A stretch of DNA of 39,404 nucleotides from a bacterium. GTDB taxonomy: Bacteria > SZUA-182 > SZUA-191 > JAJRXT01. The DNA lies in the NCBI GenBank assembly GCA_024276125.1, contig JAJRXT010000134.1:1-39404 (forward strand). The letters run 5' to 3'. A model generated the notes under the pieces. The model was given only the letters and a program-made list of their open reading frames with translations. It was not told the origin of the DNA and did no database searches. Made by a program: the position numbers and the translations under genes. Within the stretch, counting starts at the first letter, position 1; each line of letters starts with the position of its first letter. This document shows positions 1-39,404 of this stretch, piece after piece.

Positions 1-129
1 ACCCGCCCCTACAGCAAGAGGGGATATGTCACTCTTCTACAAAAATTTTACGTCAATCAAATCTATACAAAACACCAACTAGCTGATATATAAAAACATT
101 TTAATTTTTCTTATGTCGAACTCAGGTTA
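1..129. mobile_element. MITE-like element, family 1, partial copy cut by window edge
   Basis: The right end carries TTATGTCGAACTCAGGTTA (111-129). This is the inverted form of the left end of the copies at 4205 and 6841. Internal landmarks are shared: an 'agctgatatat' block and a 'cccgcccctacag' block near the other end. No coding potential is seen, so it is a non-autonomous repeat. Confidence 0.6.
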
Positions 130-168
130 TAATAGGTTTTAGAACCTAATTTTATGCTTAAAGTTTGT

Positions 169-228
169 GACTGCCGGATTCTAAAAATCCGGCAGTCTGG
201 CAGGCGTCAGATTTGAGAATCTGACGCC
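169..228. repeat. Two adjacent palindromes downstream of the reductase gene
   Basis: Positions 169-197 form a near-perfect hairpin (gactgccggatt / aatccggcagtc). Positions 203-228 form a second one (ggcgtcagatt / aatctgacgcc). The GTCAGATT..AATCTGAC core recurs at about 19185-19245. They lie just after the stop of the minus-strand gene ending at 248 and could end its transcript, but no T-run follows, so termination is only possible. Confidence 0.55.
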
Positions 229-247
229 ACAAATAAACTTATGTTAC

Positions 248-1105
248 TTATGCCGCTACATTTATTTCTTCACGGAATTGCTTATAACCTATACGGTGTA
301 AGGTATCGCCGAATCTTTCTCCAGCTTTTCCGTATTTAATATAAAAATCAACAGTTGCATCCATAATTCTAAACAATTCCGCCTCATCCACCAAATCGAC
401 TAATTTAAAAGCCAATTCAGGACGGCGGCCTATTTTACCGCCAACAAATATAGTATGACCTATTTTAGCGGGTTCCCAGCAATCAAGCGGACAAATTTTT
501 ATACAATCGCCGCACATATTGCATTTATCACGGTCAAAGCCTACTTTATCACCGGTCATCCAAACAGCTTTAGAGCGGCAGGCATCTACGCATAATCCGC
601 ATTGCGAACAGGTATCCTCGCCCTCCCATATCGGAAGCGTTACGCCCATACTGCCGAAATCGTTTTCCTGCGGTTTAGCGCAACTGTTTATACAGCCGGT
701 AATGGCAAATTTAAACTTATGCGGCAATACCTTACCATAATAACGTCTATCTATTTTTTCTCCGATATCCTCAGCATCAGTCCAGGAATGCGGACATAAT
801 GTATTGCCCTGACAGGCTATAATCGTGCGTACGCGCGGTCCGCATACGCCTGGGTGTAAATCAACTTTGGCAAGTTCGGATTTAACTTCTTCAATGTCTT
901 TTAATTTAATAAACGGAATTTCAATTCCTTGGCGGGTGGTTAAATGAATATAACCTTTTCCGTATTTTTCGGCAATTTCAGCTATTTTCGGCAATTGGTT
1001 TGCTAATACCCTGCCGGCTACTATTTTTAGCCGCAGGGAAAAATTGTCTTTTTGACTCTGTCTCATAAAGCCGCCTGCTTTTAGCGCCTTATAATCAACC
1101 GGCAT
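248..1105 (-). CDS. Sirohaem sulfite/nitrite reductase-like protein with two 4Fe-4S ferredoxin motifs (AsrC/DsrA-type)
   Basis: 285 residues. The sirohaem-[4Fe-4S] signature is complete: C98-x5-C104 and C138-x3-C142, the latter in GCINSCAKP. A two-cluster ferredoxin segment follows (C166,169,172,176 and C195,198,201,205, each CxxCxxCxxxC). This architecture is known from anaerobic sulfite reductase subunit C and related small nitrite/sulfite reductases, which pass electrons from ferredoxin clusters to sirohaem to reduce sulfite or nitrite in the cytoplasm. The start is supported by AGGAG a few bases upstream of the ATG. It is the last gene of a minus-strand run with an anion transporter and a multihaem cytochrome. 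Substrate is not decided by sequence; AsrA/AsrB partners are not in the window. Confidence 0.85.
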   Translation of the reverse strand: MPVDYKALKAGGFMRQSQKDNFSLRLKIVAGRVLANQLPKIAEIAEKYGKGYIHLTTRQGIEIPFIKLKDIEEVKSELAKVDLHPGVCGPRVRTIIACQGNTLCPHSWTDAEDIGEKIDRRYYGKVLPHKFKFAITGCINSCAKPQENDFGSMGVTLPIWEGEDTCSQCGLCVDACRSKAVWMTGDKVGFDRDKCNMCGDCIKICPLDCWEPAKIGHTIFVGGKIGRRPELAFKLVDLVDEAELFRIMDATVDFYIKYGKAGERFGDTLHRIGYKQFREEINVAA

Positions 1106-1145
1106 AATTTTCTCCTATTGCTTGTTTTGTGATAGTTTCTAAAGA

Positions 1146-1610
1146 TTATTCATCTATAATCATAATTTTACAATCAGCCCGTTCTTTAAGCTCTGCTACC
1201 GGGGAGCCGAAAATAAAACGCGATAGATTCGATCTCTTGCTGCGTGTAACAATTATTAAATCAACCTGTTCTCTTTCTATAACCTTTAAAGCCACCTCTA
1301 CGAATCTTCCCCAGCAGGATATGGAACGATGCGGTATGCCTTGCGCTTTTGCCTCCTTTTCAATATGACGGATTTTCATTTTTCCCTGGGTAAAGTATTA
1401 TTTTAAAATGGCATGGTGTAATTCTTCAGTAGCTTTTCCGCCAATCCAGCCGGCTTCGGTCAGCTTTTCTATGATACTTTGCGAAAGCTCATAATCAAGA
1501 ATAAAAAGCACTAAAAGCTCCGCATTTTGCTTTTCCGCAATTTCCAAAGCAGTGTTTATACTTTTGGGAGACTCTCTGGTAGTTGATAGCAACAATAATA
1601 TTTTTTTCAA
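1146..1610 (-). pseudogene. Universal stress protein (UspA family) interrupted by an in-frame TAA
   Basis: The N-terminal half starts with TTG at 1610 (MKKILLLLSTTRESPKSINTAL) and ends at a TAA at 1400-1398. The C-terminal half (VDLIIVTRSKRSNLSRFIFGSPVAEL.., ending KIMIIDE) continues in the same frame; only YFTQGK separates the stop from the next ATG at 1379. Read through, the product is 154 residues, a normal Usp length, with the usual nucleotide-binding G-S-x-A region near the C-terminus (FGSPVAE). A GAGG ribosome site overlaps the end of the transporter gene, so the two are translationally coupled. Either a nonsense mutation, recoding, or a base error. An AGGGA lies just before the internal ATG at 1379, so a separate C-terminal peptide is conceivable. 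Confidence 0.75.
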
Positions 1611-1620
1611 TCTATCCGCC

Positions 1621-3048
1621 TCATATCTTCAAGCCTAACAGCGGCCAGTAAAAATATACGAATGTATTAAATAATATCCAAGCGATTATTTTTAACGGTA
1701 ATCCGGTTTTTACTGTATCCATAGTCTTAATGTATCCTGAGGAAAAAGCTATAGCCGTAGCCGGAGTTCCCATAGGCAGCACCAATGCTAGTCCCGAAGG
1801 AATGGTTAATACTAATGTAGCAATTACCGGATCAAGTTGAAACTTTGATGACAGGCTAATCGCAATGGGCATAAGAAAGGCTACTACCGCCGAATTACTG
1901 ATAGCCTCGGTTAAAAATAAAGAGATAAAAGATAAGGGTAAAATAAGCGCCCAGGGAGACCCCCCCGCACCACCTAAGATTTGCTCAGCCAGCCATTTAG
2001 CGGCGCCCGTTTTTTCCATAGCCAGCCCCAGGCAAATAGCGCCGCCGTACATCAGAAAAATACCCCAGTTAACGTCTTCTTCCACCTCTTTCCACTGCAT
2101 TAAATTAAAGGTAAAAGCGATAAATACCGCTGCCAGCGCAATGTTAGCCAAACCGAAAACCTGCCCCCAGAAGACCCAGCAGCAAATGGTAACAACCATC
2201 AACACTCCCAGCGCCCGCTCTTTAATACATATGGCGCCTAAAGTATCGACCTTTTTGCGAAGCATCTCTTCAGCTAAGCTTACGTCAGTTACCTCTGCTG
2301 GAAAAAATTTGACTATTACCAGATAAGTCAGCAACAACATCACTAAAACAGTAGGCATACTTGCCAGCGCCCAAAGGGAAAAACTTACATTTTTACCGGT
2401 AATTTCATACAAAATACCTAAAGCCAAAGGAGCCCGGGCGCCGCCTAAAAATGTAGCCGTACCGCCGATAATAGAACCCCACGCCATGGCTAAAAACAGG
2501 CTTTTAGCATAATTACTGTTTGTACCCTTAAGCTTTAGAGCCTCGGTTATTTCAGATACAATGGGAAACATCATAGCGGCTACAGCATGCGCCGACATCC
2601 AGAAAGAGACAAAAGCCGGAAGCAATAGAATACTTATCAGTAAGGAACGGGGAGTACGACCGAATTTTTTTAATACAACTAAAGCTACGCGAGTGCTTAG
2701 TCCCGATCTCATTATGGCTGAAGCCAGAATAAAGGCGCCTAAAATAAAAAATACCGCTTTATTGCCGAATAGCGAATAGGTGAGCTTGGAATCCAATACT
2801 CCCAAAAGGGGAAATAACATAATCCCCAAAAGGCTGGTTATCATTAAAGGGATTACATTGGTAACCCAGAAGACCACACAGACAAAGAAAATTCCTAAGG
2901 CCTTAAGTCCCTGAGGACTTAAGCCTTTGGGAGGAGCGCTGGATATAATCAGCCAAAAAATAAACCAAACTAAACAGATAATCAAATAGCGATAATTTCT
3001 GGCTAAAAGCGTTATCGGATTAAAAGTGGAACTTATGAATCTCTTCAT
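1621..3048 (-). CDS. DASS/SLC13-family sodium:anion (dicarboxylate or sulfate) symporter
   Basis: 475 residues and highly hydrophobic, with about a dozen membrane segments. Family landmarks are visible: GLKALGIFFVCVVFWVTNVIPLMITSLLG near the N-terminus, the SNSAVVAFLMPIA segment (the SNT-type motif), and a C-terminal stretch with LVLPMGTPATAIAFSSG. Family members take up dicarboxylates or sulfate with sodium across the inner membrane. It lies 82 bases after the cytochrome gene and its TGA overlaps the ribosome site of the stress-protein gene, which argues for one transcript. Proximity to a sirohaem reductase makes an inorganic oxyanion substrate attractive, but that is inference. Confidence 0.88.
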   Translation of the reverse strand: MKRFISSTFNPITLLARNYRYLIICLVWFIFWLIISSAPPKGLSPQGLKALGIFFVCVVFWVTNVIPLMITSLLGIMLFPLLGVLDSKLTYSLFGNKAVFFILGAFILASAIMRSGLSTRVALVVLKKFGRTPRSLLISILLLPAFVSFWMSAHAVAAMMFPIVSEITEALKLKGTNSNYAKSLFLAMAWGSIIGGTATFLGGARAPLALGILYEITGKNVSFSLWALASMPTVLVMLLLTYLVIVKFFPAEVTDVSLAEEMLRKKVDTLGAICIKERALGVLMVVTICCWVFWGQVFGLANIALAAVFIAFTFNLMQWKEVEEDVNWGIFLMYGGAICLGLAMEKTGAAKWLAEQILGGAGGSPWALILPLSFISLFLTEAISNSAVVAFLMPIAISLSSKFQLDPVIATLVLTIPSGLALVLPMGTPATAIAFSSGYIKTMDTVKTGLPLKIIAWILFNTFVYFYWPLLGLKI

Positions 3049-3130
3049 AAAAAATACTCAATATCTACTTTATAGCGGTAGTCTTTGATTACTTTGAATA
3101 ATTTGGAATTTATCATAAGGGTCTTTGCGT

Positions 3131-4153
3131 TTAAAAATTGTTGGGAATATTTTTTTCCCTTAATTGTCTTTCATTGCGCCTTTGTTCAATCGCCTGGCTT
3201 CCCGGAGCAGCAGGCGTCTGCCCAAAGGGTCTGCCAATGCTAGGTCCTTTATGCTTTAATAAAAACTCATATTTTGAGCCGTGTATTTTTTTGTGGCATT
3301 TAATACATTGTCCTTTTTCCAATTTTTCTTTGGCATTGGAAAAGGCTCTGGCAATAAAAAATGCCCGATGAGTAATAAAGCTATGGCAGGTTTTACAAAG
3401 TGAATTAACCTCATCCTGACACAAACCGGCATGCTCGCTTCCATGCGGTTCGTGGCAGTCCATGCAGTCTTTTTTTACCGGTTCGTGTTCAAAATTATGT
3501 TTTTTGGTATATTTTTGATGACAATCCTGACAGGAAAGAAGCTTCAGGTAATTATCTCCCCATAAGCTAGCCTCCTCGTGGCTTTTATGACAATTAGCGC
3601 AGCGAAACCCGTCTTTTTCAAATTTATGCTTAAAGGTTAAGGTAAATTTATGCTTTATCTCAGGGTGACAAGTATAGCAGATTTCAGGATCAGCTGCTTT
3701 TAGAAGTTTTTTATCTGTATTGCCGTGAGATATGTGACATTTTACGCAAGAGATATCCTTTTGATAATGACCCAAGGCAAACCAGTTGGTCAAGCTGCCT
3801 TTTGTATGACAGCTAAGGCATACCTCAGAGGCTTCTTTTGGGGATAGCTTGTTGAAACTAAATATTAAATCAGGTTCTTTAGGGTTTGCCTCATGCAGGC
3901 TTCCCTTACCGTGACACAGCTCACAGGCGGGCGCCTCCGGGCTTTCTTGCTCAAAAAGCTTTGCATGAGAAGTGTTAATTATATCAGTATGCTGTTTTGG
4001 ATGACATTTTTCCTGCGCACATTTATTACTTCCAATATATTGGGCGTCTTTTATTTTCGGCATACTTGCCCGTTTGATCATCAAAGCGGCACAACTTAAA
4101 ACAAGCGGTAAAAGAAGCACAACAACAAAACAGTTTTTCTTTATGCGAATCAT
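3131..4153 (-). CDS. Decahaem c-type cytochrome (DmsE/MtrA-like), probable lipoprotein
   Basis: 340 residues with nine CXXCH haem sites (CELCH, CLSCH, CVKCH, CYTCH, CANCH, CQDCH, CMDCH, CKTCH, CIKCH). There is one further site with wider spacing (CAQEKCH, CX4CH), giving ten. The N-terminus is basic then hydrophobic and ends in VLSC at residue 21, an acceptable lipobox, so the protein is probably exported and lipid-anchored. The C-terminal KKIHGSKYEFLLK resembles DmsE-family decahaem proteins, periplasmic electron carriers for respiratory reductases. An AGGAG lies about 13 bases before the ATG, a rather long gap. A MITE-like element ends about 50 bases upstream, so its promoter may lie in or beside that element. 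Partner unknown; no MtrB-like porin is present here. Confidence 0.85.
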   Translation of the reverse strand: MIRIKKNCFVVVLLLPLVLSCAALMIKRASMPKIKDAQYIGSNKCAQEKCHPKQHTDIINTSHAKLFEQESPEAPACELCHGKGSLHEANPKEPDLIFSFNKLSPKEASEVCLSCHTKGSLTNWFALGHYQKDISCVKCHISHGNTDKKLLKAADPEICYTCHPEIKHKFTLTFKHKFEKDGFRCANCHKSHEEASLWGDNYLKLLSCQDCHQKYTKKHNFEHEPVKKDCMDCHEPHGSEHAGLCQDEVNSLCKTCHSFITHRAFFIARAFSNAKEKLEKGQCIKCHKKIHGSKYEFLLKHKGPSIGRPFGQTPAAPGSQAIEQRRNERQLREKNIPNNF

Positions 4154-4204
4154 GATGTTAATTACACTCCTGTAGCTATGTATTGTTAAATTTTTTATAC
4201 TGAT

Positions 4205-4523
4205 TTAATGTGAGTTCGACATAAGAAGCGTAAAAAATTATTATATCAACTAATTAATGTAAATTTCCTGTAGGGGAGGGGCGCATCCCCCAATGTTGTT
4301 GACTTAAGGAAATTGTCATTCTGAACGAAACGCAGTGGAGTGAAGAATCTGGCCGCGTAGCGAGCAGATTCTTCGGCTTCCAGCCTCAGAATGACAGGCT
4401 AAGAAAAGTCTTTTCTTCTTTGTATCTGCCCTTAAGTTAAACAGCATTGTTTATCGGGCGGGGACAAGCCGCCGCCCCTACAGTTTAATAAAATCAACAA
4501 GTTTTATGTCGATTTCAGGTTAA
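4205..4523. mobile_element. MITE-like element, family 1, with a second element inserted in it
   Basis: The ends are inverted repeats: TTAATGTGAGTTCGACATAA on the left and TTATGTCGATTTCAGGTTAA on the right. Internal sequence matches the copies at 1-129 and 6841-7012 (gtaggggaggggcgc, cgggcggggacaagccgccgcccctacag, then ataaaatcaacaagtttta). At 4291-4449 it is interrupted by a family-2 element that other copies lack. No ORF of note is inside, so it is non-autonomous. It fills the gap between the cytochrome and RNase R genes. Confidence 0.7.
4291..4449. repeat. Family-2 element (CAATGYTGTTGACTTAAG ends) nested inside family-1 element
   Basis: The left end is CAATGTTGTTGACTTAAG and the right end is CTTAAGTTAAACAGCATTG, imperfect inverted copies of each other. 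Between them lies a palindromic unit (4314-4396) that starts TGTCATTCTGA and ends TCAGAATGACA. That unit recurs in the window at 12020, 18981, 19255, 20717, 26629, 30298 and 37458. Confidence 0.7.
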
Positions 4524-4561
4524 TTTAATGTTGTTTAGAAGATGCCGGTGTTCTTATGTGG

Positions 4562-6688
4562 CTAAGTTGCCTTACCCAACAGGGCAAAGTCTATTAAACG
4601 ACGCTCTATATTCACATTATCCACCCTTACCTTCAGCCTTTCTCCCAAACAAAACTTGCGTTTTGTCCGTTTTCCGATTAATGATTGTTCTTTATCATTA
4701 TATTGATAATAATCATCCGTCATAGAAGATACGTGGATAAGACCTTCCAGATAAAAATCCGTAAGTTCTACAAACAGGCCGAAGGATGTTACCCTGCTTA
4801 TTATTCCCTCAAATTCCTCTCCCACCTTTGCGTGCATAAATTTGACACGCTTTATCTTCATTATATCCCGTTCCGCATTTTCCGCCACTCGTTCGGTAAG
4901 CGAACAATGTCTAGCGGTTTCAGAAAGTTTTTCCAGCAAAATTTCCGCTTCATTATAAGAGGGAGTTGTTTTGCTTTTTACCTGTTTAAGTAATCGGTGT
5001 ATTACTAAATCGGGATAACGGCGAATAGGCGAAGTAAAATGGGTATAACAAGGCGCAGCCAAAGCAAAATGCCCTATATTTAAAACAGAATATTTAGCCA
5101 ATTTAAGCGCTCTTAACATTACCAATGCAATAAGCTGTTTTAATGGATTATCCTTTACTTTATTTAATATTTCCTGTAGCTCGTGCTGGTTTATGTTTGT
5201 CTTTGGCTTAATCTTATAGCCCAAATAAGTGAGGTACTCCAAAAATTCCCTCAGCTTAACCTCGTCAGGCTCTTCGTGAATGCGATAGAGCATGGGTATC
5301 TTTGCTTTTGTCAGATAACCGGCTGCTACCTCGTTTGCCATAAGCATAAATTCTTCTATCAGCTCATGGGCTTGATTTCGCTCGCGCTTTATAATTCCCT
5401 GAGTAACCCCGTCAATATCCATAATAACTTCGGGTTCGGGCAGGTCAAAATCCATACTTCCCCTTTTTATGCGCTTTTTCTTTAATTGATCGGCCAAATT
5501 GTGCATTACTTTTAAGTCTTGTATTAATTCCGCAGCCGGCAACTCGTCCTGCGAGCATTCATCCTGTAATATCCGTTTGACCAAATCATAAGTAAAACGA
5601 TAAGAACTTCTGATTACCGAATTGGTTAGTTTGTAATTCAGTAAATTTCCAGCTTCGTCAAATTCTATAAAAAGGCTTACCGCCAAGCGGTCTACATGAG
5701 GATTAAGGCTGCAAATACCGCAAGATAGACTGTGTGGCAGCATTGGTATGGCTCGGTCTGGAAAGTATACGCTGTTTCCCCGCTGGAGCGCTTCTTTATC
5801 CAGCGCGCTGCCCTCTTTTACATAATGACTTACATCTGCAATATGTACTCCCAATTTAAGCTTATTACCGGCTAATTTTTCTATGGATACAGCATCATCG
5901 AAATCTCGGGCTGTTTTACCGTCGATTGTAAAAAGGCGCAAGCCTCTAAGGTCTGTGCGCTGATTTATTTCAGTATCAGAAATATCTTCAGAAATTTGTT
6001 TCGATTCATTTAATACTTGCTCGGGAAATTCTTCACACAAATTATAATGGCGGATAATAATTTTTTCGTCAATACCGATATCATCGGGAGAGCCTAAAAC
6101 TTCTATAATTTTGCCCTCAGGATTACGATTTATGGTGGGATATTGGGTAATTTCAGCTACAACCAATTGGCCTGGTTTGGCATTATGAGATTGCGGAGGA
6201 ATAAAAATATCCTGTGTCAAATTTGGATGCCAGGGTATTACATAATCAAAGCGATAACCGCGTTCATAACGTCCCACTATCTGCTGATGAGCGCGTTCCA
6301 AAACACGGATCACGCGACCGGATGTTTTTTCTCCACGATGAGAACTTTCCATGCGGACAACAACCTTGTCGCCATCCAGCGCCTGTTTTAAATGACGCGA
6401 ATTTACATAAATTTCAGGCTTTCCCTTTTCTTCGGGAATGAGAAACCCGAAACCGTCCCGGTGTACCTGAAGACGACCGACGATCAAACTCATTTGAGTG
6501 GGCAGGCCGTATTTGTGTCCCTTAATTTTGACAATTTCACCGGATATACTCATTTGTTTGATAAGCCGGCGAAAAATATGGCGCTCAGCCGGGGGTACAG
6601 AAAGTTGACGGATCAATTCTTTTAAGGACAACGGACGTTGAGCAAAAGAACACATATGTTCCAGAATTTGTTTTTTACTAATGGACAC
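4562..6688 (-). CDS. rnr: Ribonuclease R, 3'-5' exoribonuclease
   Basis: 708 residues, within the family range. An N-terminal winged-helix segment comes first, then cold-shock-like domains (VHRDGFGFLIPEE). The RNB catalytic core follows, with TARDFDDAVS at about residue 258-267, HIADVSHYV, and PDRAIPMLPHSLSCGICSLNP. A C-terminal S1 domain begins near residue 620 (GIISRVTSFGLFVEL). The aspartates of RDFDDA coordinate the catalytic metal in this family. The enzyme degrades structured RNA, including mRNA and rRNA, in the cytoplasm. The start is GTG with only a weak ribosome site. It stands alone, flanked on both sides by MITE-like repeats. Confidence 0.95.
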   Translation of the reverse strand: MSISKKQILEHMCSFAQRPLSLKELIRQLSVPPAERHIFRRLIKQMSISGEIVKIKGHKYGLPTQMSLIVGRLQVHRDGFGFLIPEEKGKPEIYVNSRHLKQALDGDKVVVRMESSHRGEKTSGRVIRVLERAHQQIVGRYERGYRFDYVIPWHPNLTQDIFIPPQSHNAKPGQLVVAEITQYPTINRNPEGKIIEVLGSPDDIGIDEKIIIRHYNLCEEFPEQVLNESKQISEDISDTEINQRTDLRGLRLFTIDGKTARDFDDAVSIEKLAGNKLKLGVHIADVSHYVKEGSALDKEALQRGNSVYFPDRAIPMLPHSLSCGICSLNPHVDRLAVSLFIEFDEAGNLLNYKLTNSVIRSSYRFTYDLVKRILQDECSQDELPAAELIQDLKVMHNLADQLKKKRIKRGSMDFDLPEPEVIMDIDGVTQGIIKRERNQAHELIEEFMLMANEVAAGYLTKAKIPMLYRIHEEPDEVKLREFLEYLTYLGYKIKPKTNINQHELQEILNKVKDNPLKQLIALVMLRALKLAKYSVLNIGHFALAAPCYTHFTSPIRRYPDLVIHRLLKQVKSKTTPSYNEAEILLEKLSETARHCSLTERVAENAERDIMKIKRVKFMHAKVGEEFEGIISRVTSFGLFVELTDFYLEGLIHVSSMTDDYYQYNDKEQSLIGKRTKRKFCLGERLKVRVDNVNIERRLIDFALLGKAT

Positions 6689-6840
6689 AAATATAACCGG
6701 TTAAAAAATTACTCTGAAATGGATTAACCCGAACAATTTTGAAGTTAATCTGCTTAAAAAAACTTACTTGTATAAAATTATAGGCATTTTATGCTTCTAA
6801 TAGAAAGTAGAGTAAAATATAAATTATACTTTCTTATACT

Positions 6841-7012
6841 AACCTGAGTTTGACATAAGAAAAACCAGAAGGTTATTACATATCAGTTAGTTAATCTTTT
6901 GCAGATACTTTATTAATGTGCTTTTCTGTAGGGGGGTGGTTTATCCCCTCCCAAATAACGGGCGGGGACAAGCTGCCGCCCCTACAATATAATAAAATCA
7001 ATAAGTTTTATA
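6841..7012. mobile_element. MITE-like element, family 1, right end missing
   Basis: It begins AACCTGAGTTTGACATAAG, the family-1 terminal repeat. It carries the same internal blocks (atatcagttagtt, ctgtaggggggtgg, gggcggggacaagctgccgcccctaca, aataaaatcaataagtttta) but stops where the right terminal repeat should follow. It lacks the family-2 insertion of the 4205 copy, so it shows the uninterrupted interior. The rest of the 6689-7381 gap holds a terminator (7091-7140) and a REP-like unit (7205-7290). No gene is seen in it. Confidence 0.65.
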
Positions 7013-7090
7013 AACTGTTCTCGCAGATAATTGCAATATGTTTCATAAAATATGCGGGATAAACTATCGAAAAAGATGGCGGCCGCAAAT

Positions 7091-7140
7091 TAAAAAAGGG
7101 CAGTGACTTAAACTAAAGATTTTTAATCAAGCCGCTGCCC
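7091..7140 (-). terminator. Rho-independent terminator of the DUF1573 gene
   Basis: Read on the minus strand, GGGCAGCGGCTT pairs with AAGTCACTGCCC (one mismatch, one G-T pair) across an AT-rich loop. Six T residues follow immediately. It lies about 240 bases after the minus-strand DUF1573 gene, beyond a repeat. Confidence 0.7.
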
Positions 7141-7204
7141 CTTGTATATTAGGAACTTATCACAAAATAAGTTTCTAAAGAGTCTCGCACAAAAATTCCT
7201 AAAG

Positions 7205-7290
7205 TGTCATTCCCGCAGTGATTCTAAAGCGGGAATCCAGTTTTAACTGCTTGGAAAATTAGATTCCCGATAAAAGCCTTTGGGAATGAG
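7205..7290. repeat. REP-like unit (TGTCATTCCCGC..GCGGGAATCCAG)
   Basis: A hairpin-forming unit with TCATTCCCGC / GCGGGAATCC arms, followed by an agattcccgataaaagcctttgggaatga half. Related copies occur at 13569-13599, 16320-16391, 16656-16682 and 30107-30200, and inside mnmE at 26177-26203. Confidence 0.65.
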
Positions 7291-7381
7291 GGTTGTTAGG
7301 TAAGAGGCTCTAAACATATAAGTTTTATTCTTTGAATACTAATTACCCCATAAGCTCCAGCTTGCTTTACCCAAAGCTTAG

Positions 7382-8245
7382 CTAGTGTTTCTCTGGAACA
7401 TTTTTTGGCGGGGTTTTAACCGGACTTTTTTTCCTTGGTCTAACAGGAACTCTTCTAGGGGAGGATTTGGCTAATTTTTCTTTTATCATACCCATGACTT
7501 TGTGTTCTATAAGGTTGTATCTTTTGATATTAGTATGAATTTTTACTATTCCCTGAAAAGCGCCCAAGGGTGCGTCGGCATCTAGCGTTATTTCTAATTC
7601 ATAATTCATGCGGTTTTGTTTTTTATCCGGTCGGGGAGTCAGTTTGGTTTTTATAAACTTATTGTCAGTTTCAACCTAGGTTACTTCTAGTTTTTTTGTA
7701 CTTCCTTGTTTTATTACCACTCTTCTAGTGGGGGATTGTCCCTTTTTTATCAGCCCGAACAAAGAACGCGGCGGAGCTACGACCACATCGGCAATAACCA
7801 TACCCTTTATAGATAGATTTATTCCCGGTTCATCCGGATCATTTGAGCGTACGGTAATTGTTTTGCGGATATTGCCTAAGAAGTTTTTGGAATTAAAAAT
7901 TACTTCAATGTGTCCTTCTTTACCCGGTAAAACTTTTTTAGTGTAATTTTTTGGTACTGTACATCCGCAAGATGTCTTAATGCTTTCAATAATAAAAGGC
8001 GCCTGCCCCTTATTTTTGAATCTATACATATGAACAACTTTTTCGCCCTGTTGAATGGTGCCAAAATCGTAAACCATTTCATTAAATTTTACATCTGGCT
8101 GAGGACTGTTTTCGATGTTTTTTACCGCTGTTTGGTCGGCTTGAGCTACAAATTGGTTTACTACTAACAAAATAGAGGCCAAAAAGACCAGAATAACTAC
8201 TGACAGAACCACCCATTTCTTGCTGTCAACCCTTTGTTTTTCCAT
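7382..8245 (-). pseudogene. Membrane-anchored DUF1573-type protein interrupted by an in-frame TAG
   Basis: The N-terminus has one membrane anchor (VVLSVVILVFLASILLVV). A DUF1573 domain follows with the typical FGTIQQGEKVVHMYRFKN and SCGCTVP motifs, then a second beta-rich part. A TAG at 7678-7676 cuts the second part after KKLEVT. Beyond it the same frame continues VETDNKFIKTKLTPRPDKKQNRMNYELEITLDADAPLGAFQGIVKIHTN and a basic Pro/Lys-rich tail, exactly what such proteins look like. The start ATG at 8245 has AGGGA seven bases upstream; a TTG at 8251 would sit too close to it. Function of the family is unclear; it is an extracytoplasmic Ig-like domain. A truncated 189-residue product would retain the first domain. 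Confidence 0.75.
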
Positions 8246-8409
8246 TTTCAATTCCCTTTTTTATATAACATCAATTTCTTTATGTTTTTCTAAAACAGAC
8301 AAGCCTTGTCTAGTAAGATACCATAAACAAGGTATTTTTACAAATTCATTGTCGGCTATACTGCAAAAACTAAAGTCGAAGATTACAGCGAACACATAAA
8401 AATCGGAGT

Positions 8410-8814
8410 TTATTTTTTTTCAGCCAGCATATCTCCGGCATTTAATATATTTTCTTTGCCGTATTCCACTATTTTATGCCGTAATTTTTGTAATGGCAAA
8501 TCTTTTCTGTCATTAAACAATTTTATTAACATTGGGAGATTAACCCCTGTGATTACTTCTACATTTTTTTGTCCTAAAAAAGACAAACTAATATTAGAAG
8601 GGGTACCGCCGAACATATCGGTTAGGATAAGGACTCCCTGGCGGTTATTTACCCGCTGAATAGAGCTTTTTATTTCTTGAAAAATATAATCACTGGATTG
8701 AGATTGAGTGACAGAAATAGCCTCGGTTTGAGCTTGAGGCCCCACTATCATTTCGGCCGTTTTTAAAAGTTCGGCAGCAAGTCCTCCGTGAGCAATAATA
8801 ACCATGCCGATCAT
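8410..8814 (-). CDS. PTS mannose-family EIIA component
   Basis: 134 residues, the size of a single EIIA(Man) domain. His9 in VIIAHGG is the phosphorylated residue of the family, and LTDMFGGTPSN is the other conserved block. It would accept phosphate from HPr. GAGGG lies eight bases before the ATG. It follows hprK by 36 bases. No EIIB, EIIC or HPr gene is in the window, so, with hprK next to it, a regulatory rather than transport role is plausible. That placement beside hprK and rpoN in a diderm parallels the EIIA(Ntr) position in proteobacteria. Confidence 0.88.
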   Translation of the reverse strand: MIGMVIIAHGGLAAELLKTAEMIVGPQAQTEAISVTQSQSSDYIFQEIKSSIQRVNNRQGVLILTDMFGGTPSNISLSFLGQKNVEVITGVNLPMLIKLFNDRKDLPLQKLRHKIVEYGKENILNAGDMLAEKK

Positions 8815-8850
8815 TTTAATATATCCCTCTATGTTCTTTTGTTTTAATAC

Positions 8851-9822
8851 TTATTCAATATCCGCATCGGTCGATTTATCAGAAGACAAAATAGGCGCAT
8901 TTTTTATTTCCTGGATTAGCTTTTGTTCCAAAACTTCGGCGCTATTATATCCTCTTAGTTTTAACAATTGGTTTCTGGCGGCTACTTCAACAATAATAGC
9001 CAGATTTCGACCCGGTCCAACGGGAATATTTACAGTAGCAATATCAACGTCTAATATACTGGATGTTTGTTCATCTAAACCCAAGCGCTCAAAACCTGTT
9101 TCATGCCATTTTTTTAAGTTTACCAGCAATTCCACCCTTTTTCTATACCTAACTGCTGTGACGCCAAACAATTCTTTAACATTTAGAATACCCAAACCGC
9201 GAATTTCAATTAAATAGCGGCTTACTCTGGGAGCCGAACCTATAAGAACCGACGCTGATCTAAGTTTTAGTTTTACGGCATCGTCTGCTACCAAGCGATG
9301 TCCTCTGACAATTAACTCCAAGGCGCATTCGCTTTTGCCAATACCGCTTTTACCCTGAATCAATACGCCCACGCCAAAGATATCAATTAATACCCCGTGT
9401 AAGCTAATCTCAGGGGCAAGCCGTTCTTCCAAATAAGAAGTAATGCGGCTAATTAATACTGAACTTACTTTTGGAGTTTTAAGCAGCGGGATATTATGCC
9501 TGTTTGCACAATCAATTAATTCCTGTGGAATATCAAAATTAGAGGTAACAATAAAACAGGAAATAGATAAATAACATAAAGCATTAATTCGTTTTTTAGC
9601 TTTTTCTGCCGGCAAAGTCTTCAAATAGGCCAGTTCCGTTTTGCCGAATATTTGTATTCTTTGCGGATGTACGTGAGCTAGGTGTCCCGCCAAGGCTAAT
9701 GCCGGTTTTTGGATTCTGGGATTTACAATTTTATTTGAGATTCCATTATGACCGGCGATTAGACTAAACTTAAGGGGTAAACTTTTTTCTTTTAATAATT
9801 CTTTAACTGTAATGAAGAACAT
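8851..9822 (-). CDS. hprK: HPr kinase/phosphorylase
   Basis: 323 residues, the normal length. An N-terminal regulatory domain is followed by the kinase domain with a P-loop GKSGIGKS at about residues 156-163. The family signature IEIRGLGILNV is present, as are the following GVTAVR and PVGPGRNLA blocks. The enzyme phosphorylates and dephosphorylates a serine of HPr, linking PTS state to metabolism. It starts five bases after hpf ends, with no strong ribosome site of its own, so translation is probably coupled. In diderms hprK often lies in rpoN/hpf clusters, as here. Confidence 0.95.
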   Translation of the reverse strand: MFFITVKELLKEKSLPLKFSLIAGHNGISNKIVNPRIQKPALALAGHLAHVHPQRIQIFGKTELAYLKTLPAEKAKKRINALCYLSISCFIVTSNFDIPQELIDCANRHNIPLLKTPKVSSVLISRITSYLEERLAPEISLHGVLIDIFGVGVLIQGKSGIGKSECALELIVRGHRLVADDAVKLKLRSASVLIGSAPRVSRYLIEIRGLGILNVKELFGVTAVRYRKRVELLVNLKKWHETGFERLGLDEQTSSILDVDIATVNIPVGPGRNLAIIVEVAARNQLLKLRGYNSAEVLEQKLIQEIKNAPILSSDKSTDADIE

Positions 9823-9827
9823 TAGCT

Positions 9828-10391
9828 TTAATGTTTTGGTTCTATAAGCCCGAATTTACCGTCGCTGCGGCGATAGATTACATTCACTTCAGTAGTACGG
9901 GCATTGGTAAAGGCTAAAAATTTATTATCAGACAATTGCATTTGCATTGCCGCCTCATCAGTAGACATGGGTTTGCTGGCAAAACGTCTGCTTTTTATTA
10001 TTTGTGGCTCATCGTTGTGATTGTCTGTATCAGAATGATTGTCTGTATCAGAGTTTTTAAATTGAGCGGCAATCGCTTTTTTTTTGTTGTTGGTTTTGTT
10101 TTGATTGTGGGTTTGGTGACGCTCTTTGTGCTTTTTCAACTGACGTTCTATTTTGTCCAATGCACGATCAATGGAAGAATACATATCTTGCGTTTCTTCT
10201 CTAGCGCTTAACAGCGTGCCGTTTAACCGCAGATTAATTTCTGCTAAATGCCTGTATTTTCGTACTTCCAGAACTACATCGGCTTCCTTGATCTTAGGGC
10301 AGTATTTATCAAGTTTAGCCATCTTTTCCTTAATATGGTTACGTAGGCCTTCAGTAACTTCAAGATGTCTTCCTGTAATGCACAGGTTCAT
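9828..10391 (-). CDS. hpf: Ribosome hibernation promoting factor, long form
   Basis: 187 residues. The N-terminal S30AE domain (about 1-95; MNLCITGRHLEVTEGLRNHIKEKMAKLD) binds the decoding region of the 30S subunit. A low-complexity linker follows, with a small tandem repeat SDTDNHSDTDNH. The C-terminal dimerisation domain is ..KPMSTDEAAMQMQLSDNKFLAFTNARTTEVNVIYRRSDGKFGLIEP, which in long HPFs joins two ribosomes into 100S dimers. A perfect AAGGAGG lies just upstream of the ATG. It lies 60 bases after rpoN, the usual neighbour. Confidence 0.94.
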   Translation of the reverse strand: MNLCITGRHLEVTEGLRNHIKEKMAKLDKYCPKIKEADVVLEVRKYRHLAEINLRLNGTLLSAREETQDMYSSIDRALDKIERQLKKHKERHQTHNQNKTNNKKKAIAAQFKNSDTDNHSDTDNHNDEPQIIKSRRFASKPMSTDEAAMQMQLSDNKFLAFTNARTTEVNVIYRRSDGKFGLIEPKH

Positions 10392-10451
10392 CTGTCTACC
10401 TCCTTACTTAAATAGAACAAAATTAAAGATATAAATGTTTTTAGACAGATA

Positions 10452-11921
10452 TCAGTATTCTCTTCTTCTGCTGGCGGCTCCTATATTTAAAGCTTCTCTA
10501 TATTTAGTGATAGTCCTGCGGGCAATACTTATGCCCTGTTTTTCTAAAATTCTATGGATTTGAATATCTGTTAATGGTTTGGCTTTATCTTCTGCATCTA
10601 CAATTTTTTTAATCATATCTCGTATTCTCATTGAAGACATTGACCGACCGCTGTTGGTAGTCAAACCGCTGTGGAAAAAATATTTAAGTTCAAATATTCC
10701 TCTGGGGGTCTGCACATATTTATCGGTAGTGACCCTGCTTACGGTAGATTCGTGCATGGAAATATCCGAGGCTACATCCTTTAATGTCAATGGTCTTAAT
10801 CCGGAAACTCCATTATCCAAAAAACCGCGTTGGAAATTTACAATACTGGTGGTGACTTTATACAAAGTGGTTTGTCTTTGCTGGATGCTTTTGATTAACC
10901 ACATGGCCGAACGAAACTTTTCTTCAACATATTTACGGGCTTTAGGGGTTGCGCCTGCGTCTTGCTTTAATATTTTTTTATAAAGATTGCTTATTCTTAA
11001 GCGAGGAATACCCTCGTCATTAATTACGACCACATATTCCTCTCCTAGTTTATAGACAAATACGTCGGGGATAACATAACGGGTGCGCTCTGCGTTATAT
11101 TGTCTGCCGGGTTTGGGATCATAGCCGGCAATAAGATTTGCCAGTTCTACTACTCTTTTTAATGTAATTTTCAACTTGTTGGCAATGTTCGGGAATTTCT
11201 TTTTTTCCAAGTCCACCAAATGATGCCTGATTATTTGCTGGATAAGCTGTTTTTCCTCTTGGTTTCCCTTTACCTGCGACAGGAGGCATTCTTCCAGGTT
11301 GGCGGAGCCTATGCCTGTTGGTTCAAAGCTTTGGATTAGTTTCAGTATGTTACTTGTCTCTTGTATACCGCTGCCGGTTACCTCAGCAATCTCCTGTACG
11401 TTTGACCGTAAATAACCATTATCATCAATATTCCCGATTATGGTTTCGCCGATTTCTTGTTCTTCGGGAGTATGCGTAGCCAGACGCAGCTGCCAAAGCA
11501 AGTGTTCCTGCAATGAGGGGGATTTGGCTAATGTGCCTTCCCATGAAGGCGTAGCTTCCTTATTTTCATAAGTGGAATAATTGTCCGTACTAGTGTCGTC
11601 GTCGCTAAAATATTGCTGCCAATCAACATCAGAAAGAGAATTATCCTCTGACATTCCGTCATTATCGCTTTTTGCTTCACTTTCAGGCTCAGTTAATGAA
11701 TTAAGCGATAACTGAATATCCTCCGGCAGGGCTTCATCTTCGGAAGTCGCATCAGGAACTTCCTCCAGCATAGGGTTTTCCACTAATTCCTGACGCACCA
11801 CTTGGGCTAAATCAAGCTTAGTCAACTGCAAAAGCTTTATCGCCATTTGCAAGCTGGGTGTCATCAATAATTTCTGAACTTGTTTAAGCTCAAGTTTAAA
11901 TCCTATACTTCTATTGGCCAT
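10452..11921 (-). CDS. rpoN: RNA polymerase sigma-54 factor
   Basis: 489 residues. N-terminal activator-interacting region: LELKQVQKLLMTPSLQMAIKLLQL. An acidic linker (about 55-115) leads into the core-binding region, an HTH region (LKDVASDISMHESTVSRVT), and the RpoN box ARRTITKYRE at about residues 464-473. The sigma factor directs polymerase to -24/-12 promoters and needs AAA+ activators. AAGGA lies six bases before the ATG. It is downstream of lptB across a repeat-filled gap of 340 bases, so it may have its own promoter. Confidence 0.96.
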   Translation of the reverse strand: MANRSIGFKLELKQVQKLLMTPSLQMAIKLLQLTKLDLAQVVRQELVENPMLEEVPDATSEDEALPEDIQLSLNSLTEPESEAKSDNDGMSEDNSLSDVDWQQYFSDDDTSTDNYSTYENKEATPSWEGTLAKSPSLQEHLLWQLRLATHTPEEQEIGETIIGNIDDNGYLRSNVQEIAEVTGSGIQETSNILKLIQSFEPTGIGSANLEECLLSQVKGNQEEKQLIQQIIRHHLVDLEKKKFPNIANKLKITLKRVVELANLIAGYDPKPGRQYNAERTRYVIPDVFVYKLGEEYVVVINDEGIPRLRISNLYKKILKQDAGATPKARKYVEEKFRSAMWLIKSIQQRQTTLYKVTTSIVNFQRGFLDNGVSGLRPLTLKDVASDISMHESTVSRVTTDKYVQTPRGIFELKYFFHSGLTTNSGRSMSSMRIRDMIKKIVDAEDKAKPLTDIQIHRILEKQGISIARRTITKYREALNIGAASRRREY

Positions 11922-12019
11922 ATTTATTCCTTAAATATTTTATAGCCCGAAGAATTCGGGAATTAATTTAAATGGCTATTGAGTTCTTTCCGAAACCAAA
12001 GCTGTTTAATTTTATTAGC

Positions 12020-12103
12020 TGTCATTCTGAACGAAACGAAGCGGAGTGAAGAATCTACCCCCGTAGGCTGAGAGATTCTTCGGTCTCCGGCCTCAGAATG
12101 ACA
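12020..12103. repeat. TGTCATTCTGA..TCAGAATGACA palindromic unit in lptB-rpoN gap
   Basis: An inverted-repeat unit of about 84 bases. It has outer arms TGTCATTCTGA / TCAGAATGACA and inner arms GAAGAATCT / AGATTCTTC. The same unit occurs at least seven more times in the window. Confidence 0.7.
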
Positions 12104-12146
12104 GAATGTAATCTTTTTCGGAGTTAACTCTAGTAGCCATTATCAT

Positions 12147-12226
12147 TTATGTTTCGGGGGGTCTCACCCCAAAACATCTGCGGTGAGCATACCCATGTTT
12201 CAGTATGAGACATACCAAACATAAAT
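12147..12226. repeat. TTTCGGGGTGTCTCACCCC paired-palindrome unit
   Basis: The outer inverted repeat is ATTTATGTTT / AAACATAAAT, enclosing GGGGGGTCTCACCCC-type palindromes. Better-preserved copies lie at 20515-20594 and 22116-22203. The 11922-12262 gap contains this and the preceding unit and no gene. Confidence 0.6.
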
Positions 12227-12262
12227 CTAATAAAAATTAACAGCATGTTTTTGCCAGTTCCT

Positions 12263-12985
12263 TTAAAGACTAAAATTTTCACCCAAATAAATTTCTTTTA
12301 CCATTTCATTGTTTACCAATTCTTCAGGTACGCCGGATATCAATATTTCACCCTTATGTATAATGTAAGAACGATCGGTAATTTCCAGCATTTCGCGTAC
12401 ATTGTGATCTGTTATCAGTATACCAATACCTTTTTGCTTTAATTTTTGAATAATTTCCTGTATATCCACCACTGCTTTGGGATCAATGCCGGCAAATGGT
12501 TCGTCAAAAAGTATGAAAGCCGGCGAGCTGACCAGGGTTCTGGTAATTTCCAGCCGCCGTCTTTCTCCGCCGGAAAGACCGTAAGCCTTGTTTTTTGCCA
12601 AATGTGCAATTCCCAGTTCATTTAATAACCGGTTTAATCTTTCAGTTTGTTGGGCAGGACTCAAATTAAGAGTCTCTAAAATAGCTAAAATGTTTTCTTC
12701 AACCGTAAGTTTACGGAAAACCGAAGCCTCTTGAGGCAGATAACCGATACCATTTCTAGCGCGTATGTACATTGGAGCAGACGTTATATCGCATCCGTCT
12801 AGCAAAACTTGCCCGCATTCAGGCTGTGCCAAGCCTACTACCATATAAAAAGTAGTGGTTTTACCCGCTCCATTGGGTCCCAATAAACCGACCACTTCGC
12901 CGGATTCAATTTTAATATTTATTCCATTTACAACCGTTCGTCCCTTGTAAGACTTAACCAAATTTTTTGCTTCGAGTGTCGCCAT
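12263..12985 (-). CDS. lptB: LPS export ABC transporter ATP-binding protein LptB
   Basis: 240 residues. Walker [12 protein letters not shown]-loop [19 protein letters not shown] (typical of LptB), signature [13 protein letters not shown], Walker [14 protein letters not shown], and the H-loop histidine in ITDHNVRE. LptB drives LptF/LptG to extract LPS from the inner membrane. AAGGA lies five bases before the ATG, and only eight bases separate it from lptA. LptF and LptG are not in the window. Confidence 0.96.
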
Positions 12986-12993
12986 ATATGTCC

Positions 12994-13524
12994 TTACTGC
13001 TTTGATTCTTTACTTGTTTTTTTAGGGACGCTTTTTGTCTGTAAGACCGATTTGGCATTTTCCACTATAATCTTATCATCATTCATAAGATAAATTATGC
13101 GCGAGCCGGAAAGCACATTACCATGTTCTGTGCATACTGGATTGCCGGTAAGTATTATTTTTTTTTCCTGATCATAGTATATGGCAGCCTCGGCTGTTAT
13201 TGTGCGGTCTAAGTGAACCATTCTTATATTGCCTTTGGCATTTATTGGTTTTATGCGCTTTTCTTTTTTGTCAAAGGAGGTGGTTATTGTGTCGCAATAA
13301 ATGGTGATCTCACCTTGTTTTACTACTACATTTCCCTTATGTACGGCTGTCTGTTGCTTGTTGTCCAATTCAACGCTGTCGGAGGTAATAGTAATCGGGC
13401 TTTGTTTTTCTACTTTTAAATCAAGCAGATTGTTAGGGGAGGCGGCTATAGCCGGAAGTGAATACAGGGGGGTAATGAAAAAACAAATAAGTACAAATCT
13501 AGTAATTATAACCTTATATTGCAT
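12994..13524 (-). CDS. lptA: LPS-transport periplasmic protein LptA (OstA-like)
   Basis: 176 residues from the ATG at 13524. The first 28 or so form a signal peptide ([20 protein letters not shown]). An OstA/LptA beta-jellyroll domain follows: [36 protein letters not shown], then repeats ending [21 protein letters not shown], and a charged tail. A TTG ten codons further upstream is in frame, but the signal peptide begins naturally at this ATG. LptA forms the periplasmic bridge that carries LPS to the outer membrane. It lies between lptC and lptB, the standard order. Confidence 0.9.
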
Positions 13525-13568
13525 ATTATAAGTATACCTTATAACAGAAAACAAAACAATAAATAATT

Positions 13569-13599
13569 AGATTCCCGATAATAAGCCTTAGGGAATGAC
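13569..13599. repeat. REP-like half unit between lptC and lptA
   Basis: AGATTCCCGATAATAAGCC..GGGAATGAC closely matches 7261-7289. It occupies much of the 96 bases between the lptC stop and the lptA ATG, so the operon tolerates a hairpin here. Confidence 0.6.
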
Positions 13600-13620
13600 T
13601 GTTGTTTTGCAGGATTCTCA

Positions 13621-14175
13621 TTAATTAATTACGCAAGTTACGCTGTCTGTAATTTTTACTCTTTCCAGTTTCATATCCGCTTTTAAACCATGCCCTTTGA
13701 TTTTTGTCTGCGGATTGGTTATTTTTACCGGTTTATCGGTAAATAGTATTTGTTTTCCGGTTTGCCAGCTTAGAGTCTCGGTTTCCAGTTTCAGGTCATT
13801 TTGGGCGGAAACGACAACCTTTCCTTCTGCGGTTATGTCACGGTTAGACATATTCAATACAGCATTATCTGCTCTAACCCGGAGCATTGGTTGATTTTTT
13901 TCGTAAAAACAAAAAGTTACTTTGTCAAATTCAGCATACTCTTTTTGTTGATAAATAAAACCCGAATCAGCCTGTATTTCAGAGGTTAAATTCATACCCT
14001 TTGTCTCGGTCAAATGAATGCCCTTTATTATTAAATCAGGTTCTTTTTGTTGGCTGGGATTAGTTGCGTTTAAAAAATTATCCCGGCCTGAAGTATCGCT
14101 ATAAATATCGCTTACAGTAGAATAAACTACCGCTAGGGTTATAATAACCAATAGAATTTTTGTTAGTTTATTCAT
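13621..14175 (-). CDS. lptC: LPS export periplasmic protein LptC
   Basis: 184 residues. One N-terminal membrane anchor (KILLVIITLAVVYSTVSDIY) is followed by a beta-rich domain with GIHLTETKGMNLTSEIQADSGFIYQQKEYAEFDKVTFCFYE, as in LptC/YrbK proteins. It would sit on the inner membrane and pass LPS from LptB2FG to LptA. It heads the lptC-lptA-lptB cluster; no kdsC/kdsD is upstream. No strong ribosome site is seen before the ATG. Confidence 0.88.
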   Translation of the reverse strand: MNKLTKILLVIITLAVVYSTVSDIYSDTSGRDNFLNATNPSQQKEPDLIIKGIHLTETKGMNLTSEIQADSGFIYQQKEYAEFDKVTFCFYEKNQPMLRVRADNAVLNMSNRDITAEGKVVVSAQNDLKLETETLSWQTGKQILFTDKPVKITNPQTKIKGHGLKADMKLERVKITDSVTCVIN

Positions 14176-14251
14176 TTACTGTTTTGACGGTTATTAATTT
14201 TACAAACAACTCCATTTGAAGTAGATGCGGTTTTTTTAAACCCGCCCCATG

Positions 14252-14270
14252 ACCGACCTAAAGGTCGGCG
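14252..14270. repeat. CCGACCTAAAGGTCGGC palindrome
   Basis: A short palindrome (ACCGACCTAAAGGTCGGCG). Related copies are at 20461-20479, 22683-22702, 24928-24945, 24991-25010 and 26722-26740. The rest of the gap 14176-14465 shows nothing I can name. Confidence 0.6.
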
Positions 14271-14465
14271 TCTACAATAGTCCGCTTTAAATGTACGCTA
14301 ATTGCACGAATATGCTGATATCCACTTAAAAATATATTGTGCCGCTTATGTGTTGTGGATTAATTCATTAAACTTACTTTCTTAAAACATATCATGAAGC
14401 AAGCATTCTGTCCAGCAAAAAAGTGTTTAATAATCAAACAAGTATAAACAAAACCGTTTTAAAAT

Positions 14466-14496
14466 TTGACAGAAAACATTTTCATTGGTATATAAT
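14466..14496 (+). promoter_or_regulatory. Sigma-70-type promoter of the small RNA
   Basis: TTGACA at 14466-14471 is a consensus -35. TATATA at 14489-14494 (17-base spacer), overlapping TATAAT at 14491-14496 (19-base spacer), serves as -10. Expected start is near 14501-14503. No ORF starts downstream on this strand. Confidence 0.75.
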
Positions 14497-14501
14497 ATTA
14501 T

Positions 14502-14651
14502 AGGGATAGTTCTCGGGGCTAGGACAAATCCAAATTATTGCCCGTTTGCTTTTTTTAAGCGGGAACATAAGAGCTAGCATCACCGAGAGACTATACTTTA
14601 TAAAAGGCATTCCTGGGTTATAAGGCCTTTTCTCGGGGATGCCTTTTTTTT
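14502..14651 (+). ncRNA. Orphan structured small RNA, about 150 nt, family unknown
   Basis: It has its own consensus promoter upstream and a strong terminator at its end, with no ORF in between. The 5' domain folds well. ATAGTTCTCGG (14506-14516) pairs with CCGAGAGACTAT (14583-14594) with one bulge. Inside, GCTAG (14518-14522) pairs with CTAGC (14574-14578). CCCGTTT (14541-14547) pairs with AAGCGGG (14557-14563). The closed-ended stem with large internal loops could fit a 6S-type RNA or another regulatory RNA, but I recognise no conserved family motif and do not assign one. Its terminator overlaps the 3' end of bioB on the opposite strand. Confidence 0.6.
14602..14651 (+). terminator. Rho-independent terminator of the small RNA, overlapping bioB 3' end
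   Basis: AAAAGGCAT (14602-14610) plus a CC pairs with GG plus ATGCCTTTT (14639-14647), followed by a T-run to 14651. On the opposite strand the hairpin ends in GGAATGCCTTTTAT, so it may also stop bioB transcription. It is a convergent, probably bidirectional terminator. Confidence 0.8.
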
Positions 14652-15625
14652 ATTACCAAGCCCAAATCAGCTATCATTTGTTTATCTTCTTTAACAGACT
14701 TACCTGCAACTGTTAGATAATTACCCAAAAGAGCGCCATTTGCGCCCGCATAATAAATTAAAGCCTGCAAATCCCGCAAATTTACCTCGCGTCCGCCGCA
14801 GACTTTAATATCCTTATCCGGCAGGATAAAACGGAATAGGGCAATAATTTTTAATATTTCTCTGGCCGATAATACGGGTTGATCCTGTAAAGGCGTACCC
14901 TTAACCGGTACTAAAAAATTAAGCGGAACGGAATCTACCGAAAGCCGGCGCAGAGTAAAGGCTAAATCCAGCCGGTATTTCATTTGTTCGCCCAATCCAA
15001 AAATTCCCCCGCAGCATAATTCCAAACCGGCGTTTTTAACCATATAAGCGGTATTTAGGCGTTCTTTATAAGTATGTGTTGAGCATATTTTAGAAAAAAA
15101 ATCCTCTGAAGTTTCCAGGTTATGATGATAGCGCCTAAGTCCTGATTTTTTCAGCCGAGTGAATATATCGGGGTTAAGAGCGCCTAATGATGCGCATCGG
15201 TTAATTCCGGTCCGCCGGCCTATTTTATCTAATGCACTGCAAATGGCGCTTATTTCGGCTTCGCTTTTTATTCCCCGCCCGCTAGTGACTATACCATAAC
15301 GAAAAGCCCCCTGCTTATCGGCCTTTTTTGCTTCCGCAAGTAATTGTTCTTCATTTAATAAGGGGTGTTCTTTAATTGAAGTATTATTATGAGCAGATTG
15401 AGCGCAGAATTTACAGTCTTCTGAACAATGCCCGCTTTTGGCGTTTATAATAGAGCAAAAGTCTATCTGATTTCCTTTAAAATGCTTCCTTATACGGTTG
15501 GCTGCATACATTAGATCATCCAACAAATCGTCTTTTGCATCAGCTAAGCGCAGCGCCTCGTTATAATTAATTAGATAACCGGAAAGCGCCTTTTTACCTA
15601 AACCATTGATGAATTTATCTAACAT
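14618..15625 (-). CDS. bioB: Biotin synthase
   Basis: 335 residues, radical SAM family. C67-x3-C71-x2-C74 in GHCSEDCKFCAQS binds the [4Fe-4S] cluster, the classic BioB motif. The rest is colinear with BioB: SGRG, NRCASLGAL, YHHNLETS, CCGGIFGLGEQ, PLNFLVPVKGTPL and CGGRE with the [2Fe-2S]-ligand arginine. It inserts sulfur into dethiobiotin. Its ATG overlaps the end of the cinA-type gene by seven bases, so translation is coupled. Its last ten codons form one arm of the small-RNA terminator. No other biotin genes are in the window. Confidence 0.95.
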   Translation of the reverse strand: MLDKFINGLGKKALSGYLINYNEALRLADAKDDLLDDLMYAANRIRKHFKGNQIDFCSIINAKSGHCSEDCKFCAQSAHNNTSIKEHPLLNEEQLLAEAKKADKQGAFRYGIVTSGRGIKSEAEISAICSALDKIGRRTGINRCASLGALNPDIFTRLKKSGLRRYHHNLETSEDFFSKICSTHTYKERLNTAYMVKNAGLELCCGGIFGLGEQMKYRLDLAFTLRRLSVDSVPLNFLVPVKGTPLQDQPVLSAREILKIIALFRFILPDKDIKVCGGREVNLRDLQALIYYAGANGALLGNYLTVAGKSVKEDKQMIADLGLVIKKRHPREKAL

Positions 15626-16104
15626 AGTTTATCCAATTCCATAACTAACATTTCTATGGACTTACAGGCGGCCTGTTGTTTTATCTGCTGCCTGGTTCCC
15701 TTAAAATTATTTTTATTAACCACAATGCCCGCAGGAGTAAAAACGGCTATCCATACCAAACCGACCGGTTTTTGCGGGCTGCTTCCGCCGGGGCCTGCAA
15801 TGCCTGATGTTGCTATAGTTGTTTGAGTATTAAATAAAACGGCTGTTTTAGCGGCCATTTGTCTTACAGTATCACCGCTCACCGCTCCACAGCGTTTAAT
15901 AATATCCTCGTCCACGCCAAGGATTTTTATCTTAATCCGGTTACTATAAGCTATGATACCGCCCTTAAAATATACAGAGCATCCGGGGATATCGGTTATT
16001 GTATGAGCGATTAGACCTCCTGTACAGGATTCGGCTGTTGAAAGAGTATATTTTAGCTGTTTTAACCTGTTATCAAGTTTATCGGCATATTGCAACAGGC
16101 GCAT
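15619..16104 (-). CDS. CinA C-terminal-domain protein (nicotinamide-nucleotide amidase, PncC-like)
   Basis: 161 residues from the ATG at 16104, a stand-alone CinA C-terminal domain. Motifs: LSTAESCTGGLIAHTITDIPGCSVYFKGGIIAYSN, then CGAVSGDTVRQMA and ATSGIAGPGGSSPQKPVGLVWIA. Family members hydrolyse NMN to nicotinate mononucleotide and ammonia. GGGGAGGA sits just before the ATG. The frame is open for 27 more codons upstream, but that stretch is repeat sequence (family-2 element from 16115), so I do not use it. It is coupled to bioB by an overlap of seven bases. Confidence 0.88.
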   Translation of the reverse strand: MRLLQYADKLDNRLKQLKYTLSTAESCTGGLIAHTITDIPGCSVYFKGGIIAYSNRIKIKILGVDEDIIKRCGAVSGDTVRQMAAKTAVLFNTQTTIATSGIAGPGGSSPQKPVGLVWIAVFTPAGIVVNKNNFKGTRQQIKQQAACKSIEMLVMELDKLC

Positions 16105-16114
16105 TTTTCCTCCC

Positions 16115-16400
16115 CAATGCTTTTGACTTAAGGTAGTTGTCATTCTGAATGAAGCGTAAACGTAGTGAAGAATCTGTGTACGCATATGCTAAACAATAGT
16201 TCGGTTTATCTTTGCTGTCACCCTAGAGCGAAGCGAAGGGTCTGCTAGCGTATGCTGTAGATTCTTCACTGCGCTTACGCTTTGCGGCTGTGTCGCAATT
16301 AGAAAAACTGCCTTTTTCCTGTCATTCCCACGAAAGCGGGAATCTATAACTCATTTTAAAAAACTGGATTCCCGCCTTCGCAGGAATGACAGGTAGTTGG
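16115..16400. repeat. Composite repeat block upstream of the CinA-type gene
   Basis: It starts with a family-2 end (CAATGCTTTTGACTTAAGG). It contains a diverged TGTCATTCTGA unit, a TGTCACCCTAGAGCGAAGCG unit, and at 16320-16391 a REP unit with TGTCATTCCCACG and CTTCGCAGGAATGACA arms. The first base lies only about 10 bases from the gene's start codon. The remaining gap up to 16510 shows nothing else. Confidence 0.6.
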
Positions 16401-16510
16401 TTAATATAACCTATAATTTAACAAATAAAAAATAAAGAATCAATTAAGGATAACAAAATTATTTATTTACTTTTTGTCTTAACGGCTTTGTGTGATTAGT
16501 TTTGAATTAG

Positions 16511-16929
16511 TAGCTCATCTTACGTAAAAAAATGATGCTATTGTAGGGTGGATTAAGGGGTCTTATATTACAGATATATTTTGTAAAGAAAGAACGCCAA
16601 ATTACAAAAAAGATTACCCAGAATCCACCACGTCTACTAAGAAAGTTACTTTTTCTGTCATTCCCACGAAAGTGGGAATCTAGTCTTTTCAATATATTAT
16701 GTATTTCCGTTTTCTTAGCGCCATTTGTCGGTTATATCTTGCAGGAGCCGCCAAATGTCACAAATAATCACGGGAATGACAGAAAAATTGAGTTACAACA
16801 CAGCCTCTAAATAAGGTGGAACCGCAGCTATCAGAAGATATTGGCTCAACATAATTTTTTTTAAGCTTTTTCCCAATATCGGCTTGTTCCACCCTACATT
16901 AAGAAACAAGCTTTGCGTAACATGAGTTA
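16511..16929. mobile_element. MITE-like element, family 3 (TTACGCAAAG ends)
   Basis: The left end is TAGCTCATCTTACGTAAA and the right end is CTTTGCGTAACATGAGTTA, imperfect inverted repeats. Just inside, TAGGGTGG (16544) and CCACCCTA (16889-16896) form a second inverted pair. A TGTCATTCCCACG REP unit lies within (16656-16682). Related ends occur at 24653 and 39188. No transposase: the 61-codon open frame inside is repeat sequence. Confidence 0.6.
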
Positions 16930-16969
16930 GTAAAAAAAGTAAACAGCCTTAAGTTAAGGGCTGGCATCC

Positions 16970-16997
16970 TTGACTTTCGGCTTAATTTTGATAATAT
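16970..16997 (+). promoter_or_regulatory. Possible promoter of the NSS symporter operon
   Basis: TTGACT (16970-16975), a 16-base spacer, then TAATAT (16992-16997) would start a transcript near 17004, about 70 bases before the symporter ATG. A near-palindrome CAGCCTTAAGTTAAGGGCTG lies just upstream (16945-16964) and could be an operator; this is only suggestive. Confidence 0.45.
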
Positions 16998-17072
16998 GTC
17001 CTAATTGTATCATTGCAATCTGGGAATCTGGTGACTGTAATTTAACTTACAATTAGTACAAACAATAGCACA

Positions 17073-18590
17073 ATGAAAAGAGATAAATGGAGTTCACAGG
17101 CCGGCTTTTTAATGGCAGCCATAGGTTCAGCCGTTGGTTTGGGCAATATATGGCGTTTTAGCTATATTGCTTATGAAAATGGCGGCGGCGCGTTTTTAGT
17201 ACCATATTTTGTGGCTTTACTTACCGCCGGTATCCCGCTTATGATCCTAGAATATGGATTAGGTCACAAAAAACACGGCTCATCGGCATTAAGTTTTGCC
17301 AAGGTTGGACGCAAGTACGAATGGCTGGGCTGGTGGATGCCGATTTTTGTAATGTTCGGTATTATGTTTTATTATTCAGTCATAATCGGCTGGTGTGTAA
17401 ATTATGCAATATATAGTGTGAATCTAAAATGGGGCGCTAATACGGAAGAATTTTTCCTGAAAAGCTTTTTAGGGTTATCCTCGCATGTGGGTGAAATGGG
17501 CGGTTTGCGCCTAAATATCTTATGTTCCACCGCTTTTATTTGGGGAGTAATGTGGCTGATATGCTATCGTAAGATATCTCACGGGATAGAACGCGCTTGT
17601 AAAATTTTCATGCCTTTGTTATTTGTACTAACTCTTATCCTTATTATATGGGGATGCACCTTAGATGGAGCCGCCGAAGGGCTGAAGTGGTATTTAAAGC
17701 CGGATTGGAGTAAAATAGCCGACTGGAAAGTATGGGTGGCTGCCTACGGGCAAATCTTTTTTACCCTATCTTTAGGATTCGGTATTATGATAACATATGC
17801 CAGTTATCTGCCCAAAAAGTCGGATTTGGTGCAAAACGCCATTATAACCTGCGTTACTAATTGCTTATACTCGTTTTTAGCTGGATTTGCCGTCTTTAGT
17901 GTGCTAGGCTATATGGCGCAACAAAAAGGCGTGCCTATTAATGAAGTGGTAAAATCAGGTCCGACTCTGGCCTTTGTGGTTTATCCAGAGGCAATATCGC
18001 GCCTGCCCTTTTTAAATAATGTATTCGGGTTAATCTTTTTTATAACCTTGGTTATTGCTGGTTTGTCTTCCGGTATTTCTATAATTGAGGCCGTAACCAG
18101 CGCTTTTATCGACAAATTTGAGTTGGAGCGCAAAAAAACGGTCAATATAATATGCTTGGCCGGTTTTTTGGGCAGTATAGTATTTACCGCCCAAAATGGT
18201 TTATATTTATTGGATATAGTCGATCATTTTCTAAACCAATACGGTTTGGTGCTGGCCGGTTTGCTGGAATGTATAATAATCGGCTGGATATTAAAAGCCA
18301 AAGTATTAAGAGAACATGTAAATGCGGTTTCAAAGCGCAAAATAAACCGTATTTGGGATATTTTTATAAAATATATAACACCGGCGGTGCTGTTATCCAT
18401 ACTTATCAATGAATTAAAAAATGAGTTCACAAAACCATACGGCGGTTATGGATTAAAATTTCTTTTATTTATTGGCGTTGGATGGGTAGTGGTTACTTTA
18501 ATAATTGCTGTTGTGGTAAGCATTTCCCCCTGGAACCCTGAAAAATTAAAATACGATCATAGGCCGGAAGAAGATGATTTAATGGTATGA
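17073..18590 (+). CDS. Sodium:neurotransmitter symporter family (NSS/SLC6) transporter
   Basis: 505 residues, about 12 membrane segments. The first segment carries the family signature FLMAAIGSAVGLGNIWRFSY, which forms the sodium and substrate sites, followed by NGGGAFLVPYF. Bacterial members import amino acids or related small molecules with sodium. Only a poor ribosome site precedes the ATG. The C-terminus ends in a soluble acidic tail (RPEEDDLMV). A small CMD-family gene follows after 38 bases and is probably co-transcribed. Substrate not deducible. Confidence 0.92.
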   Translation: MKRDKWSSQAGFLMAAIGSAVGLGNIWRFSYIAYENGGGAFLVPYFVALLTAGIPLMILEYGLGHKKHGSSALSFAKVGRKYEWLGWWMPIFVMFGIMFYYSVIIGWCVNYAIYSVNLKWGANTEEFFLKSFLGLSSHVGEMGGLRLNILCSTAFIWGVMWLICYRKISHGIERACKIFMPLLFVLTLILIIWGCTLDGAAEGLKWYLKPDWSKIADWKVWVAAYGQIFFTLSLGFGIMITYASYLPKKSDLVQNAIITCVTNCLYSFLAGFAVFSVLGYMAQQKGVPINEVVKSGPTLAFVVYPEAISRLPFLNNVFGLIFFITLVIAGLSSGISIIEAVTSAFIDKFELERKKTVNIICLAGFLGSIVFTAQNGLYLLDIVDHFLNQYGLVLAGLLECIIIGWILKAKVLREHVNAVSKRKINRIWDIFIKYITPAVLLSILINELKNEFTKPYGGYGLKFLLFIGVGWVVVTLIIAVVVSISPWNPEKLKYDHRPEEDDLMV

Positions 18591-18628
18591 GTTGTTTTAT
18601 TTTGCCTTTATTATAAAAGGAGCGACAA

Positions 18629-18943
18629 ATGATAGATTTCCCGACAGAATATCATGATATTGAAAAAAACTATCCTGAAATTGCCAGAGCGCATCATCAA
18701 ATTGCTGATTTGTGCCATGCCGCAGGTCCATTAGACGAGCGCGCCAGAAGACTGGTTAAACTAGGAGCCGCCATTGGCGCCGGTATTAAAGGCGCTGTTA
18801 AATCTCACACCAGAAGGGCTTTAAGTATTGGTATTGAACCGGACGAGCTACGGCATGCCGCCATTTTATCTACAACAACTGTCGGCTTTCCCAGTATGGT
18901 AGGCGCTCTGCGTTGGATTGAAGAGGTATTGTTAGAGAAATAA
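18629..18943 (+). CDS. Carboxymuconolactone decarboxylase (CMD) family protein lacking the CxxC
   Basis: 104 residues, all-helical. LVKLGAAIGAGIKGAVKSHTRRALSIGIEPDELRHAAIL follows the CMD/AhpD fold pattern. The redox pair CxxC and preceding catalytic residues of AhpD-type members are absent: the equivalent place reads KGAVKSH, with only the histidine kept. A peroxidase-type role is therefore unlikely. AAAGGAG lies eight bases before the ATG. It is encoded directly after the NSS symporter. Function unknown. Confidence 0.8.
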   Translation: MIDFPTEYHDIEKNYPEIARAHHQIADLCHAAGPLDERARRLVKLGAAIGAGIKGAVKSHTRRALSIGIEPDELRHAAILSTTTVGFPSMVGALRWIEEVLLEK

Positions 18944-18957
18944 TCTAGGGGCGAGGC

Positions 18958-19362
18958 CAATGCTGTTGACTTAAGAGAATTGTCATTCTGAATGAAACGA
19001 AGTGGAGTGAAGAATCTCCCTCCATATGCGAGCAGATTCTTCACGGCACTGCGTTTTGTTCAGAATGACAGCAAGTAGGTTGGGTTGAGGCACGAAACCC
19101 AACATTACCGCTACTGGTCATTCCCGAATGCCTTTAAAAGGGAATCTAATAAGTATAGTCGCATAATTAGCTGTAATATTTTTAGTGGGGTCAGATTCTC
19201 AAATCTGACCCCGAAGTCTCTGTTGTCGGATTTGAGAATCTGACAACACAAGGCTTGTCATTCTTTAGCTTTCAACCGAAGAATCTACTCGCATACGTGG
19301 ACAGATTCTTCATTCCGCTTCGCTTCATTCAGAATGACAGCTACCTTAAGTCAACAGCATTG
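18958..19362. mobile_element. Long family-2 element with nested repeat units
   Basis: The ends CAATGCTGTTGACTTAAG (18958-18975) and CTTAAGTCAACAGCATTG (19345-19362) are perfect inverted repeats of 18 bases. Inside are two TGTCATTCT-type units (18981-19070 and 19255-19339), a REP-like stretch near 19115-19142, and GTCAGATT..AATCTGAC palindromes at about 19185-19245. The block fills the gap between the CMD gene and the methyltransferase gene. No ORF inside. Confidence 0.7.
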
Positions 19363-19423
19363 AGGGGGAATCCCCCTCAATTATTCGGGGCGATACGCCC
19401 TCTAAGCATCAAGGTGAATTCCT

Positions 19424-20422
19424 ATGAGTAATACTAATGGTTTTGAAAAACTTATGCACTTGGCTAATGCTTATAGGCAGGCAAAAGTCTTTTTAGTCGC
19501 CTGTGATTTGGATATATTCAGCTGTTTATCCGAAGCGCCTAAGACAGCGGCGCAGCTAGCTGCAAAAATAAAAGCTCCCACTGAGGGGCTGGAACTTCTG
19601 CTAAATGCCTTAGTTGCATTAGAATTACTAAAAAAAGAAAACGATCTGTATCATAATGCAGAGATTTCTCAAACATACTTATGTAAAAACAGAGCCAATT
19701 ATCGCGGACATATCATAAAACATATGCACCAATGCTGGTATTCCTGGGATCATCTGGCTGAGGCTGTAAAAGGCGGCAGGCAGGCAGTAAATTTCAGGCG
19801 TAATTTTTTAGTAGAGGATGAGAAGGCTAATCGTGATTTTATATGGGGTATGAATGACGTGGGTTATGACCGCGCTTTGGAAATATCAAAAAAATTGGAT
19901 TTATCTAAAACAAAGCATATGCTTGATTTAGGCGGCGGTGCGGCTACCTATTCTATTGCTTTTGCTAAAAAATTTAAAAATCTAAAGTCTACGGCGCTGG
20001 ATTTACCGCTGACTCTTAAGGTAGCTTGCGAAAATATCAAACTAAACAATATGGATGAGCGGATAGATACCAAAGAGGGCGATTTTTTTGATGCGGAATT
20101 CGGCTCCGGTTATGATTTGGTATGGATATCTCAAATCCTGCACGCCTACAGCAAATCACGCTGCATAAATCTATTTAAAAAATCATACCGGGCGCTGGAG
20201 GCTGGAGGTAAAATCATAATACATGATTTTTACATAAATGAAGATAAAACCGCTCCGTTGGACTCTACCTTGTTTGCAGTACATATGATGGTGGGAACAG
20301 AAGGCGGCGGACTTTATTCTGCGGTTGAGCTTTCGGAGTGGTTAGCGCAGGCCGGTTTTGATAAAATAAAATGGGATAAGGTTACTCCGGGCACTATGTT
20401 AATTGAAGGCTGTAAGCCATAA
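19424..20422 (+). CDS. SAM-dependent O-methyltransferase with dimerisation domain
   Basis: 332 residues. The N-terminal winged-helix dimerisation domain (FLVACDLDIFSCLSEAPKTAAQLAAKI..GLELLLNALVALELL) is typical of plant/bacterial-type class I O-methyltransferases. The Rossmann domain follows with the SAM motif HMLDLGGGAATYSIAFAKKF, LDLP, and WISQILHAYSKSRC. The family methylates hydroxyl (sometimes other) groups of small molecules. AAGGTG precedes the ATG. It stands alone between repeat clusters. Substrate unknown. Confidence 0.85.
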   Translation: MSNTNGFEKLMHLANAYRQAKVFLVACDLDIFSCLSEAPKTAAQLAAKIKAPTEGLELLLNALVALELLKKENDLYHNAEISQTYLCKNRANYRGHIIKHMHQCWYSWDHLAEAVKGGRQAVNFRRNFLVEDEKANRDFIWGMNDVGYDRALEISKKLDLSKTKHMLDLGGGAATYSIAFAKKFKNLKSTALDLPLTLKVACENIKLNNMDERIDTKEGDFFDAEFGSGYDLVWISQILHAYSKSRCINLFKKSYRALEAGGKIIIHDFYINEDKTAPLDSTLFAVHMMVGTEGGGLYSAVELSEWLAQAGFDKIKWDKVTPGTMLIEGCKP

Positions 20423-20458
20423 GTTTAGTTCACCTTATGTATGACTACCTTTTTTGTA

Positions 20459-20802
20459 GTTGCCGACCTTTAGGTCGGCTATGGGGCATAGGTGCTCATT
20501 TAAGACTAAAAAAACTATGTTTCGGGGTGTCTCACCCCGAAACCAAAGGCTTGTAAATTGCGATTGTTTTGGGGTGAGACACCCCGAAACATATGAACGC
20601 GCGGTTGCAAAAGTAGAAAATGGGATTTCCTCATTTGTCAATTAATCTTGTTTTTATTAAATCACCCAAGTTGTTACCTATAGGTTTATTTTTGAAATAT
20701 TTGGTTTTACATACCCATCATTCTGAACGAAGCGTAAGCGCAGTGAAGAATCTACTCGCTGTTGCGGGGGGATATTCTTCAGCCTTCGGCTTCAGAATGA
20801 CA
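20459..20802. repeat. Cluster of three palindromic repeat types between methyltransferase and threonine synthase
   Basis: 20461-20479 is a GCCGACCTTTAGGTCGGC palindrome. 20515-20594 is a paired palindrome with outer arms CTATGTTTCGGGGTGTC and its inverse. 20717-20802 is a CATTCTGAACG..TCAGAATGACA unit. No supported gene lies in the 443-base gap. Confidence 0.7.
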
Positions 20803-20865
20803 AAAATGGATAACTTCACCATAGGTAACAACTTGGGTTAAATATGAAAGGTGGTGTGAGAGCCT

Positions 20866-22101
20866 TTGTCTTATGTACTAGGGCTTAAATGCCGTGAATG
20901 CGGCAAGCAATACGAAAAGGCGCCCATATATGTATGTGAATTTTGTTTTGGGCCGTTAGAAATAGAATATGACTACCAAGCTATCGGGAAAAAATTAACC
21001 AGAGATATTATTAGTCAAAGAGGGCATAATCTCTGGCGGTACAGAGAATTATTGCCGATTGATAAAGAGCCTACTGTGGGACTTTATTCCGGTTATACGC
21101 CTTTAATAAAAGCGCATAAATTAGCCGATGCCTTAGGGGTAAAAAAGCTTTATATAAAAGATGACTCCGTATGTCACCCTACTTTTTCTTTTAAAGACAG
21201 AGTGGTGGCGGTTGCCTTATCTAAAGCCCGCGAATTCGGATTTGATACGGTTGCTTGCGCATCTACCGGTAATTTGGGCAATGCGGTTTCCGCTCATGCT
21301 GCTCAGGCTCAATTAAGGGGATTTATCTTTATTCCGGCTGATTTGGAGCTTGGAAAAGTGGTGGGCTCTCTTATTTATGCGCCGCATTTGGTTGCGGTTG
21401 AGGGTAATTATGATCAAGTAAACAGGCTTTGTTCTGAAATTGCTCGAGATTACAAATGGGCTTTTGTTAATATCAATCTGCGTCCGTTTTATGCGGAAGG
21501 TTCAAAAACCTACGGCTTTGAAATTGCCGAACAATTGGGCTGGAAATATCCTGATCATATTGTGGTACCGGCTGCCAGCGGCTCGCTTATTACCAAAATT
21601 TATAAGGGATTCAAGGAATTTTATCAGCTAAAATTAACCGATACTCCGCCTAAAACAAAATTTTACGCCGCCCAAGGAAAGGGTTGCTCTCCTATAATAA
21701 CTGCGATTAAAGAAAATAAAGACGCAATACGGCCGGTAAAGCCGGTAACTATTGCTAAATCCTTGGCAATCGGTAATCCGGCGGACGGTTATTACAGTAC
21801 ACAAGTGGTGCGCAAAACCAAGGGATACGGTGAAGAGGTTACTAATGAGGAAATTATCGACGGAATTAAACTGCTTGCGCAAACCGAAGGTATATTCACC
21901 GAAACGGCAGGAGGGGTAACAGTCGCAGTCGCTAAAAAATTAATTGAACAAGGCGTAATTCCGCCTGATGAATCTATTGTAATTTGTATAACCGGCAATG
22001 GCCTAAAAACTATGGATGCGGTTACCGCAAATATCGGTAAGCCTGTTGAGATTGAACCGAATCTTGATTCCTTTAAAAAGGCTATGTGTGATTATTTATA
22101 A
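20866..22101 (+). CDS. thrC: Threonine synthase
   Basis: 411 residues, PLP fold type II. An N-terminal zinc-ribbon-like part has C9-x2-C12 and C24-x2-C27. The PLP lysine is in PTFSFKDRVV, followed by ASTGNLGNAVSAHAA and the C-terminal ITGNGLKT. It converts O-phosphohomoserine to threonine. The TTG start follows AAAGGTGG; no in-frame ATG is better placed. A CysO-like sulfur carrier gene lies 162 bases downstream. That pairing of a thrC-type enzyme with a sulfur carrier leaves open a sulfur-amino-acid role. Confidence 0.92.
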   Translation: MSYVLGLKCRECGKQYEKAPIYVCEFCFGPLEIEYDYQAIGKKLTRDIISQRGHNLWRYRELLPIDKEPTVGLYSGYTPLIKAHKLADALGVKKLYIKDDSVCHPTFSFKDRVVAVALSKAREFGFDTVACASTGNLGNAVSAHAAQAQLRGFIFIPADLELGKVVGSLIYAPHLVAVEGNYDQVNRLCSEIARDYKWAFVNINLRPFYAEGSKTYGFEIAEQLGWKYPDHIVVPAASGSLITKIYKGFKEFYQLKLTDTPPKTKFYAAQGKGCSPIITAIKENKDAIRPVKPVTIAKSLAIGNPADGYYSTQVVRKTKGYGEEVTNEEIIDGIKLLAQTEGIFTETAGGVTVAVAKKLIEQGVIPPDESIVICITGNGLKTMDAVTANIGKPVEIEPNLDSFKKAMCDYL

Positions 22102-22115
22102 TGGATATTTTATCT

Positions 22116-22203
22116 GTATGTTTCGGGATGTCTCATCCCGAAACCAAACAGCATGTATAGCTTTAAATGCAGATATTTCAGGGTGGGAGACCCCGAAACA
22201 TAC
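22116..22203. repeat. Paired TTTCGGG palindrome unit between thrC and the carrier gene
   Basis: The outer arms are GTATGTTTCGGG and CCCCGAAACATAC. Each arm contains its own small palindrome (GGGATGTCTCATCCC; GGGTGGGAGACCCC). Same family as 20515-20594. Confidence 0.65.
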
Positions 22204-22263
22204 GAACACTAAAAGAATAAACGTCATATCTTTAAAAAGATTGAATATAGGAGGTAACTTAAG

Positions 22264-22539
22264 TTGTCTGTAAAAATCAATATACCGACACCATTAAAAA
22301 AATTGGTTGAAAACCAAAGCACAATAAGCGCTGATGGAGAAAATATTCTGGAAGTAATTAATGATATGGATAGGCAATATCCTGGAATCAAAGAAAGAAT
22401 CTGTGATGAGCAGGATAAGGTGAGAAGATTTGTAAATATTTATTTAAATGGAGAAGATATCCGTTTTATGGATGCTGAGCAAAGCAAAGTTGCACCAGAT
22501 GACGAAATATCCATAATACCAGCTATTGCCGGCGGATAG
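22264..22539 (+). CDS. MoaD/ThiS-family sulfur carrier, CysO-like
   Basis: 91 residues ending in AIAGG. The terminal Gly-Gly is the site that is adenylated and thiocarboxylated in ubiquitin-like sulfur carriers. VRRFVNIYLNGEDIRFMDAEQSKVAPDDEISIIPAIAGG resembles mycobacterial CysO more than ThiS or MoaD. The TTG start follows a perfect AGGAGG at a nine-base distance. In mycobacteria CysO delivers sulfur to CysM with the protease Mec; here the neighbour is thrC, and no MoeB or JAMM protease gene is in the window. A role in cysteine, homocysteine or cofactor sulfur transfer is inferred. Confidence 0.85.
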   Translation: MSVKINIPTPLKKLVENQSTISADGENILEVINDMDRQYPGIKERICDEQDKVRRFVNIYLNGEDIRFMDAEQSKVAPDDEISIIPAIAGG

Positions 22540-22572
22540 GCAAGGCGTTAAAACCATTATACGGTTATATTT

Positions 22573-22706
22573 TTATGTTTCGGGGTGTCTCACCCCGAAA
22601 CTAATTGCTCGCCAAATAGCCGCCGCCCTTTAGGTCGGCTGTCGCTTGCGCCGGTTTTAGACTTGTATTTTGTATGTCTTACAGGCCGATCTTAAGGTCG
22701 GCGCTA
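22573..22706. repeat. Half TTTCGGGG unit followed by AGGTCGGC palindromes
   Basis: 22573-22602 is ATGTTTCGGGGTGTC..CACCCCGAAAC. 22629-22641 and 22683-22706 carry AGGTCGGC palindromes. They fill the gap upstream of the TPR gene. Confidence 0.55.
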
Positions 22707-22790
22707 CAGCGGTCGTAAATGACAGCCCGCCCCAAAGGGCGCTATGTTTGTAAAAATTATACCAAGCAATATTTTGCAGGAGCTTTATAT

Positions 22791-23483
22791 ATGAAGAAAG
22801 AATTTATATCAATAGCTATCGGTGGATTAGTTGTAGGGTTTGTATTAGGACTAATGCTGCCTAAAATGTTTTCCAGTAAAGATGCCCAGCATGATCATGA
22901 ACAACATGCGGCCGCGCCTCCTCCGCCAGCAGAACAGGCGCCTGCTCGTTTTTCAAATGACCAGTTAGAGCATGTAATAAAAGAATACGAGCTTATATTA
23001 GAAAAAGACCCCAAAAATATTGAAGCCTATTTCCAGATTGGAAACATCTATTACGAAATGCGTAAAGTTAATAAAGCCATTGAATCTTATAGTAAAGGTT
23101 TAGAGCTTAACCCGAGCAGCATTGATTTGCTAACTCAACTTGGAAATCTTTATTTTGATACTGAAAAGTACCAGTTGGCAGTTGATAATTATCAAAAGGT
23201 ACTGGATATTGAACCCAATATTAATGATGTAAGGGTTGATATGGCCATAATGTATCGACGCTTAAATAAACCGGATATTGCGATAAAAGAGCTTAAAACA
23301 GCTATTGAAAATGATCCGGAACATACCAATGCCTATGTAAATTTGGGTATTATTTTAAGATTTGATAAAAAAGAATACCAAAAGGCAATAGATGCGTGGC
23401 AAACATTTTTAGATAAATTTCCCGATCACGTTCAGGCTGGAAAAATTAAAGAATTAATCAAAAAAACCAAAGAATTAATATAA
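22791..23483 (+). CDS. Membrane-anchored TPR protein
   Basis: 230 residues from the ATG at 22791, preceded by GCAGGAG at a good distance. An N-terminal membrane segment (FISIAIGGLVVGFVLGLMLP) leads to a His-rich stretch (HDHEQH), a Pro/Ala linker, then about five tetratricopeptide repeats (IEAYFQIGNIYYEMRKVNKAIESYSKGLELNP and so on). Probably a scaffold on the periplasmic side of the inner membrane. A longer open frame upstream (to 22719) is repeat sequence and is not used. It ends three bases before aroC, suggesting coupling, with no obvious functional link. Confidence 0.82.
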   Translation: MKKEFISIAIGGLVVGFVLGLMLPKMFSSKDAQHDHEQHAAAPPPPAEQAPARFSNDQLEHVIKEYELILEKDPKNIEAYFQIGNIYYEMRKVNKAIESYSKGLELNPSSIDLLTQLGNLYFDTEKYQLAVDNYQKVLDIEPNINDVRVDMAIMYRRLNKPDIAIKELKTAIENDPEHTNAYVNLGIILRFDKKEYQKAIDAWQTFLDKFPDHVQAGKIKELIKKTKELI

Positions 23484-23486
23484 ATT

Positions 23487-24650
23487 ATGCTGCATTATCT
23501 AACAGCCGGCGAGTCTCATGGCGCTTGTTTAACTGCTATTATTGAAGGTCTACCGGCTGGAATACCAATTGATCAGGCTGATATAAACCGGCATCTGGCG
23601 CGGCGGCAGGCGGGTTACGGGCGCGGCGGCAGAATGAAGATCGAAAACGATAAAGTAATTATAAGCGCCGGTATACGCGGCGGTTATACCTTGGGCAGCC
23701 CTATTACTTTAAGTATAATGAACAAGGATTGGGAGAACTGGCGGCATATTATGTCCAGCGCACCCGATGCGCAGATTGAGGATAAAAAGGTAACGCATCC
23801 CCGACCGGGTCATGCTGATTTAGCTGGCGGTATAAAATATAATCAGCGTGATCTGAGGAGTATTTTAGAGCGGTCAAGCGCTCGCGAGACTGCCGCCAGA
23901 GTTGCCGTGGGGGCGGTTTGTATGCAGTTTTTAGCGGCTTTTGATGTTTTTATAACCAGCCATGTGGTACAAATCGGCGGTATAAGAATAAAAAATACCA
24001 TATCTGATATAAAAGAAATCGCAAAACTGGCTGAGGAATCTCCAGTTAGATGTGTTGATAATGATGCAACAAAAAAAATGATGCAGCAAATTGATCTGGC
24101 TAAAAAACAGGGCGATTCATTGGGCGGCGTATTTGAGGTAAGAGCTGGCAATATACCGATTGGTTTGGGCTCTCATGTACATTGGGAGCGCAAACTGGAT
24201 GCACGCTTGTCTTACGGGCTTATGAGTATTCAGGCTATAAAGGGCGTTGAAGTGGGTTTAGGCTTTGAGTGCGCCGAGCGTTTTGGCTCTCGCGTGCATG
24301 ATGAGATTTATTATGATTTTGATAACCAAAAATTTTATCATAAAACCAACCATGCAGGCGGTATTGAAGGCGGTATGAGTAATGGCGAGGATATTATATT
24401 GCGCGCGGTGATGAAACCTATTCCAACCTTGCTTACTCCGCTTGACTCAGTTGATATTAATACCAAAAAAACCTATCCTGCGGCAAAAGAACGAAGCGAT
24501 ACTTGTGCTGTGCCTGCCGCTGCGGTGGTAGGCGAGGCGGTTGTTGCTTATGAGCTTAGCTGCGCTATGATTGATAAATTCGGCGGCGATAGTTTGAGTG
24601 AAATGATGCGGAATTATAAAAACTATCTGGCGCAAGTTGAAAAATATTAA
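23487..24650 (+). CDS. aroC: Chorismate synthase
   Basis: 387 residues. Family motifs: AGESHGACLTAIIEGLPAG at the N-terminus, RRQAGYGRGGRMKIE, HPRPGHADLAGGIKY, RSSARETAARVAVGA and GGIEGGMSNGEDI. It removes phosphate from EPSP to give chorismate using reduced FMN, the last shared step of aromatic biosynthesis. It starts three bases after the TPR gene and has a weak ribosome site of its own. No other aro gene is nearby. Confidence 0.96.
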   Translation: MLHYLTAGESHGACLTAIIEGLPAGIPIDQADINRHLARRQAGYGRGGRMKIENDKVIISAGIRGGYTLGSPITLSIMNKDWENWRHIMSSAPDAQIEDKKVTHPRPGHADLAGGIKYNQRDLRSILERSSARETAARVAVGAVCMQFLAAFDVFITSHVVQIGGIRIKNTISDIKEIAKLAEESPVRCVDNDATKKMMQQIDLAKKQGDSLGGVFEVRAGNIPIGLGSHVHWERKLDARLSYGLMSIQAIKGVEVGLGFECAERFGSRVHDEIYYDFDNQKFYHKTNHAGGIEGGMSNGEDIILRAVMKPIPTLLTPLDSVDINTKKTYPAAKERSDTCAVPAAAVVGEAVVAYELSCAMIDKFGGDSLSEMMRNYKNYLAQVEKY

Positions 24651-24652
24651 CT

Positions 24653-25012
24653 CATGTTACGCAAAAGATATCTAATTCTCAGTATTTTCCCTCTCCCCTT
24701 GGGGAGAGGATCAAGGTGAGGGGGATTTTCTTTTATTTTCCCCTCACTCTAACTCTCTCCCCAGTGGGGAGAGAGGACAAAAAAAGCGTTTTGTGCTTTA
24801 TGCAAAAACCTAACCGGATACTACTGTCTAATTCTACATTTAACCGACGTATCTGTATCTTTCGTGATACTGGTTTGACCCACTCTTATATCTTGACAGT
24901 ATAGGAAATCCCATTTTTGTCGTAGATGCCGATCTTTAGGTCGGCTATCGTTTACGCTGGTCTTAAAGAGTTGCTTTGTACGTCTAACCAAGCCGACCTA
25001 AAGGTTGGTATC
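24653..25012. repeat. Repeat-filled gap before mnmE
   Basis: Family-3 end CTCATGTTACGCAAAAG at 24653-24669. A double-hairpin block (24688-24778) has CCTCTCCCCTTGGGGAGAGG and CTCTCCCCAGTGGGGAGAG cores between GAGGGGG-type arms. GCCGATCTTTAGGTCGGC at 24928-24945 and AGCCGACCTAAAGGTTGG at 24991 follow. No supported gene. Confidence 0.6.
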
Positions 25013-25115
25013 TACAGTGGCTGCAAGACAGCTCGCCCAAAGGACTTGAGATCAGGTAAAGTATAGTTTATATACCCAAAAATTTCATTTTGTGTGACAT
25101 GAGATATTAATTGTA

Positions 25116-26560
25116 ATGAGTAAAACACTCCTGATACCATTGCTGCTGTTTCCACTGCAATGGGTGCAAGCGGTATTGGAATTGTACGTCTAAGCGGGAC
25201 AGCCGCCCTTCCGATTATACAAAAAATATTTTCCCCTTCAAAAAACAATAACCAATCTGCAACACATATGTTGCGTCACTGCTATATAATCGAACCGGAG
25301 AGCAGGGAAAAAATCGACGAGGTATTAGTCTGTCGGATGATGGCGCCGCACACCTTTACCAGAGAGGATATGGCGGAAATTAATTGTCACGGCGGTATAA
25401 TTCCCTTACAAAGGATACTTGATCTATGCTTAAAATGCGGCGCAAGATTGGCTGATGCCGGTGAATTCACTAAACGGGCATATATAAACGGACGTATTGA
25501 TCTTGCACAGGCGGAAGCGGTAATTGATATAATCAATGCCAAGACGCAAGCCGCCCTAAAATCGGCTGTCTGTCAATTAGACGGGGGGTTGTCTGATAGA
25601 ATAAAGGAACATAGGGAAGAATTATTAGATATACAGGCCTTGATTGAAGCCGGTATTGATTTTCCAGATGAAGAGCTTGAAATTATACCTATTGATAAAA
25701 TCAGCGAAAAAATAAATAGTATTGAAGCTAAATTAGCCGGATTAATTAAGACCTTTGCTCATGGGCGATTATTAAAAGAGGGTATAACCACAGCTATAAT
25801 TGGTAAACCTAATGTGGGCAAATCAACGCTGTTAAATCAATTGCTAAATTGTGAGCGGGCAATTGTTACGCCGATTGCAGGTACCACCAGGGATACCATT
25901 GCCGAGGATATTAATATTGGCGGATTTCCTGTAAAATTGGTAGATACCGCCGGAATTACCAAAAGCAGCAATATTGTTGAACAGATGGGTATAAGCCGCA
26001 GCAGGAAATTAATCCAGCAGGCGGAAATGCTGTTGGTGGTCTTAGACGGCAGTATGTCTTTGTGCAAAGACGATCTTGATATACTGGAATGCGTAAAAGA
26101 TCAGCATACAAGGACTATAATAATTATAAATAAATGCGATTTACCATTAAAAATAGATAGTAAGCAGCTAAAAAAATGGATTCCTGCTTTCGCAGGAATG
26201 ACCAAAGTTATGATACAGCCTCAGGGAAAAGAGGATTTGGAGCAGGGAATTGTACATATTTGTGCTGCCTCTGGCCAGAATCTGGATAGGCTGCAAGAGG
26301 TTATGATAAAGCATATAACAAAAGACCAAAGTCTAGCCGCAGAAAGCGTGGTAATAACCAATGCCCGTCATCATCAGGCTTTACTTAGCGTACAAGAATC
26401 TTTGTTGCGGCTGAAGAATGCTCTAAAAAACGGTCTATCCGCTGAATTTTTGGCTGTAGATTTAAATGAAGCTATAGATAAACTTGGAGATATCGTGGGT
26501 GAGGCTGCCGGTGCGGACGTATTGGATCGGATATTTTCCAAATTCTGTATTGGTAAGTAG
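25116..26560 (+). CDS. mnmE: tRNA modification GTPase MnmE, with apparent frameshift at its start
   Basis: Domains: N-terminal folate-binding domain, a helical domain split around the GTPase domain. G1 GKPNVGKST lies near residue 215 counted from 25160; G2-region AGTTRDT, G3 DTAG, G4 NKCD, and the C-terminal FCIGK with the essential cysteine are all present. With MnmG it makes the cmnm5 group on wobble uridine of tRNA. The intact frame begins only at ATG 25160 (MGASGIGIV), but ten conserved codons before it read PDTIAAVSTA in the same frame. The ATG at 25116 (ATGAGTAAAA) would join them if the A-run 25122-25125 had one more A, giving MSKNTPDTIAAVSTA. Between G4 and the SASG-like loop there is an in-frame palindromic repeat (26177-26203). 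Confidence 0.9.
26177..26203 (+). repeat. REP palindrome inserted in frame within mnmE
   Basis: TGGATTCCTGC / GCAGGAATGACC matches the intergenic REP right half at 16364-16391, including the preceding A-run. In mnmE it is read W-I-P-A-F-A-G-M-T. It lies in the loop between G4 (NKCD) and G5 (CAASG), which is longer than usual for the family. Confidence 0.8.
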
Positions 26561-26604
26561 GGGCGTAAGCGCCCCGGCCAATTCAGGGGGATTCCCCCTA
26601 CGCT

Positions 26605-26740
26605 CAATGCTGTTGACTTTAAGATGGCTGTCATTTTGAATGAAGCATAAGCGGAATGAAGAATCTACTCGCTGTTGCGGGGGGAGATTCTTCGGCTTAT
26701 TGCCTCAGAATGACAAATAGCAGCCGACCTTTAGGTCGGC
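26605..26740. repeat. Repeat cluster between mnmE and mnmG
   Basis: Family-2 end CAATGCTGTTGACTTTAAG at 26605-26623 without its partner. A TGTCATTTTGA..TCAGAATGACA unit at 26629-26715, then GCCGACCTTTAGGTCGGC at 26722-26740. Confidence 0.65.
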
Positions 26741-26788
26741 AAGGAAGCGGGTTTAAAAACCCGTAACTACAAATGGAAATCAATCAAC

Positions 26789-28648
26789 ATGTACATTTGC
26801 GACAAAATATACGATGTAATCATAGTAGGCGCCGGTCATGCCGGCTGTGAAGCGGCGCTGGCGTCCGCTCGCATGGGGCGTACTACTTTGCTTGTAAGTA
26901 TAAACTTGGATAATGTAGCGCTTATGCCGTGTAATCCGGCTATCGGCGGCTTGGGTAAAAGCCACTTAGTGCGCGAAATTGATGCTTTGGGCGGTGAGAT
27001 GGCTAAGAATATTGATAAAACCGGTATCCAGTTTCGGATGTTGAATATGCGAAAGGGTCCCGCTGTGCAAGCGCTAAGGGCTCAAGCCGATAAACAGCAA
27101 TATAAACTTAGTATGAAAAAAGCGCTGGAGAATCAAGATAACCTCGACCTAAAACAGGAATTAGTACAGCAAATCTTAATTGAAAAAGGCCGGGCTGTTG
27201 GTATTGCAACGCAGGCCGGCGCAAAATATCGCGCTAAGGCGGTTATTTTGTGTACCGGTACCTTTTTAAATGGATTAATACACATTGGTCTTACCAATTA
27301 TCCGGCGGGTAGAGCCGGTGAATTTGCATCTATAAAATTAGCCGAACAATTACCGCAATGCGGATTTGAGCTAGGTCGGTTAAAAACCGGTACTCCGCCC
27401 AGATTAGACGGCAAATCAATTGATTTGTCGGCTTTTAGTAAACAATCCGGCGATAATGATTCAACGGGGTTTTCATTTGAAAACAAAACAAATAAAATAT
27501 CTGAAGTTTATTGTTACTTAGGATATACAAACGTCAAAACCCATGAAATTATTAAAGATAATTTGGATAAATCACCGTTGTACTGCGGGCGGATAAAGGG
27601 GATAGGCCCAAGATACTGTCCGTCTATTGAGGATAAAGTTGTACGCTTTGCCGATAAAACCCGTCACCAGATATTTTTAGAGCCTGAAGGCACAGATACG
27701 CAGGAAATATATGCAAACGGCGTCTCTACCAGCTTACCGCTGGAGGTGCAGGTAGAATTCTTACGCAGTATCAAGGGATTAGAGCAGGTTGAGATCATGC
27801 GTTCCGGTTATGCCATAGAATACGATTTTATCCCCCCGACTCAGCTTAAACCGACTCTTGAGACTAAGCCGGTAGAGAATCTTTATCATGCAGGGCAAAT
27901 AAACGGTACTTCAGGTTATGAAGAAGCCGCTGCTCAAGGACTGATGGCAGCCATAAATGCCGTATTAAAAATACGGAAAAAACAACCCTTTATATTAAAA
28001 CGTTCTGAGGCCTATATCGGGGTTATGATCGATGATCTGGTGACTAAAGGTACAATAGAGCCCTACCGCATGTTTACTTCACGCGCCGAATACCGCTTGT
28101 TATTGCGACAGGATAATGCGGATTTAAGGCTTATGGACTACGGCTATAATTTCGGGCTTATTAACGACGAACAATATAGTAAATTTAAACATAAAAAACA
28201 GCTTATCAATGACGAGATAAAGCGTCTAAACAACACGTTTGTAAATCCTGCAAATTTGCCGGACAAACAGGTCAAATCATCTATTAGTTTAGCCCAATTA
28301 TTAAAACGCCCTGAAATGAGCTATGATAAAATTTGCCGGCTGGAAAATAAGCCTGCTGAAGACTTGCCAGATGATGCGGCGGTACAAGTGGAATTACAGA
28401 TAAAGTATGAAGGTTATATCATTCGGCAGAAGACGCAAATTGAAAAGATGAAAAAATTGGAAGATTACCGCATACCGAATGATATTAATTATGAGGATAT
28501 ACCGGGATTATCAAATGAAGTAAAGCAGATTCTAAGCAGGATAAATCCGGTCAGCCTTGGCCAAGCATCACGCATACCCGGGATCACTCCGGCTGCCGTA
28601 TCTATTTTAATGGTGTATTTAACGCGAATAAGCCGGAAATTAACCTAG
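26789..28648 (+). CDS. mnmG: tRNA uridine 5-carboxymethylaminomethyl modification enzyme MnmG
   Basis: 619 residues, full length. FAD-binding N-terminus DVIIVGAGHAGCEAALASARMG, then the family signatures CNPAIGGLGKSHLVREIDALGG and MLNMRKGPAVQALRAQAD. Later GTPPRL, QVEFLRSIKGLE, GQINGTSGYEEAAAQGL, and a helical C-terminal domain that binds MnmE. It works with MnmE on U34 of tRNA. It follows mnmE across a gap of 228 bases filled with repeats, so an originally tight pair has been pushed apart. Ribosome site weak. Confidence 0.96.
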   Translation: MYICDKIYDVIIVGAGHAGCEAALASARMGRTTLLVSINLDNVALMPCNPAIGGLGKSHLVREIDALGGEMAKNIDKTGIQFRMLNMRKGPAVQALRAQADKQQYKLSMKKALENQDNLDLKQELVQQILIEKGRAVGIATQAGAKYRAKAVILCTGTFLNGLIHIGLTNYPAGRAGEFASIKLAEQLPQCGFELGRLKTGTPPRLDGKSIDLSAFSKQSGDNDSTGFSFENKTNKISEVYCYLGYTNVKTHEIIKDNLDKSPLYCGRIKGIGPRYCPSIEDKVVRFADKTRHQIFLEPEGTDTQEIYANGVSTSLPLEVQVEFLRSIKGLEQVEIMRSGYAIEYDFIPPTQLKPTLETKPVENLYHAGQINGTSGYEEAAAQGLMAAINAVLKIRKKQPFILKRSEAYIGVMIDDLVTKGTIEPYRMFTSRAEYRLLLRQDNADLRLMDYGYNFGLINDEQYSKFKHKKQLINDEIKRLNNTFVNPANLPDKQVKSSISLAQLLKRPEMSYDKICRLENKPAEDLPDDAAVQVELQIKYEGYIIRQKTQIEKMKKLEDYRIPNDINYEDIPGLSNEVKQILSRINPVSLGQASRIPGITPAAVSILMVYLTRISRKLT

Positions 28649-28684
28649 GGCGCTGTTAATCTTGAATTGATGGGCTTTGCTCTC

Positions 28685-28771
28685 ATCCCCCTCACCTCAA
28701 TCCTCTCCCCTTGGGGAGAGGAGGTTTAGCAATCCCTTCTCCCCAAGGGGAGAAGGTTAGGATGAGGGGGA
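28685..28771. repeat. Double-hairpin CTCTCCCCTTGGGGAGAG element
   Basis: The outer arms are CATCCCCCTCACC and GGATGAGGGGGAT. They enclose two hairpins, CCTCTCCCCTTGGGGAGAGG and CTTCTCCCCAAGGGGAGAAG. It sits between the convergent mnmG and glycerate kinase genes and may end both transcripts. Same family as 24688-24778. Confidence 0.65.
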
Positions 28772-28822
28772 TAACACCAGTCGACAGATTTAGCCACCAG
28801 ATTGAACTTGGCATACATAGTA

Positions 28823-29992
28823 CTAGGGCACAGAGGAGCTGCCGCTGGTAGCGCCTATATCTGCTCCCTGTTTAATGGTTCGGGCGATTTGTTCTGCTAT
28901 ATTCTCAAGTAGTGCAGGCGTATTTTGCATAGCTTCTTTTAAGGACATTGGAGTATTAACCAGCGAAAACATAGCGGAGAAGCCATGAGCCAATAATATG
29001 TGCGCATCATCTGATACACTGCCGGCTATACCGATAACCGGAATTCCCATATTATAAGCTATACTAGCCGCGCCCATTGGGGCTTTACCCGCCATAGTTT
29101 GAGAGTCCAGCCTTCCTTCGCCCGTAATAAGCAAGGATGCTCCTTTTAAGGTTTGCTTGAAATTAAGCATATCTAAAATAAGGTCAATTCCTTTTTTAAA
29201 TTCAGCTTGCAGAAAAGCCATAAGAGCCGCTCCTAAGCCTCCAGCGGCGCCGGCGCCGGCGGTATAGCTGATATTTATACCCAAAAATTCCTTTATCTTG
29301 CCCGCATAATGAACCATATTGGCTTCTAGCGTCTCCACCATTTGAGCGCTTGCTCCCTTTTGCGGGGCAAAGACTCTGGCTGCTCCATGTTCTCCTATAA
29401 GAGGGCTGGTAACATCGCAGGCTGCCATAAACCGGACATCATGTATTATGTCATTTAGCTTACTTGTATCTATTGTATGTATTTTACCCAAATCAGAGCC
29501 GCCGCCTTTAAGCTTATTACCGCGGTTATCGCAAAAATCAACTCCCAAGGCACAAAGCATACCCATACCGCCGTCTACTGTAGCGCTGCCTCCTATTCCG
29601 ATAATGATTTTTTTTATGCCTTTTTTAATAGCGGCTGAAATTAGCTGACCGGTACCATAAGTAGATGTTATCATTGGGTTTCTGGCATCAGGAGGCACTA
29701 AAATTAATCCCGATGCGCCAGCCATTTCAATAACCGCTGTTTTACCGTTTTTAATTATTGCCCATTCGGCGCTAACCCGATTGCCCAAGGGACCGGTTAC
29801 GGTTTCCTGCATTATTTGTGTACCGGATAAACTTGCAAGGGCGTCCAATGTGCCGTCGCCGCCGTCGGCAATAGGCTGACAAATTATTTGGGCATCCGGT
29901 ATACCTCGTAAAAAACCTATTTTAAGATGTTCGGCAACCTTTACCGCAGATAATGATTCCTTAAATGAATTTGGCGCTATTATTATTTTCAT
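28823..29992 (-). CDS. Glycerate kinase (GlxK/GarK family)
   Basis: 389 residues. N-terminal IIIAPNSFKESLSAVKVAEHL and PIADGGDGTLDAL, then GIGGSATVDGGMGMLCALG, TAGAGAAGGLGAALMAFL and ITGEGRLDSQTMAGKAP are the hallmarks of this family. It phosphorylates D-glycerate, usually at position 2, feeding glycolysis. The last dozen residues (ADIGATSGSSSVP) run beyond the conserved fold and may be added sequence. Weak ribosome site. Single gene, convergent to mnmG. Confidence 0.93.
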   Translation of the reverse strand: MKIIIAPNSFKESLSAVKVAEHLKIGFLRGIPDAQIICQPIADGGDGTLDALASLSGTQIMQETVTGPLGNRVSAEWAIIKNGKTAVIEMAGASGLILVPPDARNPMITSTYGTGQLISAAIKKGIKKIIIGIGGSATVDGGMGMLCALGVDFCDNRGNKLKGGGSDLGKIHTIDTSKLNDIIHDVRFMAACDVTSPLIGEHGAARVFAPQKGASAQMVETLEANMVHYAGKIKEFLGINISYTAGAGAAGGLGAALMAFLQAEFKKGIDLILDMLNFKQTLKGASLLITGEGRLDSQTMAGKAPMGAASIAYNMGIPVIGIAGSVSDDAHILLAHGFSAMFSLVNTPMSLKEAMQNTPALLENIAEQIARTIKQGADIGATSGSSSVP

Positions 29993-30106
29993 TGCTTGAT
30001 ATTCTGTTTGGTTGCAATTAGAAGTAGGTTATATTATTATTGCTTAATAACACAGTGTAAGTCCAGCAAAAAAACTAGTGTTGCGTCAATGCTGTTTTAT
30101 TGGCTG

Positions 30107-30383
30107 TCATTCCCGTGAAGCTTGTCCTCATGAAAACGGGGAACTTAGAATCCATAACTTGTTTTAAAATACTGGATTCCCACTTTTGCGGGAATGATAC
30201 TAAACAGATTTTTTAGTTTTAACTTAGCGTCTATGGGGCTTGTCCCCCAATGCTGTTAAGTTAAGTTTTACATTATAATAAAAATTTCTTTTTTGTCTGT
30301 CATTCTGAGGCTGGAAGCCGAAGAATCTTCCCCCGTAACAGCGGGCAGATTCTTCATTCCGCTCCGCTTTATTCAGAATGACA
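30107..30383. repeat. Repeat cluster upstream of the glycosyltransferase
   Basis: 30107-30200 is a REP unit (TGTCATTCCCGTG..GCGGGAATGAT) with an internal insertion. 30248-30265 is a family-2 end, CAATGCTGTTAAGTTAAG; a diverged one lies at about 30090. 30298-30383 is a TGTCATTCTGA..TCAGAATGACA unit. The 458-base gap between the glycerate kinase and glycosyltransferase genes has no gene. Confidence 0.6.
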
Positions 30384-30450
30384 GCTAAGAAAACTTTTTT
30401 AAAACAAACAATTTCCTTTTACCTCTGTGATTATAAGGAAAAAGCAATTT

Positions 30451-31584
30451 TTGAGAATATTAATCCTAAATTATGAATTCCCGCCGTTAGGCGGCGGGGC
30501 GGCTAATGCCACTTATAATTTATTAAAAGAATTCGCCAAATATGATGATTTACAAATTGATGCAGTAGTGTCTTCTGAAGATAGTAATTTTAAGCGGATT
30601 GAATTTGCCCCGCATATCACAGTATACAAACTGCCTATCGGAAAAAAGACAGGCGGACTTCATTATCAAACCAATAAAGACCTTATAGTCTACACTCATA
30701 AGGCAGAGGGTTTTATAAAGGGATTGCTTAAAGAGAATAAGTATCACTTGTGCCATGCCTTTTTTGCTGTGCCCTGCGGATATATAGCCTATCGTTTTAG
30801 AAAAAATTTCCCCTATATTGTATCTTTACGCGGCTCTGATGTGCCGGGATATAATCTGCGTTTTAGCCTGCTGTATAAATTTATTACTCCGATTATCAAA
30901 AAAGTCTGGCATAATGCTTATGCTGTGGCGGCTAATAGTGAAGGCTTAAAAAAACTGGCGCAACAAACGGATAATCAGCAGGCGATTGAGGTGATTTATA
31001 ATGGTATTGATACCGATTTATTTAAACCGACCGGCTCAAAGGATAATATCTTTCGTATATTGTGTGTCGCCCGCTTAATTGAGCGAAAGGGAATTAAATA
31101 TTTAATTGAGGCTACAGCGAAACTTGTAAAGGATTACAATAATATAAAATTGGTACTGGCGGGCGAGGGAAATATAAAAGATGAGTTGCAAGAACAAGCG
31201 CAAATTTTGGGTATAGAAAAACAAGTAGAATTTAAGGGACTGATAGAAAAATCTGGATTACCGGAAATATACAATCAGGCAAAGGTCTTTGTACTGCCCT
31301 CTTTAAATGAGGGTATGAGTAATACGATATTGGAGGCTATGGCTTGCGGATTACCCATTATCGCTACTAATACCGGCGGTACGCAGGAGTTGGTTTGCGA
31401 TAACGGGTTTGTTGTTCCGATGAAAGATAGCAATGCAATTTATTCTGCCTGCGCAAAATTGATAGACAATGAAGGCTTACAGGAGAATATGGGTAATATA
31501 AGCAGGCAAATGGCGCAAGTTTTAAGCTGGCGCAAGGTGGCAGGCGAATATATAAGTATTTACAAAAGAAACCGGAAAGGTTAA
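30451..31584 (+). CDS. Glycosyltransferase family 4 protein
   Basis: 377 residues from a TTG at 30451. ATAAGGAA lies about ten bases upstream, and the product then begins LRILILNYEFPPLGGGAANAT, the usual GT4 opening. An in-frame GTG at 30427 would add eight residues. GT-B fold: acceptor-side Gly-rich loop PPLGGGAA, LRGSDVPGYN, and the donor-side ARLIERKGIKYLIEA, LPSLNEGMSNTILEAMACGLPIIATNTGG with the E-x7-E motif. It transfers a sugar from a nucleotide donor in envelope glycan synthesis. Followed after 11 bases by an SGNH hydrolase gene and then asnB. Confidence 0.9.
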   Translation: MRILILNYEFPPLGGGAANATYNLLKEFAKYDDLQIDAVVSSEDSNFKRIEFAPHITVYKLPIGKKTGGLHYQTNKDLIVYTHKAEGFIKGLLKENKYHLCHAFFAVPCGYIAYRFRKNFPYIVSLRGSDVPGYNLRFSLLYKFITPIIKKVWHNAYAVAANSEGLKKLAQQTDNQQAIEVIYNGIDTDLFKPTGSKDNIFRILCVARLIERKGIKYLIEATAKLVKDYNNIKLVLAGEGNIKDELQEQAQILGIEKQVEFKGLIEKSGLPEIYNQAKVFVLPSLNEGMSNTILEAMACGLPIIATNTGGTQELVCDNGFVVPMKDSNAIYSACAKLIDNEGLQENMGNISRQMAQVLSWRKVAGEYISIYKRNRKG

Positions 31585-31595
31585 ATCTATTTAAT

Positions 31596-32795
31596 ATGAA
31601 CGAACATTTAGCTGACTTATTTAGAAAAATAAGCAAAATCATCCTTGTTGTCTTATGTTTATTCTGGATAGGAGAGAGCTTTAATATATATCAATGGGCA
31701 ACAAAACATTCTTATATTCCATCTACTCATTGGATGTTTATATTGTCGATCTCGTTTTTAATGGTATTGTTTTATTTTATTGCTTTTAAGACAAAAAGCC
31801 AAACCTTAATAAAAATATATCTTTCAGCAGGCTCTGTCCTTGTTCTTGTTTTGCTTACAGAGGGTGCAATAAGAATTTTAATGTACCAAGAAAAAGTTGA
31901 ACCATTCTATCGTCCGGCGCATTTAAAAGTAGACATGAGGTACATATTAAATCCTATGTGGAACAATATGAGTACATTAAAACCAAATTACAGGGGAAGA
32001 ACACACGGTCATTCTGTATACATTAATGCTTATGGCTTTAGAAGTGAAGAGTTTACTCTGACAAAAAAGAAGGATGTATTCAGAATAATTGTGTTGGGTG
32101 ATTCTTTAACCTATGGAGAAGGGGTTGCTGATGGGGAGCTATATACATCTGTATTAAAAAATAAGCTGCAAAACAAATATCCTGATAGAAAAATAGAGGT
32201 AGTTAATTTGGGTATAAGCGGATATTCGTCAGTTGATGAATAAAAATTTTTGGAAGTGTTCGTATCAAAAGTTAATTTTGATCTAATTTTAATTGGTTTT
32301 TGCCTTAATGACATTAAAGAAGGGTCTGCTGCACCAGATCGCTGGCGTTTGGCAATACCCCTTCCCCAAAAACTAAAGGCAATCTTTTTGGAGCATACAA
32401 GATTAGCACGTCTTTTACAAGAGCGTTATGACCGATTGCTGATAAACATAGGTATAAGAGATTCATTTACTTCTTCTGTCGAACCCTGTTATAAGAAAAA
32501 TTCCAAAGAATGGAAGAAATTTCTAGCGGCATATAAAAAAATTCTCACGCTGAATACCAAACTAAATTTACCCAAACCTATAGTGGGTTTGCTTAACTAT
32601 CGACAGCAGGTTGAGCAGTCTTTGGCTAAGATGGGTTTTATTACAGTAAATTATTTAGAGCCTTTCAAAAAATATGATAATAAATCACTAATTGTTTCTA
32701 AATGGGAAGGACATCCCAGTAAACTTGCACACGGAATATACGCTCAAGGCTTCTATGATGCTATTGTGGCATCAAAGGTTATACCAATCCGATAA
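31596..32795 (+). pseudogene. Membrane-anchored SGNH/GDSL hydrolase interrupted by an in-frame TAA
   Basis: The N-terminal third holds three membrane segments (about residues 15-30, 46-64, 74-95). The SGNH domain starts with FRIIVLGDSLTYGEG, catalytic Ser170. At codon 216 (32241-32243) a TAA follows GISGYSSVDE. The same frame then continues KFLEVFVSKVNFDLILIGFCLND, the block with the conserved Asn, and ends with a GHPSKLAHGIYAQGF block carrying the likely catalytic His. CAA to TAA would be one change. The whole frame is 400 codons. Family members deacetylate or acylate cell-surface glycans; neighbours fit that. Confidence 0.8.
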
Positions 32796-32831
32796 TCTTT
32801 TAGTATTGGTAAATATTTAAGGAATGATAAT

Positions 32832-34670
32832 ATGTGCGGAATTTGCGGGATAGCGGGCGCTCATGAGCCGGAGTTGTTGTCTGATATGTGTCAGGTTATG
32901 GCGCATCGCGGGCCGGATGATGCAGGGTTTTATCAGGGACAAGGTATTGGTTTGGGGCATCGGCGTCTCAGTATAATCGATCTGGCGACAGGACATCAGC
33001 CTATACATAATGAAGATAAAAGCATCTGGGTGATCCTAAACGGTGAGATATACAATTATCAACAGCTGTATCAACAGTTGCAAGCCAAAGGGCATAGGTT
33101 TTATACCAAAAGCGATACTGAGGCGATCGTACATTTGTATGAGGAGTATGGCCGGGAATGTGTAAGCAGGCTGCGGGGTATGTTTGCCTTTGCTATATGG
33201 AATGAGAATGAAAAAACGCTGTTTTTGGCGCGTGATCGTTTGGGGATTAAGCCATTGTATTATATCCATTCTCATGGAAAGCTGCTTTTTGCCTCAGAAA
33301 TAAAATCACTCTTAAAATGGCCGGGTGTTACCCTAAAAGAAAATGCGCAGGCATTGGACCTTTATCTTAGTTTTAGATTTACCCCCGGACCGGATACAAT
33401 GTTTTACGGTATAAAAAAACTTTCCCCAGGGCATGTGTTATCTTATAAGTCAGATGACTTGCGGATTGAAAAATATTGGGATATATCATTTATCCCCGCC
33501 AAAGATAATTTAGCGTCTCTTACCGAAAGCTTTACGGAAAAATTAAAAGAATCTATTAACTTAAGATTAATAAGCGAGGTGCCCTTGGGGGCATATTTAT
33601 CCGGCGGGCTTGATTCTAGTTTTATTGTGGGGCTTATGAGTCAGTTAAGCAATAAACCGGTGGAAACCTTTTCGGTTGGCTTTTCAGAAGAAGCTTATAA
33701 TGAATTAGGTTATGCCAAGATTGTAGCCGAGTATTTTAAAACCAGTCATCACACCCTGTATGCTCAAAGTGATAGCAGTGGGTTATTGGATAAAATCACC
33801 TGGCATTTGGATGAGCCGCTGGCCGATGCGGCCGTTATTCCAACCTATATGATGGCGCAATTGACCAAGCAGCATGTAACAGTGGTGTTGTCAGGCGAGG
33901 GAGCGGATGAGCTGTTGGCCGGTTATGCCAAGTATAAGGCGCTAAAGTTAATTTATGGTATTAATTTTTTCTTGCCTGCTATGGGGCTTGGCGGACTGGC
34001 TGGTTGTTTTTCCAATAAAATAGAGCTATACCGTTTATTTTCGTCTCTTGGCTCGGGTAAAGATCGGGCTAAGACCTATATGAATCTGGTTTCTGTATTT
34101 TCTGATTCAGAAAAGGATAAATTATATACTGATAAATTCAAAAAAATAATCAGGCAATATGATCCGCCGGAAAAACTTATCCAGCCCTATTTTGAATCAG
34201 GCGGGGATACTTTAAGTCAATTGTTGTTACTTGATATAAAGACTTGGCTGCCGGATGATTTATTGTTAAAAAATGATAAAATGACCATGGCGCATGCGGT
34301 GGAGGCGCGGGTACCCTTTTTGGATCATGAATTGGTGGAATTTATGGCAGCTATTCCGTCTAAATATAAACTTAGATTATTTCAAAATAAATATATACTG
34401 CGCAAGGCTATGTCCGGTCTTGTGCCTGATGCAATATGTCGTCGTAAAAAGACTGGCTTTAGCGTTCCATTAGGCGATTGGTGTAAGGGTGAATTAAAGG
34501 ATAAGGTGGCCGAGGTTTTAAATAGGAAAGTTATAGAGTCTTTGGGATATTTTAACTGGAATTATGTAGAGCATATATTGGGTCAGGACTTAAACAATCA
34601 GTATTACCGCCGGCAGTTCTGGGCGTTGTTTAGCTTTTGCTTGTGGCATAAAGTGTTTTTGGGTATATAG
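32832..34670 (+). CDS. asnB: Asparagine synthase, glutamine-hydrolysing
   Basis: 612 residues. N-terminal glutaminase domain with nucleophile Cys2 (MCGICGIAG), MAHRGPDDAG and LNGEIYNYQQL. The synthetase domain has the PP-loop YLSGGLDSSF and SGEGADELLAGY, then HAVEARVPFLDHELVEF. It makes asparagine, or amidates a glycan or secondary substrate when placed in polysaccharide loci. AAGGA lies six bases before the ATG. Given the glycosyltransferase and SGNH neighbours, a role in surface glycan amidation is possible, but the family is also plain amino-acid metabolism. Confidence 0.93.
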   Translation: MCGICGIAGAHEPELLSDMCQVMAHRGPDDAGFYQGQGIGLGHRRLSIIDLATGHQPIHNEDKSIWVILNGEIYNYQQLYQQLQAKGHRFYTKSDTEAIVHLYEEYGRECVSRLRGMFAFAIWNENEKTLFLARDRLGIKPLYYIHSHGKLLFASEIKSLLKWPGVTLKENAQALDLYLSFRFTPGPDTMFYGIKKLSPGHVLSYKSDDLRIEKYWDISFIPAKDNLASLTESFTEKLKESINLRLISEVPLGAYLSGGLDSSFIVGLMSQLSNKPVETFSVGFSEEAYNELGYAKIVAEYFKTSHHTLYAQSDSSGLLDKITWHLDEPLADAAVIPTYMMAQLTKQHVTVVLSGEGADELLAGYAKYKALKLIYGINFFLPAMGLGGLAGCFSNKIELYRLFSSLGSGKDRAKTYMNLVSVFSDSEKDKLYTDKFKKIIRQYDPPEKLIQPYFESGGDTLSQLLLLDIKTWLPDDLLLKNDKMTMAHAVEARVPFLDHELVEFMAAIPSKYKLRLFQNKYILRKAMSGLVPDAICRRKKTGFSVPLGDWCKGELKDKVAEVLNRKVIESLGYFNWNYVEHILGQDLNNQYYRRQFWALFSFCLWHKVFLGI

Positions 34671-34798
34671 GCAATAAAAAATTATGCGATCGTGAATATG
34701 TGCATAACTCTGGCTAGTTCTACATATATTACTGCTAAAATAAAAAACCGAATTGTATGAATTGTTCTTGGTTAGTATAGTTAGTATAAGCTAGTTAG

Positions 34799-34826
34799 TT
34801 GAATTATTTTATTAATCTGTTATAAT
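34799..34826 (+). promoter_or_regulatory. Sigma-70-type promoter of the TPR lipoprotein operon
   Basis: TTGAAT (34799-34804), a 16-base spacer and a consensus TATAAT (34821-34826). This puts the start near 34833, about 40 bases before the ATG at 34871, which has AAGAGG upstream. Confidence 0.7.
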
Positions 34827-34870
34827 TATAAAAGTGGGGTTATTTTTCTAAATTAATCTAAGAGGCCAAA

Positions 34871-36619
34871 ATGAGTAGTTTTAAACAAAAAGGGATAGCT
34901 TTATTATTAGGACTAATTTTTCTAACTAGTTGTTTTTCAGTAACCAAATTAGCTGAGAGTCAACCCAGTTCACGTTATTTTTACACCGAAAACGGCGACT
35001 TAAAATCGAGTCAGGAACCGCCTAATGCCTATTATCATTTTGCATTGGCACAAATTTATGAATCAGAAGCAAATACAATAAAGGCAATTGAGGAATATAA
35101 GGCCGCATTGGAATTAGACCCGGATTCGGCATTTATTCATTATTCTTTGGGAAAATTATATCTTGGCAGCGCAAAATTTGTTGAAGCAGCCCGAGAACTG
35201 GAAGAAACCTTAGAAATAAACAGTAATTATGTTGACGCATACAAACTGTTGGGGGATTTATACTTTCATTTAAAAAAACATAAAAAGGCTATTGCTGTAT
35301 ACAGCAAGGTTATAGAACTGGACCCGGGATATGAAGATGTGTATATTATTCTTGCTGAAAGATATTATGAGCTGAATGAATATGATAAGGCGATTGCCAT
35401 TTACTCAAAATGGCTGGAAAATAATCCGAATTCTTTTATCGCCCGATTTTATCTGGCTAGACTTTATAGAAAATTAAATATGACAAATAAAGCCATTATT
35501 AATTTTAAGGAAACTATTGCCTTAAGACCAAATTTTGAAATGGCGCTACATCAGCTTGGAGAGATTTATCTTCAAGAAAAGATGCTGGATGAGGCTCAGG
35601 AAATATATCAGAAACTGCTTACCTTGAATCCTCAAAATATTCAAATACACGATCGCTTAGGGCAGATATATATAGACCAAGGGCAATTTCAGCAAGCCTT
35701 GGTAGAGTATCAGGATATAAAGGAAAGATTCCCTCAATATATTCAAATTTATCTGAAAATAGGCTCTATTTTGTCAAAACATGGCAAATATGAAGAGGCA
35801 ATCGAGGAATTTAATCAAGTAATCAAATTGGATAAAAAAAATACGGACGCTCGTTTTTGCCTGGCTCTTACCTACGAAGAATTAAAACAATACGATAAGG
35901 CTATAGAAGAAATAACAAAGATAATTGACATAGAACCTGGATTACCAAAATCTTATCTATATTTAGCGGAAATATATATCCAAATGGGCGCTCCCGAAAA
36001 AGCCCTCAGTCTGCTTGAAAATGCCGTAAACTCTAATCCAAATGAGATAGACCTGTACCTTTCGCTGGGGCTGATGTATAAAGACAATCAACGTTATGCC
36101 GAGGCTATAAAGGCTCTAAAACGCGGAATCGAGATCGACCCGGATTATGACCAGGCGCATTTTTTTCTGGGTACTATTTATGAACAACTAAATAGATTTG
36201 ATGAATCGGTTAAACAATTAAAACAAGCGCTAAAGCTTAATCCAAAACATGCTGAAGCCCATAATTATTTAGGTTATATGTGGGTTGAAAAAGGACAAAA
36301 TATGGAAGAAGCAATTAGTGAAATAAAAAAAGCCCTGGAACTAGAACCCAATAACGGAGCTTTTATAGACAGTCTGGGCTGGGCTTATTTCCATAAAGGA
36401 TGGCTGGATAAGGCGCAAGTGGAATTGGAACGAGCGGTTAATCTTATGGATGACAATGCTGAAATATACGATCATTTAGCAGAAGTATACTATAGTCAAG
36501 GCCGATTAAAAGACGCTTGTACTCAATGGGAAAAAGCCTTAAGCTTTGCTCCTGATGATGATAATCTTATTAAAAAAATAAACCGTGTTAAAATAGAATT
36601 AGAGGAAAAGAAACCATAA
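34871..36619 (+). CDS. Large TPR-repeat lipoprotein
   Basis: 582 residues. A lipoprotein signal ends in LTSC (Cys21). From about residue 50 to the end there are some fifteen tetratricopeptide repeats with regular A-x-x-x-Y-x-x-A-I helices; examples are NAYYHFALAQIYESEANTIKAIEEYKAALELDP and LGYMWVEKGQNMEEAISEIKKALELEP. It is likely anchored in the outer or inner membrane facing the periplasm, and acts as a protein-binding scaffold. Promoter and ribosome site are clear. Its TAA overlaps the ATG of the next lipoprotein gene by one base (TAATG), so the two are co-translated. Confidence 0.9.
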   Translation: MSSFKQKGIALLLGLIFLTSCFSVTKLAESQPSSRYFYTENGDLKSSQEPPNAYYHFALAQIYESEANTIKAIEEYKAALELDPDSAFIHYSLGKLYLGSAKFVEAARELEETLEINSNYVDAYKLLGDLYFHLKKHKKAIAVYSKVIELDPGYEDVYIILAERYYELNEYDKAIAIYSKWLENNPNSFIARFYLARLYRKLNMTNKAIINFKETIALRPNFEMALHQLGEIYLQEKMLDEAQEIYQKLLTLNPQNIQIHDRLGQIYIDQGQFQQALVEYQDIKERFPQYIQIYLKIGSILSKHGKYEEAIEEFNQVIKLDKKNTDARFCLALTYEELKQYDKAIEEITKIIDIEPGLPKSYLYLAEIYIQMGAPEKALSLLENAVNSNPNEIDLYLSLGLMYKDNQRYAEAIKALKRGIEIDPDYDQAHFFLGTIYEQLNRFDESVKQLKQALKLNPKHAEAHNYLGYMWVEKGQNMEEAISEIKKALELEPNNGAFIDSLGWAYFHKGWLDKAQVELERAVNLMDDNAEIYDHLAEVYYSQGRLKDACTQWEKALSFAPDDDNLIKKINRVKIELEEKKP

Positions 36620-37449
36620 TGTCCATATACGACCTCTTTTTCAAGAGGCGGTTTTATAAAATTATAGGCAGCCTGATATGGCTGTCTTTTTTTCTTTCAG
36701 GCTGCTATAAGCTTACCCCTTCCGGCGAGCGCTCTTTAAAAAAAGAAGTTACCGATAAACAAACCCTGGCCTACTTACAGCAACGAAACGAATATTTTAA
36801 AAGCCTGCGTACCATTGCGCAGGTTAATATTGTAAGTCAGCAAGAAAAAAGAAGCTTTAACGCAAGTTTGTCTGTACAAAAGCCGAATCTTCTGCGGTTG
36901 GAAGTGCTAAATATGTTTATGCAGCCGGTACAGTTTATTATCGCGAACAAAAACAAGATGTTATGTTACGTGCCAGCGGATAAAAAAGTCTTGATTGGAG
37001 CGCCGAGCAGTTTAAATGTATATCGTTTTTTAGGTATCAGGCTTCCGGTAGAAGAACTTGTAAATATTCTCTTAGGCGGTGTAAGCCTGCCGAATCCCGC
37101 TGAGTATAGTTTAAAGTTTTCATATCTTAAACCGGAAAAACATTATTTATTGCAATTTTGTTATCAGGATAACCATTGTTTTTACAATTTGTGGCTTAAT
37201 CCTTATTGGTTATATCCTGAAAAATTTATTTACCCTCATGCCTCTTTAACCGGTTGTCAGGTTAGATGGGATGATTTTGTAAAATTGGGGAATACTTATC
37301 TGCCTAAATATATTAAATTAGAGAGATTGGACCAAGCCGATTATATCGAGCTTATATATTCAAATCCAGTAATAAACGAAACTATCCCTTCTGCCAGTTT
37401 TGCCATGGAATTGCCTGATATGGTTGAGCGTATACCCTTGGAGGGCTAA
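36619..37449 (+). CDS. LolB/DUF4292-like outer-membrane lipoprotein
   Basis: 276 residues. A signal with lipobox LSGC (Cys29) is followed by a beta-rich domain: LRTIAQVNIVSQQEKRSFNASLSVQKPNLLRLEVLNMFMQPVQFIIANKNKMLCYVP, and later a YIELIYSNPVINETIPSASFAM end. The fold pattern matches LolA/LolB-like proteins that bind lipids of lipoproteins, but sequence identity is not enough to name it LolB. Start is coupled to the upstream TPR lipoprotein gene. The pair may form an outer-membrane assembly or lipoprotein-sorting module. Confidence 0.75.
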   Translation: MSIYDLFFKRRFYKIIGSLIWLSFFLSGCYKLTPSGERSLKKEVTDKQTLAYLQQRNEYFKSLRTIAQVNIVSQQEKRSFNASLSVQKPNLLRLEVLNMFMQPVQFIIANKNKMLCYVPADKKVLIGAPSSLNVYRFLGIRLPVEELVNILLGGVSLPNPAEYSLKFSYLKPEKHYLLQFCYQDNHCFYNLWLNPYWLYPEKFIYPHASLTGCQVRWDDFVKLGNTYLPKYIKLERLDQADYIELIYSNPVINETIPSASFAMELPDMVERIPLEG

Positions 37450-37457
37450 ATGCAGCC

Positions 37458-37581
37458 GTCATTCTGAACGAAGCGGAGCGCAGTGAAGAATCTACACACA
37501 TATGCGAGTGAGAATCTTCGGCCTACGGCCTCAGAATGACAGGCTAATAAAAGTTGTTTTACCATTAAGTCAACAGCATTG
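37458..37581. repeat. TGTCATTCTGA unit and orphan family-2 end
   Basis: 37458-37541 is the palindromic unit (GTCATTCTGAACGAAGCGG .. CCTCAGAATGACA). 37563-37581 is CATTAAGTCAACAGCATTG, a family-2 right end whose left partner is missing. The rest of the gap to 37730 shows no gene. Confidence 0.65.
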
Positions 37582-37730
37582 GGGTCGTCCTTGCCTCAGA
37601 GCTTTAAAGGCGTTGGATTCAGAAACGAGCCAGACTTCCGTAATGTATTAATTAAACCTTGACAAATTTGTTTAAAAAGTTTATTTTTAATTCATTACTT
37701 AAAAGGCCGTTTTATGTAAGGAACTATTTT

Positions 37731-38120
37731 ATGAATAAACAACATTTTGAAATTCTTTTAGAGAAAATAGATAGTAAATTTGACCTGGTATTAGAAGGTT
37801 ATGCTGCTTTAAATAGAAAAATAGATAATGTTCAAAATTCATTGGATGATTATAAGCGACAAAACAAAGAAGAACAAAATTTACTTTTTCAGATGATCCG
37901 TGAAGTAAATCAAAAAGTTGATAAATTAGACCAAAAAGTTGATAAATTAGATAAAAAAGTTGATAAATTAGACCAAAAAGTTGATAAATTAGATAAAAAA
38001 GTTGATAAATTAGATAAAAATAATGTTGCCGCCCATGCCGCTTTTAACAAAAAATTGGATGAGCGCGAAAAAGAAACCGCCGGTTTAAAACAAAGACTTA
38101 CCCGCTTAGAAGCCGCCTGA
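37731..38120 (+). CDS. Small coiled-coil protein with heptad tandem repeat
   Basis: 129 residues from the ATG at 37731 (TAAGGA about ten bases upstream). No signal peptide. The protein is almost entirely charged helix. Five exact or near-exact heptads, [QK]KVDKLD, sit in the middle, with Val and Leu at core positions, flanked by less regular coiled coil and ending LKQRLTRLEAA. It is probably a trimeric or dimeric cytoplasmic coiled coil. I do not recognise a family. A longer open frame upstream (37659) has no ribosome site. Convergent with the ROK kinase gene, five bases apart. Confidence 0.7.
   Translation: MNKQHFEILLEKIDSKFDLVLEGYAALNRKIDNVQNSLDDYKRQNKEEQNLLFQMIREVNQKVDKLDQKVDKLDKKVDKLDQKVDKLDKKVDKLDKNNVAAHAAFNKKLDEREKETAGLKQRLTRLEAA
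37911..38015 (+). repeat. 21-base tandem repeat inside the coiled-coil gene
   Basis: Five units of about 21 bases (CAAAAAGTTGATAAATTAGA plus one base). They differ mainly at CAA/AAA for Gln or Lys. The near identity at DNA level points to recent slippage-type expansion, so length may vary between strains. Confidence 0.85.
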
Positions 38121-38125
38121 GTTTA

Positions 38126-39103
38126 TTAAATGCAGTCTGTTTGTTCGATTGCTGCCGCTATAGCGCCGTATTCGCCGATCTCCTCTCCTAATTTAGCCGG
38201 TACCAACGCAGGAAGCGGTATTTTGCGGTTAAATATATATTTACTAAGGGCATCTTTGGCCGGCGCCAGTAAAAGATCGCCGGCATGAATCGCCAGCGTA
38301 CCCAAAATGAAAATTTCCGGATCCAGTATATTGGTTAAATTAGCTAACCCCCAGCCCAGATAATATCCGGCTTTCCGCAAGATGCTAAGCGCCAGCTTAT
38401 CATCATCACGTGCAGCCTGTAATAATATATGAGCATCTAATTTTTCTATCTTTCCGCCTACCAGTCCCAACATAATAGAATCAGGGTGATTTGGTACTTT
38501 GGCCTTCATTATCTTGGCTAACGCCGTACCCGAACACAAAGCCTCCAGACAGCCGCGCCGACCGCAACCGCATAAAGGACCATCGGGTAACAGTATTTGA
38601 TGCCCCAGCTCGCCGGCAGAACCATGAGCGCCCCGATACAGCCTGCCATCAACAATAATACCCCCGCCGATACCGGTACTCATGGTAAGATATACTAAAT
38701 TTTTACGACCGGCTCCGGCGCCGAAGAGAAATTCGGCCAAAGCCGCTGCATTAGCATCATTTTCAAATTTAGCCGGAATCCTAAATTGCTCTTCCAATAT
38801 TTTCTTAAGCGGTACAGAACCCCAGTCTGGTAAATTGGGCGGGTTATGTATTTCTCCGGTATTACAATCAACCGGTCCGGGGCAGCTAACTCCTATACAG
38901 ACTATTTGACTAGGCGATAGATTAGCCTGTTTGATTAATTCGGCGGTTGAATCCAATATGTTTTTAACTACCGTATCAGACCCCAAATGGGCTTGTGTTG
39001 GGCGCCTTAGCTTATGTAATAGGCGACCATTTGCATCAGCTATAGCAAAAGCCAGCTTGGTGCCGCCGATATCAATTCCCAAATAAAATTTTTGTTTAGA
39101 CAT
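38126..39103 (-). CDS. ROK-family sugar kinase (glucokinase-like)
   Basis: 325 residues from the ATG at 39103, which has GAGGG about nine bases upstream; a TTG five codons earlier is in frame but worse placed. N-terminal phosphate-binding LGIDIGGTKLAFAI, then GVSCPGPVD, ENDANAAALAEFLFGAG, MSTGIGGGIIVDGRLYRGAHGSAGELGH, and the ROK zinc motif CGCGRRGCLEALCSG. The absence of an N-terminal HTH makes it a kinase rather than a repressor. It likely phosphorylates glucose or a related hexose. Confidence 0.92.
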   Translation of the reverse strand: MSKQKFYLGIDIGGTKLAFAIADANGRLLHKLRRPTQAHLGSDTVVKNILDSTAELIKQANLSPSQIVCIGVSCPGPVDCNTGEIHNPPNLPDWGSVPLKKILEEQFRIPAKFENDANAAALAEFLFGAGAGRKNLVYLTMSTGIGGGIIVDGRLYRGAHGSAGELGHQILLPDGPLCGCGRRGCLEALCSGTALAKIMKAKVPNHPDSIMLGLVGGKIEKLDAHILLQAARDDDKLALSILRKAGYYLGWGLANLTNILDPEIFILGTLAIHAGDLLLAPAKDALSKYIFNRKIPLPALVPAKLGEEIGEYGAIAAAIEQTDCI

Positions 39104-39123
39104 AATAATTACCCTCAAAAAGG

Positions 39124-39150
39124 TATCTTTCGGTGTGTCTCACCCCGAAA
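39124..39150. repeat. Half TTTCGGGGTGTC palindrome unit
   Basis: ATCTTTCGGTGTGTCTCACC..CGAAAG, one arm of the family seen at 20515 and 22116, immediately upstream of the ROK kinase gene. Confidence 0.5.
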
Positions 39151-39187
39151 GCTGGTGGTGAGCAATTTGTTTCGATGTTTTTATAAT

Positions 39188-39404
39188 AACTGATGTTACG
39201 CAAAGTGTGCTTTTTGGCGTAGGGTGGGTCAAGCCCGTATTACGAAAGAGTTTAAACAATATTTTTTTAGGTGTATATTGTATTAATTGTTGCGGACCCA
39301 CCTTCATTGCTCGCTGCCAGGTGGTGGATTCGGGGCAATCTTTTGAGCGTTTTGTGTTATTTGCTCATTTTTTGGTGATCAGTTATATAAAAGCCCTTTA
39401 ATTC
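39188..39404. mobile_element. Family-3 MITE-like element, cut by window end
   Basis: It begins AACTGATGTTACGCAAAG, then TAGGGTGGGTCAAGCCCG; both match the family-3 end and its inner TAGGGTGG block at 16511-16929. A CCACC partner occurs at about 39297-39301. The right terminus is beyond the window or absent. No convincing gene. Confidence 0.55.

Follow-up and report, generated by a model that had tools for sequence, protein, structure and literature searches.

A candidate orphan small RNA gene with its own promoter, folded body and terminator, and one relative in a second genome of the same class

The window, by which we mean the whole analysed stretch of 39,404 nucleotides, carries at 14466-14651 of its plus strand an ordered set of a TTGACA/TATAAT promoter, a closed fold and a T-tailed terminator, which very probably constitutes a real, conserved RNA gene. 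Its existence is well supported, and from the two known copies we infer a mechanism: the reading that we somewhat favour is a narrowly distributed family of stand-alone small RNAs that would act in trans via a conserved core and would probably be protein-bound. The unusual feature is the ordered set itself, in which the promoter is followed by a start site at the base of the closing stem, by the closed stem and by the terminator. The locus has its own promoter and terminator, contains no open reading frame, and has a homolog whose stems covary with its own, a comparison limited to two members. The initial annotation had left the choice between a new regulatory RNA and a diverged 6S RNA; the orphan gene behind the first proposal is upheld, since the homolog keeps the core while its stems change in pairs, and the second proposal is not supported.

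Both hexamers of the promoter recognised in the initial annotation are perfect. The -35 element TTGACA occupies 14466-14471, and the -10 region, TATATAAT, spans 14489-14496, as judged from the sequence and a promoter scan. Within this region, TATAAT at 14491-14496 leaves a spacer of 19 nt to TTGACA, longer than ideal; an alternative -10 element, TATATA at 14489-14494, gives a spacer of 17 nt and is accompanied by an extended -10 TG at 14486-14487. The promoter (14466-14496) is the sole match of at least 11/12 in the whole window, counting both strands and spacers of 16-19 nt, and in sampled DNA of the phylum such promoters number 11 per 287,462 strand-bases, with the promoters of both RNAs counted in. 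Transcription is predicted to start at about 14502-14503, a position that coincides with the base of the closing stem. The candidate RNA is present as a single copy in its own genome and belongs to none of the dispersed inverted-repeat families of the window.

The predicted body is a rod with a three-segment closing stem, an asymmetric internal loop and a small apical hairpin; it extends over 14500-14601, so that the closed structure of about 90 bases described earlier is recovered at ~100 nt. The 5' arm of the closing stem (14500-14522), with its innermost segment GCUAG at 14518-14522, leads into the 5' strand of the conserved core, GACAAAUCCAAAUUAUUG (14523-14540), which is mostly unpaired and is defined by its identity with the homolog. 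The apical hairpin (14541-14563) is followed by the 3' strand of the core, AACAUAAGAG (14564-14573), delimited by the same comparison, and by the 3' arm of the closing stem (14574-14601), composed of CUAGC at 14574-14578 and the segments 14583-14588, 14590-14594 and 14596-14601. Both arms are assigned from the fold and from pairs that covary with the homolog. Inside the core, UUAU at 14535-14538 is able to pair with AUAA at 14567-14570. The T-tailed terminator of the initial annotation is equally evident from sequence and fold z as a strong intrinsic terminator at 14602-14651, comprising a hairpin (14602-14647) and a run of eight T residues (14644-14651).

The fold of 14500-14652 has an energy of -53.3 kcal/mol (z -5.1), with 0 of 200 shuffles as good, while z is about -2.85 for the body by itself and -4.2 for the terminator by itself. 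Taken on its own, such a fold energy is nothing rare in the window, because dispersed inverted repeats fold equally well or better: z values below -4.5 occur in 2.9% of 153-nt windows here, many of them over such repeats. The repeats themselves form dispersed families of imperfect inverted repeats in intergenic spaces, of the TCATTCTGAACGAAACG...AGATTCTTCGG type, the TATGTTTCGGGGTGTCTCACCCCGAAAC type and the GCCGACCTTTAGGTCGGC type (examples at 4285-4414, 11991-12121, 18952-19072, 20705-20820, 26618-26733 and 37454-37559), and account for several of the window's strongest folds. Elsewhere, a 21-nt tandem repeat in coding frame (37882-38041, plus strand) encodes a KVDKLDQ/KVDKLDK heptad array, likely a variable-length coiled coil.

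According to the list of open reading frames and their domains, the divergent neighbour is lptC (13621-14175, minus strand) and the convergent neighbour is bioB (14618-15625, minus strand; radical SAM plus BATS). On that strand, lptC and then an lptA-like gene lie to the left, and bioB and a cinA-like gene to the right; lptC is the first gene of an lptC-lptA-ABC transporter-rpoN run, in which rpoN and the ABC transporter were read from translations. Correcting an earlier note, the stop codon of bioB (14618-14620, minus strand) sits within the terminator hairpin, which overlaps the 3' end of bioB; because of this overlap, the hairpin may serve both directions and may end both transcripts, that of the RNA and that of bioB. 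Downstream on the plus strand there is no convincing gene of at least 80 aa until 17073, in agreement with the earlier statement that no gene follows on this strand. The orthologous neighbourhoods of phylum relatives contain no RNA of this kind beside lptC or bioB, and a TTGACA...TATAAT pair in the locus L036 was rejected as a homologous promoter, lying within coding sequence. Further along the window, an SGNH-hydrolase-like gene read from its translation (31596-32795, plus strand) contains one in-frame TAA at 32241-32243, after which the frame runs on to 32795; either the gene is disrupted or split, or the assembly contains an error.

Among 4227 Rfam families, none matches at its gathering cut-off anywhere in the window, and a search of the candidate RNA with lax filters returned nothing credible. 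This agrees with the lack of SRP, tmRNA, RNase P and riboswitch motifs noted from the sequence. Of the two refuting outcomes named in the initial annotation and covered here, a strong Rfam match and stems without conservation, neither occurred. The 6S model (RF00013) gives no match on the candidate RNA even at E up to 5, nor does the bacterial small SRP RNA model (RF00169) match it. The source genome encodes its own 6S RNA at G000:C148:193-379 (RF00013, 91.9 bits) and its own SRP RNA at C22:11090-11189, and the lack of a model match together with these genuine copies elsewhere rules out 6S or SRP RNA as the identity of the candidate. The genome with the homolog, G003, also has a separate 6S RNA above the Rfam cut-off, and 6S is present in 8 of the 9 phylum genomes. 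Resemblances to the guanidine-I riboswitch (CUAGG...CCGAGAG), to tracrRNA and to the CsrB-type GGA motif were dismissed, their geometry being unfit and no Rfam family matching.

The homolog was found with a covariance model of the body only (R2), built from one sequence; a model covering the entire transcript gave none, and blastn searches with the locus in 145 genomes, phages and plasmids returned short chance matches only. R2 gave a full-length match at G003:C66:12614-12705 (E 0.0027, 29 bits), in a genome of the same class as the source genome and of a different family. That this match is a true relative is shown by agreement in features that the model did not include. The homolog (locus L147) has a promoter, TTGACA-17-TATAGT, and the distance from the end of the -10 element to the core is 23 nt in both cases (14496 to 14519 in the window; 1492 to 1515 in L147 of G003). 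The homolog is directly followed by an intrinsic terminator, which consists of a hairpin (z -6.1) and a T run; neither this feature nor the promoter is contained in R2, and such terminators number 9 per 287,462 strand-bases sampled, those of both RNAs included. For promoters and terminators alike, so good a placement would seldom arise by chance. No Rfam family reaches its gathering score in the homolog region.

The kept core reads GYUAG-GACAAwUCCAA(m)AUUAUU on the 5' side and ArYAUAArAG(AA)-CUArCA on the 3' side, with GACAAwUCCAA(m)AUUAUU opposite ArYAUAArAG in the internal loop. It matches the homolog at 23/26 positions, unrelated sequence never exceeding 20/26 in a core scan over 2.1 million positions, and core plus flanks are identical in 24/28 aligned columns. 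The closing stems are unlike in sequence yet pair in both genomes (AGGGAUAGU/ACUAUACUUU in the window, AAGGUG/CACCUU in G003), with 6 pairs changed on both sides and 0 broken; about 40-50% of positions are paired in a control with the partner slid. The same covariation is reached by 13 of 500 shuffles, and its weight is limited by its derivation from two sequences only, in an alignment (A3) fitted to the structure of the single sequence of R2. Folded alone, the homolog forms its outer stems and apical stem unaided, and its unconstrained minimum-energy fold favours GUU/AAC over GUUAG/CUAAC by 2.8 kcal/mol; its apical hairpin is CCC/GGG-based and differs in sequence from that of the window. Stems that change freely around a kept loop typically indicate an RNA that binds something through this loop. 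It is scarcely credible that the whole is a coincidence of a stray promoter-like site by a bidirectional bioB terminator, a fold arisen by chance and a fortuitous look-alike in G003: such an account would accommodate the fold energy, not rare in itself, and the overlap of the terminator with bioB, but G003 jointly matches the core, the covarying stem, the promoter at an identical distance and the terminator.

A two-member covariance model (R3) was then searched in 386 genomes with strict filters, and the genuine members are two only, in the source genome and in G003. Under these filters the seven remaining genomes of the phylum, G001 of the same family among them, gave no member, nor did 377 further genomes. 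Because G001 is without a match at the sensitivity used, either the presence of the RNA is patchy or its relatives have diverged. Weaker model matches at G002:C328 and G003:C153 were rejected, as both fall in intergenic DNA that resembles repeats and has no promoter. The R3 match at G293:C47 is false: it is a tandem repeat, situated at the end of a contig behind the gene for a phosphate-type ABC ATPase. A further match, in G054, is a weak one in which many pairs are broken. A scan of viral contigs for core or stem words found none.

The gene context differs between the two genomes: lptC and bioB flank the RNA in the window, while in G003 it is flanked by an IMP dehydrogenase-like gene (guaB) and a short transposase-like open reading frame or fragment, both read from translations. 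Since the neighbours differ, the RNA would act in trans, and a role as a cis-regulator or as an antisense RNA to bioB is unlikely. Just upstream of the homolog, an inverted repeat of the TCATTGCGAGCGAAGCGAAGCAATC type (L147:1335-1442) gives a PYLIS_1 match with an E of 0.0055, which is sub-threshold (27 of 70 bits) and presumably due to chance. A cis-acting riboswitch or attenuator of the terminator type, whose readthrough would here run antisense into bioB, is improbable. It would suit the aptamer-like closed fold with a terminator immediately after it, and the closing stem's 3' arm and that of the terminator could pair with each other (repeat TTATA..TTCTCGGGG; -19.1 kcal/mol); however, the closing stem (-21.9) and the terminator (-24.5) outdo this pairing, the terminator is still formed with the 5' arm blocked, no convincing same-strand gene precedes 17073, and the gene downstream of the homolog is a different one. 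An antiterminator switch was accordingly rejected as energetically not competitive.

6S RNA (SsrS, RF00013) resembles the candidate in being a stand-alone gene and a rod with a closing stem, an unpaired middle and an apical stem. A second, miniature 6S-like RNA, binding RNA polymerase as a mimic of the open promoter, would explain the central bubble between two helical arms and the resemblance of the 3' bubble strand (CAUAAG/UAUAAA) to a -10 element, and short 6S-1 truncations do work in vitro: RNAs of 78-82 nt keep the basic function, among them B. subtilis 6S-1 cut to 78 nt, with only the bubble and short arms (PMC8876501). This reading, a less favoured variant of the protein-binding proposal, is nevertheless highly improbable, given that there is no 6S model score, that a canonical 6S co-exists in the source genome and in G003, that the body of only about 100 nt is half of the 6S length near 200 nt, and that the core is strictly conserved in sequence, unlike 6S RNAs, whose sequence identity is limited (PMC8876501).

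Rather unlikely, too, is a trans-acting base-pairing RNA in which the unpaired 18-nt core strand would be a seed for mRNA, presented and protected by the stems. The strand's length, its conservation and its mostly unpaired state speak for this, and it has a 16/18 complement around codons 14-20 in a nuoB-like gene (G000:C12:3271-3288; L151:1501-1518) and another just upstream of an iron-sulfur protein gene; yet complementary matches number 8 against 11 for a reversed control pattern, which is chance level, and the duplex with the nuoB-like gene (-19.7 kcal/mol) is not above the best background in 1284 windows. The nuoB-like coding start is the best-placed target lead for the core strand, though not above background. 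Further counts against a seed are that Hfq (PF17209) was found in 0 of 9 phylum genomes, which are 88-97% complete, with control genomes positive, that ProQ was not found in the source genome, and that both strands of the loop are conserved, which is more than a seed needs.

Under the preferred reading of a stand-alone RNA acting in trans, the gene would be transcribed from a housekeeping-type promoter, starting an RNA of ~150 nt at the foot of the closing stem and ending it at its own intrinsic terminator. Action would proceed via the core, most likely as a protein site, through which a protein would be recruited, titrated or blocked; that the core is a protein site, and not a base-pairing seed or a ligand pocket, we judge to be evenly balanced. 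A more speculative possibility is that the core loop serves specifically to dock either a small molecule or a central protein, be it RNA polymerase or some other global regulator; the RNA would then be a new trans-acting class, in a phylum that yielded no Hfq and no known sRNA chaperone. If the RNA is trans-acting, it works in genomes without a detected Hfq, and its partner would reveal how these bacteria use small RNAs. The RNA family had not been catalogued before and comes from an uncultured phylum that has been little sampled; a covariance model for the family is ready.

With terminator-type riboswitches, the candidate shares a closed fold with a conserved loop and an intrinsic terminator directly behind it, but it differs from them in being without a downstream gene, a competitive antiterminator or a context shared with the homolog. 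Stand-alone candidate structured RNAs are known from comparative genomics, including Acido-1, Dictyoglomi-1 and Gut-1 (Weinberg et al. 2010, PMC2864571). The present RNA differs from this type in having only two members and, having no Rfam match, is none of such families held by Rfam; it resembles the type in being free-standing, of unknown function and confined to a narrow lineage or to environmental sequences. With its two members it forms a new family of structured RNAs that stand alone, of a kind already known (PMC2864571).

Follow-up and report, generated by a model that had tools for sequence, protein, structure and literature searches.

The mnmE gene of an uncultured bacterium encodes a GTPase with a long loop between its G4 and G5 motifs, which raises the question of where the additional DNA came from and how it came to be read as protein. 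The first-pass annotation of the window, i.e. the whole stretch of 39,404 nucleotides analysed here, described a REP palindrome inserted in frame. We suggest a different history, which we consider very probable: a non-autonomous 152-bp MITE-like element entered the G4-G5 loop, and a deletion left a translated 54-nt remnant that forms a disordered loop. The features that the argument rests on are collected in Table 1.

Table 1. Position of mnmE, of the parts of its insert and of related repeat copies in the window.
Feature	Position	Strand	Remarks
mnmE, tRNA uridine-5-carboxymethylaminomethyl(34) synthesis GTPase	25160..26560	+	466 aa counted from the first in-frame ATG
Putative MITE-A right-half remnant, 54 nt	26169..26222	+	length equals the net insertion; codes for about L-KK-WIPAFAGMTKVMIQPQ
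Palindrome of the CGTC-REP type, read as WIPAFAGMT	26177..26203	+	in the mnmE frame
MITE-A right terminal inverted repeat AGTTATGATACAGCCTC	26206..26222	+	translated within VMIQPQ
Partial MITE-A with both palindromes, intergenic	16284..16396	+	model 3-112; comparison copy of the first-pass annotation
MITE-A-like copy, intergenic, diverged	16639..16807	-	model 1-124, E 1.4e-12
MITE-A-like copy, intergenic, diverged	30100..30219	+	model 32-129, E 1.1e-10

The draft genome consists of 2.98 Mb in 159 contigs and encodes one MnmE, with a TIGR00450 score of 385 bits. It has TrmE_N, the helical and G domains, the motifs G1-G5 and the C-terminal CIGK (here FCIGK), and the gene adjoins mnmG. A further inverted-repeat family flanks mnmE on both sides, at 24930-25020 and 26720-26775; it is GCCGACCTAAAGGTCGGC-like and lies beside 'GTAACTAC' / 'GTATCTAC'. 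The start region of mnmE is odd. The conserved N-terminal residues NTPDTIAAVSTA are encoded in frame at 25124-25159, upstream of the first ATG. As seen over positions 25100-25160, a stop at 25121 precedes this stretch, which has no ATG, GTG or TTG, and the nearest upstream ATG is out of frame. A sequence error, an unusual start or decay of the gene may lie behind this, and any claim that a working enzyme tolerates the insert is limited by it.

If mnmE is decaying, the insert would be a trace left in a gene that is weakened or already a pseudogene, an explanation that is compatible with an origin from half a MITE and that draws on the missing start codon and on the finding of no second MnmE in the genome. 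Against this, the remaining 466 codons are open, every G motif and the C-terminal FCIGK are present, and the neighbouring mnmG is an intact reading frame of 619 aa. The structure model described below is confident outside the insert, and the start region would be explained by an error in the draft assembly or by an unusual start. We thus regard decay as rather unlikely.

An alignment of 68 MnmE rows agrees with the first-pass annotation that the insert lies between G4 (NKCD) and G5 (CAASG), where MnmE proteins are normally about 20 residues shorter. The loop has 40 residues here and 22 in the only relative from the same family (G001), and the commonest length in the alignment is 22-23 aa. The net gain is a clean 18 aa, i.e. 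54 nt, and joining position 26168 to 26223 gives a loop of 22 residues, NKCD-LPLKIDSKQQGKEDLEQGIVHI-CAASG. It should be noted that the empty insertion site is known only at about 55-58% protein identity, from G001, a genome of the same family and another genus (mnmE locus in record JAJRUU010000235.1). BLASTP scores of the flanks-joined and the full MnmE against the closest relatives lie within 3 bits of each other and do not discriminate between the two forms; it is the aligned loop length that does. One unrelated Nitrospirae MnmE in the alignment has a 39-aa loop. We considered it as a parallel insertion and rejected it, as the DNA of that locus has no such palindrome.

The AlphaFold model of the protein, computed with 42 natural sequences as input, has a mean pLDDT of 86 and an intact MnmE fold. 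The nearest solved structures are 1xzp and 3geh (MnmE) and 9hip (the MnmE-MnmG complex). The sole segment with pLDDT below 50 comprises residues 345-360, lies within the insert, and is bracketed by a predicted helix (334-340) and a predicted strand (364-368). The insert is predicted to add 18 residues as a disordered loop to an otherwise normal MnmE.

The codons for WIPAFAGMT are TGG ATT CCT GCT TTC GCA GGA ATG ACC. That they, including the preceding A-run, are a copy of a palindromic repeat had been pointed out in the first-pass annotation, and this was borne out. The copy at 16365-16390 differs from the mnmE palindrome at 2 of 26 positions (shuffled sequence gave 0 matches), and 149 places in the genome match at no more than 3 mismatches (0 in the reversed control). 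A BLASTN search with the insert and its flanks gave more than 40 other places. In more than 20 copies the match begins at the T or the first A of TAAAAAAATGG, indicating that the A-run is part of the repeat, and matches typically end past GGAATGAC.

Among the other copies, flank conservation reaches well past the palindrome and defines a 152-bp element, here named MITE-A, with the layout GAGGCTGTGTCGTAACT ... CTGTCATTCC..GGAATCCATAACTTATTGAAAAGACTGGATTCC..GGAATGACAG ... AATTATGACACAGCCTC. In brief, both ends carry the terminal inverted repeat GAGGCTGTGTCGTAAYT, and most of the palindromes serve as its inner arms, arranged as a head-to-head pair TGTCATTCCYGCG..CGCRGGAATCCA approximately 41 bp apart. 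The MITE-A end was found at 175 places in the genome at no more than 3 mismatches, against 4 in the reversed control, and 25 of the 36 two-ended copies have an exact 3-bp target duplication (4.8 expected by shuffling). The palindrome pair has the characteristics of CGTC REPs, i.e. a (C/T)GTC tag, a stem of 8-9 bp starting with AT, a CCA-like tail and head-to-head dimers. A second element, MITE-B, has the ends of MITE-A around an unrelated interior, is 118 bp long and occurs in about 15 nearly full copies (L107, L108, L114, L137, L187 and others). In length (152 and 118 bp), lack of transposase coding capacity, terminal inverted repeats and target duplication, these elements agree with bacterial MITEs. 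Shorter variants of 97-132 bp also exist, so the ancestor of the mnmE insert need not have been 152 bp long.

We did not find an autonomous parent. The draft genome has three PF01609 matches, none of them flanked by GAGGCTGTGTCGTAAYT ends, and reading frames beside end matches in the related genomes G003 and G007 included no evident transposase when inspected by eye. A search for a RAYT gave one good Y1_Tnp, on contig C32, unlinked to GAGGCTGTGTCGTAAYT ends. The proposal that the family moves actively is not upheld: we found no autonomous element with these ends, and the copies have diverged.

The insert in mnmE is longer than a REP palindrome. Positions 26170-26220 match positions 74-150 of a MITE-A profile built from 17 other copies (nhmmer, E 3.5e-6), and downstream of the palindrome comes AGTTATGATACAGCCTC, which is the right end of MITE-A. 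The family form of this end was found at no more than 1 mismatch 34 times in elements, never outside them in 615 kb, and never in the reversed control. The closest single copy, L148 on contig C66, aligns to the insert in two blocks, with approximately 26 nt absent between them. These matches identify the insert as a MITE-A right half that has undergone an internal deletion; it has neither the left half nor approximately 26 nt of the right arm. Because of the A-run, its left border is placed only to within a few bases. An inverted left half was also considered (model 1-66, E 4e-5); this is possible in a near-palindromic element but scores below the right half. An apparent local duplication, 26207-26232 / 26300-26325, was dropped as chance, the terminal repeat accounting for the segment.

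A rival model, in line with the first-pass annotation, has a single REP palindrome, some 26-34 nt long, entering in frame, perhaps through RAYT-like mobilisation, with the next 20 nt being native and unrelated. Single CGTC REPs are indeed known inside genes (PMC3733652), the palindrome by itself gives the strongest match, and the genome has a Y1_Tnp transposase gene at C32:2187. However, 34 nt do not explain a gain of 54 nt, and the next 17 nt are the right terminal repeat of the element, which at no more than 1 mismatch is absent outside elements. Moreover, the majority of the other copies lie within MITE-A. A lone palindrome is in our view very unlikely, and 26169-26222 is better described as the right half, terminal repeat included, of a 152-bp MITE carrying a CGTC-REP pair.

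An intact element would not have been readable. Together with its duplication MITE-A adds 155 nt and shifts the frame, and its consensus has stops in six of six frames. Read in the mnmE frame, the consensus gives WIPAFAGMTD followed by a stop, and this in-frame TGA falls in the segment missing from mnmE. The comparison with the consensus suggests that the deletion is probably what made the insert readable. We propose that MITE-A, with its GAGGCTGTGTCGTAAYT ends, 3-bp duplication and inner head-to-head CGTC REP pair, entered mnmE within the surface loop that links G4 to G5, presumably moved by a transposase acting in trans. The left half and approximately 26 nt of the right arm, containing the TGA, would then have been lost, although we infer the order of these events. 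The 54-nt remnant would be translated into 18 extra residues in an MnmE that is made and working. We consider it less likely that the insert arrived as it is now than that insertion was followed by a deletion restoring the frame, or by imprecise excision, since the usual two-ended route of transposition should be closed to a copy that lacks its left end. The evidence for target duplication comes from the two-ended copies; at mnmE the left end is missing. An assembly or binning error arising from the repeat is highly improbable as the source of the insert: the draft has 159 contigs and the repeat more than 100 copies, but the sequence on either side comes from one and the same mnmE gene and is collinear and in frame, and the remnant is no intact copy but is truncated in a way unique to it.

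We surveyed 615 kb around the copies, covering 135 of the 149 palindromes and 124 merged elements. Most elements (113 of 124) touch no reading frame of at least 100 aa, such frames covering 66% of the surveyed DNA. MnmE is the sole protein with a conserved domain that has an element in its interior; at L126:2994-3049 an HTH_3 (Cro/C1-type) protein is extended at its C-terminus by a MITE-A end, which codes for its final 24 or so residues. More than half of the intact elements (19 of 36, L106-L188) sit at GAA/TTC within another hairpin repeat, which resembles ATTCTGAACGAAGCGAAGAAT. This suggests a target preference for repeats, which accounts for part of the intergenic bias, and selection need not be responsible for all of it. 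One internal case among 124 elements is no basis for the claim that selection tolerates only in-frame insertions.

In-frame insertions of palindromic or MITE sequence into proteins are already established. In Rickettsia, RPEs are palindromic mobile DNA read in frame in unrelated conserved proteins, and some families have nearly half of their copies in genes (PMC10969869). The mnmE insert resembles them, especially the CGTC-type RPE-4 and RPE-6, in adding a short in-frame peptide to a conserved protein and in its palindrome class, CGTC-REP, a likeness at the level of class. It differs in being a deleted half-element from a family with transposon-type ends and a 3-bp duplication, and in that a single element in 124 lies within a conserved gene. 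The likeness to Rickettsia drawn in the first-pass annotation stands for the outcome, an in-frame insertion derived from a repeat. Frequent location in many genes is not shared, with one internal and one C-terminal case among 124 elements.

The QMITEs of Coxiella burnetii lie for the most part between genes and in some cases extend a reading frame or interrupt it without a frameshift; functional genes are hit mainly at the 3' end, with cases in the middle of reading frames in hypothetical proteins (PMC5896051). They share with MITE-A the mostly intergenic location and the occasional in-frame effect, but differ in sequence and in altering functional genes mainly at the 3' end. Enterobacterial RU/ERIC-type units, small MITE-like repeats of 103-168 bp, also occur within genes with the frame kept (PMC2759123). 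The mnmE insert is likewise MITE-like, intragenic and in frame, and differs from these in sequence, in host and in being a half rather than a whole unit. In the literature searched, we found no report of a palindromic or MITE sequence inserted in mnmE, nor of the peptide WIPAFAGMT. What distinguishes the mnmE case is that the insert is half of a transposon-like element and not a simple palindrome. Here repeat DNA has been incorporated into a conserved GTPase; the example is well resolved and comes from outside the groups for which such incorporation has been described. A half-element with one terminal repeat and its in-frame stop deleted suggests a route by which protein insertions become readable.

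That CGTC REP pairs are nested in more than one kind of MITE shell is the more novel point. CGTC/GTAG REPs occur in DNA-repair and other genes, and CGTC-tagged REPs, which include the neisserial dRS3, form head-to-head dimers; most CGTC REPs are described as unassociated with other repeats, and how they move was left open (PMC3733652). The palindromes of MITE-A share with them the core GTCATTCC...GGAATCC(A), the stem starting with AT, the CCA tail and the head-to-head pairing. Unlike most of those described, the pair in MITE-A is enclosed by terminal repeats, in elements that have target duplications.

A search of G001 for the MITE-A end gave no match at no more than 2 mismatches. In G003, of the same class, we found a 132-bp version of the element with a TAA duplication. 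Both G001 (L204-L223) and G003 (L224-L243) have CGTC-REP pairs inside another MITE shell, which measures 133 bp, has GATGGTCTCGTAAAAAGTC at its ends and in most cases comes with a 6-bp duplication. A further shell of G001 that holds such pairs is 106-111 bp long and ends in CTAGTGTCATGTC. The GATGGTCTCGTAAAAAGTC end was matched 283 times in G008 and 21 times in the genome with the mnmE insert. CGTC REP pairs are not known to have a transposase of their own. Based on these observations we tentatively speculate, with somewhat less than even confidence, that in this lineage they spread inside several unrelated MITE shells (with GAGGCTGTGTCG ends and 3-bp duplications in the genome with the mnmE insert, and with GATGGTCTCGTAAAAAGTC ends and 6-bp duplications or CTAGTGTCATGTC ends in relatives), and that such shells, once decayed to halves, can turn into translated loops of core proteins. 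The occurrence of these pairs in different MITE shells of related genomes bears on the question of REP movement raised in PMC3733652.
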